NCBI GenBank assembly: GCA_003553485.1
Contig: PWEJ01000066.1
Location: 1 to 60,205, forward strand
Reading direction: 5' to 3'
DNA from: Halanaerobiaceae bacterium
GTDB taxonomy: Bacteria > Bacillota > Halanaerobiia > Halanaerobiales > Halarsenatibacteraceae
DNA: 60,205 nt
Under the pieces are notes generated by a model that searched no databases, was not told the DNA's origin, and was given only the letters and a program-made list of their open reading frames with translations. The translations under genes and the position numbers were made by a program. This document shows, piece by piece, positions 1 to 60,205 of this stretch (position 1 is its first letter; every line of letters starts with the position of its first letter).

Positions 1-164
1 GAGCCGGCGGCCTGGTGCTGGTCAACGTTGACCTCACCCTGCAGCCCCACCACAAAAGCCCCGGTGAAGGCAGCCACGAGGATGAGCAACATGGTCATCG
101 CAACAATCGTCTCTATCAATGTTAGACCCTTATCTTCTTCTAGTAAGCAATACCATCTCTGCAT
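1..164 (-). CDS. Prepilin-like protein with N-methylation motif (partial, cut by window edge)
   Basis: Only the first 54 codons lie in the window. The N-terminus is a short leader ending in Lys12-Gly13, followed by LTLIE and a hydrophobic stretch to about residue 36. This is the type IV prepilin / type II pseudopilin signal: cleavage after Gly13 by a prepilin peptidase, with Glu18 as mature Glu5. The ATG at 164 has an AAGGTG ribosome site about 8 bases upstream. The family assembles into pili or secretion pseudopili in the envelope. Which pilin it is cannot be told from this fragment, and the rest of the locus is outside the window. The prepilin class is near certain; the subclass is open. 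Confidence 0.8.
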   Translation of the reverse strand, partial: MQRWYCLLEEDKGLTLIETIVAMTMLLILVAAFTGAFVVGLQGEVNVDQHQAAG

Positions 165-406
165 TTTTATCACACCTTCTCAAGATATATCCACGGCGAT
201 ATCTACCGTAACTTACTTGGAACCGCATCTTAGAACCACCCCACCGAGGCAGTGCTACTAACACCAAAGCACACCATGAGCGAAAAATGATATCTCGGCT
301 ACATTTTCCTCAACAGTTTCACTTTCCCTTCCTTTTCCCGCTTAAAACACCTTTTCATAAGATTCACACAGCTTATTAAATAGGAAAATTAGTGCTTATT
401 GGGACT
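165..406 (-). promoter_or_regulatory. Long, probably structured 5' leader of the prepilin gene
   Basis: About 235 bases separate the predicted promoter from the prepilin start, and no gene is visible in them. Read on the minus strand, CCGAG (298-294 region) can pair with CTCGG (248-244). This encloses a second stem, GTGCT with AGCAC, around a loop that contains TTAGTAG. A long structured leader ahead of a pilus gene could be a regulatory RNA, but it does not match a riboswitch consensus that I can recall fully. The nesting of the two stems is seen; the function is inference. Confidence 0.35.
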
Positions 407-434
407 ATTATACCACAAAACAGTATAAAAACAA
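407..434 (-). promoter_or_regulatory. Candidate sigma-A promoter for the prepilin gene
   Basis: On the minus strand a TATAAT -10 box (407-412) lies 16 bases from a TTGTTT -35 box (429-434). It faces the prepilin gene and would start RNA near 400. Confidence 0.55.
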
Positions 435-472
435 AAAGAAATTCCCATAAAAATGCAGTAAAAATACTAAAA

Positions 473-931
473 TTAAATTGTAAGTTGATTCTCCTTTTTT
501 ATCTCTAAAGCCTGTTTAAATATTTCGGCCATAACAAAAGCCATTAAAGCCAGAGCCAAAAAAATAAAGAATCGAGGGCTGAAAGAAAAGTAAGGATATA
601 TCATAAAAATGTTTGTTCCTGAAAAGTCTCTAAAGCTTTTTATAAACTCTGCTCCAGTTAATAATAATAGAGCATAACCAATTAGACGAAAATACTTAAT
701 ATTATTATCTTTAAATGGTTCTCCTTTAATAACAGATAATGTTACCCTTCTAAGATAGAAGAATGCTAAAAACATAGCTCCAGTTCCAATTAATCGAGAT
801 AAAAATTCCCTATAACTTAATAATCCTTCTCTAATAAAAATAAAATGTGCTATCATAATGGTACCAAGTATAAATAGCAAGAAATTTAATAACCGCTTTA
901 AGTTAAGAGCTATTTTAGATTTAGATTTCAT
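473..931 (-). CDS. DUF2975 family membrane protein
   Basis: A 152-residue integral membrane protein with about four hydrophobic segments (roughly residues 12-32, 45-62, 82-98 and 118-140). The overall pattern, including the short polar loop with GEPF and the charged tail ending in QLTI, matches the DUF2975 family. That family has no established biochemical role. It is commonly encoded directly after a small XRE-type regulator, as here: the regulator's stop and this ATG overlap by one base (TAATG), so the two are translationally coupled. A regulator plus membrane partner pair is the likely arrangement. I see no catalytic residues. Confidence 0.75.
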   Translation of the reverse strand: MKSKSKIALNLKRLLNFLLFILGTIMIAHFIFIREGLLSYREFLSRLIGTGAMFLAFFYLRRVTLSVIKGEPFKDNNIKYFRLIGYALLLLTGAEFIKSFRDFSGTNIFMIYPYFSFSPRFFIFLALALMAFVMAEIFKQALEIKKENQLTI

Positions 932-1152
932 TATGATTCATCCTCCTTTTCTTCTTCATATTCAAGAATATCACCGGGCTGACACTGCAATTCTCTGCAA
1001 ATTGCATTAAGAGTGCTAAACCGTATTGCTCGAGCTTTATTATTCTTTAAAATTGAGAGGTTAGAGATTGTGATACCTACTCTTTCAGAGAGCTCCGTTA
1101 AGGTCATATCTCTTTTAACCAGCACCAAATCTAAATTTACTTTAATAGACAT
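931..1152 (-). CDS. Small XRE/Cro-type helix-turn-helix regulator
   Basis: A 73-residue protein that is almost entirely one helix-turn-helix domain. TLTELSERVGI forms the first helices and SNLSILKNNKARAIRFSTL the recognition region, followed by ICRELQCQPGDILEY, a typical ending of the YozG-like XRE subgroup. It should bind DNA as a dimer and probably controls its own operon with the DUF2975 gene downstream. A strong AAAGGAG ribosome site precedes the ATG. The acidic tail (EEEKEDES) fits a salt-adapted proteome. The ligand or signal is unknown. Confidence 0.85.
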   Translation of the reverse strand: MSIKVNLDLVLVKRDMTLTELSERVGITISNLSILKNNKARAIRFSTLNAICRELQCQPGDILEYEEEKEDES

Positions 1153-1199
1153 AAATTACTCCTTTCCTTTGACGCCACCTCCACTTATTATTTATAGAT

Positions 1200-1228
1200 A
1201 TAATAACATAATGTTTGTTGTTTTTCAA
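1200..1228 (-). promoter_or_regulatory. Promoter of the XRE-DUF2975 operon
   Basis: The minus strand shows TTGAAA (1223-1228), a 17-base spacer and TATTAT (1200-1205). Both boxes match the sigma-A consensus at five of six positions, about 48 bases upstream of the regulator's start. Confidence 0.7.
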
Positions 1229-1267
1229 TAAATTTTTATTGATTTTTAGCAATTATTTGTTATATAA

Positions 1268-1295
1268 CAATAAAAACACCGGCTAAAAGCCGGTG
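1268..1295 (-). terminator. Intrinsic terminator facing left, with no minus-strand gene feeding it
   Basis: CACCGGCT (1277-1284) and AGCCGGTG (1288-1295) form a perfect 8-bp stem with a 3-base loop. On the minus strand the stem is followed by TTTTTATT. The first gene to the right is on the plus strand, so the terminator may stop antisense or readthrough RNA. The rest of the 1229-1442 interval is AT-rich and holds the likely promoter region of the next gene. Confidence 0.6.
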
Positions 1296-1442
1296 GCATA
1301 AATTACAAAACTATAAAACACAGCTAAAGAATTGGAAGCACCGAGTCATAATGATATACTATATTATGATATGGAATAAATTTATATAAAAATTTATGAA
1401 TTAGATGAAATAATGGAATAAACTCAAGGAGGATGAATAAAA

Positions 1443-2198
1443 TTGGCAGATGAACTACTTGTTATAGGATGGGATGTTGGCGGCTGGATGGGCAATAACC
1501 ATGGGTTTTCCCTTATTAAATATAGATACCAGCAGGAAAGCTGGTGCTGGTCAGGTAATTCAGTGGAGCTTGGTATACCCAGAGATTCGCTTTTTGCTTT
1601 AGATTACATATTAGAAAAGGCCAGTTATAAGAAACCACTTTCAGAACACAGTCAGGTTATTATTGCTGTTGATGCTCCCCTGACTTTTCCGGCTGAGTTT
1701 AAAAAGTTTCTTAACGATAATCAATATTTTCTTTCTCGGCCCAGTAAGGAGATCTATAATCCCCTGGCTTACCGCAAAACTGATCGATATATCTATGAAA
1801 AATTCAAGAAAAAGCCTCTATCGGCTGTCTTTGACCGGCTGGGCACCAATGCCACGGTAGCCATAGCTCATCTGCGGAAATGGAGGCAGGAATATGGTTT
1901 TTCTTTATTGCCGGTCCAGAAAAATAGACCCAATAGAATAATAATAGAAGTTTATCCGGCTCTTCTTAAAAACAGTAAAGCTGCCCCGGCCTTTAAGCCA
2001 ATAAAATCATTGCTGCCAGAGGATTTAAGCCCCAACACCAATGCTTATGATTCAGCTCTTTGTGCTATAATGGGCTTAGCCTATAAAAAAGAGGTAAATA
2101 TCAAAGGTTTGCCTGAACTGGTTAAGGTGCCCCAGGATGATGAGCAGGCAAAAAAAGAGGGCTGGATTTATCATTTCCCGCCCCGCTATTTTGCCTAG
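1443..2198 (+). CDS. DUF429 family protein (RNase H-like fold)
   Basis: A 251-residue protein with the DUF429 pattern: an N-terminal GWDVGG strand with an acidic residue, the IAVDAPL motif near residue 75, an RKTDR segment near 110, an EVYPA motif near 170 and a C-terminal YDSALCAIMG helix near 200. The family is predicted to have a ribonuclease H-like fold; its substrate is unknown. The start is TTG at 1443 because AAGGAGG (1426-1432) sits 10 bases upstream, and the nearby ATG at 1433 runs into a stop within seven codons. It is a single plus-strand gene between minus-strand neighbours. Confidence 0.75.
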   Translation: MADELLVIGWDVGGWMGNNHGFSLIKYRYQQESWCWSGNSVELGIPRDSLFALDYILEKASYKKPLSEHSQVIIAVDAPLTFPAEFKKFLNDNQYFLSRPSKEIYNPLAYRKTDRYIYEKFKKKPLSAVFDRLGTNATVAIAHLRKWRQEYGFSLLPVQKNRPNRIIIEVYPALLKNSKAAPAFKPIKSLLPEDLSPNTNAYDSALCAIMGLAYKKEVNIKGLPELVKVPQDDEQAKKEGWIYHFPPRYFA

Positions 2199-2268
2199 AT
2201 TAAATTAAATATTTTGTTTAAATATTTTGCTTGATTCAGTCTATTAAATATACGATAATTATAATTTA

Positions 2269-2303
2269 TATTTTCGATGTTGATATTTTCGATGTTCGAT
2301 GTT
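2269..2303. repeat. Short tandem repeat in an intergenic gap
   Basis: The 13-base unit TATTTTCGATGTT occurs exactly at 2269-2281 and 2284-2296, followed by a partial copy CGATGTT (2297-2303). It lies between two convergent genes and is followed by a T-rich run. It is probably replication slippage and shows no coding potential. Confidence 0.7.
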
Positions 2304-2309
2304 TATATA

Positions 2310-2822
2310 TTATTTTTTATCTTTGTTGGTTGACAGGTACTCTAAGATTATTTCCACCACTTCTTCAATCTCTGCTGGAGGGAAAATAGCGCTCTCTTCC
2401 TCCTGCTCTTCATTGATAACTGTAGTTAAAATTTCATCTTCTTCTGGATCACATAATTTTGTTTCATGCTTTGATGGGCGGAAAATTTCAATCTTGGGTT
2501 TATCACCTGATTTATAGCCCTCAGTCAGGATTAAATCAACGTCTTTAACGTATAATTCCTGTAATTCATCGAGCTCTTTATCCTCATCTACATCTTTTAT
2601 CAAAGCAATTTTATAGGGTGATGAAATGAGAACTAAATTGGCTCCAGCCTCTTTATGGCGCCAGGTGTCTTTGCCTGGTTTGTCTATATCAAATCCATGG
2701 ACATCATGTTTAATGGTACCTACTTTTAGGCCCCGGGATTTTAAAGCTGGAATTATTTTTTCTAGAAAGAGCGTCTTTCCACTATCACTTTTGCCCACCA
2801 CTGATATTATCGGAGTTTCCAT
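2310..2822 (-). CDS. mobB: Molybdopterin-guanine dinucleotide biosynthesis adapter protein MobB
   Basis: A 170-residue P-loop GTPase. The Walker A motif GKSDSGKT is at residues 10-17, followed by VGTIKHDVHGFDIDKPGKDTWRH, which is the MobB signature. The DLILTEGYK segment near residue 115 is also typical. MobB assists MobA in attaching GMP to molybdopterin, giving the guanine dinucleotide cofactor of the DMSO-reductase family (arsenate, selenate, nitrate and formate enzymes). The length is normal; the C-terminus is unusually acidic. Its presence implies molybdoenzymes elsewhere in the genome. It stands alone, with no other molybdenum cofactor gene in the window. Confidence 0.9.
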   Translation of the reverse strand: METPIISVVGKSDSGKTLFLEKIIPALKSRGLKVGTIKHDVHGFDIDKPGKDTWRHKEAGANLVLISSPYKIALIKDVDEDKELDELQELYVKDVDLILTEGYKSGDKPKIEIFRPSKHETKLCDPEEDEILTTVINEEQEEESAIFPPAEIEEVVEIILEYLSTNKDKK

Positions 2823-2860
2823 TTAAGTCTCCTTCCAAAATTTAAGCATCAAGAGTACTA

Positions 2861-3031
2861 TTATTTATCATCATCTAAATTAACTGAGTCTTCAACTTCT
2901 TGAGTGGCATCTTTGAGTTCTCGAATTCCAGAACCTATTGCTCTGCCAATTTCGGGTAATTTATTTGGTCCAAAAATTATCAAAACAATGACAAGAATAA
3001 TAATTAACTCTGGAGCTCCCAGACCAAACAT
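2861..3031 (-). CDS. tatA: Twin-arginine translocase subunit TatA/TatE
   Basis: A 56-residue reading frame with the full TatA pattern: a short N-terminus MFGLGAPELI, one membrane helix to about residue 18, the hinge FGPNKLPEIGRAIG, an amphipathic helix (residues 23-40) and a short acidic tail. GGGAGGTGA lies just upstream of the ATG. TatA forms the protein-conducting pore for folded, often cofactor-loaded proteins. No tatC is visible nearby, so the rest of the translocase is encoded elsewhere. It follows mobB's strand, and the pairing fits export of molybdoenzymes. Confidence 0.92.
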   Translation of the reverse strand: MFGLGAPELIIILVIVLIIFGPNKLPEIGRAIGSGIRELKDATQEVEDSVNLDDDK

Positions 3032-3186
3032 GAACCTCACCTCCCGGTGTAATTAAATAATTAACAATCATTAACTGCCCTTGTTATTATAATTCGTAAT
3101 TAAAGGGCTATTTCCTGCTTATTTAAAAAATAATTGCTTCCTCTGCTGCTGGCAAGGCTAATTTAGGGCTTATTCACCGTTAATAA

Positions 3187-3804
3187 TTAAAGTTCACCGT
3201 TATTATTCAAAGAAAATTGCTGATAAATAGCTGAGCGAGATATCTTTTGATAAATAGGCCAAAAGAGCACTGAAACAGCTATAGCTTTCATCAGGTTAAA
3301 GGGAGCTATAACCATTATTAAATAGCTATTGAGGCTATCAACTGCAGGGTTAATCTCCTGGGCGGCGGCCAGGGTTTCTTCTAGCGGCAAGTCCAGAACT
3401 GCTTCATATAGCGGTATAATTAATAAGAGGTTTACCACTACTGCTACAATAACCATAACTGCACTGGCCAGCAATAAATTTAAGATAATTTTATTATTTA
3501 AATGATAGAGCAAACTGGCTGTAGCCACTAAAGAACCGCTTATCAAGAAATTGGCCAGTTCCCCTACCCCCATTGTAGCTGTCACCGTTAAATGCAGCAG
3601 GTTTCTCATAAAAACCACCCCCAGACCAGCCACTGGACCAAGGGCAAATCCTGTCAATAGGGCCGGTACATCGCTGAAATCAAGGCGCAAAAAGGGCGGA
3701 AAAAAGGGCAGAGGGAACTCCAGCAGCATAATTATAAAAGCCAGTGCTCCTGTTAAAGCAATCAATATAATATTTTTTAATTTAAAATAGTTTCTCTGAA
3801 CCAC
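3187..3804 (-). CDS. ribU: ECF transporter riboflavin-binding S component RibU
   Basis: A 205-residue membrane protein with about six hydrophobic segments. The loop motif FPPFLRLDFSDVPALLTGFALGP near residues 35-57 is characteristic of RibU-type S components of energy-coupling factor transporters, which bind riboflavin and work with a shared EcfAA'T module. The start is GTG at 3804 with AGGAGG 7 bases upstream. It lies 87 bases after hemL on the same strand and could be cotranscribed. No FMN riboswitch fits in that gap. The C-terminal codons are partly duplicated just past the stop (GTTCACCGTTA-like repeats at about 3174 and 3193), apparently a small tandem duplication. Confidence 0.85.
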   Translation of the reverse strand: MVQRNYFKLKNIILIALTGALAFIIMLLEFPLPFFPPFLRLDFSDVPALLTGFALGPVAGLGVVFMRNLLHLTVTATMGVGELANFLISGSLVATASLLYHLNNKIILNLLLASAVMVIVAVVVNLLLIIPLYEAVLDLPLEETLAAAQEINPAVDSLNSYLIMVIAPFNLMKAIAVSVLFWPIYQKISRSAIYQQFSLNNNGEL

Positions 3805-3891
3805 TTAGATTCCTCCTGTATTATATTCTAATATATTTGAGTTTTATTAATTAAATGAATGCTATCTTAAATGAATTAAAGCTATCTTAAA

Positions 3892-5184
3892 TTAAATTGT
3901 CTGCTCTAATTCTTTTAAAACTTCAGCGGCGGCTTTAATTGTATTTTGAATTTCCTCCTCGCTATGGGCTAAGGATATGAACATAGCCTCAAACTGAGAG
4001 GGGGCTAAATATATTCCTTTTTGTAGCATTCCCTGAAAATAATCGGCATATAAATCAGTATCGGCTGTGCTGGCAGTTTCATAATCTATTACTTCCTGGT
4101 CAGTAAAGTAGAGGCTGACTAAAGAACCGACTTGATTAATATTAAGGGGCAGCTCAACCTCAGCCTGAATCTCATTTAGGCCCTCAACCAATTGACCTGC
4201 TTTCTCAGCTAACTCTTCGTAGATTCCCTCTTTTTGTACTAACTTCATCATTTGATAGCCGGCAGCCATGGCTAGAGGGTTTCCAGAGAGAGTACCGGCC
4301 TGATAGACTGGCCCTACAGGGGCAACTTCATCCATTACTTCCTGCTTTCCTCCATAGGCTCCCACCGGCAAACCGCCACCAATTATTTTGCCCAGACAGG
4401 TGAGGTCAGGTTCCGTATCATAATACTCCTGAGCTCCTCCTGGAGCCAAGCGAAATCCAGTGATGACTTCATCAAAAATGAGCAGGGAGTTATTTGCAGC
4501 AGTTATTTCCCGCAAAAATTTAAGAAAGTCATCTTTAGGCGGTACAACTCCCATATTTGCCGCTACTGGTTCTATTATAACGGCGGCTATTTCATCGCCC
4601 TGTTCGGTGAAAACTTTTTCCACATATTCTTTATTATTATAGGGGACACTTATGGTGAGTTTAGCTAAGTCACCGGGAACCCCGGGGCTATCCGGCAATC
4701 CTAAAGTGGCCGGGCCTGAACCAGCTTTGATAAGAAAACTATCGCCATGGCCATGATAATTACCGGTAAATTTAATTACCTTATCACGCCCGGTATAACC
4801 TCTGGCTAATCTTAAGGCACTCATGGTAGCTTCGGTGCCAGAATTGACCATTCTTACCCGGTCAATGGAAGGAACAAGTTTAACGATCTCCTGGGCCATC
4901 TCTGTCTCAATGATTGTAGGCGCCCCAAAACTGGTTCCCTTTTCCAGTTGCTCTTCTACTGCTGTGACTACCTCTTCCTGGCCATGGCCAAAGAGCATGG
5001 GGCCCCAGGAGCCGATAAAATCGATATATTCATTGTCGTCGATATCATATACCTTACTTCCCTCAGCTTTTTTAATAAAGAGGGGGTTCTCTTTTACCGA
5101 AGAAAAGGCGCGTGCTGGGCTATTTACTCCGCCTGGCAAAAACTTACAAGCCCGGCGATATTCCTCTAAAGAGCGTTCATACAT
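3892..5184 (-). CDS. hemL: Glutamate-1-semialdehyde 2,1-aminomutase
   Basis: A 430-residue PLP enzyme that converts glutamate-1-semialdehyde to 5-aminolevulinate, the second step of tetrapyrrole synthesis. Visible motifs are GGVNSPARAF at the N-terminus, NSGTEATMSALRLARG (PLP phosphate region), NYHGHGDSFL, the FDEVITGFR aspartate that contacts the PLP nitrogen, and the Schiff-base lysine in CLGKIIGGGLPVGAYGG. The start is the ATG at 5184, nine bases after AGGAGG, rather than the upstream TTG. It is the last heme gene of the operon, after ahbB with a 36-base gap. Length and motifs are normal. Confidence 0.95.
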   Translation of the reverse strand: MYERSLEEYRRACKFLPGGVNSPARAFSSVKENPLFIKKAEGSKVYDIDDNEYIDFIGSWGPMLFGHGQEEVVTAVEEQLEKGTSFGAPTIIETEMAQEIVKLVPSIDRVRMVNSGTEATMSALRLARGYTGRDKVIKFTGNYHGHGDSFLIKAGSGPATLGLPDSPGVPGDLAKLTISVPYNNKEYVEKVFTEQGDEIAAVIIEPVAANMGVVPPKDDFLKFLREITAANNSLLIFDEVITGFRLAPGGAQEYYDTEPDLTCLGKIIGGGLPVGAYGGKQEVMDEVAPVGPVYQAGTLSGNPLAMAAGYQMMKLVQKEGIYEELAEKAGQLVEGLNEIQAEVELPLNINQVGSLVSLYFTDQEVIDYETASTADTDLYADYFQGMLQKGIYLAPSQFEAMFISLAHSEEEIQNTIKAAAEVLKELEQTI

Positions 5185-5220
5185 TTTAAGCAACCTCCTA
5201 ATAAAATATTATCCAATTTT

Positions 5221-5691
5221 TTAACTAAAATACTGCAAACTGGACTTCTTGAATTCTTCAGTGCTGGATATTATCTGATAATCCTGATAATCAATGCTGG
5301 CAGCCATCTTCTCTACTATTTCAGATAGTTCTTCTTCAGTTTCGGCATGGACCATGGTGAAAATGTTATAGGGCCACTCCTCAGTGGTAGGACGGAGATA
5401 ACAGTGACTGACCTCTGAAAAACCTGCTAACCTCTGGCCAACTTCATCTTCCTTTTCCCTGGCTATCTGCCAGACTACCATGCCATTGGCCTTAAAGCCA
5501 GCCTGGCGATGATGTAGCAGGGGAGCTATGCGCTTTAAAATTCCCTGGTCAGCGAGTTTTTGCAGGCCGGTAAGTACTTCCTCTTCTGTCCAGCCTAACT
5601 TTTCCGCCAGCCTCTTAAAGGGTCTGGTTGTCAGTGGAAGGTCCGTCTGCAATAAAGATAAGAGCTCTTTTTCGTCGCCTGATAGTGACAT
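5221..5691 (-). CDS. ahbB: Siroheme decarboxylase, beta subunit (AhbB-type)
   Basis: A 156-residue protein of the Lrp/AsnC-like NirD/L/G/H-AhbA/B family. Residues 1-55 form a winged-helix-like region (PFKRLAEKLGWTEEEVL). The C-terminal half carries the subunit's typical stretch HCYLRPTTEEWPYNIFTMVHA (about residues 95-115). With AhbA it removes the two acetate carboxyls of siroheme to give 12,18-didecarboxysiroheme. The ATG overlaps the ahbA stop by one base (TAATG), as expected for a heterodimer. The alpha/beta assignment rests on this motif and could be swapped in some naming schemes. Confidence 0.88.
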   Translation of the reverse strand: MSLSGDEKELLSLLQTDLPLTTRPFKRLAEKLGWTEEEVLTGLQKLADQGILKRIAPLLHHRQAGFKANGMVVWQIAREKEDEVGQRLAGFSEVSHCYLRPTTEEWPYNIFTMVHAETEEELSEIVEKMAASIDYQDYQIISSTEEFKKSSLQYFS

Positions 5692-6188
5692 TATTTCTCC
5701 CCTTCCTGCTGAACCAGGTCAAGCTTAACACCCAGTTTATATTGTTTTAGTTTGGGCAGTTGCATAAAATTATAACCTGTCTCCTCTTCTAAACTGGATA
5801 TTTCTGCCTGCAGGTCTTTTTCTGGAGAAACACTAAGAGTAAACCAGAGATTAAAATCATGGTCCCTGCGATAATTATGGGTTACACCCTGGTGTTTATT
5901 TAGCACTTCAACTACTTCATAGATCTCCTCTTCCGGGATTTTAGCTGCCAGTAAGATGCTCTGCCAGCCCAGCTTTTTTGAACTAATTACTCCTCCAAAT
6001 CTTCTAATTATACCCTTTTCCTCAAGGCTTTTAAATTTATCCACTACCTCTTCAGCTGAAAGTCCAAACTCTTTTCCCAGTTCAGCAAAGGGCTCGGCGG
6101 TCAAAGCTATTCCCTGTTGAGCTGCTGTTAGGAGTTTCCTTTCTGTTTCAGTAAGAGACATATTTTCCTTGAAATTTTCTTTATTCAT
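5691..6188 (-). CDS. ahbA: Siroheme decarboxylase, alpha subunit (AhbA-type)
   Basis: A 165-residue partner of AhbB in the same family. It has an N-terminal winged-helix-like part (PFAELGKEFGLSAEEVV), then RRFGGVISSKKLGW and the motif VTHNYRRDHDFNLWFTL near residues 105-122, typical of the alpha subunit. I place the start at the ATG at 6188, eight bases after AAGGA. The start overlaps the end of ahbD by 8 bases, and the ribosome site is made by ahbD's last codons. It acts in the cytoplasm on siroheme. Confidence 0.88.
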   Translation of the reverse strand: MNKENFKENMSLTETERKLLTAAQQGIALTAEPFAELGKEFGLSAEEVVDKFKSLEEKGIIRRFGGVISSKKLGWQSILLAAKIPEEEIYEVVEVLNKHQGVTHNYRRDHDFNLWFTLSVSPEKDLQAEISSLEEETGYNFMQLPKLKQYKLGVKLDLVQQEGEK

Positions 6189-7200
6189 TTTTATCATCCT
6201 TCTGCTCTTTCACCTGACACCAGGGGTCGGCTGCCAGGTAGTTTCCATTGGAATAATAATAAGCACGAGCTCGACAACCACCACAGATATCTATATCCTC
6301 ACAATGGCCACATGCCCCTTCATAATGGTGGTATTCTCTTAATTTTTTGAGAACCGGGCTTTCCTCCCAAATTTCTGCAAAGGTATTCTGGCTAAGATCA
6401 CCGACTTTGACAGGTAGATAGGGACAGATATGAACTTCTCCTTCCGGCAGAATACAGCAATAGGAAATCCCGGCCAGACAACCGCGACTAAATCTTAAGG
6501 ACATATCCATTTTTTCAGCCTGCACCAAAAATTGAGGAGCACAGGTGGGTTTGAGCTCCAGATCAGTTTCCTTCTGTTTTTGTAAAATTTCTTCTATCAT
6601 CTCCTGGTACTTCCGGGCGCGGAGAGAAGAGCTCTCTATTTTTTTACCCCTTCCTGTCGGTACCAGGAAAAAGGGATGGAGCGCTTTAGCGCCAATCTCC
6701 TCAGCAAAGGTGATCATAGACTGAAGCTCCTGGTAATTTTTAGTCGAAAGCGTCATATTGATCTGCACCGGCATATCATGGGCAACCATCTTCTTAATGG
6801 AATCAACGGTTTTTTGCCAGGCTCCTTTCACCCCGCGAAAATCATCGTGAATTTCCGGAGTTACACTATCCAAGCTCACTCCCATTCCCTGCAGTCCGGC
6901 TTCTTGCAAAGTTTCAAGCTTACTCTCCTTAAATTCAAGGGCATTGGTGCCTAAGACCGGATATAGGCCAAGTTCAGCTGCTTTAGCTACCAATTCAGGC
7001 AAATCAGAGCGCAATAAAGGCTCTCCTCCGCTTAAAATTAACAGGCGAAAACCAGCCCTCTTTAGACTTTCCAGTAATTCATAGCCCTCCTCGGTGGATA
7101 GTTCGTCTTCTTCATTGCCAGCCTCAGGTCCGGCATCTCGATAACAGTGGTCACAATAAAGGTTGCATTTACGAGTAATATTCCAGGAGACCATTTTCAT
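6181..7200 (-). CDS. ahbD: AhbD-type radical SAM heme synthase (Fe-coproporphyrin III decarboxylase)
   Basis: About 339 residues. The radical SAM cluster motif CNLYCDHC (Cys12, Cys16, Cys19) is followed by LILSGGEPLLRSDL (SAM binding). The C-terminal SPASM-like part has RGCLAGISYC, HICPYLPVKVGD and CGHCEDIDICGGCRARAYY, which bind auxiliary Fe-S clusters. The wording CPYLPVKVGD and CGGCRARAY is typical of AhbD, which oxidatively decarboxylates the two propionates of coproheme to the vinyls of heme b. The ATG at 7200 is preferred over a TTG at 7206. It overlaps or abuts hemB and is followed by ahbA. Confidence 0.88.
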   Translation of the reverse strand: MKMVSWNITRKCNLYCDHCYRDAGPEAGNEEDELSTEEGYELLESLKRAGFRLLILSGGEPLLRSDLPELVAKAAELGLYPVLGTNALEFKESKLETLQEAGLQGMGVSLDSVTPEIHDDFRGVKGAWQKTVDSIKKMVAHDMPVQINMTLSTKNYQELQSMITFAEEIGAKALHPFFLVPTGRGKKIESSSLRARKYQEMIEEILQKQKETDLELKPTCAPQFLVQAEKMDMSLRFSRGCLAGISYCCILPEGEVHICPYLPVKVGDLSQNTFAEIWEESPVLKKLREYHHYEGACGHCEDIDICGGCRARAYYYSNGNYLAADPWCQVKEQKDDKNE

Positions 7201-7202
7201 CG

Positions 7203-8168
7203 TCAAACAAGCTCCTGAGCTAAATCTAAAGCATGATAGCTGATAATTAAATCAGCTCCAGCTCTTTTCATGGCCAATAAGCTTTCTTTTAATACTGCCC
7301 TGGCAGAAACCAAACCGGCCTGACCACCATTTTTTATCAGAGAATACTCTCCACTAACATTGTAGGCTGCTACTGGAATATTTACTTCCTGCTTCACCCT
7401 GTAAATAATATCCAGGTAAGCCAGAGCAGGTTTTACCATTATTATATCTGCTCCCTCTTCTACGTCAAGCAAAGCTTCTCTTAAAGCTTCTCGAGCATTA
7501 CCGGGATTCATTTGATGGGAGCGCCTATCTCCAAAATCAGGTGAAGACTCACAGGCATCTCTAAAGGGACCATAATAAGCTGAGGCATACTTAGCGGCAT
7601 AGGACATAATGGGAATATCATAAAAATCTTCCTCATCCAATTTCTCTCTTATAGCCTGAACCCGGCCATCCATCATATCAGAGGGGGCAACCATATCTGC
7701 GCCACTCTCCACATGCGAGAGGGCTGTTTCAGTCAGATAGGGAAGAGTAGCGTCGTTCTTTATTTCTCCTTCTTCAACTATACCGCAATGACCATGAGAG
7801 GTGTAGCCGCAGAGACAGACATCGGTTATCAAATACAGCTGAGGAAACTCCTCTTTCAGTAGTCGGCAGGCTTTTTGCACTGGGCCCTGGGGAGAACGAG
7901 AACTACTGCCGGTCTTATCTCTCTTTTGCGGGATACCGAATAACAAAACCCCTTTGATTCCTTCCTGAACAATTTTTTCAGCCTCAGCTCGCAATCTATC
8001 ATCAGGAGATAGATGATAACAGCCTGGCAGGGAGGGAATTTCACTTTTGATATCCTTACCCTCTTTAATGAATAAAGGGTAGATTAGATCATCAGCTGTT
8101 AGCTTAGTCTCTACCACCAGGTCTCTTAAATTATTATTTTTTCTCAATCTCCGAGGTCTTTTTATCAT
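7203..8168 (-). CDS. hemB: Porphobilinogen synthase (5-aminolevulinate dehydratase)
   Basis: A 321-residue enzyme that condenses two 5-aminolevulinate molecules to porphobilinogen. The zinc cysteine triad DVCLCGYTSHGHCG is at Cys118, Cys120 and Cys128, marking a zinc-dependent form. Catalytic lysines fit Lys193 (SYAAKYASAYYGPFRDA) and Lys246 (IIMVKPALAYLD). The length matches the family. AGGAG sits about 10 bases before the ATG. It lies inside the heme operon between ahbC (40-base gap) and ahbD (contact or 4-base overlap). Confidence 0.96.
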   Translation of the reverse strand: MIKRPRRLRKNNNLRDLVVETKLTADDLIYPLFIKEGKDIKSEIPSLPGCYHLSPDDRLRAEAEKIVQEGIKGVLLFGIPQKRDKTGSSSRSPQGPVQKACRLLKEEFPQLYLITDVCLCGYTSHGHCGIVEEGEIKNDATLPYLTETALSHVESGADMVAPSDMMDGRVQAIREKLDEEDFYDIPIMSYAAKYASAYYGPFRDACESSPDFGDRRSHQMNPGNAREALREALLDVEEGADIIMVKPALAYLDIIYRVKQEVNIPVAAYNVSGEYSLIKNGGQAGLVSARAVLKESLLAMKRAGADLIISYHALDLAQELV

Positions 8169-8208
8169 TAATTTTCACTCCTCAAGCCAATCCTTTGCTT
8201 TATATGAT

Positions 8209-9393
8209 CTAAATTTCAACGTTGTGATTTAACTCTTCAGCTGTTAGATAACAACCGGGATCTTCAGCCCAGAGGTCTTTCTTTAAAGCCTCAGCTCTGG
8301 CCCTAAAATTACCGTTACAAAAATCGAGCCAATTACAACCGCTGCAATTTCCTTTAAGATGTTTTTCTTTTTCTCTAAATTTTTTAAGCAAAGCCGGTGG
8401 TCTTGTCTTCCATATCTCCTTTAAAGGTCTCTCGGTGATATTGCCTAATTTATAATTCATAGTGAACTGATCCGGGTAGACATTTCCGGCCCAATCTACA
8501 CAACCGATGGCTATGCCTGAGCGATTACCTCCGTTATACTTAAGATACTCTTTCACTTTATTAGCTCTGGGGTCCTGAGCTGCTAGTAACTGCAAATATA
8601 AATAAATGCCATCCACATGGTTGGCCACTGTTAAAATTTCTTTATTGCTGTTTCGGGCTAAAACTTTTCTACTGCGATTAATTATATAATCAATGGTCTC
8701 CCGGGTTTCAGCAGCAGTCAGTGAGGAGCTATTAAGTTTACTGCCCCGACCCTGATGGACTAAATGATAAAAACAAAGGCGCTCAATCTCTTCCTCCAGC
8801 ATAAGGTCAAAAATAGCTGGTATTTCGGTAATATTATCTGCCGTCATGGTAAAGCGCAGGCCCACTCTTTGGCCTACCTGCTGGCAGTTCTTTATGCCCC
8901 TCAAGGCCTGGCTGTAGGCTTTTTCTGTTCCTCTGAATTTATTATGGGTGGAAGCCAGACCATCGATACTAATACCAATATAACTTACGCCCAACTTTTT
9001 TAGTTTCGTAGATATATCGGCAGTCAGCAGAGTACCATTGGTAGAGAGGGTGACCCTGATTCCTAAGTTTCTGGCATACTCAATTAATTCCAGCATATCA
9101 TCACGCATTAAAGGCTCCCCGCCAGAGATTAACAGGACAGGCGTCTTAATATCTTTCAGTTGCTCAAGAAAATCTCTGGCTTCAGCTGTGGAAAGCTCTT
9201 CCACGGCCTGGTTTTTATCTGAACCAGCATAGCAGTGCTGGCAGGAAAGATTGCAGGCTTTAGTGGCATTCCAGACAATTACCGGCCCTGCATTGCTGTG
9301 AGTTCCTGTCCTGGTCTGCTGGCTATCTTTACTATATCTGAGCTTATCTCCAAAACTTTCTGCTCCAGTGAGCATTTTGCTTAAATTTAACAA
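8209..9393 (-). CDS. ahbC: AhbC-type radical SAM 12,18-didecarboxysiroheme deacetylase
   Basis: About 394 residues. The radical SAM motif CNLSCQHC (Cys47, Cys51, Cys54) is followed by LLISGGEPLMRDDM. AhbC-specific features are CFYHLVHQGRG near residue 195, the NGGNRSGIAIGCVDWAGNVYPDQF segment, and the Cys cluster CSGCNWLDFC near the C-terminus. AhbC removes the C2 and C7 acetate side chains, giving Fe-coproporphyrin III. I choose TTG at 9393: it has GGTGA upstream and gives an N-terminus like the family's (MLNLSKMLTGAESFGD). The gap to the cobA/hemD stop is one base. Confidence 0.88.
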   Translation of the reverse strand: MLNLSKMLTGAESFGDKLRYSKDSQQTRTGTHSNAGPVIVWNATKACNLSCQHCYAGSDKNQAVEELSTAEARDFLEQLKDIKTPVLLISGGEPLMRDDMLELIEYARNLGIRVTLSTNGTLLTADISTKLKKLGVSYIGISIDGLASTHNKFRGTEKAYSQALRGIKNCQQVGQRVGLRFTMTADNITEIPAIFDLMLEEEIERLCFYHLVHQGRGSKLNSSSLTAAETRETIDYIINRSRKVLARNSNKEILTVANHVDGIYLYLQLLAAQDPRANKVKEYLKYNGGNRSGIAIGCVDWAGNVYPDQFTMNYKLGNITERPLKEIWKTRPPALLKKFREKEKHLKGNCSGCNWLDFCNGNFRARAEALKKDLWAEDPGCYLTAEELNHNVEI

Positions 9394-9394
9394 T

Positions 9395-10933
9395 CTATTC
9401 ACCAACCTGGTAATAATCGATTATGGCCTGATAGAGGCCGGGAATATTATAGGACTCAGCCTCAATACTAACCTTAAGCCCCTGCTGTCGGACTGTTCTG
9501 GATGTTATCGGACCTATGGTGGCTATATTGAGATTGGCCAGTAATTCTTTATTATCTATACCAGCTAAAAAGCTTTCCACAGTGGAAGAACTGGTAAAGG
9601 TGATAACATCATAAATATTATTTTCAAGATCCCTTAAAACATCTTCGGGGAGTTGACCTGCAGCTGTATTATAGGCTGGCACCTCATCGACCTGACAGCC
9701 TAACCGGCTTAATTCATCCTGCAGTAAAGAGCGAGCTTTAGGTGTTCTGGGAAGTAAAATTTTTGTTTCTGCCGGAGAATTAATTCTTTTCTTTAAGCCA
9801 GCCAGCAGACTTTCTGCCACATATTCCTCCGGAACAAAATCAACCTTTAGCCCCTTTTCTTCTAGAGCTGCAGCTGTTTTGTTGCCGATAGCAGCTAGCT
9901 TGGTACCGGCCATTTCTCTAATGTCCTGACCATTAGTCTGAAAGCGCTGAAAGAACTTCTCCACACCATTGGTGCTGGTAAAGATGAGCCAGTTATAGGT
10001 CGCGATATCTTCTAAGGCCTGGTCCAGGGCAGTGTAAGACTCCGGTTTAGTGATTTTAATTGCCGGAGCTTCTCTAACGATTGCGCCAGCCTGCTGTAAC
10101 ATTTTGGTGAAACTTCTGGCCTGATCTTTAGGTCTGGTATTAATTACCCGTAGACCAGCGAGCGCACCCGGGATAGACCATTTTAGGCTCTTGCCCAGCT
10201 TGACAACCTCTCCCATGATTATTATGGCCGGCGGTTTGATATTTTTTTCCACCACTTCTTGACTGGCCTTTTTAAGGGTAGTATAAACTTCTCTTTGTTC
10301 AGGTCTGCTGCCCTTTTCAATCATCGCCACCGGTGTTTCAGCATCCCGACCATAGGATAATAGTTTTTCACTGATTTCCGGTAGATTATTGACTCCCATC
10401 AAAAAGATTAAAGTCTCCGGGCCCCGGGCCAGGGATTTCCAGTCATGACTGCTGGATTCCTTATTGGGATCCTCATGTCCGGTGATAATAGCCGCTGAAG
10501 CTGAAACTCCTCTGCTGGTTGCTGGTATGCCAGCATAGGCCGGTACTGATAAAGCAGAGGTTATACCCGGTACAATTTCAAAGGCAATATCAGCTTTATT
10601 TAAATGCTCTGCCTCTTCCCCTCCCCGGCCAAAGAGAAAGGGATCGCCTCCCTTTAATCTGACCACCAATTTACCCTGTTGAGCTTTCTCGGCCAGGGTT
10701 TCATTGATTTCCTGCTGGGTCAAGCGGTGGTCACCAGGTTTCTTACCGGCATATATTAACTCACAATCTTCCTTTACATAATTGAGCAAAGCATTTTCTA
10801 TCAAACGATCATAAACTACTACCTCTGCCTCTTCTAATAATTTTCTACCTTTACAGGTTAAAAGTCCAGGGGCCCCTGGACCTGCTCCTACTAAAAAGAC
10901 TCGCCCCTTTTTTGCAAAGCCATTATTCAACAT
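9395..10933 (-). CDS. cobA/hemD: Fused uroporphyrinogen-III C-methyltransferase / uroporphyrinogen-III synthase
   Basis: A 512-residue two-domain protein. Residues 8-250 are the SUMT domain (FLVGAGPGAPGLLTCKG, VVRLKGGDPFLFGRGGEE, VPGITSALSVPAYAGIP), which methylates uroporphyrinogen III at C2 and C7 to precorrin-2. Residues about 262-510 are the HemD domain (VINTRPKDQARSF, WLIFTSTNGVEKFF, FTSSSTVESF, ATIGPITSRTVRQQGL), which closes hydroxymethylbilane to uroporphyrinogen III. The fusion is common in clostridia and couples two consecutive steps. The start is the ATG at 10933, one base after the hemC stop, eight bases after AAGGA in hemC's last codons. Confidence 0.94.
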   Translation of the reverse strand: MLNNGFAKKGRVFLVGAGPGAPGLLTCKGRKLLEEAEVVVYDRLIENALLNYVKEDCELIYAGKKPGDHRLTQQEINETLAEKAQQGKLVVRLKGGDPFLFGRGGEEAEHLNKADIAFEIVPGITSALSVPAYAGIPATSRGVSASAAIITGHEDPNKESSSHDWKSLARGPETLIFLMGVNNLPEISEKLLSYGRDAETPVAMIEKGSRPEQREVYTTLKKASQEVVEKNIKPPAIIIMGEVVKLGKSLKWSIPGALAGLRVINTRPKDQARSFTKMLQQAGAIVREAPAIKITKPESYTALDQALEDIATYNWLIFTSTNGVEKFFQRFQTNGQDIREMAGTKLAAIGNKTAAALEEKGLKVDFVPEEYVAESLLAGLKKRINSPAETKILLPRTPKARSLLQDELSRLGCQVDEVPAYNTAAGQLPEDVLRDLENNIYDVITFTSSSTVESFLAGIDNKELLANLNIATIGPITSRTVRQQGLKVSIEAESYNIPGLYQAIIDYYQVGE

Positions 10934-10934
10934 T

Positions 10935-11849
10935 TTAGCCATCCTTTCCTAGCAGTCTGTCAGCGCCTTCGGCCAATAATTCCTGGGCCAATTCTTCAGC
11001 TACTGCTACAAAATTCTGCTTATCTCCCTCTTTACTTTGCCGACAGAAACTCTTTCCTGCCGGGTCTCCCACCATGGCAATTATAGATATTTTTTCACCC
11101 TTTATCCTGGCAAAACAGCCGATGGGGACATGACATCCGCCGCCAAGGGCTGCTAATAATTTTCTCTCTGCCTGTACTTGAATTGCGGTATTGGGATCTT
11201 CTATTCTCTTTAAAAGTTCAAATATATCCTGGTCCTCTTCCCGTATCTCGATAGCCAGGGCTCCCTGGCCTGGAGCAGGAAGAAAATCATAGGGAGATAG
11301 ATAACAGCTGATAACCTCAGTTAGCTCCAGACGTTTTAAGCCTGCTGCTGCCAGGATTAATCCCTGAAAATCCTCTTTCTCTAACTTGGCCAGTCGGGTA
11401 TTTACATTTCCCCTGATGGAAGCTACTTTCAGATCTGGACGCCGCTGTTTAAGCTGGGCCTGGCGTCGCAAACTTCCGGTTGCTACAGTACTTCCAGCCG
11501 GCAAATCAGTTAGACCTCTAAATCCCGGGGCTACAAGAACATCCCGGGGGTCTTCTCGATTTAAATAACAGGCTATTTTAAGCCCAGCCGGAAGCTCAGT
11601 GGGAACATCTTTTAAGCTATGGACAGCAAGATCTATCTCACCAGAAATTAATGCCTTTTCAATCTCCTTGAGAAAAACTCCTTTACCTTCAATCTCAGCC
11701 AGAGGTTTATCTAAAATCTTATCACCCTGGGTGATAATCTCTTTGATTTCAATAGTTAAATCATATTTTTGTTGAAGAGTTTTTTTCACTCTGTCAGCTT
11801 GAGCTAAGGCCAGTTCACTGGCTCTAGTTCCAATGACTATTTTATTCAT
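10935..11849 (-). CDS. hemC: Hydroxymethylbilane synthase (porphobilinogen deaminase)
   Basis: A 304-residue enzyme that polymerises four porphobilinogens to hydroxymethylbilane. Motifs: IGTRASELALAQ at the N-terminus, HSLKDVPTE (catalytic Asp region), TGSLRRQAQL, IRGNVNTRLAKL, and ALGGGCHVPIG, where Cys near 239 carries the dipyrromethane cofactor. The ATG at 11849 is chosen over an upstream one 12 codons earlier because AAAGGGG lies 6-7 bases before it and the protein then begins at the family's normal point. The start overlaps the sirC stop by 8 bases. Confidence 0.95.
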   Translation of the reverse strand: MNKIVIGTRASELALAQADRVKKTLQQKYDLTIEIKEIITQGDKILDKPLAEIEGKGVFLKEIEKALISGEIDLAVHSLKDVPTELPAGLKIACYLNREDPRDVLVAPGFRGLTDLPAGSTVATGSLRRQAQLKQRRPDLKVASIRGNVNTRLAKLEKEDFQGLILAAAGLKRLELTEVISCYLSPYDFLPAPGQGALAIEIREEDQDIFELLKRIEDPNTAIQVQAERKLLAALGGGCHVPIGCFARIKGEKISIIAMVGDPAGKSFCRQSKEGDKQNFVAVAEELAQELLAEGADRLLGKDG

Positions 11850-12543
11850 CAATTTCCCCTTTCTGCTGTAATGAAATATCGGCAATTACTTCTTCTATTT
11901 CCTTTCCTATAGATGACGGCAATATATCCAATAGCAACTCTATTGCCTGCTCTAAGTTTTCATTTTGGAGGTAATCTTCAATCTTTTCATCCCCCAGCTT
12001 ACGAAAAAGCCTTTTTCTTTCAGCTGGAGATACGTTATCTTTTATTAAAGGTCGCAGCTTATCCAGCAAATCAAGATAGTTAGCATAAGCCGGTCCGTAT
12101 TGACAGGTTAATTTTTCTTTAATCGTTGCTGCTAAAGCCGGGCTAGTACCTGTGGTCCCTATAGCAATAGCTAATTTACCCTGCTTAAAAGAAGCCAGGC
12201 CGGTAAAGCTGGATAAAGCAGGGTTATCAACTACATTGACCAGAATATTTTTTTGCTTGGCCTGGACAGCAATCTGTTGATTTAACTTTTTATCAGAGGT
12301 GGCAGCGATTATCAGAAATTTATCCTCCAGATCTTTCTGCAAAAAAGAGCGCTGTTTAAAATTTATTTCGTTATTCTGAAGAAACTCCAGTAATTCTCTG
12401 TTAAAATTAAGGCTGATAACCTCAATATCAGCCCCGGTAACAGCCAGGTTCTTAACTTTTCTAAAGGCTACCTTACCTCCACCGACAATCAAACAGCTCC
12501 GGCTCTTTAGGTTTAACTCTACTGGATAAAGATTGCAGCTCAT
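11842..12543 (-). CDS. sirC: Precorrin-2 dehydrogenase / possible sirohydrochlorin ferrochelatase (SirC/Met8-like)
   Basis: A 233-residue Met8/CysG-N-type protein. The NAD-binding loop LIVGGGKVAFRKVKNL is at residues 18-33, and the conserved aspartate that serves both reactions in this family fits Asp106 in NVVDNPALSSF. FKQGKLAIAIGTTGTSPALA follows. It oxidises precorrin-2 to sirohydrochlorin with NAD. No separate ferrochelatase (SirB, CbiK or CbiX) is seen in the operon, so this protein may also insert iron, or a chelatase lies elsewhere. It follows hemA after 56 bases and overlaps hemC by 8. Confidence 0.9.
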   Translation of the reverse strand: MSCNLYPVELNLKSRSCLIVGGGKVAFRKVKNLAVTGADIEVISLNFNRELLEFLQNNEINFKQRSFLQKDLEDKFLIIAATSDKKLNQQIAVQAKQKNILVNVVDNPALSSFTGLASFKQGKLAIAIGTTGTSPALAATIKEKLTCQYGPAYANYLDLLDKLRPLIKDNVSPAERKRLFRKLGDEKIEDYLQNENLEQAIELLLDILPSSIGKEIEEVIADISLQQKGEIDE

Positions 12544-12599
12544 TATTTTCCTCCATCCCCGCTATATTGCATCTAAAGGTTGTAAAAAGGTTGTAAAAA

Positions 12600-13883
12600 T
12601 TAAATTGACAGATCAAAGAGCTGGGAAAAAAGTTCAAATTCATCCCTGTCTCGATCCTGCTCACCATTCTCAGCTATTATCTTTTTCATGTTAACTAAAG
12701 GGTTATGCAAAAGCTGCTGCATTAATCTGCGGCTAAAATCTGAGATGATTTCCTGCTCCTCAGAAGAAAGGTCCGAACGGGCAGATAATTTATTGAATGC
12801 TCTTTCTAACTCTGACTGGCGAATGTTTTCTGCTTTATTTTGCAGGGCCTTAATCAGGGGCACAGCCTTTCTTTTCTCCCACCAGGTTTTAAAGTCCTTA
12901 TATTCTGTGGCAATAATTTCTTCCACTGCTGCCGCCTCTTCCTCCCGCTCTTCTAAATTTTCTAAGACAATTTTCTCTAAATCATCGACGACATATAAAT
13001 TTACCGTCGATAGTCTCTTAAGCTCAGGGTCAATATCTCGCGGCACTGCCAAATCTATAAATAACTGAGGTGAAGTTCTTAAACTGAGATTTTCTTCATG
13101 TTTCTCTTTATAAATTATGGGATGGGGGGCACTGGTTGAACTTATGATTACATCAAACTCTTTAATCCTCTGGGGTAATTCCTTAAGGGAAAGGGCTTTT
13201 CCCTGATATTTTTCTGCTAAAGCTCTGGATTTATCCCTACTGCGGTTAGCTATAGTCGGGCTAGCAGCACCTCGCTCTAAAAGATTTTTCAGTACCACTT
13301 TTCCCATCTCTCCAGCCCCAATTATTAAGGTCGAGCATTCTTTGATTTGGGGTAATATATCCTCGGCCAATTTAACTGCTGCATAGCCCACGGAAGCAGC
13401 TTTATTGCAGATTTTAGTTTCTGCCCTTGCTCTTTTACCTACCTTGAGGGCCCGGGCAAAGACCTCATGTAAATATGTATCACAAAAATCATTATTTCTG
13501 GCCCTTTCATAAGCTGTTCTAACCTGTCCCAGAACCTGTGGCTCCCCTTTTATCATAGAATTTAAACCGGCAGCAACTTTAAAGAGATGTATTATAGCCC
13601 TGGAATCTTCATAGCTATAGAGAAAACTGGCTAACTCTACTTTTTGACCTGCTTCCCGCTGAAAAATATTGCTGGCCAATTTCTTAGCCTCGGTCTTTTT
13701 ACCGGTGGAAAGATATATTTCACTTCTATTGCAGGTATTAATTATAACTGCACCCTTGATAAAGGGAGCAGATCTAAGTTCTTTTAATATTTTAATTTTA
13801 TTTTTTTCCGTAAAGGCCAGCAATTCTCGAACCTCAATCGGAGCAGTTTCATGGTTGAGGCCTAGATTTACTATTTTCGGCAT
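12600..13883 (-). CDS. hemA: Glutamyl-tRNA reductase
   Basis: A 427-residue enzyme that reduces Glu-tRNA(Glu) to glutamate-1-semialdehyde with NADPH, the committed step of tetrapyrrole synthesis. The catalytic Cys51 is in IINTCNRSEIY. GLNHETAPIEVRE opens the protein, the Rossmann motif LIIGAGEMGKVVLKNL is near residue 185, and NRSRDKSRALAEKY follows. The C-terminal dimerisation helix (LMQQLLHNPLVNMKK) is complete. It is the first tetrapyrrole gene of the operon, 27 bases after ppa, with GGGGAGG upstream. No heme-responsive motif is evident in the N-terminus. Confidence 0.95.
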   Translation of the reverse strand: MPKIVNLGLNHETAPIEVRELLAFTEKNKIKILKELRSAPFIKGAVIINTCNRSEIYLSTGKKTEAKKLASNIFQREAGQKVELASFLYSYEDSRAIIHLFKVAAGLNSMIKGEPQVLGQVRTAYERARNNDFCDTYLHEVFARALKVGKRARAETKICNKAASVGYAAVKLAEDILPQIKECSTLIIGAGEMGKVVLKNLLERGAASPTIANRSRDKSRALAEKYQGKALSLKELPQRIKEFDVIISSTSAPHPIIYKEKHEENLSLRTSPQLFIDLAVPRDIDPELKRLSTVNLYVVDDLEKIVLENLEEREEEAAAVEEIIATEYKDFKTWWEKRKAVPLIKALQNKAENIRQSELERAFNKLSARSDLSSEEQEIISDFSRRLMQQLLHNPLVNMKKIIAENGEQDRDRDEFELFSQLFDLSI

Positions 13884-13910
13884 TATTCTTTTAACCTCCC
13901 CAACTTTTGG

Positions 13911-14555
13911 CTAGTTGTTGATGGCAAAATTATTTTTATAATCTTCTCTGGAAGCTTTAATTACCTCCTGGGCTCTTTCTTTATCATAGATAGAGAGAAC
14001 TTCACAAACAGGGTTATCAGTATGAGGGTAGGATTTATAGCTTAAAAAATAATGCTTGATACGAGAAAGTATATCCTCGGGCAGGTCATTGATTTTTTTA
14101 TAATCACCATAAACGGCATCATCTTTCAAAACAGCAATAATTTTATCATCTGCTTCCCCTTTATCCAGAAGAGCAATCCCCCCAATTGGCCGAGCAGTGA
14201 GCATTATTTCTCCATGGGGAATAATTTTTTCAGTTAAGACCATGATATCCAGGGGGTCTTTATCACCTTTGATCTCCCTATCTTCTTTAAGATCCTGTTG
14301 CATTATTTTAGCTGTCTTATCAGCACAATAAGTTTGAGGAACCATTCCATAGGGAGCAGGAGCATAACTGGAAAAACGTTGAGGGCGGTCTACTTTTAAA
14401 ATTCCACTCTTTTTGTCCAGTTCATATTTTATACCATCAGAGGGTACTAACTCTATGTATACATTTAACTCCTGGGGCAAATCTTCTCCTGGTTCCAATC
14501 CATGCCAGGGGTGAGCCTGATACCTGAAAGTTGGTTTTTCCTTTGAATTAGCCAT
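13911..14555 (-). CDS. ppa: Inorganic pyrophosphatase (family I)
   Basis: A 214-residue soluble enzyme that hydrolyses pyrophosphate. Motifs: HPWHGLEPGED near the N-terminus, FSSYAPAPYGMVPQTYC, KGDKDPLDIMVL (the metal-binding acidic cluster) and KHYFLSYKSYP. It is longer than the about 175 residues of common bacterial forms, and the HPWHG-type opening resembles the longer type-I forms. It sits 27 bases upstream of hemA on the same strand and may be the first gene of the heme operon. Whether this reflects removal of PPi from Glu-tRNA charging is inference. AAGGGAG precedes the ATG. Confidence 0.93.
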   Translation of the reverse strand: MANSKEKPTFRYQAHPWHGLEPGEDLPQELNVYIELVPSDGIKYELDKKSGILKVDRPQRFSSYAPAPYGMVPQTYCADKTAKIMQQDLKEDREIKGDKDPLDIMVLTEKIIPHGEIMLTARPIGGIALLDKGEADDKIIAVLKDDAVYGDYKKINDLPEDILSRIKHYFLSYKSYPHTDNPVCEVLSIYDKERAQEVIKASREDYKNNFAINN

Positions 14556-14634
14556 TTTGAATACTCCCTTCTAAGGATATTTTGAGTATATTAGCCTATA
14601 TTCCTTGAAAAGTATGCATAATTATCATATACAC

Positions 14635-14663
14635 TTGACAATAATAAGAATAATTGTTATACT
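14635..14663 (+). promoter_or_regulatory. Strong sigma-A promoter reading into a gap without a plus-strand gene
   Basis: TTGACA (14635-14640), a 17-base spacer and TATACT (14658-14663) form a near-consensus promoter on the plus strand. It is divergent from ppa. The predicted start is near 14670, and no reading frame follows it before the terminator at 14805. Confidence 0.8.
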
Positions 14664-14669
14664 GTAAAA

Positions 14670-14838
14670 AATCATTTATTATTTTAACAATTTAAAGTCC
14701 TGTTTCAAAGCTTATAATAGCTTGTAATCAGATAACCCCCCTTTTACTTAAGGTTCACATTATACTTCTCCTCCTATCTGACAGAAGTTATCTGTCAGCA
14801 CTTAGTCCCGATTTCCCCTAATCGGGACATTTTTTTGT
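14670..14838 (+). ncRNA. Candidate stand-alone small RNA, about 169 nt
   Basis: This is the transcript expected between the strong promoter at 14635-14663 and the terminator at 14805-14836. It encodes no plausible protein. CTGACAGA and TCTGTCAG form a perfect 8-bp hairpin (about 14777-14797). Part of that hairpin, GTTATCTG, could instead pair with CAGATAAC (about 14729-14736), so two exclusive folds are possible. Unpaired stretches contain CCCCCC and CTCCTCC, which could pair with Shine-Dalgarno sequences as C-rich loops of Gram-positive small RNAs do. No known family is recognised. The promoter and terminator are seen; the regulatory role is inference. Confidence 0.55.
14805..14838 (+). terminator. 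Intrinsic terminator of the small RNA
   Basis: GTCCCGATT (14805-14813) pairs perfectly with AATCGGGAC (14820-14828) around a 6-base loop, followed by ATTTTTTT on the plus strand. The minus strand lacks a U-run, so the element works rightwards. Confidence 0.85.
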
Positions 14839-14871
14839 CTTTATTTCAATTTATCATTTAAATCTTTTTTT

Positions 14872-15366
14872 CTATTTGCTTTCTTGCTTCTTTTCTAATT
14901 GAAGCAACTGTTTTTTGAGTTCCTGACCCCACTTATATCCCCCTAAACTTCCCTCGGCCTTTATCACCCTGTGGCAGGGCAGTAAAATTGGCAGCTTATT
15001 TTTGGTTAAAACCTGTCCCACCGCTCTAGCAGCTCCAGGGTAACCGGCTTCTCTAGCTAATTCTCCATAACTTATACATTCCCCATAATCAACAAGCAAT
15101 AACTTCTGATAAACACTTTGGGCAAAATCAGTGCCCTTTATGGTAAAATTGCTGGTAAATTTCTTTCTAACCCCCTGAAAATACTGACTGAATTCCCTAA
15201 TTAATTTTTCCACTGCTGGACTGTAATTATATTTATAGTTTTCCCTTGCTTCCAGATTCTTTTTTTCTTCAGAAGAGAACTCAGGTATCACCTGCAAGAT
15301 TTCTTCTTCTTTAAAAAGCAGCAGGGTTTGGTCTAATAAGGGAAAGGTTTTTATATAATAGTGCAT
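14872..15366 (-). CDS. ogt: Methylated-DNA--protein-cysteine methyltransferase
   Basis: About 164 residues. The suicide-cysteine motif LLPCHRVIKAEGSLGGYKWG is near residues 130-149, preceded by YGECISYGELAREAGYPGAARAVGQVL, the DNA-binding helix-turn-helix with its arginine finger region. It repairs O6-methylguanine by moving the methyl to its own cysteine. The ATG at 15366 is taken as start; a TTG at 15372 would overlap the fxsA stop by four bases. It probably shares a transcript with fxsA. Confidence 0.93.
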   Translation of the reverse strand: MHYYIKTFPLLDQTLLLFKEEEILQVIPEFSSEEKKNLEARENYKYNYSPAVEKLIREFSQYFQGVRKKFTSNFTIKGTDFAQSVYQKLLLVDYGECISYGELAREAGYPGAARAVGQVLTKNKLPILLPCHRVIKAEGSLGGYKWGQELKKQLLQLEKKQESK

Positions 15367-15368
15367 AA

Positions 15369-15914
15369 TCAATCGTCCTGACTTTTACCCGTTAAAGTTC
15401 CATTGTCTGGCTCATCTTCTTCATCAAATTCATCCTCAACGGTATATTCTGCCTGAAAAGTTTCTGATTCCCTTGACTTAGATTCTTTTTGCTCTTGATT
15501 ATTTTCTTGCTGATTAGAAAAACCGAAACTACCACCAAAGAAACTCTTGGTGGTAAAGTATTTGCCCAGGATTTTTCTGGCAAACTTTGCAACCCCAGGA
15601 CGGGTGAAGGGCAATATGAATATAAAGCCTGTAACGTCGGTGATGATGCCGGGGGTTAAGAGCATGGCAGCTCCTACTAATAGCAAAAAACCCTCCACTA
15701 TATTTTGGGCAGGTATTTCAGCTCGCTGGCTGCTTTTTTTGATTTTGTCTAAAACCAAAAGACCCTGAAATTTAGCTATAGTTATTCCAATAGCACCTGT
15801 GCTGGCCACAATTAATATCATGGGAATTAACCCAATCCCCTGGCCTATTCTAATTAATAACATGAGCTCTAAAAGGGGAACAATTGTAAAGATTAATAGA
15901 AGTTTATAAAACAC
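15369..15914 (-). CDS. fxsA: FxsA family membrane protein
   Basis: A 181-residue membrane protein whose first 115 residues match FxsA: hydrophobic segments at about 4-24, 27-48 and 72-100 with ELMLLIRIGQGIGL, GFLLLVGAAMLLTPGIITDVTGFIFILPFTRP. The C-terminal 65 residues are polar and highly acidic and probably lie in the cytoplasm. In E. coli, FxsA interferes with phage T7 exclusion by F plasmids; its cellular role in other bacteria is unknown. The start is GTG at 15914 after GAGGTGA. It is the upstream partner of ogt. Confidence 0.85.
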   Translation of the reverse strand: MFYKLLLIFTIVPLLELMLLIRIGQGIGLIPMILIVASTGAIGITIAKFQGLLVLDKIKKSSQRAEIPAQNIVEGFLLLVGAAMLLTPGIITDVTGFIFILPFTRPGVAKFARKILGKYFTTKSFFGGSFGFSNQQENNQEQKESKSRESETFQAEYTVEDEFDEEDEPDNGTLTGKSQDD

Positions 15915-15990
15915 AGAATCACCTCAAAAATTATTGACCAGGGAAATATAATTATTACTGCCTGGGTTACATAAAATCTATACTGGGAAA

Positions 15991-18900
15991 CTAATCTATT
16001 GATTCTACAACCAAGAGCAGTTGATTGCTTTCCACATTTTCTCCTTCTTCTACCATAATATTTTTCACCTTACCAGCATGTGGAGCTGAAACATCAGTCT
16101 CCATCTTCATGGCTTCCAGCAGCAATAAAGTTTCGCCCTCCTGCACTTCGTCTCCAACTTCTACAGCTATAGTTCCTACTGTGCCGGGCATGCTGGCACC
16201 AATTTCAGCTGGCTTATCAGCATCAGCCTTTTGGACTTCCATAGTTCTAGAAGTTTTATCGGTACCACTATTTTTATCAGCTACAATTACCTCTCGCCGC
16301 TGACCATTAACTTCAAAGGTCAGGCTTTTTGTTCCCTGTTGGCCATTGCGACTACCAATATACTTGATAATGACATTCTTCCCTTCCTGGAGTTCAATCT
16401 CAGTAGTTTCACCTTCCTGCAACCCATGGAAGAAAACATCACTACCAATACAACTTAAATCTCCATATTGGTTGATTTTATCGAGATAATCATCAAAAAC
16501 TTTGGGATAAATGGCTGAACTAATAATCTCTTCTTTCCGGGGTTCACGACCTAGCTTCTCTCGCAGTTCCTCTTTCCGGGCAGCAAAATCATCGGGGGGC
16601 AGCATTTCACCTGGTCTATCTTCAATAGGTTCATCTCCCTTTAAAACAACCTGCTGTAAGTCCTCCGGGAAGCCACCTTCAGGCTGTCCCAATAAACCCT
16701 TGAAGTAGGAGACCACCGAATCAGGGAAGGATAACCTTTTACCCTGTTCAACAATATCTTCAGCCGACAGGTCATTCTGCACCATGAAGATTGCTAAATC
16801 TCCTACAACTTTAGATGTAGGGGTAACCTTCACAATATCTCCCAGGAGGAAGTTGACTTCTCGGTATTTTTCCTTTACTTCTTTAAACCTGTGGCCAAGA
16901 CCTACGCTCTCAACCTGCGGTTTGAGGTTGGAATACTGCCCTCCAGGGATTTCATAGCGGTATATCTCAGCGGCACCGGTTTTCAAGTCCGATTCAAACT
17001 CCTGGAAAACGGGTCTAACATCTTCCCAGTATTCCGAGATTCTCTGGAGATTATCCAGGTCCAGGTCAGGATGGCGCTCGGTATGCTCTAAAGCTGCTAA
17101 AATGGAGTTTAGAGCTGGTTGAGAGGTTAAGCCGGCCATACTATTTACAGCAGCATCAACAATATCCACTCCTGCCTCACTGGCCTGTAACATGGCGGCC
17201 AGACCATTGCCGCTGGTATCATGGGTATGGAAATGTATGGGGATAGCCACTTCTTCTTTCAAGGCAGAGGCCAGCTTTTTAGCAGCATAGGGTTTAAGCA
17301 GACCGGCCATATCCTTGATGCAGATAATATCGGCCCCTAAATTTTCCAGCTGGTTAGCCTTGCGCAGGTAATAATCTAAATCATACTTGCTTCTCTCGGG
17401 ATCCAGGATATCGCCAGTATAACAGATACAGCACTCAGCTATAGCTCCCTGCTTTTTCACCTCTTCCAGTGATACCTCAATGTTAGGCCACCAGTTAAGG
17501 GCATCGAAAATCCTGAAGAGATCTATTCCATTATAGGCTGCTTCCTGGACGAATTCTCGGATCACATTATCAGGATAATTACTATATCCCACTGCATTAG
17601 AACCTCGCAGTAACATCTGGAATAAAATATTAGGAATCTCTTCCCGCAATTTGCGCAGTCTCTCCCAGGGAGATTCATGTAAAAATCGGTAGGCTACATC
17701 AAAGGTGGCCCCACCCCACATCTCCAGGGAGAAGAGTCCTCCAGCTAATTTAGCAGTAGCTTCAGCAATTCTTTTCATGTCAATAGTTCTCATTCTAGTG
17801 GCCAAGAGGGACTGATGGGCATCCCGGAAGGTGGTATCTGTTATCAATAACTTCTCTTCTTCTTTTATCCATTCACAGAATTCATCAACACCTAATTTTT
17901 TAAGCAGGTCCCTGCTTCCTTTGGGATATTCTGAGTTAACTTCGGGAACCTTGGGAAGGTTAAATTCAGGCTTGTTACCTCTGGTTTTATTGACAATAAT
18001 GTCTCCTAAATAATTTAAAATTCCAGCTTCTCTATCAAAATACTCCCCTTCCAGCATCAGAGAAGGATTCTTCCGTAAAAAGCCAGTATCTGCCTCTCCA
18101 GCAAGAAATTGAGGATGGTTTAAGACGTTTATTAAAAAGTCTCTATTGGTAGCCACCCCTCTAATTTTCATCTCCTCTAGCGAGCGAACAGCTTTACTGG
18201 CTGCATCATCAAAGGTTCTGGACCAGGAAATAACCTTGACTATCAGACTATCAAAATAGGGGGTTATCTCGGCTCCGGTAAAACCATTACTACCATCCAA
18301 ACGGATGCCATTACCAGATCCTGTCCGATATAAATCTATTCTACCGGTATCAGGTCGAAAATTTTCCCGGGGATCTTCTGTGGTGACTCTGGACTGAATG
18401 GAATAACCATTCTGGCTTATGCTCTCCTGAGAAGGTATATTTAACTCGGGAGAGTCCAGAGCATGACCGGCAGCTATCTGGATCTGTGATTGAACAATAT
18501 CAACGCCGGTTACCATTTCTGTAACGGTGTGTTCCACCTGTAACCGGGGATTAACTTCAATAAAGTAATAATTTTCATCTTCATCAACTAAAAACTCCAC
18601 TGTACCGGCACTGAGATAGCCACCGCCCTGCAGTAACTTAATGGCATCTTTATGTAGCTTCTCCCGTACTTCTTGAGAAACTGCAAAGGCCGGGGTATAT
18701 TCAATCATTTTTTGGTGACGGCGCTGAATTGAACAGTCTCTTTCAAATAAATGGACAAAATTTCCCTGTTTATCAGCAAGAACCTGCACCTCAACATGGC
18801 GAGGGTCAGCTAAATATTTTTCTAAAAATAAATCCCCCTCGGAAAAAGCACGGTCAGCTTCCTCTTTGGCCTCCGAGAGCGCCCGGGATAATTCCTGATC

Positions 18901-19458
18901 ATTTTCCACCACCCGCATGCCCCGGCCACCTCCACCGGCAGAAGCCTTGATAATAACGGGATAACCATGGGTTTCAACAAATTGGCGGATTTCTTCTGAA
19001 TCAGACACAGGTCCATTAGAACCCGGTATCACTGGGATATCAAGATCCCGTGCTAGCTTTTTGCAGTGAATTTTATCACCATACTTTGCCAACATATCAG
19101 GGTCCGGTCCAATAAAGGTCAGGCCAGCATCCTGACACTGGCGAGCAAATTCAGCATTTTCTGATAGAAATCCATAACCTGGATGGATAGCATCAACCCC
19201 CTTTTTGAGGGCTAGGTCAATGATCTCATCCTTGGCAAGATAGGACTTTAAAGGTGATTTGCCTCGGCCTATCTCATAAGCCTCATCGGCCTTGGTCCGA
19301 AAGAGGGCTGTTTTATCAGCGTCATGATATATTGCCACAGATCTTATGCCCAATTCCCGACAGGCCCTAATTACTCTAATTGCTACTTCACCTCGATTAG
19401 CTACTAAAATCCTTTTGAAATCTTTAATCCTCTTTTGTTCTCCCATCTCTTTTACCAT
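15991..19458 (-). CDS. pyc: Pyruvate carboxylase, single-chain
   Basis: A 1155-residue biotin enzyme making oxaloacetate from pyruvate, bicarbonate and ATP. Domain order is complete: biotin carboxylase (about 12-460; ILVANRGEVAIRVIRA, KASAGGGGRGMRVV, FIEVNPRLQVEHTVTE), carboxyltransferase (about 535-805; TTFRDAHQSLLATRMRT, the metal site HFHTHDTSGNG), the PYC/OADA linker domain, and the biotin carboxyl carrier domain at the end (LLEAMKMETDVSAP, biotinyl Lys in AMKM). It anaplerotically feeds oxaloacetate and thereby glutamate and tetrapyrrole precursors. Two ATGs (19458 and 19446) are possible starts; the first is used. It appears monocistronic. Confidence 0.96.
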   Translation of the reverse strand: MVKEMGEQKRIKDFKRILVANRGEVAIRVIRACRELGIRSVAIYHDADKTALFRTKADEAYEIGRGKSPLKSYLAKDEIIDLALKKGVDAIHPGYGFLSENAEFARQCQDAGLTFIGPDPDMLAKYGDKIHCKKLARDLDIPVIPGSNGPVSDSEEIRQFVETHGYPVIIKASAGGGGRGMRVVENDQELSRALSEAKEEADRAFSEGDLFLEKYLADPRHVEVQVLADKQGNFVHLFERDCSIQRRHQKMIEYTPAFAVSQEVREKLHKDAIKLLQGGGYLSAGTVEFLVDEDENYYFIEVNPRLQVEHTVTEMVTGVDIVQSQIQIAAGHALDSPELNIPSQESISQNGYSIQSRVTTEDPRENFRPDTGRIDLYRTGSGNGIRLDGSNGFTGAEITPYFDSLIVKVISWSRTFDDAASKAVRSLEEMKIRGVATNRDFLINVLNHPQFLAGEADTGFLRKNPSLMLEGEYFDREAGILNYLGDIIVNKTRGNKPEFNLPKVPEVNSEYPKGSRDLLKKLGVDEFCEWIKEEEKLLITDTTFRDAHQSLLATRMRTIDMKRIAEATAKLAGGLFSLEMWGGATFDVAYRFLHESPWERLRKLREEIPNILFQMLLRGSNAVGYSNYPDNVIREFVQEAAYNGIDLFRIFDALNWWPNIEVSLEEVKKQGAIAECCICYTGDILDPERSKYDLDYYLRKANQLENLGADIICIKDMAGLLKPYAAKKLASALKEEVAIPIHFHTHDTSGNGLAAMLQASEAGVDIVDAAVNSMAGLTSQPALNSILAALEHTERHPDLDLDNLQRISEYWEDVRPVFQEFESDLKTGAAEIYRYEIPGGQYSNLKPQVESVGLGHRFKEVKEKYREVNFLLGDIVKVTPTSKVVGDLAIFMVQNDLSAEDIVEQGKRLSFPDSVVSYFKGLLGQPEGGFPEDLQQVVLKGDEPIEDRPGEMLPPDDFAARKEELREKLGREPRKEEIISSAIYPKVFDDYLDKINQYGDLSCIGSDVFFHGLQEGETTEIELQEGKNVIIKYIGSRNGQQGTKSLTFEVNGQRREVIVADKNSGTDKTSRTMEVQKADADKPAEIGASMPGTVGTIAVEVGDEVQEGETLLLLEAMKMETDVSAPHAGKVKNIMVEEGENVESNQLLLVVESID

Positions 19459-19530
19459 ACTCCCTTCTTGTCTTTAAAAATTATTTTCAATTCCAGATTT
19501 TATTAAATTACAGCAGCAGAGTAGACAAAA

Positions 19531-20214
19531 TTATAACTTTCTTTGCTGCTGATATAAACGCAACTCTTTTCTCAGGAAAACTCGATATATTAAAGCCCCA
19601 AAAATAAATCCTCCAATATGAGCCCACCAGGCTATTCCCCCATAGACCTCGCCAAAGGCTAACGCCATAGTGCCATAATAAACCTGAGTTAGAAACCAGA
19701 TACCAACAAAGACCAGAGCAGGTAAGGTGATTAAATAAGGAAAGATAAAGATTGGTATAACTGTAAGCACCTTAGCCAGGGGAAATAGAAAAACATAAGC
19801 GGCCATCACACCAGATACTGCCCCTGAAGCTCCAATAGTGGGAATCCCTGAATATCTATTGAATAATAAATGAATTAAACCAGCTGCCAGACCGCTTAAT
19901 AAATAAAACATGAGGAATTTTATCTTTCCCATTCTATCCTCTACATTATCCCCGAAAAGCGCCAGCATCCACATGTTGCCCAGTAAATGACCCAGTCCTC
20001 CATGCAAAAACATAGAGGTTATGGTGGTGGGCAGAGCCTGTAACGGTTGATTCATAAATAATTCTGGTACCAAACCATATTCATAAATAAAATTATAGAG
20101 CTCAAATTGATTCATTCTGGTCTGATATATATAAACAACTACATTGATGGTGATTATAAACCCGGTCATCAAAGGTTTATGACGTCTGGGTATATTATCT
20201 CTTAAAGGTAGCAT
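19531..20214 (-). CDS. Rhomboid family intramembrane serine protease
   Basis: A 227-residue protein with about six membrane helices. The catalytic serine lies in GASGAVSGVMAAY (near residue 130), the partner histidine in AHIGGFIFG (near residue 201), and the L1-loop/HxxxN region is LHGGLGHLLGNMWML (about 70-84). It cleaves membrane proteins within the bilayer; substrates cannot be predicted. The N-terminus MLPLRDNIPRR is typical of the bacterial subgroup. The 180-base gap to the divergent gene at 20395 is AT-rich and probably holds both promoters. Confidence 0.93.
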   Translation of the reverse strand: MLPLRDNIPRRHKPLMTGFIITINVVVYIYQTRMNQFELYNFIYEYGLVPELFMNQPLQALPTTITSMFLHGGLGHLLGNMWMLALFGDNVEDRMGKIKFLMFYLLSGLAAGLIHLLFNRYSGIPTIGASGAVSGVMAAYVFLFPLAKVLTVIPIFIFPYLITLPALVFVGIWFLTQVYYGTMALAFGEVYGGIAWWAHIGGFIFGALIYRVFLRKELRLYQQQRKL

Positions 20215-20394
20215 AGCCTTCTAGACTCTCCTTGAGTACGAACTCAGGATTTTGCTGTAAAGAACAAAAAATTATTATTTTTTCTTACCTATGTAGAATA
20301 ATATCATAAATATTCAAGAGAGCCAAACTGGATTGCCTATAGAGCTGGAAAAATCATCTAATCTGCGTTATGCTATTATAAAGGAGGGGAAATA

Positions 20395-20940
20395 ATGATA
20401 AAAATCTCTGAGTTGCAAGAAGAACTCGAAATAATTCTGTCCTTTTTATGGCAAAACGCCGATTTAAAACCGGGAAATATCCTGGTCATAGGCTGTAGCA
20501 CCAGTGAAGTTCAAGGCAAGAAAATAGGCAAATCCTCTAATAAAGAAATTGCTCAAACCCTATACGCAACAATAGAGAATAAACTAAAGAACACAGATAT
20601 CTATCCTGCTTTCCAGGGGTGTGAGCATATCAACAGAGCCTTAACTATTCCCCGAGAATGCTGGCAAAGGTATGACTTTACTGAAGTTACCGTCAAACCA
20701 GTCCCAGAAGCTGGCGGCGCCATGGCTGCCACTGCCTATCAACAGATGGAAAGGCCAGTAGTGGTGGAAAATGTTAAGGCCCAGGCAGGTATCGATATCG
20801 GTGATACCTTTATTGCTATGCACTTAGAGCCAGTAGTGGTACCTCTGCGAGCTCCTATTGCTAAAATAGGCCAGGCCCATGTCACTTTAGCTAAAACCAG
20901 GCCAAAACTAATTGGTGGTCGACGAGCCCAATATCCTTAA
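20395..20940 (+). CDS. UPF0340 (TIGR01440/YwlG) family protein
   Basis: A 181-residue soluble protein closely matching the UPF0340 pattern: GNILVIGCSTSEVQGKKIGKSSN near residues 28-50, FQGCEHINRAL near 67, GGAMAATAYQ near 108, AGIDIGDTFIAMHLEPV and the ending RPKLIGGRRAQYP. The family is widespread in Bacillota, has a known fold in some members, but no assigned reaction. AAAGGAGG precedes the ATG. It is a single-gene plus-strand unit. Confidence 0.88.
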   Translation: MIKISELQEELEIILSFLWQNADLKPGNILVIGCSTSEVQGKKIGKSSNKEIAQTLYATIENKLKNTDIYPAFQGCEHINRALTIPRECWQRYDFTEVTVKPVPEAGGAMAATAYQQMERPVVVENVKAQAGIDIGDTFIAMHLEPVVVPLRAPIAKIGQAHVTLAKTRPKLIGGRRAQYP

Positions 20941-21095
20941 AGCTAATCAATATTAATTGCTTTTTTAAGAATTTTAAAATAGACTCATAGTGTTATTATA
21001 TAGAGAGGTTTAGAGGCTTAAAAGAAAGAACTGTATTGTTATTAATAATACTATATAGTTTTCCAGTTTACAACATTAAAATGATAAATCAGTGT

Positions 21096-21971
21096 TTAAT
21101 CTCTCAAATCGATTAAATCTGCCCTGACTGCTATGAGCTCATTATATTCATTGAATTCCAGTATAATCTCACCCAGATAATTGGTCTTTTCTCCTGTCTG
21201 GGCTACCAGAGTGTCGTTGATTAGGGCTGGTTGTCTAGTTATAGTCCGGGAATACCCACCTAAAATTAGATCGAATTCATCTACCCAATTAGCTAGCTGT
21301 CTTTCCTGAGTATGACCGAGGTGGGTCATCCCTATTAATATATCAGCCCTTTCCTTTAAATGACTATATTCTTCTGCTATTTTAAAGGGACTAAAAAAGT
21401 TAAGGCCGCCATAGCTAACTACATCACCCAGGGGATAACCCTCTTCCCCTACCTGGATAAGGCCTAAGCCTATTATTTTAAGATCATCAGCAAGTTCTGC
21501 TTCCCAGTAGGTAGAGGGAGAATTCAAAACCACTCCCTCGGTATCAATATTGGCCAGAACTATCTCAAATTCAGCTTCCAACCAGATTTTATTTAAATCC
21601 CTTTGAGTAAAGGCAAAGTCTTTTTCCCCTGGCACCACAGCATCATAGCCAGCTTCATTCATAGCTGCTGCCATGTTTAGAGCTTTTTCAAGGTCTCTAG
21701 ACCCATCATTAAAAGTATTTCCGCCTCCTAATAGGATAACATCTTTGCCCTGAGAAATTCTCTCCTCTCTCAAAGCAGCAATCTGAGACATATTTTCACT
21801 ATTAGCCTGTTCATCATTGGTATATAAAATAGCAACACTTTTATTTTCAGCAACAACTTGAGCAGTAGAGTTAATAAAATAAGGGACCAGTATTAGAGCA
21901 ACAAAGAGCAAAGCCAATATTGAATTGCGAATAAAATTAGGGTGTGATATTTTTTTCTGACGATGAATCAT
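21096..21971 (-). CDS. 5'-nucleotidase/UshA-like exported protein with degenerate metal site
   Basis: A 291-residue protein with one N-terminal membrane or signal segment (about 17-35). The rest follows the calcineurin-like N-terminal domain of 5'-nucleotidases. The metal ligands are mostly replaced: TND-x-H reads TNDEQ (51-55), the GGD motif reads GGGN (82-85), GNHEF reads GEKDF (115-119), and GGHSH reads GGYSR (238-242). Only the MTHLGH histidines (217, 220) remain. The C-terminal substrate-binding domain of full-length nucleotidases is missing. It is probably a catalytically inactive, secreted relative with a binding or structural role; that is inference. Confidence 0.7.
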   Translation of the reverse strand: MIHRQKKISHPNFIRNSILALLFVALILVPYFINSTAQVVAENKSVAILYTNDEQANSENMSQIAALREERISQGKDVILLGGGNTFNDGSRDLEKALNMAAAMNEAGYDAVVPGEKDFAFTQRDLNKIWLEAEFEIVLANIDTEGVVLNSPSTYWEAELADDLKIIGLGLIQVGEEGYPLGDVVSYGGLNFFSPFKIAEEYSHLKERADILIGMTHLGHTQERQLANWVDEFDLILGGYSRTITRQPALINDTLVAQTGEKTNYLGEIILEFNEYNELIAVRADLIDLRD

Positions 21972-22125
21972 TAAAAATCACCTCTTAACTGCTTCAGCAT
22001 ATTTTATATTAGATATTTTATTTTTATCCCGTTATATTCTATCTATTTTTATTCTAACCCTCTTTTATTAATATATTCAAGATAGTAAAATACATTCCCT
22101 CTTTTATCCTGGCCCGGTTTAAGAT

Positions 22126-22170
22126 AAAAATAAAAAAACCTGGCTGCGAAGTCAAAATCGCCGCACCAGG
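22126..22170 (-). terminator. Terminator of the tRNA-His unit
   Basis: On the minus strand a CCTGG...CCAGG stem with an inner GCGA/TCGC stem (22139-22170) is followed by TTTTTTTATTTTT. Confidence 0.8.
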
Positions 22171-22186
22171 AAATTAAAAATAAAAA

Positions 22187-22264
22187 TGGGGTGGATGAAG
22201 GGATTCGAACCCTCGGCCTCAGGATCCACAATCCTGCGCTCTTACCAACTGAGCTACATCCACC
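22187..22264 (-). tRNA. tRNA-His (anticodon GTG)
   Basis: The cloverleaf is complete: acceptor stem GTGGATG/CATCCAC, D arm GCTCAGTTGGTAAGAGC, anticodon loop TTGTGGA on stem CAGGA/TCCTG, and T arm with GGTTCGAATCC. The base before the acceptor stem is G and the discriminator is C, giving the extra G-1:C73 pair that identifies histidine tRNA. CCA is encoded. Confidence 0.97.
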
Positions 22265-22403
22265 ACAGATAAAATATTGAGTTTTAAAAGTGTTTCTTAC
22301 ACTACTAAATTATAACCTGCACAGTGGCTTTTGTCAAGGCTAAAAGTAATATTAGGACTTATATTCCCGGGGTATTTTACCACTGTATTTTCCCAAAAAA
22401 CCC

Positions 22404-22432
22404 TTGACATTTGATGCTCTTTATTATATTAT
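22404..22432 (+). promoter_or_regulatory. Promoter of tRNA-Arg
   Basis: TTGACA (22404-22409), a 17-base spacer and TATTAT (22427-22432) lie about 27 bases upstream of the tRNA. Confidence 0.8.
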
Positions 22433-22458
22433 AACTTGTGTGTTAAGAAGATGAAAAT

Positions 22459-22536
22459 GCGCCTGTAGCTCAGCCCGGATAGAGCAACGGACTTCTAATC
22501 CGTAGGCCGCAGGTTCGAATCCTGCCGGGCGCACCA
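22459..22536 (+). tRNA. tRNA-Arg (anticodon TCT)
   Basis: Complete cloverleaf: acceptor GCGCCTG/CGGGCGC, anticodon stem ACGGA/TCCGT with loop CTTCTAA (anticodon TCT), T loop TTCGAAT, discriminator A and encoded CCA. It reads AGA and some AGG codons. Confidence 0.97.
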
Positions 22537-22561
22537 TTTTCCTTACCAGTATGAAATAATG

Positions 22562-22594
22562 AAAGGCCTCCAGTAAGGAGGCCTTTTTTATTTT
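22562..22594 (+). terminator. Terminator of tRNA-Arg
   Basis: AAAGGCCTCC (22562-22571) pairs with GGAGGCCTTT (22577-22586), followed by TTTATTTT. It is convergent with the gene ending at 22691. Confidence 0.88.
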
Positions 22595-22690
22595 AAACTG
22601 CTTTTTGTTTTAAATTGCATTTTAATTGAATTGCATTTTACCTTTGACTATTATTCAAAATCATATATCTAAACATTATACAAGCTAAAT

Positions 22691-23581
22691 TTAAAGAGAT
22701 TTAATGCAATCTATTATCTCATCATAATTTTCTGCTACTAAAGCACCGGCCTTTCTCAGGCGCTCCATCTTAGCACTGGGCTTACTGCCCTCTCCTTCAA
22801 TGATAGCACCGGCATGACCAAAGACTGTACCGGCTGGCATATCTTCGGTAAATTTACCTGCTACATAGACGATTAAGGGCTTGGAGAAATTTCCTTCCTC
22901 GAGGTATTCAGCAACCTCAATTTCAAAGTGGGTTCCTGGTTCTGAAAACATAATTACCGCTTCAGTATCATCATCTTCAGCAAATAACTTGAGCAGGTCT
23001 TTAGGGGTAGAACCAATCATCGGATCTCCACCAATGCCAATTGAAGTAGAAACTCCTCGTCCTGCTCTTTTAGCCATCCAGGATGTCTCAGCTGTCATGC
23101 CTCCACTGCGGGAAATAACACCAATGGAACCTGGCACAAAACAGCGGTCAGGATTATCTCCTCCAATTGCCCCCAGTTTAACGCCAGCTCCAGGGTTAAT
23201 CATCCCCACGGTATTGGGGCCAATAATACGAGCCTCATGCTCTCTGGCCAATTTTAAAGCCTTCACCACATCTTTTTGGGGAATGTTTTCGGTGATCACT
23301 ACTAAGAGCTTAATTCCATTATCTAAAGCCTCCTGCACGGCATCTAAAACAAAGGCTGGAGGTACATATATCAAAGAAAGATTTACCTCTTTTTCTCTCA
23401 TAGCTGCTTTAACGGTATCATATACCGGCACACCATGAACTTCCTGCCCTTCTTTTCCTGGAGTAACTCCGGCCATAACTTTGGTTCCATAATCTAGCAT
23501 ATGCTTTGTAACCATGCTAGCCTCGCGTCCAGTGATACCCTGTACTATTACCTTGCTCTCTTCATCTATTAAGATACCCAT
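22691..23581 (-). CDS. Acyl-CoA synthetase (ADP-forming) alpha subunit, SucD/MtkB-like
   Basis: A 296-residue SucD-type subunit. The N-terminal CoA-binding domain has IVQGITGREASMVTKHMLDYGT. The phosphohistidine is His256 in GHAGAIIEG. With the beta subunit it makes a CoA ester from a dicarboxylic acid, CoA and ATP or GTP. Succinyl-CoA synthetase and malate-CoA ligase (MtkAB) are hard to separate by eye. Here it is coupled by a one-base TAATG overlap to the beta subunit and follows a CitE-like lyase, so an acid destined for C-C cleavage (citramalate, malate or mesaconate) is more likely than succinate. That substrate choice is inference from context. Confidence 0.8.
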   Translation of the reverse strand: MGILIDEESKVIVQGITGREASMVTKHMLDYGTKVMAGVTPGKEGQEVHGVPVYDTVKAAMREKEVNLSLIYVPPAFVLDAVQEALDNGIKLLVVITENIPQKDVVKALKLAREHEARIIGPNTVGMINPGAGVKLGAIGGDNPDRCFVPGSIGVISRSGGMTAETSWMAKRAGRGVSTSIGIGGDPMIGSTPKDLLKLFAEDDDTEAVIMFSEPGTHFEIEVAEYLEEGNFSKPLIVYVAGKFTEDMPAGTVFGHAGAIIEGEGSKPSAKMERLRKAGALVAENYDEIIDCIKSL

Positions 23582-24807
23582 TATTCTGACCCCCCACCTG
23601 AATTTAACTGACGTATTTTTTCTACCATCATTTCAGCTGCTTCAGGCATAGTTATATCTTCACCATGATACTCTATACCGGCGTTTTCAAAAATCTCTTT
23701 TCCTCGCTCATCATTTACTCCAGCATAACGAACTACAATTGGGAATTCAGCTGGATCTTTATCCAGTTCAGTTAAAGCCTTTACCACTCCTTCAGCGACC
23801 TTATCAACCTGGGTGTTATTGGTGATATTGCAGCAGACCAAAAGACCTTTAACTCCTGGCTTTTTCATAATCCCCTTAGCCAGGCCATATACTTTAGTGG
23901 CAGTGGGGTTACCACCAAACTCAGTGTAATTGGCCGGGCGTTCTCCCAGGCGCATCAGGGAGTCAAACATGACCAAACTTCCTCCACCACCGCCGCACAT
24001 AAAGCCAATCTCGCCGCCTTCAAGTTCTATATAGCGAGCTGTGCCTCGATAGGGCTCAGCTTCATTGACGGCCACAATCTCTTTCTCTAACTCTGTTAAA
24101 GGACGCCAGAGTCTCTCACTTCCAACCTGGACAAATTCCTCAAGTTCTGGCTGGCGGAAAATAGCCAGATCATCGGTGGCCATGACACAATCTGCTGGTA
24201 GAATCTGCTGGTCAGCTGTTAAGACTAAGGGATTTATTTCTAAAGTGGTGCAGTCATAGTCAGTAAAAACTTGATAGACTCTAGATGTAATCTGGCCCAG
24301 CTGACGCAGCAGTTTGCCACTAAAGCCTAACTCAGCCCACAATTCCCGGGCCTTATAATCAGGTAACCCGATAAAGGGATCTATTTGATATTTTTTGATT
24401 TTATCAGGATGTTCCCGGCTCATCTCCTCTACATCTATGCCTCCTGCAGAACTGGTGATTACTACCGGGAGTTGAGATTTCTTGTCATAAGTAATGGAGA
24501 TATAATATTCTTCTTCAATAGCCACTTTTTCTTCAATCAAAACTTTATTTACTGGAAATTCTCTTACTTCCATGGCAAAAAGTTCACTGATCATCTCTTG
24601 AGCTTCTTCTCTGCTGCTGGGAAATTTAATTGCTCCTGCTTTTTTTCTTTTTCCCACCGGCACCAGAGCCTTTAAAACCACTTCTTCACCAAGTTCATCG
24701 AGAGCTTTAGTTATTTCATCAGGAGCAGTGATGGTTTTCGACTCTGGAACTTTCAAGCCAGCTTCAGCTAAAAATTTTTTGCCTGCATCTTCTAAAATCC
24801 TTGCCAA
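23581..24807 (-). CDS. Acyl-CoA synthetase (ADP-forming) beta subunit, SucC/MtkA-like
   Basis: A 408-residue SucC-type subunit with an ATP-grasp domain (about 1-235) and a C-terminal flavodoxin-like ligase domain (FMCGGGGGSLVMFDSLMRLG, NYTEFGGNPTATKVYGL). The start is TTG at 24807: GGAGGTG lies eight bases before it, whereas the in-frame ATG five codons upstream is inside that site's context and has no Shine-Dalgarno of its own. The N-terminus then reads MARILEDAGKKFL, as in malate-CoA ligase and succinyl-CoA synthetase. It follows the CitE-like gene after about 60 bases. Confidence 0.8.
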   Translation of the reverse strand: MARILEDAGKKFLAEAGLKVPESKTITAPDEITKALDELGEEVVLKALVPVGKRKKAGAIKFPSSREEAQEMISELFAMEVREFPVNKVLIEEKVAIEEEYYISITYDKKSQLPVVITSSAGGIDVEEMSREHPDKIKKYQIDPFIGLPDYKARELWAELGFSGKLLRQLGQITSRVYQVFTDYDCTTLEINPLVLTADQQILPADCVMATDDLAIFRQPELEEFVQVGSERLWRPLTELEKEIVAVNEAEPYRGTARYIELEGGEIGFMCGGGGGSLVMFDSLMRLGERPANYTEFGGNPTATKVYGLAKGIMKKPGVKGLLVCCNITNNTQVDKVAEGVVKALTELDKDPAEFPIVVRYAGVNDERGKEIFENAGIEYHGEDITMPEAAEMMVEKIRQLNSGGGSE

Positions 24808-24870
24808 CAAAAACACCTCCATAATTTTTTAAATTAGACTTTTAAACAATGCTTATAACCTCTGGTTAAT

Positions 24871-25746
24871 TTATTTATTAATATTTTCATAATCCTCCAG
24901 CAGCTTTTTGGCTCTAGCTACCACTGGAGCATCAACCATGTTACCCTGAACTTCAAATACTGCCCTATCCTTCTCCTCTGATTGCTGATAGGCTGCAACT
25001 ACTTTGCGAGCAAATTCTAATTCTTCTTCTGGTGGGGTAAAGGCTTTATTGATGGTCTTTAGCTGGCCGGGGTGAATGGCTAATTTGCCAGCAAAACCCA
25101 GCTGATTAGCTAACTTTGCATCCTGAGCTAATCCTTCATTATCTTTGAAATCGGCAAAGACCGTATCGAGGGCTGGAATCTTCTGGGCGCTGGCGGCCAT
25201 AACGAGACGTGAACGGCTATAAAATAATTCCTGGCCCTTTTTCGTCCTGGTAGCATTTAAATCAAGACTTAAATCCTCTCCCCCTAAAGCGGCTGCTAAA
25301 ACACCTTCAGCTTTTGCTAATATACTAGGGGCCTGCCAGATCCCCTGAGCCGATTCAAATAATAAGATCAAACCTATTTCTTCAGTTAATTCTTTTTCTG
25401 CTTTGATTTTTGTTAAGACCTCGTTTATCTTTTGTACTTCTGATAGAGTTTCTATCTTAGGAACCATTATTCCAGTTAATGCTTTGCTTGCTACTACCTG
25501 TATATCCTTTTTTAATTCTCCTGTTGCTAAGGAATTGACTCTCACAAAATATTCTTTATGAGAAGATTCAGCAGTCTCTGATAAGTTACTAACCTTCTCA
25601 GCCACAAGCTCCCTGGCTTTATCCTTATTGGCCAGAGATACCGCATCCTCTAAATCAAAAATGACTGCATCGGCATTAACTTCTTCACTTTTTTTTAATA
25701 TTTTGGGTTGATCTCCGGGCATAAATAATAATGAACGTAAAAGCAC
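24871..25746 (-). CDS. CitE-like acyl-CoA lyase (HpcH/HpaI aldolase family)
   Basis: About 291 residues of the CitE/malyl-CoA/citramalyl-CoA lyase family. LLRSLLFMPGDQPKILKKS at the start and FDLEDAV near residue 33 are the signature; VPKIETLSEV, LLFESAQGI and LGGEDLSLDL supply the active-site glutamate and aspartate region. No CitD (acyl carrier) or CitF (transferase) gene is nearby, so it probably acts on free CoA esters. Its neighbours suggest citramalyl-CoA to acetyl-CoA plus pyruvate, or malyl-/methylmalyl-CoA cleavage. GTG at 25746 fits the GGGGGAG site better than TTG at 25749. Confidence 0.82.
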   Translation of the reverse strand: MLLRSLLFMPGDQPKILKKSEEVNADAVIFDLEDAVSLANKDKARELVAEKVSNLSETAESSHKEYFVRVNSLATGELKKDIQVVASKALTGIMVPKIETLSEVQKINEVLTKIKAEKELTEEIGLILLFESAQGIWQAPSILAKAEGVLAAALGGEDLSLDLNATRTKKGQELFYSRSRLVMAASAQKIPALDTVFADFKDNEGLAQDAKLANQLGFAGKLAIHPGQLKTINKAFTPPEEELEFARKVVAAYQQSEEKDRAVFEVQGNMVDAPVVARAKKLLEDYENINK

Positions 25747-25758
25747 CAAATCTCCCCC

Positions 25759-26367
25759 TTAGGTTGATAATTTATATATCTCCTTTAATTTATCTTTCAT
25801 TTTCTCTAAAGCTTTTGCTCGGTGGCTGAGGGCATTTTTTTCTGCCATCTCAATTTCTGCCAGAGTTTTATCTTTTTGGGGAAGATAAAAAATCGGATCA
25901 TAGCCAAAACCTTCACTCCCCCTGGGTTTTGAGATGATTTCTCCCTGCAATTTGCCGGTAACGGTAATCTCTAAGTCCTGTTCTAAATCAACTAGGGCTA
26001 CCACTGTCGAGAAGGCAGCTCCCCTCTCTCCTTCCGGGACATCCTGTAACAGCTCCAGGAGATATTCATTATTGTCCTGATAACTGGCTTCAGGACCTGC
26101 AAAACGGGCTGAATAGACACCAGGCCTGCCATCTAAAGCCTCTACAGCTAATCCTGTGTCATCGGCCAGAGTCGGCAAAGAGCTTTTTTCTGCTCCTGCC
26201 CTGGCTTTAAGCAAAGCATTTTCAGCCAGGGTTTTTCCTGTTTCAGCCACCTGTAGATCTAAATCCAGGTCCGAAGGGGATAAAATTTTCAAGGGCAGAT
26301 TGCTATACTTATCTCTGATTTCTTTTACTTTATCCTGATTGCCGGTGGAAATAAATATCTCTTTCAT
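25759..26367 (-). CDS. rdgB: XTP/dITP pyrophosphatase (HAM1/RdgB)
   Basis: A 202-residue house-cleaning enzyme that hydrolyses non-canonical purine triphosphates. Motifs: ISTGNQDKVKEIRD at the N-terminus, TLAENALLKARAG, LADDTGLAVEALDGRPGVYSARFAG, and SEGFGYDPIFYLP...HRAKAL near the end. It abuts rph directly, a pairing conserved in many Bacillota. Here, unusually, it sits inside a run of organic acid genes. Confidence 0.95.
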   Translation of the reverse strand: MKEIFISTGNQDKVKEIRDKYSNLPLKILSPSDLDLDLQVAETGKTLAENALLKARAGAEKSSLPTLADDTGLAVEALDGRPGVYSARFAGPEASYQDNNEYLLELLQDVPEGERGAAFSTVVALVDLEQDLEITVTGKLQGEIISKPRGSEGFGYDPIFYLPQKDKTLAEIEMAEKNALSHRAKALEKMKDKLKEIYKLST

Positions 26368-27105
26368 TTATTTATCTTCTCCTAAATTTAAAGCCTCTTT
26401 TTGCCAGGCAATTAGTTTTTCAATACCAACTTCTGCTAGATCCAGCATGTAGTTAAAATCCTCTCTGGTATAAGGCTCTTCTTCTGCTGTGCCCTGCACT
26501 TCGATAATCTTACCTGTTTCTGTCATAACTACATTTAAATCTACCTGAGCTTGATGATCCTGTTGATAACATAAATCAAGACGATATTCGTCCCTGACAA
26601 TCCCGGCACTTATAGCCGCCATAAACTCTTTAATCGGCGATTCGTTTATCATCTCTTCTGCCAGCATATATTCCACTGCATCATATAAGGCAACAAAGGC
26701 ACCGGTAATAGAAGCTGTGCGGGTGCCTCCATCAGCTTGAATTACATCACAGTCAATCCAGATAGTCTTTTCCCCTAAGAGGTTTAAATCAACTACAGCT
26801 CGAAGAGAACGGCCAATAAGACGTTGAATCTCCTTAGTCCTGCCACTAATTTTCCCCTTAGCTCCAGCTCTAATATTCCTCTCCTGGGTTGCTCTGGGCA
26901 ACATTGAATACTCAGCTGTTAACCAGCCCTGCCCTTCCCCTCGCAGAAAATAAGGAACTCCATCCTCTACTGAAGCAGTGCAGATTACCTTAGTATCTCC
27001 GGCTGAGATTAGAACTGAACCTTCAGCATACTTGGTATAGTTTCTGGTAATCTCTAAAGGCCTTATATCTTTTTCAGCTTTTAATCTGGTCTTTTCCTGC
27101 TGCAA
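26368..27105 (-). CDS. rph: Ribonuclease PH
   Basis: A 245-residue phosphorolytic 3'-5' exonuclease that trims tRNA 3' ends. Motifs: [84 protein letters not shown] and [10 protein letters not shown]. The N-terminus departs from the usual MRPDGR opening. TTG at 27105 is favoured because AAGGGTGA is correctly spaced, while GTG at 27114 lies inside that site. It stands 45 bases after the P-loop gene and directly before rdgB. Confidence 0.93.
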
Positions 27106-27150
27106 AATTATCACCCTTTTAAACCATATTTTACTCTTTGACCATTAGAG

Positions 27151-28053
27151 CTATCTACAACCACAACTAAGCTCTAATTGACCCCGTCTTTCTCCTACAA
27201 TACCAACTAAAAGATAAAAACCAGTTACTGGATCTCTTTTATATTCTTTTAAGAGACGGAAATCAGAAATATCACCAGTGCGACCCACATGTATCCTGGG
27301 ACCGGTACAGACATATTTTTCCTCACCGACTTCAATGTGGTCATCATCTAAAAACTTAATCTTTTCATCGCTGGCTATTAATTCCTGTACTTCTTCTTCT
27401 ATTTCTTCTATGGAAAAGTCTGGTTCCTGATCAAATTGCAGAACAAAACCGCTTTTAACATCGCTGTGTAGGGGCGGGCGCATATAGCCTCTTTTTTCAA
27501 TGACCATGGCCGTTAAGTCTTCTGCCGAATGAGCCATGAATCTATTTTCAATGGAGTCAAAGACTACATCTTTAATCTCTTCAGGAGTCGGTCCAAAAAC
27601 CCCTGGCCGAGCTAAAATAACCTCTTCACCAATCCCTACCAGCACATCGGGAAAAGCATCTAAATAAGGGGCAATAAGGTCAAAATGTTCTACGATAACG
27701 CGGCGATTCTTCTTGATTGCTTTATCAATAGCCTTGCCCAGTTCCCAGGGCTGAGAAAAGGCTGTTTCAAATCTTATATCAACGTGATAACTATGGCTGC
27801 GAAATTTCCCCTCTTCAAACTCATCCAGAACCGGAAGTGGCCTCAAATTAATCCCCTCATCATCATTGGTTAAATTTAGACCTGGAAACATGCCCTTTAT
27901 CAGCAAAGATTTGCCTGCTCCAGCTTTACCAATAAGACCAATTAATTTATCGTTGGCCTTTAAATGGCGCTGAGAAATGTGGTTCCCCAGATGTTGTATC
28001 CGGTCTTTGCCTCGAGGAGCAAAATAAACGGTGTGGGAAAAAGATTCAATCAT
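27151..28053 (-). CDS. P-loop protein with AlaRS-like 'second additional domain', partner of methylaspartate ammonia-lyase
   Basis: About 300 residues. A Walker A motif GKAGAGKS lies at residues 42-49, followed by an NTPase-like half with a REVIVEHFD-like acidic strand (VIVEHFDLIAPYL). The C-terminal half has a RFMAHSAEDLTAM segment that recalls the alanyl-tRNA synthetase editing region. It ends in SCGCR, a cysteine-rich tail. Proteins of this kind are annotated as alanine-tRNA synthetase second additional domain proteins; I know of no assigned function. The start is the ATG at 28053, overlapping the ammonia-lyase stop by 8 bases, so the two are tightly coupled. A repair or maturation role for the mutase or lyase is speculation. 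Confidence 0.65.
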   Translation of the reverse strand: MIESFSHTVYFAPRGKDRIQHLGNHISQRHLKANDKLIGLIGKAGAGKSLLIKGMFPGLNLTNDDEGINLRPLPVLDEFEEGKFRSHSYHVDIRFETAFSQPWELGKAIDKAIKKNRRVIVEHFDLIAPYLDAFPDVLVGIGEEVILARPGVFGPTPEEIKDVVFDSIENRFMAHSAEDLTAMVIEKRGYMRPPLHSDVKSGFVLQFDQEPDFSIEEIEEEVQELIASDEKIKFLDDDHIEVGEEKYVCTGPRIHVGRTGDISDFRLLKEYKRDPVTGFYLLVGIVGERRGQLELSCGCR

Positions 28054-29308
28054 TTTTATCATCCTTTGCTTGCTGCTCTAAATATTTCAATGTTCTTTGC
28101 ATCTGGTTATTAACAATCATTAAACCTTCATCAACCCCCATACCAGGTTTCGCTAAAATTTGATCAGGTCGGGTGGCCAGGGCTATATCTGTGCAGATTC
28201 TGGCCGAACGGTCAGTTTCATTGCAGGTACCGCCCTGATAGGCTCCTATTCCCTGCTGTCGGCAGAACAAAACTGCTTCTATGGTATTATGAATTCCTCC
28301 TAAATCAGGGGTTTTAATCTGAATCATATGCCCAGCTCGCTGCCGGGCAAACTCCTTTATATCAGCCAGGGTATTACACCACTCATCAGCAACTATTTCC
28401 ACCTTTGACCCTAATTCCGTCAACCTTGCTGTCAAATCTGCTAATACCTCAAGCTGTTTTGCTCTAGAACCGGCATCTACCGGCCCCTCTAACCTAAGGG
28501 TATGAGGACCGGCAGCCTTTTCTAATTGCAATATATAATCAATTATAGCTTCCCTGTCCTGAGAAAAGGCTTCACCAATGGTACCATAAACATCTATATG
28601 AATAATCGGCTGATAACCTGGCTCACCTAATTTTTGGATTCTTTCTACTAACCATTCTAAATAAGAGATGAGTTTTTCTCCCTGGTTGCCTAGTTTATCT
28701 TCGATATTATTTATTAAAGCATGGGGTAAGACATCCACCCTTTTTATAATAGCTTTGTCGGCATTTAGATAGCGGTCATCTCCAGTCTGGCAAAAAATAT
28801 CTATGGGGTTAATATTTAAATCTAAATCATATTCTTCCACTATTACTTCTGTTCGAGATTTCTTTTGCGCCTTAGCCATGGCATCTAGAGCGGCCTGGGT
28901 CAAACCATAGCGGAGAGCCGTATGGAGTTTTTTCCCTTCAATCTCAATATTCTCAATCCTTTGAGCCATTTCTTTAAAGCTCTGCCAGGGGCCCTCCTTT
29001 AACAATAGTGGCCTGATTTTTTCTTCAATAAGAGGGATAAAGTTTTGGCTGAGGAATAAAGGGTCTCGCCCGGCTGCACCTGAATATTGGACAGCAGCAC
29101 AATCTCCACCAGCTCGCTGTCCATCGGCTAGAATAAATTCTATGGAGATTGCTTCACCGGCCTGGCGCACTGATTTGAAGCCAGCAGTTGCTGTCTCCCC
29201 TTCATAGGCCGAACCATTTTCCCTGGCCCCTTTTTTTATGGCCAATTGATCATCAAAGTAAAAGCCAGTCAGGGCTGGAGATGCAATTACATCTGTTACT
29301 GTAAACAT
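28046..29308 (-). CDS. mal: Methylaspartate ammonia-lyase
   Basis: A 420-residue enolase-superfamily enzyme that converts (2S,3S)-3-methylaspartate to mesaconate and ammonia. Motifs: DVIASPALTGFYFDDQLAIK at the N-terminus, GGDCAAVQYSGAAGRDPLF, IHIDVYGTIGEAF (first metal Asp), RLEGPVDAGSR (Glu), ADEWCNTLADI (Asp) and the lysine in MIQIKTPDLGGIHNT, which is the catalytic base in the family. The length is normal. It follows mutE after 8 bases and is coupled to the P-loop gene. Its tail KDDKND is encoded by the next gene's ribosome-binding site. Confidence 0.95.
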   Translation of the reverse strand: MFTVTDVIASPALTGFYFDDQLAIKKGARENGSAYEGETATAGFKSVRQAGEAISIEFILADGQRAGGDCAAVQYSGAAGRDPLFLSQNFIPLIEEKIRPLLLKEGPWQSFKEMAQRIENIEIEGKKLHTALRYGLTQAALDAMAKAQKKSRTEVIVEEYDLDLNINPIDIFCQTGDDRYLNADKAIIKRVDVLPHALINNIEDKLGNQGEKLISYLEWLVERIQKLGEPGYQPIIHIDVYGTIGEAFSQDREAIIDYILQLEKAAGPHTLRLEGPVDAGSRAKQLEVLADLTARLTELGSKVEIVADEWCNTLADIKEFARQRAGHMIQIKTPDLGGIHNTIEAVLFCRQQGIGAYQGGTCNETDRSARICTDIALATRPDQILAKPGMGVDEGLMIVNNQMQRTLKYLEQQAKDDKND

Positions 29309-29316
29309 TTCTTCAC

Positions 29317-30774
29317 CTACTCCCGCGGTCTGCCAATTAGCATACCTTTTCCTATGGCATAGATATCATCTATTACCATCTGAAAACTTGCTTCCCGCTC
29401 TTCAAAGGAACCTCTTTCCTCTAACTTGGACTGATGAAACTCTTTTATCTCTTCAGTAAAGGGAAGGTCGCCAAAATCGAGATAACGAACAGCTCCATCA
29501 TTATCCCGGGCCGGTAAAACCTTACCGGCATTATACTGGCTGGGGGCAAAGGGAATATCTAAAACTCCGGCTTCAAAGGAGCGGATTACTCCCTGACACC
29601 AATCTCCCTCTCCTAATTCCTTGACGCGGGAGAGAAGTTGATGGACTTCTTTTTCGATCATATTCTTTTCCTGATTGAATTTATCTCCCTGGTCAAAACT
29701 TTGTTCTTTCATCATATTGACAACTTGTTTGGTGGCTTTAAGGCCAGCAGCATTAGCTTCTTTGGTTGGTATCCCCATGGCTTCATGGGGGGTTTTTACA
29801 ATTACTTTGGTGGCTCCACTTAAAGCTGCAGTAGCAGCTCCCCAGCTAATTACAGCATAGGCTTTAGCTTCATCCTGGGGGAAGCCTCCCATCCACTGGT
29901 GGAATACAGAAGTAATGGTCACATCATCATGGCCTTCTGCGGCCAGGTATTCTTTTGATAATTTCTCTAAAGTAAGTACAGCAGCAATATCCTGGATCAT
30001 GTTGCCATTTTGACCGCAACCCAGGGTCAGGTATTTAACTCCCTGCTCTGCCGCCAGAATCGCTTCTAAAATCGCCACAGCATGTGAAATAGCTGGAGGA
30101 ATCAAGGTACCAGTCAGAGGCCCAAAGGGTTCTCTATTGATATCCGCACCCTTTTCCTGATAATAACCAACTAATCTGTCGACATACTGCCAGTGAGTCA
30201 GGGTCTTTTCTAGAGATACTTTCTTAGCATAGGGAATATTATAAGAAATTGGACCTCCTTCAAAATCACTGAACCCTCCGGCCAGAGTAATTTCAGCCAG
30301 CAAGCGAGAATCCGGAGTTCCATGGCGGACCTGCAAAGGGACATTGATATCTTCTATGACATCGCGACAGACTTCCACGCCGTGGTTAACAGCTGGAAAG
30401 CCATTTAACATTGAACGGTCTTCATCTCTGCTTTCCTCAATACCTTTAGCTGCCTCTTTATACTGGTTCTGTCGGGTATAACTATCTATGGTTGTTGGTA
30501 AAACATCGGCCTCACCTTCTTCATGGAGATAGGTCAATAAATCCTTTAACTCCTCCGGCAGGGCAACACCGGCTCTAGGTTGGATTAAAGTCTCTCCTTT
30601 ATCAATTGCCCTGTTCAAGCGAGCCACCATGTTTTTGTCCTGGCCTAAGTTTTTATGATAGGAAATAGCTTCACTGAGGTCAACATCTTTTCCGGTAGGC
30701 CAGCCAGCAAGAACTTCCTCTCTTTTCTGCAAAAATTTCTCTTCATTGATCTTTTCATTAAATATTTTGCTCAT
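29317..30774 (-). CDS. glmE: Glutamate mutase epsilon subunit
   Basis: A 485-residue TIM-barrel subunit that, with the cobalamin-binding subunit, rearranges glutamate to 3-methylaspartate by an adenosylcobalamin radical reaction. Recognisable stretches are [61 protein letters not shown] and [16 protein letters not shown]. The ATG at 30774 is chosen: an upstream in-frame ATG would add 38 residues that overlap mutL and resemble no family member. The gap to the mutL stop is 4 bases. It needs adenosylcobalamin; cobalamin genes are not in the window. Confidence 0.95.
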
Positions 30775-30778
30775 TGTT

Positions 30779-32191
30779 TTATTCTTTCCCCCTGGATAGT
30801 TGCTTAATGTATTTCTGTAAGATACGTAAAGCTGCCTCTCTTTCCCCTTCAGCCAGCAGACCCATCGCTGCCATAATATAATTGTCATCTAAAAAGAAAT
30901 TGGGAGCTGTTGGGGTTAGCGACTCCTCTTTAGCCTGATTTTCCTGTAAAACTCCCTGGAGAATAACCTCAGGGCACTCATTATGCACTATAATGCCACC
31001 AGTTCCGATAACATTTTTAATTCCTGTTAAATCTTTTCCCCTCTGAATAAAGCTAGCTCCCTGAGGAGTATAAATTGTTTTAATAGAGCCAGCATGTCGA
31101 GCTGTTGCCAACCTCACAGCCTCTCTTCCCAATAAATTTTCCAGCTTCATTTCCTCACTGTTTTCAGGCAAATATTCAGTTGCTGTTGTTATCCTGCCAA
31201 TATAGTCCTTCAACTTATCTATATTTAGTTCTTCCTGATAAAGTTTTTGATACGTTTTTTGCCAGCGAGAAATGTTTATAACCTCAAATAATTCCCGGGC
31301 GCAGTATCTCATGCCCAAATCCCCTTCCACTGTTCTTTTCATAAAGGGTTCTTCTAAACCCCGCTGACTAACTCCAGCCTGCCTTGGTTCACCTTTAGCA
31401 GCACTATGTATATCCGTGGTAGCACCACCAATATCAACCACTAGAAGCTCACCCCAACCAGAAATGCTGGCGGTACCTTCAGCCAGAAGCTCCGCGGAAT
31501 TGAGCACTGCTGCTGGAGTAGGCATAATCACCCCATCTATCACTTTCTTCACCTTATCAAGGCCACGAGCTGCAACTATTTTTTCTAAGAATATTTCTCG
31601 AATTTTTTGGCGAGCAGGTTCAATATTCAATTCCTCTAGTTTAGGCATGACATTCTCGGTTATATAATAGTTTTTTTGTCCCTGCTGCAATATTTTTTCC
31701 ACCTGAGAAACTGCTGACCTATTGCCGGCAACTAAAATAGGTTGATCTAATTCTGATTCGGCCAATTTTCTGGCATTTCCTATAATTATTTCTTTATTTC
31801 CACCATCTGTACCACCAGCCAAGAGAATTATATCAGCATTAATTTCCTGTAATTCTTCTACATCACCGTCGGTTAATTCATAGCTATAGGTCTTTACAAC
31901 TCTGCTGCCAGCTCCCAGAGCGGCTCTGCGAGCTGCTTCGGCTGTTAGATCCGGCACCAGACCAATAGCAGCAATCTTTAGACCACCAGCAGCACTACTG
32001 CAGGCCAATAGATATTCAGCATCTTGCCAGTTTGGAATTTGTTCTAGAGCCTTCTCCAGGCCAACATTAACATCACTGCTAACAGTGGTGCTAGCTTGAG
32101 CTCTGGTCAATAAAGCAGCCTCTCTGAGATTAAAGAATGAAACTTTGGTATAGGTACTTCCTATATCAATCAGTAGTGCAGATGACATCAT
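30779..32191 (-). CDS. glmL: Glutamate mutase-associated protein MutL (ASKHA ATPase fold)
   Basis: A 470-residue protein of the MutL/GlmL family encoded between the two mutase subunits. The ASKHA pattern is visible: [14 protein letters not shown] (phosphate 1), [29 protein letters not shown] (phosphate 2) and [11 protein letters not shown]. It is thought to help reactivate or assemble the mutase by exchanging damaged cobalamin; the role is known mainly from gene context. The start at 32191 overlaps mutS by 26 bases. AAGGA sits five bases before the ATG. Confidence 0.9.
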
Positions 32192-32621
32192 TTTTATCCT
32201 TTTTTAGAGACAAATCCTGACAGAGATCATCAATCGCTTCCTGAGGTCTGGTGCCAGGAGGATAAGCCCTATCATACCCCATTTTGATAAACTTTTCTTT
32301 TGTTTCCTCCCAGTCTTTCTTGCCAATCACCAGATTACCACCAACATAAAGCAATATATCACCTATTCCCGCTTCAATACATTTATCTCTTAAACCCCGG
32401 CAATCCATTTCACCATGACCATACAATGAGGAAACCCAGATGGCATCAGCTCCAGTTTCCACTGCCGCTTCAACAAATTCTTGCTGTGATGACATCACTC
32501 CAATATTAACAGCTTTAATATTAACCTCCTCTAAGGCATGTTCCAATATTTGATTTCCTATGGCGTGTACATCAGCTCCGATTACTCCAAGCACTACGGT
32601 AGGAACATATTCTTCTGACAT
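32166..32621 (-). CDS. glmS: Glutamate mutase sigma (cobalamin-binding) subunit
   Basis: A 151-residue B12-binding subunit. The DxHxxG motif is ADVHAIG (Asp17, His19, Gly22), where the histidine replaces dimethylbenzimidazole as lower cobalt ligand. [11 protein letters not shown] near residue 63 and [10 protein letters not shown] near 93 complete the cobalamin fold. The ATG at 32621 follows GGGGTGA; an upstream in-frame start is not needed. Compared with about 137-residue relatives it has a short extra tail, [14 protein letters not shown], whose codons carry the mutL start and ribosome site. It opens the methylaspartate operon. Confidence 0.95.
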
Positions 32622-32678
32622 TTTTTCACCCCGATTTTGGATTTTTACAATTGTTCCCGCTAAGCTAGTTATATATTG

Positions 32679-32709
32679 CACAACAAAAGACCGGAGCAAA
32701 AGCTCCGGT
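32679..32709 (-). terminator. Terminator separating gerMN from the glutamate mutase operon
   Basis: ACCGGAGC (32690-32697) and GCTCCGGT (32702-32709) form a perfect stem. On the minus strand it is followed by CTTTTGTTGTG, a modest U-rich tract. A weak promoter (TTGCTC, 18 bases, TATATA) overlaps its 3' side and could drive mutS. Confidence 0.6.
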
Positions 32710-32760
32710 GAGTATAATAATTATGGGCTTTTTTAGGCTTAGGGGACATTTTAATCACTC

Positions 32761-33282
32761 CTAATTTTCTTCCTCTACAATATCATAATTATAGGTATAA
32801 TTCAACGTTAAATCCAGATGTCCAGCCAAAGTTTTTAAATCTTCTCCTTCAATTAAAAAATAAACCTCTTCGATCCCCGGCAGGCCAGTCATGGTATTAA
32901 CAATAGAATAGACAGTCATTCTCTCGCCGGAACTTCCGCCAGGGTGATTATCTCGTAATGCTGAATTAAAATCCAGACGGGCTACCTCATCATCGATTTC
33001 TATTGCTAAAATTTCTGTATCTTCAGGTATAGTAGCTACTAAGTCACCTTCCTCAGGGCCAGCTAATAATTCCTCTAAGACCTCATAATAAAAATCATCG
33101 CCAGGAACGACCCTGGTTTCAGGTTTCAAATAGATAGCATCCTCATCAGCAAAATAAATTTTAACTTCCTGCTCACCTGTAGGGACTGGAGGTTCAGAAT
33201 CCAGAACTAAAAAAATCATTATTAAAGCCAACAAAACTATAAATACAGCCCCTAATCTAGTCAGTTTTTCTTTTCCTAACAT
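32761..33282 (-). CDS. GerMN domain protein
   Basis: A 173-residue protein with one N-terminal membrane anchor (about 9-28) and a GerMN domain after it: VKIYFADEDAIYL, LEELLAGPEEGDLVATIPEDTEI, RLDFNSALRDN, VYSIVNTMTGLPGIEEVYFLIEGE. GerM is needed for spore germination and cortex formation in Bacillus; in non-sporeformers the domain is found in envelope proteins. It should face the cell wall or periplasm. It follows the amidase by five bases, and its ribosome site AGAGGAGGAC is the amidase's last codons. The gerM-rph-rdgB order known from Bacillus is interrupted here by the mutase block. Confidence 0.85.
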   Translation of the reverse strand: MLGKEKLTRLGAVFIVLLALIMIFLVLDSEPPVPTGEQEVKIYFADEDAIYLKPETRVVPGDDFYYEVLEELLAGPEEGDLVATIPEDTEILAIEIDDEVARLDFNSALRDNHPGGSSGERMTVYSIVNTMTGLPGIEEVYFLIEGEDLKTLAGHLDLTLNYTYNYDIVEEEN

Positions 33283-33287
33283 AATAT

Positions 33288-35561
33288 TTAGTCCTCCTCT
33301 AGAATGCTATCTTTATATCTCATTACCCCTTCAGCAATGGACTCAGCAGCTTTCCCCCGAAAGGAATCAGAACCCAGCAATTCTTCCTCTTCAGGATTAG
33401 AGAGAAAACCTATCTCCAGTAAGACCGCTGGCATTTCTGGCTCGCGAATAACAGTAAAGGTATCCGATTTAACGCCGCGATTGGTAAGCTCTAATTTATC
33501 AACCATGCTATCCTGCATAACTTGCGCTAACAAATAACTATCTGACTCTCTGCCTGGGGCATAATAGGTCTCTAAGCCTCCCACTGCTTCTCTGGAGGCA
33601 GCATTGGAATGTACACTTATAAAGAGCTCTGCCTTTGCCTGGTTGGCAATTTCCGCCCGGTCATATAAAGAGATAAACCTATCTTCTTCTCGAGTTAAAA
33701 TAATATCAAAACCCTCTTCCTCAAGTAAATCTGCCGCCTTTAAAGAAATATCAAGGGCCACTTCAGCCTCAGTGAGGCCACTGGGCCCAATGGCTCCTGG
33801 ATCAAAGCCACCGTGACCGGGATCAATAACTAAAATGTTATCAAATTCTGGTCTTTCCTCAGTAGCCAGGGCCACCATAATGTCATTTGAAGGGCTATCA
33901 GTAAGAATTTGATGGCTATAATAATCTTCCAGTTCAAAGACTACTCTAAGCTGTTCCTCTCCACCAGTAGTTATTATCCCCGTTCTGATATCCTTTACCA
34001 GACCTTCTGGCTCAGGAAGTTCTAACTCCTCTAGCTCATCATTTTCTAACTCTAAATCTTTAATATCTATGGCAATTCTATCAGGATGAGAAAATCTTCG
34101 AATTCTGTAGTCAGTCTCTCCAGATAAATTTACCCTTAGACCCATCATTCGATCCTGCTGACTTAGCTCAATATTCTGCAGCCTGTTTTCCAGAGCAATT
34201 CGATGTTGATATTTATCATCAGCTATTTTTTCTTGCTGCCAATCATACCCCGTGCTCTCTTTTAGTTCGGCAACCATCCTGACAGTTTGATTATCAAAAC
34301 GAGCCGTCCTAATCTCCGAAACCCGCTCATCATCAATAGCTAAGCTGCTGGCCATATCATCATCTCTAGAGGTATTTAACATATTTATTACCAGTCGGGG
34401 AGGATCAGTTAGAGAGAATATATCAGGACTAATTTCATTATTGGTTACAAAGGAAATCTCGCCTGGACTATAATCTAAATCCTGCACCACCGTCTGTTCT
34501 GCTGGCTCAAAGACCATGATATTATCCTCAGTCTCTTTAGCAATATCTAAATGGCTATCCTCCTTCAACTCCAAAACAACCCGTAAAACCACTGGATCCT
34601 CTTTAAATTGACTTAGTCTTACATCTTCTACATATTCATTGTCAGCTATATCTAAATCAACTTCACTTAACATTAAGTTTGGAATATCTATTACCATTCT
34701 CCTGGGATTATCCAGGACAGTAACATCCGGGTCTTCCAATGCAGCATTGGCTTCTATTTCTAAAAAATCATTTTCATCCCAATTTATGTTGACCAGCATC
34801 GGAAGGAAGTTAACTACCAGATTACCGCCTCTTTCTTCAATACCCCCATCTCTTCTATGGGGAATGGGATTTCTGCTGGATATGATAAATCTCAAACGAG
34901 CTTCATTGGCATCTTCCCTGACCCGGAGAGTGAAGTTTCTATCAGAAATATTATCCAAAAAATCATCGGCTAAAACTGCTTTATCCACCTCTATCTCAAT
35001 AGTATCGGGTTCATCGGTGGGGTTGATCCTGTAGGGTGTTATCTCATCCATATCGAGAACTAACTGCTGCTCTTCTGAACTCCAATAGGCCTCGTGTATT
35101 TTGGTTTCAGGTTGAAAGATATAATAGTTTTCCTCCTCTTCCTCCGTTAAGTAGCCAAAACCTCTAACCACTTCTTCCAGAGGAACATAGCCGGTTTCAT
35201 CAATTAATTGCGTCGGCACAGCAGAAGACTCGGTTGTGTCGTTGCTCTGATAATATGTACTATCGATCATCAATCTCAAGGTGTCTTCAGAGTTATTCAA
35301 AGTTATTGTCTCCAGGGCCTCCTGCCATTCCAGTTCCAGATCCAAAAGATCGGCCACTCCTCGAGCCTCTACAAGGATATGACCCTCTTCTTGTTCAGGA
35401 GATAATTGCTCTGTAACATCTTCACCATGATAATTTATAGTTATCTCTTCAGCCTGAAGAGTAACGGGGGTATTGAAAAGAAAAATAATCAATAGTAAAA
35501 AAACCGGTATAAGTAGAGTTATATTAATAGTGATAAGTTTATTTAGTCTGCCACCGGACAC
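33288..35561 (-). CDS. N-acetylmuramoyl-L-alanine amidase with AMIN domains
   Basis: A 757-residue exported cell wall hydrolase. A signal segment (about 8-36) is followed by a copper-amine-oxidase-like stalk domain (residues 40-150), several AMIN-type beta repeats (about 155-550) and a C-terminal Amidase_3 domain: DPGHGGFDPGAIG, LTREEDRFISLYDRAEIAN, FISVHSNAA and PAVLLEIGFLSNPEE, which give the zinc ligands His, Glu, His and the catalytic Glu. It cleaves the lactyl-peptide bond of peptidoglycan during division or remodelling. It is strongly acidic. The start is GTG at 35561 after AAAGGGGG. Confidence 0.93.
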   Translation of the reverse strand: MSGGRLNKLITINITLLIPVFLLLIIFLFNTPVTLQAEEITINYHGEDVTEQLSPEQEEGHILVEARGVADLLDLELEWQEALETITLNNSEDTLRLMIDSTYYQSNDTTESSAVPTQLIDETGYVPLEEVVRGFGYLTEEEEENYYIFQPETKIHEAYWSSEEQQLVLDMDEITPYRINPTDEPDTIEIEVDKAVLADDFLDNISDRNFTLRVREDANEARLRFIISSRNPIPHRRDGGIEERGGNLVVNFLPMLVNINWDENDFLEIEANAALEDPDVTVLDNPRRMVIDIPNLMLSEVDLDIADNEYVEDVRLSQFKEDPVVLRVVLELKEDSHLDIAKETEDNIMVFEPAEQTVVQDLDYSPGEISFVTNNEISPDIFSLTDPPRLVINMLNTSRDDDMASSLAIDDERVSEIRTARFDNQTVRMVAELKESTGYDWQQEKIADDKYQHRIALENRLQNIELSQQDRMMGLRVNLSGETDYRIRRFSHPDRIAIDIKDLELENDELEELELPEPEGLVKDIRTGIITTGGEEQLRVVFELEDYYSHQILTDSPSNDIMVALATEERPEFDNILVIDPGHGGFDPGAIGPSGLTEAEVALDISLKAADLLEEEGFDIILTREEDRFISLYDRAEIANQAKAELFISVHSNAASREAVGGLETYYAPGRESDSYLLAQVMQDSMVDKLELTNRGVKSDTFTVIREPEMPAVLLEIGFLSNPEEEELLGSDSFRGKAAESIAEGVMRYKDSILEED

Positions 35562-35643
35562 AACAGAACCCCCTTTCTACCATAGCAATTAATTATCAAG
35601 TACCAAGTCCGAATTGATAATTTTACTAATGATTTTTAATCTT

Positions 35644-36096
35644 TTAGATATATAAATCAAGCAGTAGACCCCTTATTTCATCTATTTTCCGGACTACTTC
35701 CAATACATCGGCCTGGTCCTGGACAAATTTCTCCTGCAATTCAGCTAAATTCTGATTTATTTTTTCGATTGTAGTATAAGTCTTTAGATTACCACTACTA
35801 TCCCAACTAAAGGATTGGCGAGCTCGGGCAAATTCTTTTTGCACCAGACGCAAAAAGTCTTTAACTCTTCTTTTATACTCCAAAAGATCTTCTTTTTCCA
35901 TAGTTTTTTTCAGTTTTTCTCCATACTGGTCCACATAAAACAATAAATCATCCAGTTTTTCCCTTACTATCTCTTTATCTATCGATTCTAATTGATTTTG
36001 AAAGTCAGTTGTTATCTTTTCCGCTGAATTAACGGGTTTGTCTGCTGAAGAAGGCGCTTTTTTCCCTTTAATAAAATCATTACCATCAATTCTCAT
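35644..36096 (-). CDS. yaaR: YaaR family protein (DUF327)
   Basis: A 150-residue soluble, mostly helical protein. The DUF327 pattern is clear: FQNQLESIDKEIVREKLDDLLFYVDQYGEKL, EDLLEYKRRVKDFLRLVQKEFARARQSFSWDSSGNLKTYTTIEKIN, ending VVRKIDEIRGLLLDLYI. The family is common in Bacillota and its function is not established. GGGGAAGGA precedes the ATG. It is separated by 82 bases from the amidase and by 180 bases from the ankyrin gene; the latter gap is AT-rich with no visible feature. Confidence 0.85.
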   Translation of the reverse strand: MRIDGNDFIKGKKAPSSADKPVNSAEKITTDFQNQLESIDKEIVREKLDDLLFYVDQYGEKLKKTMEKEDLLEYKRRVKDFLRLVQKEFARARQSFSWDSSGNLKTYTTIEKINQNLAELQEKFVQDQADVLEVVRKIDEIRGLLLDLYI

Positions 36097-36276
36097 AATA
36101 AATTATCCTTCCCCAATTTAATAATAGTCATTAATTATCATGTTACTATATATATTTCAAGACTGTTCAGATTATTCCTTCTCAAAACGCTGAAAAAACA
36201 AGCGATTATAGGGGTTTATCTTTAATATCAGGACCAATTACCTGTCAATTAAATCAACATTGGAATTTTAAGACTG

Positions 36277-37983
36277 TCAATCGGTCAAGCGAAGGTTAAA
36301 TTCTTCCGCTCTTTCATTATATTCCTGGGCAAATTCATTAAACTCGCTAACTTCCTGCCTGACATCAATTATTTCCCAGGCTTTAAGTGCTCCGAAGATC
36401 AATAAATAGGGCAGAGCTTCTTCTGTGCTATCCCTGGTAACAGCCATACCTAAAGAGACAGCTTCCCCGGCTAAAAATAAAGCTCCTTTTGGCCACCATT
36501 TTTCTGCATAGGCATGACCCAGAGAGGGAATTACCAGACTTCTTAGAGAGGCTTCAGTTTGTGATTTTTTTGTTATCAAGTCTAATTTATCAGCTTCTGG
36601 CTCCAGGTATTGCAATTCCCAGTAGGCTTCAGTGCCAAAAAGAGCCTGGTTTTCCTCCAGATAATCAATAACTTTTTTGCCGGCAGTATCCCGGATTTGA
36701 GGGTCTGCACCTGCCTCTAAGAGAGTAAAAATAACCTTCTGGTTATCCGTATTGCGAGCCGCCAGCATTAACGGGGTCTTCCCTCTTTCAGTATCATCGG
36801 GATTTATACGGGCTCCAGAATCTATTAAATCTTTAAAAATTTGCTCGTCATTACTATTTTGAGCAGCTAAGAGTAAAGGAGAATATTTATTATCATTGAG
36901 AAGATTTGGATCAGCGCCCTCGGTCAACAAAAATTTAACCATCCTCGCCGAAGGTCTTCTTTGCTGCAGTGATAAATGCAGGACTGTATTGTTGTTTTTG
37001 TCCTGTTGGTTAATGTATAGTCCAAGTTCTAAGAGCTTGCTAAGTTTATTTTCAGAAGAATTGTTTAATACTGCCAGGTGTAGAGCGCCCTGATCATCTT
37101 TATTTTTAGCTGTTATATCTGCACCTTCTTCGGCTAAAAATCTAATGATATCCCGGTTTTCATTATGTGCTGCTGCATGTAAGAAGGCTGTTTTCCCTTT
37201 CTGGTCCTGATATTCTAAATCAGCTCCAGCGGCTATTAATTCAGCTAAAGATCTGGTATTTCTATTGTTAGCTGCTGCTAACATTAAAGGGGTGACCCCA
37301 TCATTATCGGTAATATTTGGCCGAGCCCCCTCATCTAACAGGTATTTAACTATTCTATCCTGCCCTTTTTGAGCTGCTATATGGAGAGGGGCCTGCCCCT
37401 TATTATCTTTAATATTGACCGATGCTCCTGCTCTAACCACCGACCTGATCTGATCTATGCCACTATCTTTGATGAGCAGATGATGAAGAATAGTCTGACC
37501 CTTTCTATCTCTCTGGTCAACTCTAGCACCACTTCTCAGCAACAGAGAAAATTTTTCCTCAGAACTGCTGGTTAAGGCCGCCATCAAAGGAGTCTGACCC
37601 TCATCAGTTGTAATATTAACAGCAGCTCCCTTATCAATCAGTCGCCGCAGTACAGCTGGATTACTGTTATATCTGGCTGCATAGTATAAAGCCGTTTTAC
37701 CTCTATTATCCCTTGCCTCCATAATAGCTCCATAATCTAAAAGCAGGGTCATTACATAGGCTTCCCTATTTTCTTTAGCAGCTAACATCAAAGGGGTCTG
37801 ACCACGATCAGTACGCCGATTAACTTCAGCTCCCTCTTTTAAAGCAGTCTGGATCTCCTCAACAGTACCTTTTTGGACTATAGTGAAAAAATCCTTGGTC
37901 TCTGCGGCAGAAATAATGTATGAGTTTCCCCCCACTAAAATTATCAGCAATAATAAAACAATCAATGTTTTTTTGCCTTTCAT
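36277..37983 (-). CDS. Exported ankyrin-repeat protein with C-terminal membrane region
   Basis: A 568-residue protein. Residues 1-27 are a signal segment ending ISAAE. Residues about 28-445 hold eleven or twelve ankyrin repeats, each marked by a G-x-TPLMLAA-like turn (GQTPLMLAAKEN, GKTALYYAA, GQAPLHIAAQKG, GVTPLMLAAANN, GKTPLMLAARNT). Residues about 475-540 contain LVIPSLGHAYAEKWWPKGALFLAGEAVSLGM and a further hydrophobic segment, recalling DUF5683-like membrane modules. It is likely an envelope scaffold; the binding partner is unknown. GAGGAGGAAGGA precedes the ATG. It appears monocistronic. Confidence 0.85.
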   Translation of the reverse strand: MKGKKTLIVLLLLIILVGGNSYIISAAETKDFFTIVQKGTVEEIQTALKEGAEVNRRTDRGQTPLMLAAKENREAYVMTLLLDYGAIMEARDNRGKTALYYAARYNSNPAVLRRLIDKGAAVNITTDEGQTPLMAALTSSSEEKFSLLLRSGARVDQRDRKGQTILHHLLIKDSGIDQIRSVVRAGASVNIKDNKGQAPLHIAAQKGQDRIVKYLLDEGARPNITDNDGVTPLMLAAANNRNTRSLAELIAAGADLEYQDQKGKTAFLHAAAHNENRDIIRFLAEEGADITAKNKDDQGALHLAVLNNSSENKLSKLLELGLYINQQDKNNNTVLHLSLQQRRPSARMVKFLLTEGADPNLLNDNKYSPLLLAAQNSNDEQIFKDLIDSGARINPDDTERGKTPLMLAARNTDNQKVIFTLLEAGADPQIRDTAGKKVIDYLEENQALFGTEAYWELQYLEPEADKLDLITKKSQTEASLRSLVIPSLGHAYAEKWWPKGALFLAGEAVSLGMAVTRDSTEEALPYLLIFGALKAWEIIDVRQEVSEFNEFAQEYNERAEEFNLRLTD

Positions 37984-38225
37984 TGATCCTTCCTCCTCAT
38001 CTTCTGCTTATGGATTAATTTAAATATTACTCCTGGTATTATTATATCTTACTAGCAATTATTTCACAATCTAATTTACCCTGCCAGACTAAAATATTTA
38101 GCTAATATCTTTTTATTAACAGGTTATTTATCTTTTAGAGAGAATTAATATACTAAAACCCTTAGATTTTGAGCAATTAATATTGCAATTATAGATTATA
38201 ATTATAAACTCAGGAGGTTTTATTT

Positions 38226-39239
38226 ATTAATCCTAAATTTTCAGGCCTGAAATCGCCCCAAAAGCATACCGGCTCTAAACCCCAGGTAATTGTCAGCAGA
38301 TGTTTAGGTTTTAAAGCCTGTCGTTATGATGGCCAAAAAATTATCTGCCCCAGCATTAAACTTTTAAAGAATTGGCTGGCCTATATTCCTGTTTGTCCTG
38401 AGAGTGATATTGGTCTATCTACTCCCAGAGCAAAATTAAAGTTATATAAAACTGCCCAAAAAGAAATATTAGTTAAGAAAGCAATGAGCAATAGTTTTTA
38501 TCAGCAGCAACTAAAGTCAAAGAGCAGAGAATATTTAAGGGCTAATGCTAAAGCCAGCGGTTTTATTCTCAAGGAAAAATCACCTTCCTGCGGACTGGAG
38601 CAGTGCAAATACTATTTGCCGGCAAAAGAAAAACTGCAGGGACGTACAGCGGGAATTTTACCGCGAGAAATAAAAAAACACTTCATTCATAGTTTTATCA
38701 TCACCGAAGAGGGTTTAACTGACTCAAGAGCTCTTTATTACTTTTTGTTGAAAGTCTTCACCTGGCAGCGGTGGTTGGAGGTAAAAAATAATTTTTCTAT
38801 AGCCAGGTTGCAAAAATTTCAAGCCTATCACAAACTTTTATTTTTGGGCTTTAATCGCCAGATTGTAGACCAGATGGGTAAATTAATTGCCCAACAAAAA
38901 AAATACTCCCCTGCCGTGATAATAAATCGCTTTGAAGACCTACTATTAAGGATATTTCAGTTTAATTTAAGCAGACCCCGCTGGAATAATGTTATCCTCC
39001 ATGGTTTTGGGCATCTGTCCGATTATTTATCAGCTAAATCTAAAGAAAATTTTCTAAATAAATTAGCTAAATTCAGGGAAGGAAAGCTCAATTTCTGGCC
39101 TCTTCATCACTGGTTAGCTGACAGAGCAGCCCAATACGAAGTTAACTATCTTACTCAACAATTTTTTCTTTTCCCTTACCCCAGGGAAATCAATCTCGCT
39201 TTAGAGCAAATCAATAAACTGCCTGACCCCTTCGCCTGA
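38226..39239 (+). CDS. DUF523/DUF1722 (YbgA-like) protein, apparently starting at AUU
   Basis: About 337 residues. The N-terminal DUF523 part has VIVSRCLGFKACRYDGQ, PVCPESDIGLSTPRAKL and LKEKSPSCG; the C-terminal DUF1722 part has LQKFQAYHKLLFLGFNRQ and LHGFGHLSDYLS. The first in-frame ATG is at 38484, but the reading frame is open and clearly DUF523-like for 86 codons before it. That stretch has no ATG, GTG or TTG. AGGAGG (38212-38217) lies exactly eight bases before an ATT at 38226, the best initiator. A TAA at 38205 closes the frame upstream. The DUF523 cysteines suggest metal or thiol chemistry; no function is established. Confidence 0.75.
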   Translation: MNPKFSGLKSPQKHTGSKPQVIVSRCLGFKACRYDGQKIICPSIKLLKNWLAYIPVCPESDIGLSTPRAKLKLYKTAQKEILVKKAMSNSFYQQQLKSKSREYLRANAKASGFILKEKSPSCGLEQCKYYLPAKEKLQGRTAGILPREIKKHFIHSFIITEEGLTDSRALYYFLLKVFTWQRWLEVKNNFSIARLQKFQAYHKLLFLGFNRQIVDQMGKLIAQQKKYSPAVIINRFEDLLLRIFQFNLSRPRWNNVILHGFGHLSDYLSAKSKENFLNKLAKFREGKLNFWPLHHWLADRAAQYEVNYLTQQFFLFPYPREINLALEQINKLPDPFA

Positions 39240-39270
39240 ATAAAAAAACCGGCCAGATTTCTGGCCGGTT
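39240..39270 (-). terminator. Terminator of the sodium symporter gene
   Basis: AACCGGCCAGA (39247-39257) and TCTGGCCGGTT (39260-39270) form an 11-bp stem. On the minus strand it is followed by TTTTTTTA. It may also help stop the plus-strand gene ending at 39239. Confidence 0.85.
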
Positions 39271-39288
39271 AATCTTACTATTTCCATT
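39270..39288. repeat. Left arm of a 19-bp perfect inverted repeat around the symporter gene
   Basis: TAATCTTACTATTTCCATT here is the exact reverse complement of 40740-40758. The two arms bracket the symporter gene, one after its terminator stem and one just upstream of its ribosome site. Confidence 0.85.
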
Positions 39289-39358
39289 TCCATTTTTAAA
39301 TTACTTGATTTACACTTAGTTTATTTCTGCTAAATACTCAGTATTGATAAGCCTAAAT

Positions 39359-40711
39359 TTAGCCAATAAATACAGTGTAAAGATTTACACTTATTATAAC
39401 GGCTATAGCTATCGGAACTACATACTTGATTAAAGGGTCAAACCAATCGCCAACAAAAATCTTACCCTCTACTTCATTGGCTTTATCCCTTAATTTTCGG
39501 GCTGTATAGACATGGCCAGCAAAAACAGCTGTTAATAAACCACCTAATGGCAGGAAGATACTATCGGCAAAGAAATCATAGGTATCAAGAATATCCATGC
39601 CGAAAAACTCAAATCCATCCCAGGGGCCATAACCTAAGACCGGTGGTATACCAGTTAGGAATATAACTACGCCCATAAAAATAGCTGCTTTTTTTCTTGC
39701 CCAGTTATGCTCGTCAACTATCCAGGCCACAACGACCTCAAGCAGAGATATAGAAGAGGTCAAGGCTGAGATAGAAAGCATGACGAAGAAAACAAAACCA
39801 AAGAAAGATCCCAGCGGCATTTCAGAAAAAACAGCTGGCAGAGTAACAAAGGTCAGTCCAGGACCAGTGGCAGGGTCAAGTCCAAGGGCAAAGACAGCCG
39901 GGAAGATAGCAAATCCTGCCATGATAGCAATTAAAGTATCCAGACCCACTACCCAGGCAGCATTGTCACCAATGTTTTCATCTTTAGAAAGATAACTACC
40001 ATAGGTAATTATAGCTCCCATACCAAGACTTAAGGTGAAGAAAGCCTGGCCTATGGCATCATTGAGAGTGCCTATACCTACTTCTCCAAAGTCTGGGGCT
40101 AGATAAAAGGATAGACCTTCAGCCGCCCCTTCTAAGGTAACTGATCTAAAAATCAGGATAACAAGCAGAACAAACAAGATAGGCATTAATGTTTTAACAG
40201 CTTTTTGAATACCCTTAACTACCCCTGCAGCAATAACAGCAGCGGTCATAAACATAAATATAGCATGATAAAATATCGGCAATCCCACGCTAGAAATATG
40301 TTCGCCAAATAAAGCTTCATAATCTGCTCCTGCAGCTAAGCCAGTTATCGACTCCACCATATAATGAAGTGACCAGCCAGCTACTACTGAATAAAAACTC
40401 AAGATAACAAAACCTGTCAAAACACCAAGACCACCTACTAAATACCAGGAAGTATCTTCGGCTAATTTCTTAAAGGCACCAACGGGATTGCGTTGAGTAA
40501 CTTTACCCATGGTCATTTCAGTAACCATAACAGGGTATCCAATAAGAATAATTGCGATTAAATAAATAAGAAGAAAAGCTGCTCCACCCTGAGTACCGGT
40601 TACATAAGGAAAGCGCCAGATGTTTCCCAGACCAACAGCCGAACCAGCTGCTGCTAAAATAAAGCCTAAACGAGTAGACCAATGTTCACGTTGCTGCAAA
40701 TCTTTTTTCAT
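39359..40711 (-). CDS. Sodium-dependent transporter, neurotransmitter:sodium symporter (SNF) family
   Basis: A 450-residue carrier with about eleven membrane helices. The family signature opens it: WSTRLGFILAAAGSAVGLGNIWRFPYVTGTQGGAAFLLIYL, containing the unwound part of helix 1 that binds Na+ and substrate. SLGMGAIITYGSYL and SISALTSSISLLEVVVAW (helices 6 and 8 region) follow. Bacterial members import amino acids with sodium. The specific substrate is not evident. GAGGAGGAAGGAG precedes the ATG, and the gene is alone in its unit. Confidence 0.93.
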   Translation of the reverse strand: MKKDLQQREHWSTRLGFILAAAGSAVGLGNIWRFPYVTGTQGGAAFLLIYLIAIILIGYPVMVTEMTMGKVTQRNPVGAFKKLAEDTSWYLVGGLGVLTGFVILSFYSVVAGWSLHYMVESITGLAAGADYEALFGEHISSVGLPIFYHAIFMFMTAAVIAAGVVKGIQKAVKTLMPILFVLLVILIFRSVTLEGAAEGLSFYLAPDFGEVGIGTLNDAIGQAFFTLSLGMGAIITYGSYLSKDENIGDNAAWVVGLDTLIAIMAGFAIFPAVFALGLDPATGPGLTFVTLPAVFSEMPLGSFFGFVFFVMLSISALTSSISLLEVVVAWIVDEHNWARKKAAIFMGVVIFLTGIPPVLGYGPWDGFEFFGMDILDTYDFFADSIFLPLGGLLTAVFAGHVYTARKLRDKANEVEGKIFVGDWFDPLIKYVVPIAIAVIISVNLYTVFIG

Positions 40712-40739
40712 ACTCCTTCCTCCTCACTTTAGGAATTTA

Positions 40740-40758
40740 AATGGAAATAGTAAGATTA
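40740..40758. repeat. Right arm of the 19-bp inverted repeat
   Basis: AATGGAAATAGTAAGATTA mirrors 39270-39288 exactly. It lies about 30 bases upstream of the symporter start codon, where an operator would be. Confidence 0.85.
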
Positions 40759-40858
40759 CCTTAAATTATAAAACTTATAGATTATAATGTCAAGCAATTA
40801 TTATATTTATCACGATATTTTGGTAAATATTCTTACTATTCGTTGTAGTTATCACTTT

Positions 40859-41320
40859 TTATTTTAATTCAGCAATAATTTCAGAAAAATCCGGGACTTC
40901 TTTAATGGGATATACTTTACTAAACTGTACTATGCCATCTTCATCAATGATTATATTAGCTCTTTCTGAAAAACCTTCCGCAGAACGAAACAGACCAAAT
41001 TTTTTTGCCACCTCTCCATGAGGCCAAAAATCAGCCAATAAATCAGTATCTTCAATCTCTATTTTCTCGGCCCAGGCTTTTTTGCTGGGAACACTATCTA
41101 CACTAATGCCAAAGGCCACTGTATTTCTCTTTTTAAACTCTAATAAATTTTGTTCCAATAATTCCATCTGGGTTTGACAGACTCCAGTCCAGGCTAAAGG
41201 ATGGAAAGACAGAAGTATTTTCTGGCCCTGATAATCAGAGAGCTGTAATTTCTCTCCCTGATGGTTTTTCAGAGCAAAATCGGGAGCCTCAGTACCTGGT
41301 TCAATAGCTTTATCCGTCAC
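40859..41320 (-). CDS. Peroxiredoxin (AhpC/TSA family)
   Basis: A 153-residue thiol peroxidase. The peroxidatic motif is FHPLAWTGVCQTQM with Cys48 and Thr45; APDFALKNHQGEKLQLSDYQG precedes it and FGISVDSVPSKKAWAE follows. No obvious resolving cysteine is seen elsewhere, so it may be a one-Cys form reduced by a partner thiol. It removes peroxides in the cytoplasm. The start is GTG at 41320, eight bases after AGGAGG, which is encoded by the last codons of the threonine aldolase gene; the gap between genes is one base. Confidence 0.9.
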   Translation of the reverse strand: MTDKAIEPGTEAPDFALKNHQGEKLQLSDYQGQKILLSFHPLAWTGVCQTQMELLEQNLLEFKKRNTVAFGISVDSVPSKKAWAEKIEIEDTDLLADFWPHGEVAKKFGLFRSAEGFSERANIIIDEDGIVQFSKVYPIKEVPDFSEIIAELK

Positions 41321-41321
41321 T

Positions 41322-42374
41322 TTATTCACCTCCTCTGCTAAATATATTGTCTAATCTTTCAGCAAATTGGTCAATATGCTTTTCTTCCAGGTCACGATGG
41401 GTGAGAAGTCTTAGTTTGCTGTCATGAAGTTTATTGCATAAAACACCGACTTCTGCAAGTTTTTGCTCCAACCAGCCAGCTCCTTTACTACCGGTGTATT
41501 CTAACATCACAAAATTAGTTGCCTGATTGGCCAGACCAAGGTCTTCGTCGGGGAAATCCCTGATAATTTCAGCTAATTTAACTGCCAATTGATGGTCTTT
41601 TTGCAGTTCTTCTCTGTTTTCCAGGGCCACCAAACCGGCTGCTGCTATCACTCCTACCTGTCTTAAGCCCCCTCCTAAAAGTTTCCTGTTTTTTCTAGCT
41701 CTTTCGATAAAATCCTTACTGCCTGTTAATAAAGAACCCATGGGCGCACCTAATCCCTTGGAAAGACAGAACATAATAGAATCGCAGTCCTTTACTAATT
41801 CAGCAGGAGGAACATCTAATGCTAGAGAAGCATTAAAAATCCTTGCTCCATCAAGGTGTACTGGAATTCCCTTCTCCCGGGCAACCTCACAACAGGCCCT
41901 TAATCTATTTTTAGCAACAGGTAATCCGCCAGAGCGATTATGAGTATTCTCTAAACATAAAAGGCCTGTAACTGGAAAATGAATATTATCTCCCCTAATA
42001 GCTTCTCTAATATCTTCAGGCTCTGGACAGCCCTCTTCATCCGGTAAAATCCTGGCCTGAACTCCACTTAATTTCGCCAGACCAGCAACTTCATAATAAA
42101 AGATATGGCTATCTGCCCCCAGAATCACCTCTTCTCCTGGCGTTGTATGGGTCAACACTGCAGCCTGATTTGCCATAGTGCCACTGGGAAAAAATAAAGC
42201 CGCTTCTTTATCCAAAAGTTTAGCCGCCCTTTTTTCCAGTTCCTTTACAGTAGGGTCTTCCTGATAAACATCATCACCTACCTCAGCCTCGGCCATGGCT
42301 TTTCTCATACCGGCATCGGGCCTGGTCACTGTATCACTGCGCAGATCAATAATTTCTTCCACTGCTATTGCCAA
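41322..42374 (-). CDS. ltaE: Low-specificity L-threonine aldolase
   Basis: A 350-residue PLP enzyme cleaving threonine or allo-threonine to glycine and acetaldehyde. Motifs: IDLRSDTVTRPDAGMRKAMAEAEVGDDVYQEDPTV, FFPSGTMANQAAVLTH, GADSHIFYYE, LENTHNRSGG, VHLDGARIFNA (PLP-binding Asp) and the Schiff-base lysine in FCLSKGLGAPMGS. The start is TTG at 42374 with GGGAGG about eight bases upstream. It is cotranscribed with the peroxiredoxin. Confidence 0.94.
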   Translation of the reverse strand: MAIAVEEIIDLRSDTVTRPDAGMRKAMAEAEVGDDVYQEDPTVKELEKRAAKLLDKEAALFFPSGTMANQAAVLTHTTPGEEVILGADSHIFYYEVAGLAKLSGVQARILPDEEGCPEPEDIREAIRGDNIHFPVTGLLCLENTHNRSGGLPVAKNRLRACCEVAREKGIPVHLDGARIFNASLALDVPPAELVKDCDSIMFCLSKGLGAPMGSLLTGSKDFIERARKNRKLLGGGLRQVGVIAAAGLVALENREELQKDHQLAVKLAEIIRDFPDEDLGLANQATNFVMLEYTGSKGAGWLEQKLAEVGVLCNKLHDSKLRLLTHRDLEEKHIDQFAERLDNIFSRGGE

Positions 42375-42400
42375 TTTAATTCCTCCCAGCTTATTTAATA

Positions 42401-42625
42401 TTAACTACAACTACTACAATTTGCAGAAGAACAACTATTTATATCACAACTTGAACTGTTAGTAGCTGAGCTGCCGCCTACCACTCCTATTCTGGCAAAA
42501 CTTTGATATACCTTTTCACTACCACATTGTTGACATTCTGGCACATAATCTTCTTTAGCAGCCAGGGTAAGCTTGATGTTGTAACTGTTTTGACATTCTT
42601 TACAATTATATTGATAAGTGGGCAT
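42401..42625 (-). CDS. FmdB family zinc-ribbon protein
   Basis: A 74-residue protein whose first half is the FmdB zinc ribbon: MPTYQYNCKEC, then CQQCGSEKVYQSFARI, giving CxxC...CxxC metal ligands. The tail is rich in Ser, Cys and Asn. The family is proposed to act in regulation; the role is unknown. GGGAGG precedes the ATG. It lies just upstream of the threonine aldolase and may share its transcript. Confidence 0.88.
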   Translation of the reverse strand: MPTYQYNCKECQNSYNIKLTLAAKEDYVPECQQCGSEKVYQSFARIGVVGGSSATNSSSCDINSCSSANCSSCS

Positions 42626-42727
42626 TTTAAAACCAACCTCCCTAAATATTTCCTTATATAAATTTTACTATTAAAAGCAGCAAGGTGTCAACTTAAAAAA
42701 TTGGCAATTTATTTTGAAAAATGTCGC

Positions 42728-42757
42728 TTGCATCTTTTATGGTATGTATGATATTAT
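42728..42757 (+). promoter_or_regulatory. Candidate promoter for the HD-GYP gene
   Basis: TTGCAT (42728-42733), an 18-base spacer and TATTAT (42752-42757) lie about 84 bases before the chosen start. Confidence 0.5.
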
Positions 42758-42840
42758 TGTGTGCATGAAAATTAAATTAGATAATAATGATAAAGAAAAT
42801 ATATTTTAATTTAAGAATAATTTTAAAGGTGGTATTCATC

Positions 42841-43866
42841 TTGCGTCTGGTAAAAGTGGAAGATATTAAGCAAAACATGGAGCTGGCCAAACCTATCTAT
42901 AAAGAGGGGGCAGTACTCTTAACTGCCCAGGACAAAAATCTTTATTCCTATAAAAATAGATTATTGAAGCTCGATATCAATTATGTTTATGTGAAAGATG
43001 AGATTTCTCATGACATCGAGGTCAATGATGTTGTTTCCCAAGAAACTCGAGCTGAAGGACGACAGATAGTGAAAAAATTCTTTGCCGATATAGAAGCTGA
43101 GGCCAAACCCGATTTACAAGAGATAAGTAGTTATGCCTCAAGTCTTATTGATGAGATTTTAACAAATAAAAATATAATAGTAAATATGCTGGATATAAAG
43201 AGCACCGATAATTATACCTTTGCTCATTGTGTTAACGTGGCTGTTCTTTCTATTTTGATTGGGGTCAAGGCAAAATTCAATCGAAAAAAATTAGAAAAGT
43301 TAGCTCTGGGAGCCTTAACTCACGATGTAGGAAAAATTTCTATTCCTGAAGACATACTTTTAAAACCAGACAAGCTAACCATAGAAGAATACGAAATCAT
43401 TAAAAAACACCCTCGCTTAGGCTATGAGCGCTTGAAGAGCTTACCAGAAATGACACCAACCACTCTATCAGTAATTCTTGCTCATCACGAAAATTATAAG
43501 GGTGGAGGTTATCCAAAGGGCATTTCAAAGGAGGAGATTCATTCTTTTCCTAGAATTGTAGCTATAGCCGACGTCTTTGATGCTTTAACCAGCAATCGTG
43601 TCTATCGGGAACCCTGGCCCACAAAAAAGGCTTTAGAATATATTTATGCTGAGAGCAATAAAAAGTTTGACCCGGAATATGTTAAGCTTTTTACTAAATA
43701 TATTCCCCTTTATCCCAATGGCACCGAAGTGGAGTTAAGCACTGGAGAGAAAGCTTTAGTCATCAGGCAAAACAAGAATTTTCCGGCCAGACCTGTAATA
43801 CGAAAATTATCCTCTAAAGAAGAAATAGATCTACTGCAAAATCAAGATATCACCATCGTCACCTAA
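42841..43866 (+). CDS. HD-GYP domain protein (probable cyclic-di-GMP phosphodiesterase)
   Basis: A 341-residue protein. Residues about 1-105 form an N-terminal region seen ahead of many HD-GYP domains (VKVEDIKQNMELAKPIY). The HD-GYP domain follows: HCVNVAVLSILIG, ALTHDVGKISIPEDILLKPDKLT, HPRLGYERLK, LAHHENYKGGGYPKG (the GYP motif), IADVFDALTSNRVYR. Such domains hydrolyse c-di-GMP with a di-iron centre. The start is TTG at 42841 with AAAGGTGG spaced correctly; an ATG 18 codons earlier would add a hydrophobic stretch and lacks a ribosome site. Confidence 0.9.
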   Translation: MRLVKVEDIKQNMELAKPIYKEGAVLLTAQDKNLYSYKNRLLKLDINYVYVKDEISHDIEVNDVVSQETRAEGRQIVKKFFADIEAEAKPDLQEISSYASSLIDEILTNKNIIVNMLDIKSTDNYTFAHCVNVAVLSILIGVKAKFNRKKLEKLALGALTHDVGKISIPEDILLKPDKLTIEEYEIIKKHPRLGYERLKSLPEMTPTTLSVILAHHENYKGGGYPKGISKEEIHSFPRIVAIADVFDALTSNRVYREPWPTKKALEYIYAESNKKFDPEYVKLFTKYIPLYPNGTEVELSTGEKALVIRQNKNFPARPVIRKLSSKEEIDLLQNQDITIVT

Positions 43867-43873
43867 AAAACCC

Positions 43874-43902
43874 TTGACAAGAGGTTAGTTTTATAGTATA
43901 AT
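43874..43902 (+). promoter_or_regulatory. Perfect-consensus sigma-A promoter of rpoD
   Basis: TTGACA (43874-43879), a 17-base spacer and TATAAT (43897-43902) match the consensus at every position. RNA should start near 43909, leaving a leader of about 155 bases. A second TATAAT near 43940 lacks a good -35 box. Confidence 0.88.
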
Positions 43903-44064
43903 TTTCTAATTGTGTCAGGTAATGATGACAATTTTAGAGTATAATTATTCAAACAGAGAGCAGATTTTCTCGGATTAACTCGACGATATTTGCAATTTAA
44001 AGACTAGGATAATGTATAAATAAACTGTTGTGTTTAAATGGCTTTTTCAAGGAGGTGTTATATT

Positions 44065-45168
44065 ATGCTGGAGGAAAAAGTTGAAAGTTTTCAAAGAGAT
44101 CAGGTTAAGGATTTGCTTGATCAGGCCAGCGAAGAGGGAGAAATTACTTTTAGTGAAATCAAGGAATCTCTCGATATAGAGTTGAATGCCGAAGAGATGC
44201 AGGAAATTGTGACAGTTTTTGAAGATATGGATATCGAGGTGAAAAAGGAACAGGGCAAGGCCCTCAAAGATGATGATGACATTGATGAGGATGATATTGA
44301 AGATGAGATAGACTTTGATGTGCCGGCTGATGCTGGTATTGATGATCCTGTAAGGATGTACCTTAAGGAAATGGGAAGAGTTGATCTTTTAACTGCTGAA
44401 GAAGAGGTTGATCTGGCTAAACGCATGGAGGATGGAGATCACGAAGCTCGCCAACATTTAATTGAAGCTAATTTGCGTCTGGTAGTTAGTATTGCAAAGA
44501 AATATATTGGTCAGGGCATGTCCTTTTTAGATTTAATTCAAGAGGGTAATAAGGGTTTAATGAAGGCAGTGGAGAAGTTTGATTACCGCAAGGGGTATAA
44601 GTTCAGCACCTATGCTACCTGGTGGATAAGACAGGCCATAACCAGAGCCTTAGCCGATCAGGCCCGAACCATTAGGATTCCCGTTCATATGGTCGAAACA
44701 ATCAATAAATTAAAGAGAATAAAACGTCGACTGCATAAAGAGCTTGACCGGGACCCAACAGCTGAAGAAATCAGTGAAGAAATGGATCTTTCTCCTGAAA
44801 AAGTTGAAGAAATAATGGAGATCGCTCAAAACCAACAGCCTGTATCACTTGACTCTCCTATTGGAGAAGAGGAAGATAGCAATTTAGGTGATTTTATTGC
44901 TGATGATGAAACACCTGATCCCGATACAGCTGCTTCAATAAAGTTATTAAAAGACGAATTAGATGAGGTATTAGATAGCCTCACCGACCGAGAAAAAAGA
45001 GTCCTAGAATTAAGATTCGGCATCGAAGATGGGCGGCCCCGAACTTTAGAAGAAGTTGGAAGGGAATTTGGAGTAACGAGAGAGAGAATCAGACAAATTC
45101 AAGCTAAAGCAATGCGGAAGTTGCGCCATCCAACCAGAATTAAAAAACTAAAAGGATATCTTAATTAA
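44065..45168 (+). CDS. rpoD: RNA polymerase sigma factor RpoD (sigma-A)
   Basis: A 367-residue primary sigma factor. Region 1.1-like residues 1-60 are followed by an acidic linker, region 1.2 ([22 protein letters not shown]), region 2 ([41 protein letters not shown], then [35 protein letters not shown] for -10 recognition), region 3 and region 4.2 ([30 protein letters not shown] for -35 recognition). The ATG at 44065 is chosen because AAGGAGGTG precedes it. The gene lacks its usual dnaG neighbour here. Confidence 0.97.
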
Positions 45169-45177
45169 AAATATTAA

Positions 45178-45200
45178 GCCCCCTTACGGGGGCTTTTTTT
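45178..45200 (+). terminator. Terminator of rpoD
   Basis: GCCCCC (45178-45183) and GGGGGC (45188-45193) around TTAC are followed by seven T residues. Confidence 0.92.
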
Positions 45201-45219
45201 ATAGCAGTAATTGCAAAAT

Positions 45220-45609
45220 TTATTCAGCTAATTTTTCCTGATACTGGGAGGGGCACTGCATTAAAACCTTATTGGCCTGAAAAGAATTATTATCTTTTCT
45301 GCCCTCTACTATCAGCTCTTCCTGCTGAGTAAATTCTTCAGGTTTTTCTCCCTCATAATTAACTGTGAGATAATTCTCCTCAGCAGTATCAATTATATCA
45401 AAAGTCAATATCTCTCCCTCTCTTGTAATACTATCTGAAACAAGATATCCGGCAACCCTGATGTTCTCAGAGCTAGAAAAGTCTTCCTGTAAAACTTCTT
45501 CTACTGTATAATAATAGGGAGAAGTATCACCAAGATTATTTAACAGCAACCCACCTGAAATCAAAATAATAACTGCCAGGGTGAAGATTAATAGATTTTT
45601 AGCCGACAT
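45220..45609 (-). CDS. ccmE: CcmE-like heme chaperone with Cys instead of His (CxxxY variant)
   Basis: A 129-residue protein with one N-terminal membrane anchor (about 5-24) and an OB-fold domain: YYYTVEEVLQ, IRVAGYLVSDSITREGEILTFDIID, LTVNYEGEKPEEFTQQEELIVEGR, FQANKVLMQCPSQYQEK. In classical CcmE a histidine of HxxxY binds heme covalently; here the motif is CPSQY, the CxxxY form known from some archaea and sulfate reducers. It delivers heme to apocytochrome c outside the membrane. No other ccm gene is adjacent. Together with the heme operon it implies c-type cytochromes. Confidence 0.8.
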   Translation of the reverse strand: MSAKNLLIFTLAVIILISGGLLLNNLGDTSPYYYTVEEVLQEDFSSSENIRVAGYLVSDSITREGEILTFDIIDTAEENYLTVNYEGEKPEEFTQQEELIVEGRKDNNSFQANKVLMQCPSQYQEKLAE

Positions 45610-45720
45610 TTGATCCCTCCTAACTTCATTAAGGTACTGTTAAATAATATATTCTATAAAATTGGTTATAAATCCTCCTTTCTAGTGAATTAAATAACAT
45701 TACCTAAAAGAAAGATAAAA

Positions 45721-48180
45721 TTATTTTTGATATGCTGGCTCAATATCTACTTTTCTTAAGCGAGTTGAATTTAAAACAACATTTATGGAGCTAGAGAACA
45801 TAGCAATTGCACCAATTATAGGATGGATTAAACCAAAGAAAGCTGCTGGTATTGCCACGCCATTATAAAACCAGGCCCAGAAATAATTCTGTTTAATTTT
45901 CTTAAAGGTCTCCCGGGAGAGATTAACAGCAGAAATTACTGAGCTCAAATCTCCCCTCACCAGTGTTATATCAGCTGCTTCTATAGCAATATCAGTTCCG
46001 GTACCAATAGCTATCCCAACATTTGCCTGCTTTAAAGCTGGTGCATCATTAATACCATCACCTACCATACCAACTACTTCATATTGGCTTTGCAATTCTT
46101 TAATTTTATCTACCTTTCCATCGGGAAGCACTTCTGCTAAAACCTGACTTATTCCTACTTTTTCAGCTATAGCTTTAGCTGTTCTATTATTATCTCCTGT
46201 TATCATGGCAGTTTTTATTCCCATTTTTTCAAGTTCTGCTATGGCCTTTGCTGAATCTTCTTTGAGTGTATCAGCAACAGCTACAATCCCGGCTGCTTCT
46301 CCATTGATGGCTACCAGCATGGCCGTTTTGCCCTCTTTTTCAAGTTTTTCCAGTTTACTCTGTAGCGGAGAATATTCAATGTTATTTTCTGTCATTAATT
46401 TTCTGTTACCAACCAGAACTTTCTCATCATCAATTATTCCTTCAACCCCTTTGCCGGTGATAGAAGTAAATTCTTTTACCTCTTTTAGTGTAATTTCTTT
46501 TTCTCCCGCATAATTTACTATAGCTGCACCCAGCGGGTGTTCAGAAGCTTCTTCTAAACTGGCACTGTAAAAAAGCAGATCTTCTTCGGAAAAGTTTGCG
46601 GTGGGAATTAGATCAGTAACTTCCGGCTTACCCTTGGTTATTGTACCGGTTTTATCAAAGGCAATGATATCTATATCCTTAAGGGTCTGAATAGCTTCGC
46701 CCTTTCTGATCAGCACACCCTTTTCAGCTCCTTTACCGCTGCCCACCATGATGGCAGTAGGTGTTGCCAGCCCTAAAGCGCAGGGACAAGAAATTACCAG
46801 AACAGCAATGGTGGCTAGAATTGCTAAAGATACCTGGGGTAGATCTATTACACTCCAGGGAAAGTTAAAGTACTCTACGATGGAGATAAAAAAGTCAGGG
46901 AAAAGCATCCACATCACAAAGGCCGATATGGCAATTACAATAACTACCGGCACAAAAAACCCGGTTACTTTATCGGCAAAGGCTTGAATGGGCACTTTAG
47001 AGCTTTGAGCTTCTTCCACCATCTTAATAACCTGAGAAAGAAAGGTATCCTGACCAACTCTGGTTGTTTTTATTTGTAGGCGGCCCTGCTTATTAATAGT
47101 TGAGCCAATAACTTCATCTCCCTCTTTCCTCTCAACAGGTATAGATTCTCCAGTGGCCATGGATTCATCTACGGTACTATTGCCAGAGATCACTATCCCA
47201 TCAGTTGGTATTTTTTCGCCTGGCTTAACAACAACCACATCTCCAACCTGTACTTCCTCAATGGGGACTTCTTGAGGTTCTCCATCAATAATTACTCTAG
47301 CAGTCTGGGCTTCTAATTCCAGCAACCTTTTAATTGCCTGGGAAGCTCTTCCCTTTGCTTTGGTCTCTAAATATTTACCAATGAGATGGAAGGCCATAAT
47401 TGAAGCTGCCATTTCCACAAAGGAAGTTATCGGCCAGATTAGCCCTAAAAAAGATAACAGATAAGGTATGGCCGACCCCATTGTAACCAGAGTATCCATA
47501 TTAGGGCTTAGATTTTTTAAGGATTGCCAGGTTGCTTGATGAGTTTCCCTGCCCGCAATAAAGATAGGGGGAAATCCTAAAATTAACATCAGGTGAAAAT
47601 AATAAGGTATTTCCATAACAAACATATTGATCATCATTAAGACCATTATGGGGGCTGCAAAACCAATGCCAAAAAGCATGCGGCGAAAAGCTTTTGAAAC
47701 CTTTTCTTCCTCCCAATCCTCTCTATCAGCTTTAGAATCATCGAAACGTTCAATGTCATATCCTGTTTGTTCTATAAGCTCTTTAATTTCCCTGGAACGA
47801 ATTACGGCTGGATCATATTTGATCAGCCCGGTCTCACTGGCAAAATTTATCTGCGCTTCTTCAACCCCCTCCAGTGTGTTTAAATTTTTCTCAATCTCCT
47901 GCACACAGGAAGAACAGGTCATTCCTCCAATGCGGTATTTTACAGTAGCAAAATCCTTTTCCGGCAAAACAGCTTCATAACCAGCATTATCTATGGTCTC
48001 TTTTAGGGCCTGAGGAGAAGTCAAATCCGGGTCATATTCCACATAAGCTTTTTCCGCAGCAAAATTGACAGTAGCCTGGGTAACACCTTTGGTATTATTA
48101 AGAGCTTTTTCCACAGTCTGAGAACAATTTGTGCAGGTCATTCCTCTTACTTTAATTGTCAATTTATCTAAATTTGCCAT
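45721..48180 (-). CDS. copA: Copper-exporting P1B-type ATPase
   Basis: An 819-residue pump with two N-terminal heavy-metal domains (GMTCTNC at Cys16/Cys19 and GMTCSSC at Cys89/Cys92), eight membrane helices, the actuator motif ATGESIPVE, the intramembrane copper site [13 protein letters not shown], the phosphorylation site [16 protein letters not shown] and [10 protein letters not shown]. It exports Cu(I). The ATG at 48180 follows GGAGGG; the longer in-frame start five codons upstream precedes that site. Its promoter carries a CsoR-like operator. No copZ or csoR gene is adjacent. Confidence 0.96.
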
Positions 48181-48218
48181 TATAAATCCCTCCAAAATAT
48201 TTCATTATCGTAATACAT

Positions 48219-48235
48219 ATACCCCTGTTGGGTAT
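48219..48235. promoter_or_regulatory. CsoR-like copper operator upstream of copA
   Basis: ATACCC (48219-48224), five bases and GGGTAT (48230-48235) form a perfect inverted repeat, like the TACCC...GGGTA sites bound by CsoR repressors. It starts immediately downstream of the -10 box, where bound repressor would block initiation. Confidence 0.65.
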
Positions 48236-48236
48236 A

Positions 48237-48265
48237 ATGATAATATACTGAATCAAACTTGTCAA
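48237..48265 (-). promoter_or_regulatory. Promoter of copA
   Basis: On the minus strand TTGACA (48260-48265), a 17-base spacer and TATCAT (48237-48242). Confidence 0.8.
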
Positions 48266-48269
48266 GTTT

Positions 48270-48304
48270 ATATATAAAAATAAACCACCCCCGGATGAGG
48301 GTGG
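48270..48304 (-). terminator. Terminator of the nitroreductase gene
   Basis: CCACCC (48285-48290) pairs with GGGTGG (48299-48304). On the minus strand the stem is followed by TTTATTTTTATATA. Confidence 0.65.
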
Positions 48305-48329
48305 ATCAAGATAGCAGATTATTTTAGTG

Positions 48330-48911
48330 CTATTCCTTCCAGACCACAAATTCTTCCAGAGATCTTCTGGGAGCAGGATCAGGCTGTTCCACTGCATGAC
48401 CAATAGCCAGGGCAGACATCAATTTGCCTTCAACTTCAATAATTTCATTGATTTCATCTTCAGCCAGCAAAACCTCTCTTATCCATAAAGTTCCCAGCCC
48501 CTTAGACGTTGCTGCTATCAGCAAATTTTCAATGGCAGCCCCTATCGACATAATATCACTGGCTTCATCTGTTCTTTGAGGAGCATCACCGGTCGATGAT
48601 TCTGAGTTAAATTGATAAACTAAAATAATAGCTGGCGACTGCCTCATGCTGCGAACATTCTCTAAACAACTACCAATGGCTACTTCTTCCTGCTTTAATT
48701 TGGTGGCTTTAGTATGTAATGTTTCAATCACATCATCTTTAGTGCTTCCTTCTAAAACCACAAATTTCCAGGGCTGACTGTTTGCTCTTGAAGGAGCACA
48801 GCCAGCAAGCTTTAATAATTCTTCTAATAAAGGTCTGCTTATTGGTTCTGGTTTGAATTTGCGAATACTGCGTCTACTTTCAATTGCAGTAACAGCATCA
48901 AGATCTTCCAT
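48330..48911 (-). CDS. Nitroreductase family protein
   Basis: A 193-residue FMN-dependent oxidoreductase of the nitroreductase fold. Motifs: IESRRSIRKFKPEPISR (FMN phosphate arginines), CAPSRANSQPWKFVVL, SIGAAIENLLIAATSKGLGTLWI and ALAIGHAVEQPDP. The physiological substrate is unknown; relatives reduce quinones, nitro compounds or flavin-linked thiols. AGGAG precedes the ATG. It lies upstream of copA on the same strand, separated by a terminator and a new promoter, so it is not part of the copper unit. Confidence 0.9.
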   Translation of the reverse strand: MEDLDAVTAIESRRSIRKFKPEPISRPLLEELLKLAGCAPSRANSQPWKFVVLEGSTKDDVIETLHTKATKLKQEEVAIGSCLENVRSMRQSPAIILVYQFNSESSTGDAPQRTDEASDIMSIGAAIENLLIAATSKGLGTLWIREVLLAEDEINEIIEVEGKLMSALAIGHAVEQPDPAPRRSLEEFVVWKE

Positions 48912-49050
48912 TTTATCAACTCCTATTATGTTAATTCGTTCTAGCTAAAAACTTTTTAAATAAAGAAATTTTATTTTTTATTGTCACACCTATATTATCC
49001 CATATTATATAATTAAACATCAATAGCATTAATCCCTTTTTTTCTACAAT

Positions 49051-50136
49051 TTAATTTGGCCAGCCAAGAAACCAGAGCAGAAAAAGTATCAACATTAAAA
49101 TGTTCAAAATAAACATTCTTGTTTGCATTAAATCATCATGCAGAATATTATATAAGTCAGTTATCTTTGCCAGCCTCTTTTCCAGCAAATTCTTCCAACG
49201 ATCAATTTCAAAAACATTGCTGGCCTGATAATACAATTGAGCCAGATGCCATTTGCCAAAAAATTTCTCAAACTGGTCAATTAAATATATAATTTTTTCT
49301 ATCTCAATTTTTAATTCAGTTATCTCTTTTATCTGAGATTTCAAACCTGGTATATGCATTAACAATTTATTTTTTAAAGTCAATCTCGATTGAGCTAAAT
49401 AATCAGAAAGATATTTATCCAGATATATATCGTAAATCTGCAATTTTAAAAAATGGATATTAGCAAGTTCAGCAATGTAAAGTTTAGCCGGAGCAACATT
49501 CTCCTGAGCTATAAAGAGACCAGCATTCCAATGAAGGATACTACTTTCTGTGTTGTGATAACTTAAGGCTCTGGCAAAAATCTTTTTTAATTGCTGCTCA
49601 CTAAATTCTTCTTGGGAAAAGGAACCCATTAATAATGAGGCTAACTTCTGCTGATTAGCCTCTATAAAATCATCGATTTCCGCGCTCCCTACTTCAGATA
49701 GACAATAAATAGGGTAAAAGGTGCTCCTATCTCCCTGGTAAAATTCTTCCTGGCTGGGACTCTTACTTAAATGTTCTTTGAGATCATTAACTACTGGAAG
49801 GCTTATCTCCTGGGCAATTTTTTCTAAATCAGTTTGAGCAATTTTCTCTTCCAGGTCGGCAAAGTTAACAGAATTAAATTCCAATACTATATCCAGCGAA
49901 AGAGCTCCCAGGGGATATATCTTACCAATAATTCTGCTGACCATCGACATATCAGAAGCTATCTTGAAAACAAAGGGATGGGGATATTTAATAAAATCAG
50001 GAACCTCCCTGGTCTGAGGAGGAATATATTTGCCCTGTTGTTGGTGAGAAAGGGATGTTAAAGCTTGCTTTATTTTTTTATTGCTATACTGGCCACCTAA
50101 ATCATAAAACTCAAAGAGATGTATTTGGACCCGCAC
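49051..50136 (-). CDS. Unknown protein resembling RMD1/YagE (DUF155), C-terminal membrane anchor
   Basis: A 361-residue protein. Its middle part (PHPFVFKIASDMSMVSRIIG near residue 50, HNTESSILHWNAGLFIAQE near 195) and its end (WKNLLEKRLAKITDLYNILHDDLMQTRMFILNILMLILFLLWFLGW) follow the layout of the RMD1/DUF155 family, whose members have a soluble domain, a coiled coil and C-terminal membrane helices. The resemblance is by eye and only moderate. Role unknown; RMD1 relatives are linked to mitochondrial translation and microtubules in eukaryotes. The start is GTG at 50136 after AAAGGAGG. Confidence 0.5.
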   Translation of the reverse strand: MRVQIHLFEFYDLGGQYSNKKIKQALTSLSHQQQGKYIPPQTREVPDFIKYPHPFVFKIASDMSMVSRIIGKIYPLGALSLDIVLEFNSVNFADLEEKIAQTDLEKIAQEISLPVVNDLKEHLSKSPSQEEFYQGDRSTFYPIYCLSEVGSAEIDDFIEANQQKLASLLMGSFSQEEFSEQQLKKIFARALSYHNTESSILHWNAGLFIAQENVAPAKLYIAELANIHFLKLQIYDIYLDKYLSDYLAQSRLTLKNKLLMHIPGLKSQIKEITELKIEIEKIIYLIDQFEKFFGKWHLAQLYYQASNVFEIDRWKNLLEKRLAKITDLYNILHDDLMQTRMFILNILMLILFLLWFLGWPN

Positions 50137-50214
50137 TCTTTGCCTCCTTTAATTTAATTTGGATATAAGATATCTATCCTATCTTCTGTAACTAAGTTGG
50201 GTATAGAAGAAAAA

Positions 50215-50442
50215 TCAGCTGTATCTATCTTTGCAATGGTCTAATACTCGCTGTTTTATCTTATAATCTGATAGGTTGTCAGATCCCTTGAAAGTAACAT
50301 CATCTTTAAGTCTGCCCAGCTCATATTTTACATGGTATCTAATGAGTTTATTAGTCTGGTGATTATTCTCAATAGAAAGCAAATGCTCTTCATCTTTCTC
50401 TATTGAGATAATTTTTATATCATTTAATTCAAATGAGCTCAT
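50215..50442 (-). CDS. Small hypothetical protein (75 aa)
   Basis: A 75-residue polar protein, rich in Asp, Glu, Lys and Asn, without membrane segments or known motifs. A good AGGAGG lies 7 bases before the ATG at 50442, which argues that it is real. It may be cotranscribed with the RMD1-like gene 78 bases downstream. No family recognised. Confidence 0.5.
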   Translation of the reverse strand: MSSFELNDIKIISIEKDEEHLLSIENNHQTNKLIRYHVKYELGRLKDDVTFKGSDNLSDYKIKQRVLDHCKDRYS

Positions 50443-50612
50443 CAGCACCCCTCCTGTTGAAATAATCTCAGGTGATTATTTGACTGTACCCAGATTTTTT
50501 GCCAAGACCTTATCTTTATAGTATAATTGATGATACTAAAAGTAAAATAAAGGTTTAAGCTTTATAATTTTTAAAATCACTACCCAGTTTTAATATAAGG
50601 ATGATAATCAAT

Positions 50613-51902
50613 ATGAAGAGCTTACAATCTCTCTTAACTGATATCAAAACTTCCTGGCAAAAAATATTGGCTATCAACTGGAAGTTATTCTTTAAAAGAG
50701 TATATCAAAAATCCCGGGAAAATGATATCTTCATTCATGCCATGGGGCTTGTTTATATTACAACCCTCTCAATTGTGCCCTTTCTAATCTTTGCTTTTTA
50801 TATAATGAACCTCTTTAATTTTTTTGGTAGAATTGATGATGTTATTGAGCAGGTGCGAGAGATAATATTAGCCAATCTGGCCACAGGCACCGGTGATACC
50901 CTGTTAGAATATTTAGAGGTTTATATTATCAATGTTGATATTGAACAATTGGGAGTTATTAGTTTTATCTCTTTAGTTGCTATAATAATTTTCATGCTGG
51001 CTCGAATTGAGCTTACTTTTAATGAAATTTGGGCTGTGAGAGAACACCGTGATATATTCAAACGCTTCGTTGCCTTTTGGACATTTATTACCCTGGGCAC
51101 TTTTGTTATCGCTTTAATTTTAAGTTTAGGGTTTGCTCTGCTAGAAACTTACCTGGATTTTGGAGCGCCTGAAGCGCGTTTTGGCCAGAGCGGCCTTTTT
51201 AGTTGGATGATCTTTAGTTTAAACTTTCTCATTTTTATTATAGCATATTATTATATTCCTAACACCGATGTTGATCCCCTGGCTGCAGTTTTTGCTGGTT
51301 TTATCAGCGGAGGACTCTTTTTGCTCTCACGAGAAATTTATGCCATCTATACCAGAAGCATAGTACTCTATGGCCAGATATATGGTTCTCTCTCTATTAT
51401 TCCTATTTTTTTAGTCTGGCTTTATGTTATCTGGGTCATAGTCCTTTTAGGAGCCGTTATCTCCTATGTCTTCCATCATCGAGAGAGTCTTTCCTATCTT
51501 ATTGAAGATGGCAAACTCAATAATAGTCTTCAGGATCTTCTTCCTGCTGCTATTCTTATTATTCTTTATAAAAATTATCTCAATGCTGAGAATAAAGGCA
51601 TTACCTTTAAAGAGCTTCTGCAGCGGATTCATTTACCTGGAGAAACTATAAATAAAAGTTTAAATAAATTAAAGGAAAAAAACTTAATCACTGAAAACAA
51701 AGAAAAAAAATACATCCTCCTCACTGACATTGCGGATTGGCCTCTGTGGTCAATATTCCAGTCGACTGTATCCATGGAAGAGATCGATATCAATAACATC
51801 TTCAATGATGAAGAGATGAAAGCTGTCTTCCATCAGTATCGTGAGGGAATGAAAAAATCTTTACAAGAAAAAACTTTAAAAGAGATAGTAAAAAATCAGT
51901 AA
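50613..51902 (+). CDS. YihY/BrkB family membrane protein with C-terminal winged helix
   Basis: A 429-residue protein. Residues about 20-300 hold six membrane helices in the YihY/UPF0761 pattern (FIHAMGLVYITTLSIVPFLIFAF, RIELTFNEIWAVREHRDIFKRF, YYYIPNTDVDPLAAVFAGFISGGLF, YGSLSIIPIFLVWLYVIWVIVLLGAVISYVF). The C-terminal about 120 residues resemble a winged helix (FKELLQRIHLPGETINKSLNKLKEKNLI). The family was once called RNase BN in error; its function is unsettled. The ATG at 50613 is used because AAGG lies directly against the earlier ATG at 50601. Confidence 0.88.
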   Translation: MKSLQSLLTDIKTSWQKILAINWKLFFKRVYQKSRENDIFIHAMGLVYITTLSIVPFLIFAFYIMNLFNFFGRIDDVIEQVREIILANLATGTGDTLLEYLEVYIINVDIEQLGVISFISLVAIIIFMLARIELTFNEIWAVREHRDIFKRFVAFWTFITLGTFVIALILSLGFALLETYLDFGAPEARFGQSGLFSWMIFSLNFLIFIIAYYYIPNTDVDPLAAVFAGFISGGLFLLSREIYAIYTRSIVLYGQIYGSLSIIPIFLVWLYVIWVIVLLGAVISYVFHHRESLSYLIEDGKLNNSLQDLLPAAILIILYKNYLNAENKGITFKELLQRIHLPGETINKSLNKLKEKNLITENKEKKYILLTDIADWPLWSIFQSTVSMEEIDINNIFNDEEMKAVFHQYREGMKKSLQEKTLKEIVKNQ

Positions 51903-51929
51903 AGAAAATAAAGGGCTATCTCTAACTTA

Positions 51930-52577
51930 TCAATCTAAAAGTTCAGGCAATGTTTCTGACATGGCCTGTAAACGCTTTAATAGAGGTAATAGCTTGGCTT
52001 CTAATTTTGTTATTAATAAATCTATCTCTTTATTAACCTCTGTTAATTTGTAGTCACTCTCCCCTTTGGCTGACTCATTTTTTTGGTTTTCAATTTCCTT
52101 TATTAGGCTATTGATGGTTTTATTAACTTCTCTAATCCTGGATAGCAGATTATTATATCCTGACCTGAGTTTCTCATCTTCAATAGTGGACATAGCCTGG
52201 GACATAACCTTTACTGACATTTGTAAACTCTGCAGCGCTTTAAACAATTTAGCTCTACCCTGAGAAAAATCACCTGATTTTAATGTTTCAATTATCTCAG
52301 CAAAATTTTCTATCAAAGAAGGCAAAAATTCCTGCAGGTCATCTATTGAGTTTTCCAATAAACCAGTAACATTTTTTGTAGTTACTTCAATTCTGTTAAT
52401 ATTATTCAATCTGGGGTTCATCCCGATATCATTGGGGTTAAACTCCTCATCGTTGATAAAGAGATTGGCAATATTTCTGCCTTCCAGGTTATCAGATATT
52501 TTTTCCAGGAGCTCATTGAGTTTTTCTGCCGAATAATCTTGCTCAACCACTTTTTCACCATCTATATATAAATCCAT
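51930..52577 (-). CDS. Hypothetical helical (coiled-coil) protein
   Basis: A 215-residue soluble protein. Residues 1-70 look like a small alpha/beta region (MDLYIDGEKVVEQDYSAEKL). The remainder is long amphipathic helix with heptad-like spacing (LQEFLPSLIENFAEIIETL, LNKTINSLIKEIENQKNE-like segments). No signal peptide. AGAGGGGA precedes the ATG. It is convergent with the YihY gene. I do not recognise a family. Confidence 0.65.
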   Translation of the reverse strand: MDLYIDGEKVVEQDYSAEKLNELLEKISDNLEGRNIANLFINDEEFNPNDIGMNPRLNNINRIEVTTKNVTGLLENSIDDLQEFLPSLIENFAEIIETLKSGDFSQGRAKLFKALQSLQMSVKVMSQAMSTIEDEKLRSGYNNLLSRIREVNKTINSLIKEIENQKNESAKGESDYKLTEVNKEIDLLITKLEAKLLPLLKRLQAMSETLPELLD

Positions 52578-52775
52578 AGAGTATCCCCTCTCATTTTAAT
52601 ATTTTTCTCTGCTAATTTAATGGTATCAACTTTATATTATTAAGTAAAATATTTTAGCTTATATTTCTGATAAAAAATGATAACTTTCCTACTGGCTATT
52701 ATTTGACTTAAAGGATAAAATTAAGGTATTGTTATAATATATATATCAACAGGCTTAATATTAGGAGGGTTAATT

Positions 52776-53645
52776 ATGGTCAGAAAAGATGATGATAAAA
52801 TAATTAAACAATTAAAAGAAATTCTAACTACAGGTGTAAAGGAGTATACAGAAAAAGCTAAAGTGCAGACTGAATGGCGGGAACCATTAATAGCAATTGC
52901 CTCTGCTCAGGATGAGTTATTTTATCAGCTAAAATCAGTTATTAGTCCAGAACATAATCTGCCTAAAGACTTAGTGCCAGAGGCGAAATCAGTTATCTGT
53001 TATTTCCTTCCCTTTGCTGCTCCTATTCCTACTTCCAATGCTGTAGATACCATGAAGCCAGCAATGATTAATATTGAGGAACAAAACTTCACAGCAGAAA
53101 AGAAAAGAAAACTGGATAATAATAAATCAGCAAATATCCCCGAAAATCTGCGACCAACAACTTCCTGGGCAAAAGCTTACAAAGAAACCAATGATCTAAT
53201 AGGTATATTAAATAAAAAGCTAAAATCAACTCTGCAAGATTTAGGGGGCAGGGCTAATTATGCAGCTGCCACTGGCAATTTTTCGCCAGCAGAATTAATC
53301 AGTTACTGGTCCCACAAACACGCAGCTTATATTGCTGGACTGGGTACCTTTGGTCTTCATCAAATGTTAATTACCAGGGCTGGTTCTGCCGGCAGAATAG
53401 GAAGCCTGGTTACTGATTTGAAACTTCCAGTGACTGAACGACCGGAGCAGGAATACTGCCTGGCTAAAGCCGGTAAAGATTGTCAGCAATGTATTGATAG
53501 CTGTCACTTCAAAGCTTTAACTGCCGATAACAGGTTAAATAAAGAAAAGTGTTATGAAATTTTGCAGGCCAATGCCCGCTATTTTGCAGATGATAGTTTA
53601 GAAATATGCGGTAAATGTGTTTCAGGTGTTCCCTGTTCTATTTAA
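52776..53645 (+). CDS. QueG-like 4Fe-4S protein (epoxyqueuosine reductase family relative)
   Basis: A 289-residue cytoplasmic protein. The N-terminal half resembles the QueG cobalamin-binding region in layout (SVICYFLPFA, HKHAAYIAGLGTFGLHQMLITRAGSAGRIGSLVTD). The C-terminal part has two cysteine clusters, CLAKAGKDCQQCIDSC and CGKCVSGVPC, suited to two 4Fe-4S clusters. Without the full QueG C-terminal HEAT region it is a short relative rather than a proven queuosine enzyme. An extended -10 (TGTTATAAT at about 52730-52738) and AGGAGG precede it. Confidence 0.75.
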   Translation: MVRKDDDKIIKQLKEILTTGVKEYTEKAKVQTEWREPLIAIASAQDELFYQLKSVISPEHNLPKDLVPEAKSVICYFLPFAAPIPTSNAVDTMKPAMINIEEQNFTAEKKRKLDNNKSANIPENLRPTTSWAKAYKETNDLIGILNKKLKSTLQDLGGRANYAAATGNFSPAELISYWSHKHAAYIAGLGTFGLHQMLITRAGSAGRIGSLVTDLKLPVTERPEQEYCLAKAGKDCQQCIDSCHFKALTADNRLNKEKCYEILQANARYFADDSLEICGKCVSGVPCSI

Positions 53646-53667
53646 TCTTTCACCCTTTATCTTATAT

Positions 53668-54888
53668 TCATCCTATAATAATCACAGAGCCTGCCCAAAA
53701 AATTGCTAGTAAACCAGTTATAATAAACACAATGGGAATAGTTGCATAAATCAACAATAGGCCTAATAAAACCGGGGCAGCGGACATGCCAATATATTTC
53801 ATGGTATTAAAAAGGGAAATAACAGAACCAGCTATCTCTCTGGGAGGCAGATTGGTGACCCGATTATAAATTGTGGGATTGATAATCCCGGTGCCGGCTC
53901 CATATATAACCATGCTGATTAAAATAAAATAGCTCTCCTGGGGCCAAAAGGGCAGTAATATCAAGGAAACCGCCAATAAGAAAAAACCTAGAGCTGTACG
54001 TTGCTGCCATTCTAAATACTTAGCAAAAAAGTTAGCTTTAGTGGCAAAGGCAGCTCCCACCAAGCCCTGGGTTGAAAGAGAAAGACCGGCTACTATTTCT
54101 CCCAGACCATGATATTGATGGATAAATACCGGCAAAAAGGTTACCATGGCATAAAGAAAAAAATAAGCTGCAAAGGATTGGAATAAAACCACCCTAATAT
54201 CTCTTATTTGCAGAGTGTTTAACAAAGAGCTAAGATGTTTTGATAATTCATTAATCTCAAGCCTTTTTAAATTGGAAGAGGTCTCAGGTAATTTACCAAA
54301 AAATATAAGGGCCAAGATAAGAGAAAGTCCGTATACTGAAAAAACCAGGCGCCAATTGATTGCCGCTAAAAAACCTCCCAGGGAAGGAATAACAACAGCC
54401 CCAATAGAAATAGTACCAGTTAAAAGGCCCATTTTTTGCAAGCGATTTTCCCCTTCAAAGCAATCACTAATTATGGTCATCGCCACTGGTATCAGACCTG
54501 CAACACCTATACCCTGAAAAAATCTCCATATCAACAAAATAGCAAAATTAGGAGCAATAATGCTGCCAAGACCTGCTATACCATCTATGATAAGGCAGAT
54601 CAGGGCTACTTTACGCCTGCCTAAAGTATCGATAAAATAGCCAATTACCGGCAAACTAATTGCTGCTGATATGGTATAGACACTAAGTATTAATCCCAGC
54701 TGTTCTTCAGGAGCAGAAAAAGCCTCCCCTATGGCAGGTAAGCCTGGAGCTACCAGTCCTCCTCCCATCACACCAAAGGAACCCATTATTAATACCAGAA
54801 GGAGTAAAACTGGAGTCAAATTACCCCTGGTATTTTTTCTATCTTTAGACCTGTTAGTTGATTTTTTTTGTCTTGACAATCCCAACAT
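53668..54888 (-). CDS. Major facilitator superfamily drug/metabolite exporter
   Basis: A 406-residue carrier with about twelve membrane helices. GYFIDTLGRRKVALICLIIDG (about residues 84-104) is the MFS motif between helices 2 and 3, and WRFFQGIGVAGLIPVAMTIISD marks helix 4. The N-terminus carries about 25 basic and polar residues before helix 1. It resembles multidrug-type antiporters, but the substrate is not evident. It is convergent with the QueG-like gene and downstream of the fetAB-like pair. Confidence 0.88.
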   Translation of the reverse strand: MLGLSRQKKSTNRSKDRKNTRGNLTPVLLLLVLIMGSFGVMGGGLVAPGLPAIGEAFSAPEEQLGLILSVYTISAAISLPVIGYFIDTLGRRKVALICLIIDGIAGLGSIIAPNFAILLIWRFFQGIGVAGLIPVAMTIISDCFEGENRLQKMGLLTGTISIGAVVIPSLGGFLAAINWRLVFSVYGLSLILALIFFGKLPETSSNLKRLEINELSKHLSSLLNTLQIRDIRVVLFQSFAAYFFLYAMVTFLPVFIHQYHGLGEIVAGLSLSTQGLVGAAFATKANFFAKYLEWQQRTALGFFLLAVSLILLPFWPQESYFILISMVIYGAGTGIINPTIYNRVTNLPPREIAGSVISLFNTMKYIGMSAAPVLLGLLLIYATIPIVFIITGLLAIFWAGSVIIIG

Positions 54889-54912
54889 CCTCTCTAGGTC
54901 GACAGATTAATA

Positions 54913-55716
54913 TCAATCATCATTAAAAGTAAGTTGCATTCTTTCATTGAAATAAGTTCTCACACCAAGTTTGACTAAGATAAAGGTAGTCAGAGTAACG
55001 GAACCTAAAATTCCCATCATTATGGCAATTTGGTATCTAATGGCCAGCAGGGGGTCAACACCCGAAAGAATTTGACCGGTCATCATCCCGGGAAGGAAAA
55101 TTATCCCCATACCCACCATGGAGTTGATGGTGGGGAGAATTGAGTTATAAAAGGCCTGATTGGCTACCTTTTTAGTGGCCTGCTGCAGTGAAGCCCCTAA
55201 CATCAGGGCAGCTTCTATTTTTTGGGGATCTTTTTTGATCTGATTAACAAGATACTCAACTCCCAGGGAAATCCCGGTCATAGAGTTTCCAATTATCATC
55301 CCGGCAATGGGAATAAAATATCTTGGATAATACCAGGGTGTCAAGCCAATTACCAGCAACAGAAAGAAAAAGAGAGTAAAGACTGTACCTGCTGCCATTG
55401 AAATAACTGTAACTTTTTTCATTTTAAAAGATAATTCTGTACTTACCCGGGCTATTATGTTCTGGATAGCAAAACCCTCCATAACAATTAAAATCAGCAG
55501 GGTTATCCCGGGATGGGGCATCTCAAAGATATATTCCAGCAAAAATCCCACCAGGACCAGCTGGATAGTCATTCTCGTAGCTGCTAAAATTATCTGCTTC
55601 TCCTTATCTATACCCTGTTTTCTAACAATGAGAATTAAAATTAAAACAAAAAAGTAAGCAATTAGCAATTGCAAAAGTGGAATATCAATTACCTCTCCAT
55701 TAGCTATCGAATCCAT
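54913..55716 (-). CDS. fetB: ABC transporter permease, FetB/UPF0014 family
   Basis: A 267-residue membrane protein with about seven helices. The UPF0014 signature is visible: RMTIQLVLVGFLLEYIFE, GMIIGNSMTGISLGVEYL, EAALMLGASLQQATKKVANQAFYNSILPTINSMVGMGIIFLPGMMTGQIL. In E. coli FetAB takes part in iron export under oxidative stress; other members may act differently. The ATG overlaps fetA by 17 bases, so both subunits are made together. Confidence 0.85.
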   Translation of the reverse strand: MDSIANGEVIDIPLLQLLIAYFFVLILILIVRKQGIDKEKQIILAATRMTIQLVLVGFLLEYIFEMPHPGITLLILIVMEGFAIQNIIARVSTELSFKMKKVTVISMAAGTVFTLFFFLLLVIGLTPWYYPRYFIPIAGMIIGNSMTGISLGVEYLVNQIKKDPQKIEAALMLGASLQQATKKVANQAFYNSILPTINSMVGMGIIFLPGMMTGQILSGVDPLLAIRYQIAIMMGILGSVTLTTFILVKLGVRTYFNERMQLTFNDD

Positions 55717-56347
55717 GATAGTCCTCCTTTAAACTTCCCTCAGCGATGATGATTTGCTGGTCAGCAATACTATTGGTTAATTCAGGTGAATGGGTCACCA
55801 TAATTATCCTGCATTCCTCTTCAAGGGCATAATCAGCCAGATAATGCAAAATATGTTTTTCGTTTTCTGTATCCAAAGAAGCAGTTGGTTCATCTAAGAG
55901 CAATATTTCTGGCTGCAATAATAAAAGTCTGGCCAGAGCCACTCTCTGCTTTTCTCCGCCAGAAAGCTCAGTGCTACTGGCTGTTAATTTTTTATTGAGA
56001 TTAACTCTGGCTAATAGATTTTGATATTGTTTTTTGGCATAACCCCTTTGCCGGGCGAATTCTGCGGCCATCTCGAATTCCTCTTCAATGGTATTTCCAA
56101 ACATAATTGGATTCTGGCCTAACATTTTTACCTGCTGGCGAAGTTCTAGAGGAGGATAATTTTCTAAAGCCTTATCTTTAAGGTAAATCTTCCCCCGGTC
56201 AGGAGAAATGAAATTTATCAGCAGGCGCAATAAAGTAGTTTTGCCTCCACCGCTGGGGCCACTTATTGAGGTTATTTTCTCATGACCCAGGGTCAACTCT
56301 TTAATTGCCAGGATATCTTTATATGCTATATCTTTTAACTTATACAT
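55700..56347 (-). CDS. fetA: ABC transporter ATP-binding protein, FetA-type
   Basis: A 215-residue ATPase: Walker A GPSGGGKT (residues 30-37), Q-loop MLGQNPIMFG, ABC signature LSGGEKQRVALARLLL, Walker B EILLLDEPTASLD and the switch histidine in MVTHSPEL. It powers the FetB-type permease. Substrate assignment to iron follows the family name only. Confidence 0.88.
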   Translation of the reverse strand: MYKLKDIAYKDILAIKELTLGHEKITSISGPSGGGKTTLLRLLINFISPDRGKIYLKDKALENYPPLELRQQVKMLGQNPIMFGNTIEEEFEMAAEFARQRGYAKKQYQNLLARVNLNKKLTASSTELSGGEKQRVALARLLLLQPEILLLDEPTASLDTENEKHILHYLADYALEEECRIIMVTHSPELTNSIADQQIIIAEGSLKEDYHGFDS

Positions 56348-56526
56348 GTTTTCCTCCTGTTAAAGCAGATTAATTTTATATATATTCACTATTATGGTAA
56401 CAAAATATTTTATAAAGGGCAAAAAAGACAGCTATTTTATTGTTTTTAGCAGGAATTCACTATTATTTCTCTAATAGTTTATATAGCAGCGTTATGATAA
56501 TTTAGTAACACACCATCACTTTAAAG

Positions 56527-56540
56527 CCCAAAATTTTGGG
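56527..56540. promoter_or_regulatory. 14-bp perfect palindrome in front of the oligopeptide ABC operon
   Basis: CCCAAAATTTTGGG lies 27 bases before the start codon, between the promoter region and the AGGGAGGAG ribosome site. It could be an operator. The rest of the 220-base gap (56348-56567) is AT-rich. Confidence 0.4.
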
Positions 56541-56567
56541 TAACTGAAAGCAGGGAGGAGAAATAAG

Positions 56568-58085
56568 ATGAGCAAAAAACTTTTAGTACTTATGATGGCT
56601 TCTTTTTTACTGTTGGGATTATTGGTACCTGTTACTGTTATGGCAGAAGAAACCAGGGATGATCTAATAATTGCCGGAACTCAAGATCCGGACAATCTGG
56701 ATCCTCGTTTAACAACCTCAGAATATTCTCGCGAAGTAATGGAGCTAGTATATAATTCCTTGGTATATTTAAACGAGGATTTGGAGATTGAATATGATCT
56801 TGCTGAAGACCTGGAGACTCCAGATGATACAACTTATATTTTCCATTTGAGGGATGATGTCACCTGGCACGATGGCGAACCCTTTACTGCCGAAGATGTA
56901 GTTTTTACTTATGAGGCAATAGCCGATGAAGAATTTGGTTCCCCTCACCGAGATAGAACCTGGTTCGATACTGTAGAAGCTTTAGATGATTATACAGTTA
57001 AATTCACCACTGAAGAACCCAATGCGGCAACATTAACTGGTCTGCGCAGATTTATTGCCCCGGCCCATCTAGCTCCAGAAGAATCCTATGAGGAGGAGCC
57101 TGGCACTTTTGCCTATGAACCAGTGGGAACCGGCCCTTATACTTTAGAAGAATGGGTACCAGATGATTATATCAGATTAGAAAGAAATGAGGATTATTTT
57201 GAAGGCCCGGCTAATTTAGAAACAATTATCAGACGGGTAATCCCTGAAGATGAAACCAGATATACAGAGCTTCTGGCAGGCGAGGTTGACATGGCGGAAC
57301 CCCCAGAAAGAGAAATTGATGCTCTGGATCAGAATGATGATTTTACTGTCGAAAGTTCAGAGACCTTAAATTATTTCCCTGTAGCTATCAATCATGATTA
57401 TGATGGTCATGACAAATTAGATGACGTGAGAGTGCGTCAGGCGCTAAATTATGCAATAGATAAGGAGACCATAGTCAATCATATCTGGCCCACTGCCACT
57501 GTAATGCACAGCCCCATCGTTCCAGATACCTGGGCCCATGATCCGGAAGCAATTTATCAATACGAGTATAATCCGGAAAAAGCTGAGGAACTTCTGGCCG
57601 AGGCTGGCTACGAAGATGGTATAACCTTATCGCTGGTAATGTCAGATGCTACTGACAACGTTGAGTTTGGTGAGATTATTCGTCACTATTATGAAGAAGC
57701 AGGCATTAACTTAGAGGTAAATACCATGGAGTTTAGCTCAGCTTTATCTCAAATTTTAGATGGTGATTTTCAACTTTACTTCATGGGGTCAACAGGTATG
57801 TACGATCCTCATGATTTCATGAATCGCTTTACTCACGGAGAAGGAACCACTGCCTATGATAACGAAGAGTTTAATGAATTAGTAGATGAGGCAGTCACTA
57901 TTGTTGATGATCAGGATAAAAGAGCTGAATTATACTCAGAAGCTCAAAAGATTATGACAGAAGATGCCTACAATGTTCCACTTTATAACTCCCAGGTAAC
58001 CATGGCCTGGAATGCTGACTTTGATTTTAATTATAATTATATAGAACGCTATCGCAACTTGCCGGAAGCCAGCTGGTCAGAATAA
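56568..58085 (+). CDS. ABC transporter substrate-binding protein, family 5 (peptide/nickel type)
   Basis: A 505-residue periplasmic binding protein. The signal peptide (residues 1-25) ends in VMA-EE and has no lipobox cysteine, so it should be free in a periplasm; this fits a diderm cell. Family 5 motifs: DPDNLDPRLTTSEYSREVMELVYNSLV, DDVTWHDGEPFTAEDVVFTYEAI, GTGPYTLEEW, VRQALNYAIDKETIV, YNPEKAEELLAEAGY. It is very acidic. It binds peptides, opines, nickel chelates or sugars; the ligand is not predictable by eye. It opens an operon with two permeases. Confidence 0.92.
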   Translation: MSKKLLVLMMASFLLLGLLVPVTVMAEETRDDLIIAGTQDPDNLDPRLTTSEYSREVMELVYNSLVYLNEDLEIEYDLAEDLETPDDTTYIFHLRDDVTWHDGEPFTAEDVVFTYEAIADEEFGSPHRDRTWFDTVEALDDYTVKFTTEEPNAATLTGLRRFIAPAHLAPEESYEEEPGTFAYEPVGTGPYTLEEWVPDDYIRLERNEDYFEGPANLETIIRRVIPEDETRYTELLAGEVDMAEPPEREIDALDQNDDFTVESSETLNYFPVAINHDYDGHDKLDDVRVRQALNYAIDKETIVNHIWPTATVMHSPIVPDTWAHDPEAIYQYEYNPEKAEELLAEAGYEDGITLSLVMSDATDNVEFGEIIRHYYEEAGINLEVNTMEFSSALSQILDGDFQLYFMGSTGMYDPHDFMNRFTHGEGTTAYDNEEFNELVDEAVTIVDDQDKRAELYSEAQKIMTEDAYNVPLYNSQVTMAWNADFDFNYNYIERYRNLPEASWSE

Positions 58086-58139
58086 ATTTAACCTGTATTT
58101 AATCCTGGCAATTTAAGGTCTTTTAATTTAGTCAAAGTA

Positions 58140-58171
58140 ATAGCAGGCAGATAATTTTATCTGCCTGCTAT
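58140..58171 (+). promoter_or_regulatory. Strong intercistronic hairpin after the binding-protein gene
   Basis: A perfect 15-bp stem with a 2-base loop (arms 58140-58154 and 58157-58171; core AGCAGGCAGATAA / TTATCTGCCTGCT) lies between the binding protein and the permease genes. No U-run follows, so it is more likely an RNA stabiliser or partial attenuator that favours excess binding protein. Confidence 0.75.
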
Positions 58172-58216
58172 AATATATTATTCTAATTGTATTATCAAAG
58201 GATGGTGAGAGCTTCC

Positions 58217-59137
58217 TTGCATATCTATATTATCAAAAGAGTTCTGCAAACAATCCCCGTTATAATTTTCGTTACAATTATTACTTTTATGTTAATCCAT
58301 ATTGCACCGGGAGACCCGGCTCTTATGAGAGCAGGACAGGATGCTTCTCAGGAGCAGATAGAGACAATAAGAGAAAGTATGGGGTTAAACCTGCCTGTTC
58401 ACCAGCAATATTATCAGTGGATGGAGGGGCTATTCCGGGGAGATTTAGGTTTCTCGCTCCAGGATGGTCGTCCTGTTTTTCCCACTTTAATAAGGAGGAT
58501 GCCAGCAACTTTATTGTTGGTTTTCTTTTCTTTCTTAGTTTCTATTATAATAGGTGTACCCATAGGAGTGCTTTCTGCAGTCAAAAGAAATTCTGTAGTT
58601 GATTCTATCTCCCGAATACTGGCCCTCCTGGGGCTTTCTATGCCTAATTTTTGGATGGCATTAATGTTAATACTGGTTTTTTCTTTTCATTTTCAACTTT
58701 TACCGGCCAGTGGCTCAGGTTCTTTACTGCACTTGATAATGCCCAGTATAGCTCTGGGTCTGCCTTCTGCCGGTTTGATTACCAGATTAACTCGTTCCAG
58801 TATTCTGGAAGTCTTAAATGAAGATTATATCAGGACAGCCTACTCTAAGGGTTTAAAAAAACAAATAGTAATTTATAAGCATGCCTTAAAAAATGCTCTT
58901 TTGCCAGTAGTAACAATAATAGGCCTGCAGATAGGATACAGGCTGGGAGGTTCAGTAGTAATTGAAAGTGTTTTTGCTTATCCCGGTATAGGCAGGTTTG
59001 CCTATCGCAGAATGCTGGCCAGAGACTATCCTATGATCATGGGAAATTTATTAATATTTTCCTTTACTTTTATCTTCATAAATCTACTGACTGATATATT
59101 ATATGGCTTTCTCAATCCCAGGATTCGCTTTGATTAA
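58217..59137 (+). CDS. ABC transporter permease, DppB/OppB type
   Basis: A 306-residue permease with six membrane helices. IYIIKRVLQTIPVIIFVTIITFMLIHIAPGDPA is the standard N-terminus of DppB-type subunits; the EAA loop is EVLNEDYIRTAYSKGLKKQIVIYKHALKNALLPVVT. TTG at 58217 is favoured because GGTGAG lies about seven bases upstream and the protein then begins as its relatives do; an earlier TTG at 58187 has no ribosome site. Confidence 0.92.
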   Translation: MHIYIIKRVLQTIPVIIFVTIITFMLIHIAPGDPALMRAGQDASQEQIETIRESMGLNLPVHQQYYQWMEGLFRGDLGFSLQDGRPVFPTLIRRMPATLLLVFFSFLVSIIIGVPIGVLSAVKRNSVVDSISRILALLGLSMPNFWMALMLILVFSFHFQLLPASGSGSLLHLIMPSIALGLPSAGLITRLTRSSILEVLNEDYIRTAYSKGLKKQIVIYKHALKNALLPVVTIIGLQIGYRLGGSVVIESVFAYPGIGRFAYRRMLARDYPMIMGNLLIFSFTFIFINLLTDILYGFLNPRIRFD

Positions 59138-59229
59138 GTTGTCTGAACTGATAAAAGCAAAACACCTGATTTTTATCTATCAGGATAACAGGTATTGAGT
59201 AAATTTCATTACGTCAAGGAGGTTCCTTC

Positions 59230-60126
59230 GTGCCTAAAGCAAACCCCCAGTTGAAGAAAAGCAATAAACAACAAAAAGCAGGAAAAAGGAGCAGTAATTT
59301 TAAAGATAACGTCTTAAAAGAACTAAAATCCAGCCCCACCACTATGATTGGTTTAGTGATTGTAGCAATATTTATTTTCCTGGCAATTTTCGGTCCTTAT
59401 CTAACCCCCCATGACCCTTTCGGTCAGGAACTCATTAGATCACATGAACCCCCCAGTTTTAGCCATCCTCTGGGTACTGATTATTTTGGACAGGATGTGC
59501 TCAGTCGGATTATTTTTGGAGCTCGTATCTCCGTCATGGTGGGAATAGTTGTTGTACTTTTAAGGGCTAGTATTGGAATTTTAGTCGGTTTAGTCTCCGG
59601 TTATTTTGGATGCTGGTTAGAGAGTATATTAATGCGGCTAGTTGATGCCTTTATAGCTTTTCCAGGTATTCTGCTGGCTTTAGCTATTATGGCCATTAGA
59701 GGGCAGGGTATAGAAAATGTGATTTTAGCTCTGACCATTACTGGTTGGCCCAGATTTGCTCGTTTAACGCGCAGTGAAGTTATTTCCTTAAAGGAAAAAG
59801 AGTACGTTACCGCTGCCCGGGGATTAGGAGCTTCAAATATAAAAATAATGCTGAGTCATATTATGCCCAACTGTATACCGACAATAATCGTCTATGCCAC
59901 TATGGGGATTGCTACTCCTATTCTAGCTGAAGCCGGACTTAGTTTTTTAGGGCTGGGAGCAACGGCAGAGCAGGCTACCTGGGGTTTCCAAATGTCTTTA
60001 GAAAGGCAATATATGCGGACAGCCTGGTGGGGAGTCACCTTCCCGGGCATAGCTATCATGCTGGTGGTTTTGGGCTTTAATCTTTTGGGAGATGGACTCA
60101 GAGATGCCATGGACCCTCATATATAA
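59230..60126 (+). CDS. ABC transporter permease, DppC/OppC type
   Basis: A 298-residue permease. A basic N-terminal tail (about 35 residues, many Lys) precedes the OppC_N-type helix (TTMIGLVIVAIFIFLAIFGPYLTPHDP), then HPLGTDYFGQDVLSRIIFGARISVMVG, and the EAA loop EVISLKEKEYVTAARGLGASNIKIMLSHIMPN. The start is GTG at 59230 with AAGGAGG seven bases upstream. It pairs with the DppB-type subunit; a small hairpin (about 59168-59188) lies between them. The ATPase genes of the operon are expected beyond the right edge; the last 79 bases show nothing. Confidence 0.93.
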   Translation: MPKANPQLKKSNKQQKAGKRSSNFKDNVLKELKSSPTTMIGLVIVAIFIFLAIFGPYLTPHDPFGQELIRSHEPPSFSHPLGTDYFGQDVLSRIIFGARISVMVGIVVVLLRASIGILVGLVSGYFGCWLESILMRLVDAFIAFPGILLALAIMAIRGQGIENVILALTITGWPRFARLTRSEVISLKEKEYVTAARGLGASNIKIMLSHIMPNCIPTIIVYATMGIATPILAEAGLSFLGLGATAEQATWGFQMSLERQYMRTAWWGVTFPGIAIMLVVLGFNLLGDGLRDAMDPHI

Positions 60127-60205
60127 ATTATTACTGGAATAATTATAATCTTTCTGCCAGCCAGGCAACTTTTCGCAATCTAAGTTCTCTTCCTAACTCT
60201 GGCCC

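Follow-up and report, generated by a model that had tools for sequence, protein, structure and literature searches.

We have located a probable small RNA (sRNA) gene, so far without a name, in a stretch of 60,205 nucleotides from a member of the Halanaerobiaceae (the window), and homologs with the same layout in a second genus of the family. That it is a real sRNA gene is very probable. The reading that we favor, and consider probable, is that the locus encodes a trans-acting noncoding sRNA, made from a sigma-70 promoter and ended by an intrinsic terminator, whose UUCUCCUCC seed would block Shine-Dalgarno (SD) sites and repress translation, possibly with Hfq. The family is new and narrowly distributed, while the kind of regulator is already known in other bacteria.

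Predicted transcription unit and flanking genes

The initial annotation had described a near-consensus promoter and a terminator enclosing a frameless stretch, and a sequence read combined with a consensus scan confirmed this for about 167 nucleotides (Table 1). The promoter, of near-consensus sigma-70 type, matches 11 of 12 consensus positions and has an extended -10 TG at 14655-14656. The predicted transcript contains no ATG or GTG, and its sole TTG directly precedes a TAA, leaving no reading frame. At the sequence level, the locus is thus an independent intergenic unit with its own promoter and terminator. Promoters matching at least 11 of 12 positions and followed by a terminator 60 to 300 nucleotides on occur twice in the 60-kb window, at the sRNA unit and at a tRNA-Arg gene; 20 Markov-randomized windows contained no such pair. 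The description of the unit as an orphan also stands, as the next sizeable plausible plus-strand gene begins only at 20395.

Table 1. Features of the sRNA locus and its flanking genes (window coordinates)
Feature	Position	Strand	Remarks
ppa (inorganic pyrophosphatase-like; name presumed from sequence recognition)	13911..14555	-	Divergent, upstream of the sRNA; syntenic landmark
sRNA promoter	14635..14663	+	-35 TTGACA (14635-14640), 17-bp spacer, -10 TATACT (14658-14663)
Imperfect palindrome ACAATAAT-N4-ATTATTGT	14638..14657	.	In the promoter spacer
Predicted sRNA	14670..14836	+	About 167 nt; start (about 14670) placed from the promoter, end from the terminator
Variable AU-rich 5' half	14670..14756	+	From homolog comparison
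Seed UUCUCCUCC (putative anti-SD)	14766..14774	+	Invariant; unpaired in predicted folds; six homologs
Hairpin CUGACAGA-AGUUA-UCUGUCAG	14778..14798	+	Conserved, just 3' of the seed
Intrinsic terminator GTCCCGATT-TCCCCT-AATCGGGAC + T7	14805..14836	+	Stem 14805-14828, 9 pairs
ogt (O6-methylguanine-DNA methyltransferase)	14872..15372	-	Convergent, downstream of the sRNA; PF01035; syntenic landmark

A promoter-like site for ppa on the minus strand (TTTACA at 14668, TATTAT at 14641) spans the sRNA promoter. This overlap would suit an account in which there is no independent gene, the elements serve ppa and ogt, and the transcript is a by-product. We consider that account quite improbable, since conservation peaks in the transcribed 3' half and not in the promoter region, and since the T run of the terminator serves the plus strand only. 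The overlapping divergent ppa promoter may be what the palindrome in the spacer reflects. The palindrome is perfect in genome G005, near-perfect in the window and in G007, and absent from G002 and G003. We examined it as a Fur/PerR-like operator and rejected this, as it is lost in two relatives and its genome-wide counts do not exceed those of a reversed-pattern control; no conserved Fur/PerR operator of the FsrA and IsrR type was found in the sRNA promoter.

The minus strand also carries a tetrapyrrole cluster (7203-13883) of hemB-like, radical SAM/SPASM, hemC-like, siroheme-synthase-like, and hemA-like genes, together with a fused uroporphyrinogen methyltransferase-HemD gene (PF00590 and PF02602). 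The radical SAM/SPASM gene suggests a siroheme-dependent (Ahb) heme route. The sRNA lies near these heme genes because it occupies a conserved slot between ppa and ogt.

Homologs and conservation

DNA searching and covariance searching, the latter proposed at the outset as a check on the sRNA, together yielded synteny-backed homologs in two genera. When 61 related genomes were searched at the DNA level, copies with 85% identity over about 95 nucleotides were found in two other species of the same genus: one in G002 and two in G003. By pattern scan, these records are the Halanaerobiaceae metagenome-assembled genomes T1Sed10_23 and T1Sed10_139. The two G003 loci are near-identical and lie on separate contigs (C86 and C117); they are probably two strain variants binned into one metagenome-assembled genome rather than a duplication. 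The adjacent Ogt protein is just 47 to 49% identical among genomes whose sRNA core is 85% identical, and the 3' half of the RNA is therefore far more constrained than the neighboring gene.

A covariance model built from the four same-genus copies (R1) gave weak matches in another genus of the family (G007, E = 0.10; G005, E = 0.17). Both matches sit, in the right orientation, exactly in the ppa-ogt junction, whose position was established independently by searching for the two proteins, and each is preceded by its own TTGACA promoter. That matches in two genomes should both fall into the single gap expected, about 200 bp wide, is not easily put down to chance. The order ppa, sRNA, ogt was found in all five family genomes with an assembled junction, which represent two genera. 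No copy was detected in G001, G004, or G006. For G001 this is explained by an assembly gap at the contig end, the contig stopping within ogt; in G004, ppa adjoins a uppP-like gene and ogt was not found; in G006, ppa was not detectable, and the closest ogt-like gene lies in a different setting.

The promoter, UUCUCCUCC, the hairpin directly 3' of it, and the terminator are constant features of the six copies. Each of the five homologs outside the window has a promoter in the same place, with TTGACA, a 17-bp spacer, and TATA(C/A)T. Of the transcribed part, the second genus keeps just UUCUCCUCC, the hairpin (with one compensatory change), and the layout; the terminator retains its place there with a wholly different sequence. 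The 5' half has no sequence common to both genera and varies in length between homologs, and the sRNA as a whole measures about 125 to 210 nucleotides depending on the species. In the G002 homolog (L003 56-200), the 5' half is expanded by AAAGTATTACTTGAAT-like repeats that form a long hairpin.

A second model (R2), comprising the R1 members and the G005 and G007 copies, found no convincing member outside the family across 59 genomes of the class; ten further matches were inspected and rejected as coding sequence, terminator-like, or chance similarity. A 17-base core pattern matched 41 stretches among 84,980 species representatives, and among those of the matched loci that were scanned with the model, the only ones to score as members were three already-known Halanaerobiales records.

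Seed, hairpin, and proposed mode of action

The transcript is predicted to fold more stably than 200 of 200 dinucleotide shuffles (z = -5.6; z = -6.9 for the 3' half), and each of the five homologous sequences examined likewise gave a stable fold (z = -3.5 to -6.9). The CU-rich seed, which is conserved and complementary to the SD sequence, stays unpaired in every fold predicted for the six copies. The synteny-backed conservation of promoter, UUCUCCUCC, hairpin, and terminator lends good support, as far as sequence comparison reaches, to the earlier proposal of a putative anti-SD seed in an orphan sRNA. The hairpin stem, whose arms in this genome are CTGACAGA/TCTGTCAG, is paired in 48 of 48 alignment cells, with seven of its eight pairs invariant; in G005 and G007 a compensatory change from C-G to U-A converts CTGACAGA/TCTGTCAG to CTGATAGA/TCTATCAG. 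This covariation represents one evolutionary event and only mildly exceeds its control, being reached by 27 of 500 shuffles.

The stems had been proposed to be switchable. Both stretches concerned, CAGATAAC (14729-14736) and GTTATCTG (14787-14794), exist, and the hairpin is kept in six copies; the alternative pairing is confined to this genome. As a conformational switch, the RNA would pair GTTATCTG either with the upstream CAGATAAC or inside the hairpin, and both pairings are indeed perfect 8-mers in this genome. The RNA is almost certainly not such a switch, however, as CAGATAAC is missing from G003, G005, and G007 and replaced by CAAATAAC in G002, none of the homologs retains the loop GTTAT, and the minimum-energy and centroid folds both contain the local hairpin. 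The CCCCCC run, which had been regarded as a further seed, likewise occurs in this genome only. Found in no homolog, the CAGATAAC/GTTATCTG pairing and the CCCCCC run are therefore probably incidental. The UCCCC loop of the terminator is restricted to this genus.

In every homolog, the loop and closing region of the hairpin could form four to six base pairs with the region of the seed (window, 14766-14790, AGAAGU:ACUUCU; G003, GAGA:UCUC; G005 and G007, UGGAG:CUCCA). These pairings could form a self-masking pseudoknot and are short enough to be due to chance.

In the mechanism that we propose, the strong sigma-70-type promoter would drive transcription and the intrinsic terminator with its U tail would end the RNA. 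The exposed UUCUCCUCC, upstream of a short stabilizing hairpin, would then pair with purine-rich SD sequences such as GGAGGAGAA in several mRNAs, so that 30S binding would be blocked and translation repressed. Hfq might hold the U-rich tail; its help is possible because of that tail and because this genome (G000) has two Hfq genes (C20:2449-2637 and C20:68787-68960), both well over the Pfam cutoff. The direct basis for this proposal is the gene anatomy, the conservation, and a seed that never varies and is predicted to be unpaired, from which we infer transcription, base pairing with SD sites, repression, any dependence on Hfq, and the identity of targets.

A real sRNA of this structure might also act through a conserved part that binds a protein or another RNA, by sponging or sequestration, rather than SD sites. 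The almost unchanged hairpin stem would fit a protein-binding site, genus g1 has a long stretch without pairing (TTTACTTA...TATACTTCTCCTCCTA) that hardly varies, and a conserved mRNA target failed to emerge in target scoring. We nevertheless regard this alternative as unlikely, since between genera the upstream part diverges while UUCUCCUCC and the hairpin stay, which is the pattern of an anti-SD seed.

Candidate targets and relation to known sRNAs

GGAGGAGAA, a strong SD sequence with its spacer, is complementary to UUCUCCUCC. It stands ahead of an ATG 20 times in this genome, compared with 2 for a reversed control, and one of these 20 start sites is the sRNA itself read in antisense. There was no sign of coevolution of target sites, as G001, G004, and G006, in which no copy was detected, carry as many GGAGGAGAA start sites as the sRNA-bearing genomes do. 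The regions scored for targets amounted to about 0.4 Mb in each genome, with the SBP genes added. When 54 start regions of the window were ranked, the best predicted duplex involved the gene at 56568-58082, which codes for the binding protein of a peptide ABC transporter (PF00496). SBP_bac_5 genes recur among the GGAGGAGAA start sites of G000, G005, and G007, three of the five sRNA-bearing genomes. Tested against backgrounds of 397 and 380 start regions, SBP start regions were favored in G000 (P = 0.02; P = 0.03 allowing for SD strength) and not significantly so in G005 (P = 0.14). Because the class was chosen after the hits were seen, this signal is partly circular and a lead only, giving a weak hint that the sRNA may act on mRNAs of peptide-transporter binding proteins. 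Another candidate shared target, kal (presumably 3-aminobutyryl-CoA ammonia-lyase-like), matches in G000, G005, and G007 and was rejected because the match is lost in G003.

The ribosome sites of the heme operon had been suggested as targets, and in the window ranking they proved unremarkable, running from sixth place to the lower ranks of the 54 (-20.9 to -12.8 kcal/mol). Fairly favorable duplexes were predicted for the 11842-12543 gene (-20.9 kcal/mol, sixth) and hemA (-20.5 kcal/mol, seventh), which would suit a regulator dedicated to the neighboring heme operon. Scores for the remaining heme genes are much weaker (-12.8 to -15.3 kcal/mol), however, and in other genomes it is ppa and ogt that define the slot; we hold such a dedicated role to be highly improbable.

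At the gathering threshold, none of the 4,227 families of Rfam 15 matched the sRNA, including the 6S and RsaE-like models that had been named as possibilities; the window's only matches were two tRNAs. The best subthreshold match was to RF02837, anti-hemB (Burkholderia RNA 7; E = 0.0012), with 24.8 bits, half the family's gathering score of 49.5. Like the sRNA, RF02837 presents CUUCUCCUCC, a hairpin, and then a terminator; the similarity lies in the CU-rich motif and the terminator, and the helix paired in the model is a different one. That an anti-hemB match should coincide with proximity to hemB is probably coincidence.

AbcR1/AbcR2 and NfeR1 of rhizobia are alphaproteobacterial anti-SD sRNAs with exposed anti-SD motifs, and the CUCCUCCC motif of AbcR1/2 represses ABC-transporter binding proteins, with verified targets (PMC8844928). 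The AbcR/NfeR1 aSD1 motif, CUCCUCCC, is nearly that of the present sRNA, and the AbcR target class is the one that gives the weak signal here. AbcR/NfeR1 belong to another phylum, however, and have two or three motifs, with aSD1 in a hairpin loop, whereas the present sRNA has one invariant motif, unpaired upstream of the hairpin, and shows neither an Rfam match nor synteny. In AT-rich genomes, the sRNAs FsrA, RoxS/RsaE, LhrC, and IsrR of low-GC, Gram-positive bacteria block SD sequences with C-rich seeds (PMC4132741, PMC9410917, PMC4409812). LhrC has CU-rich motifs in a loop, a linker, and the terminator loop, and the g1 copies have them in the linker and the terminator loop. Unlike these sRNAs, the one described here has UUCUCCUCC as its seed rather than UCCC repeats, with no Rfam match or supported Fur operator. 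The best reading is that the sRNA would work like FsrA, RoxS/RsaE, LhrC, and AbcR, a likeness of kind and not established homology. In a search of the open-licence literature for small RNAs and Halanaerobium, we found no dedicated study.

A gene that recurs in two genera at a conserved position and with an invariant seed provides a starting point for the study of riboregulation in anaerobic halophiles. A bolder and distinctly unlikely interpretation is that in the Halanaerobiales the sRNA fills the place of AbcR/NfeR/GcvB, as an anti-SD sRNA of independent origin that would lower many peptide ABC-transporter binding proteins. With the sRNA, it can be tested whether seeds of the CUCCUCC type evolve again and again for the same target class; if that interpretation is true, control of nutrient uptake by CUCCUCC seeds would have arisen separately in halophilic anaerobes.
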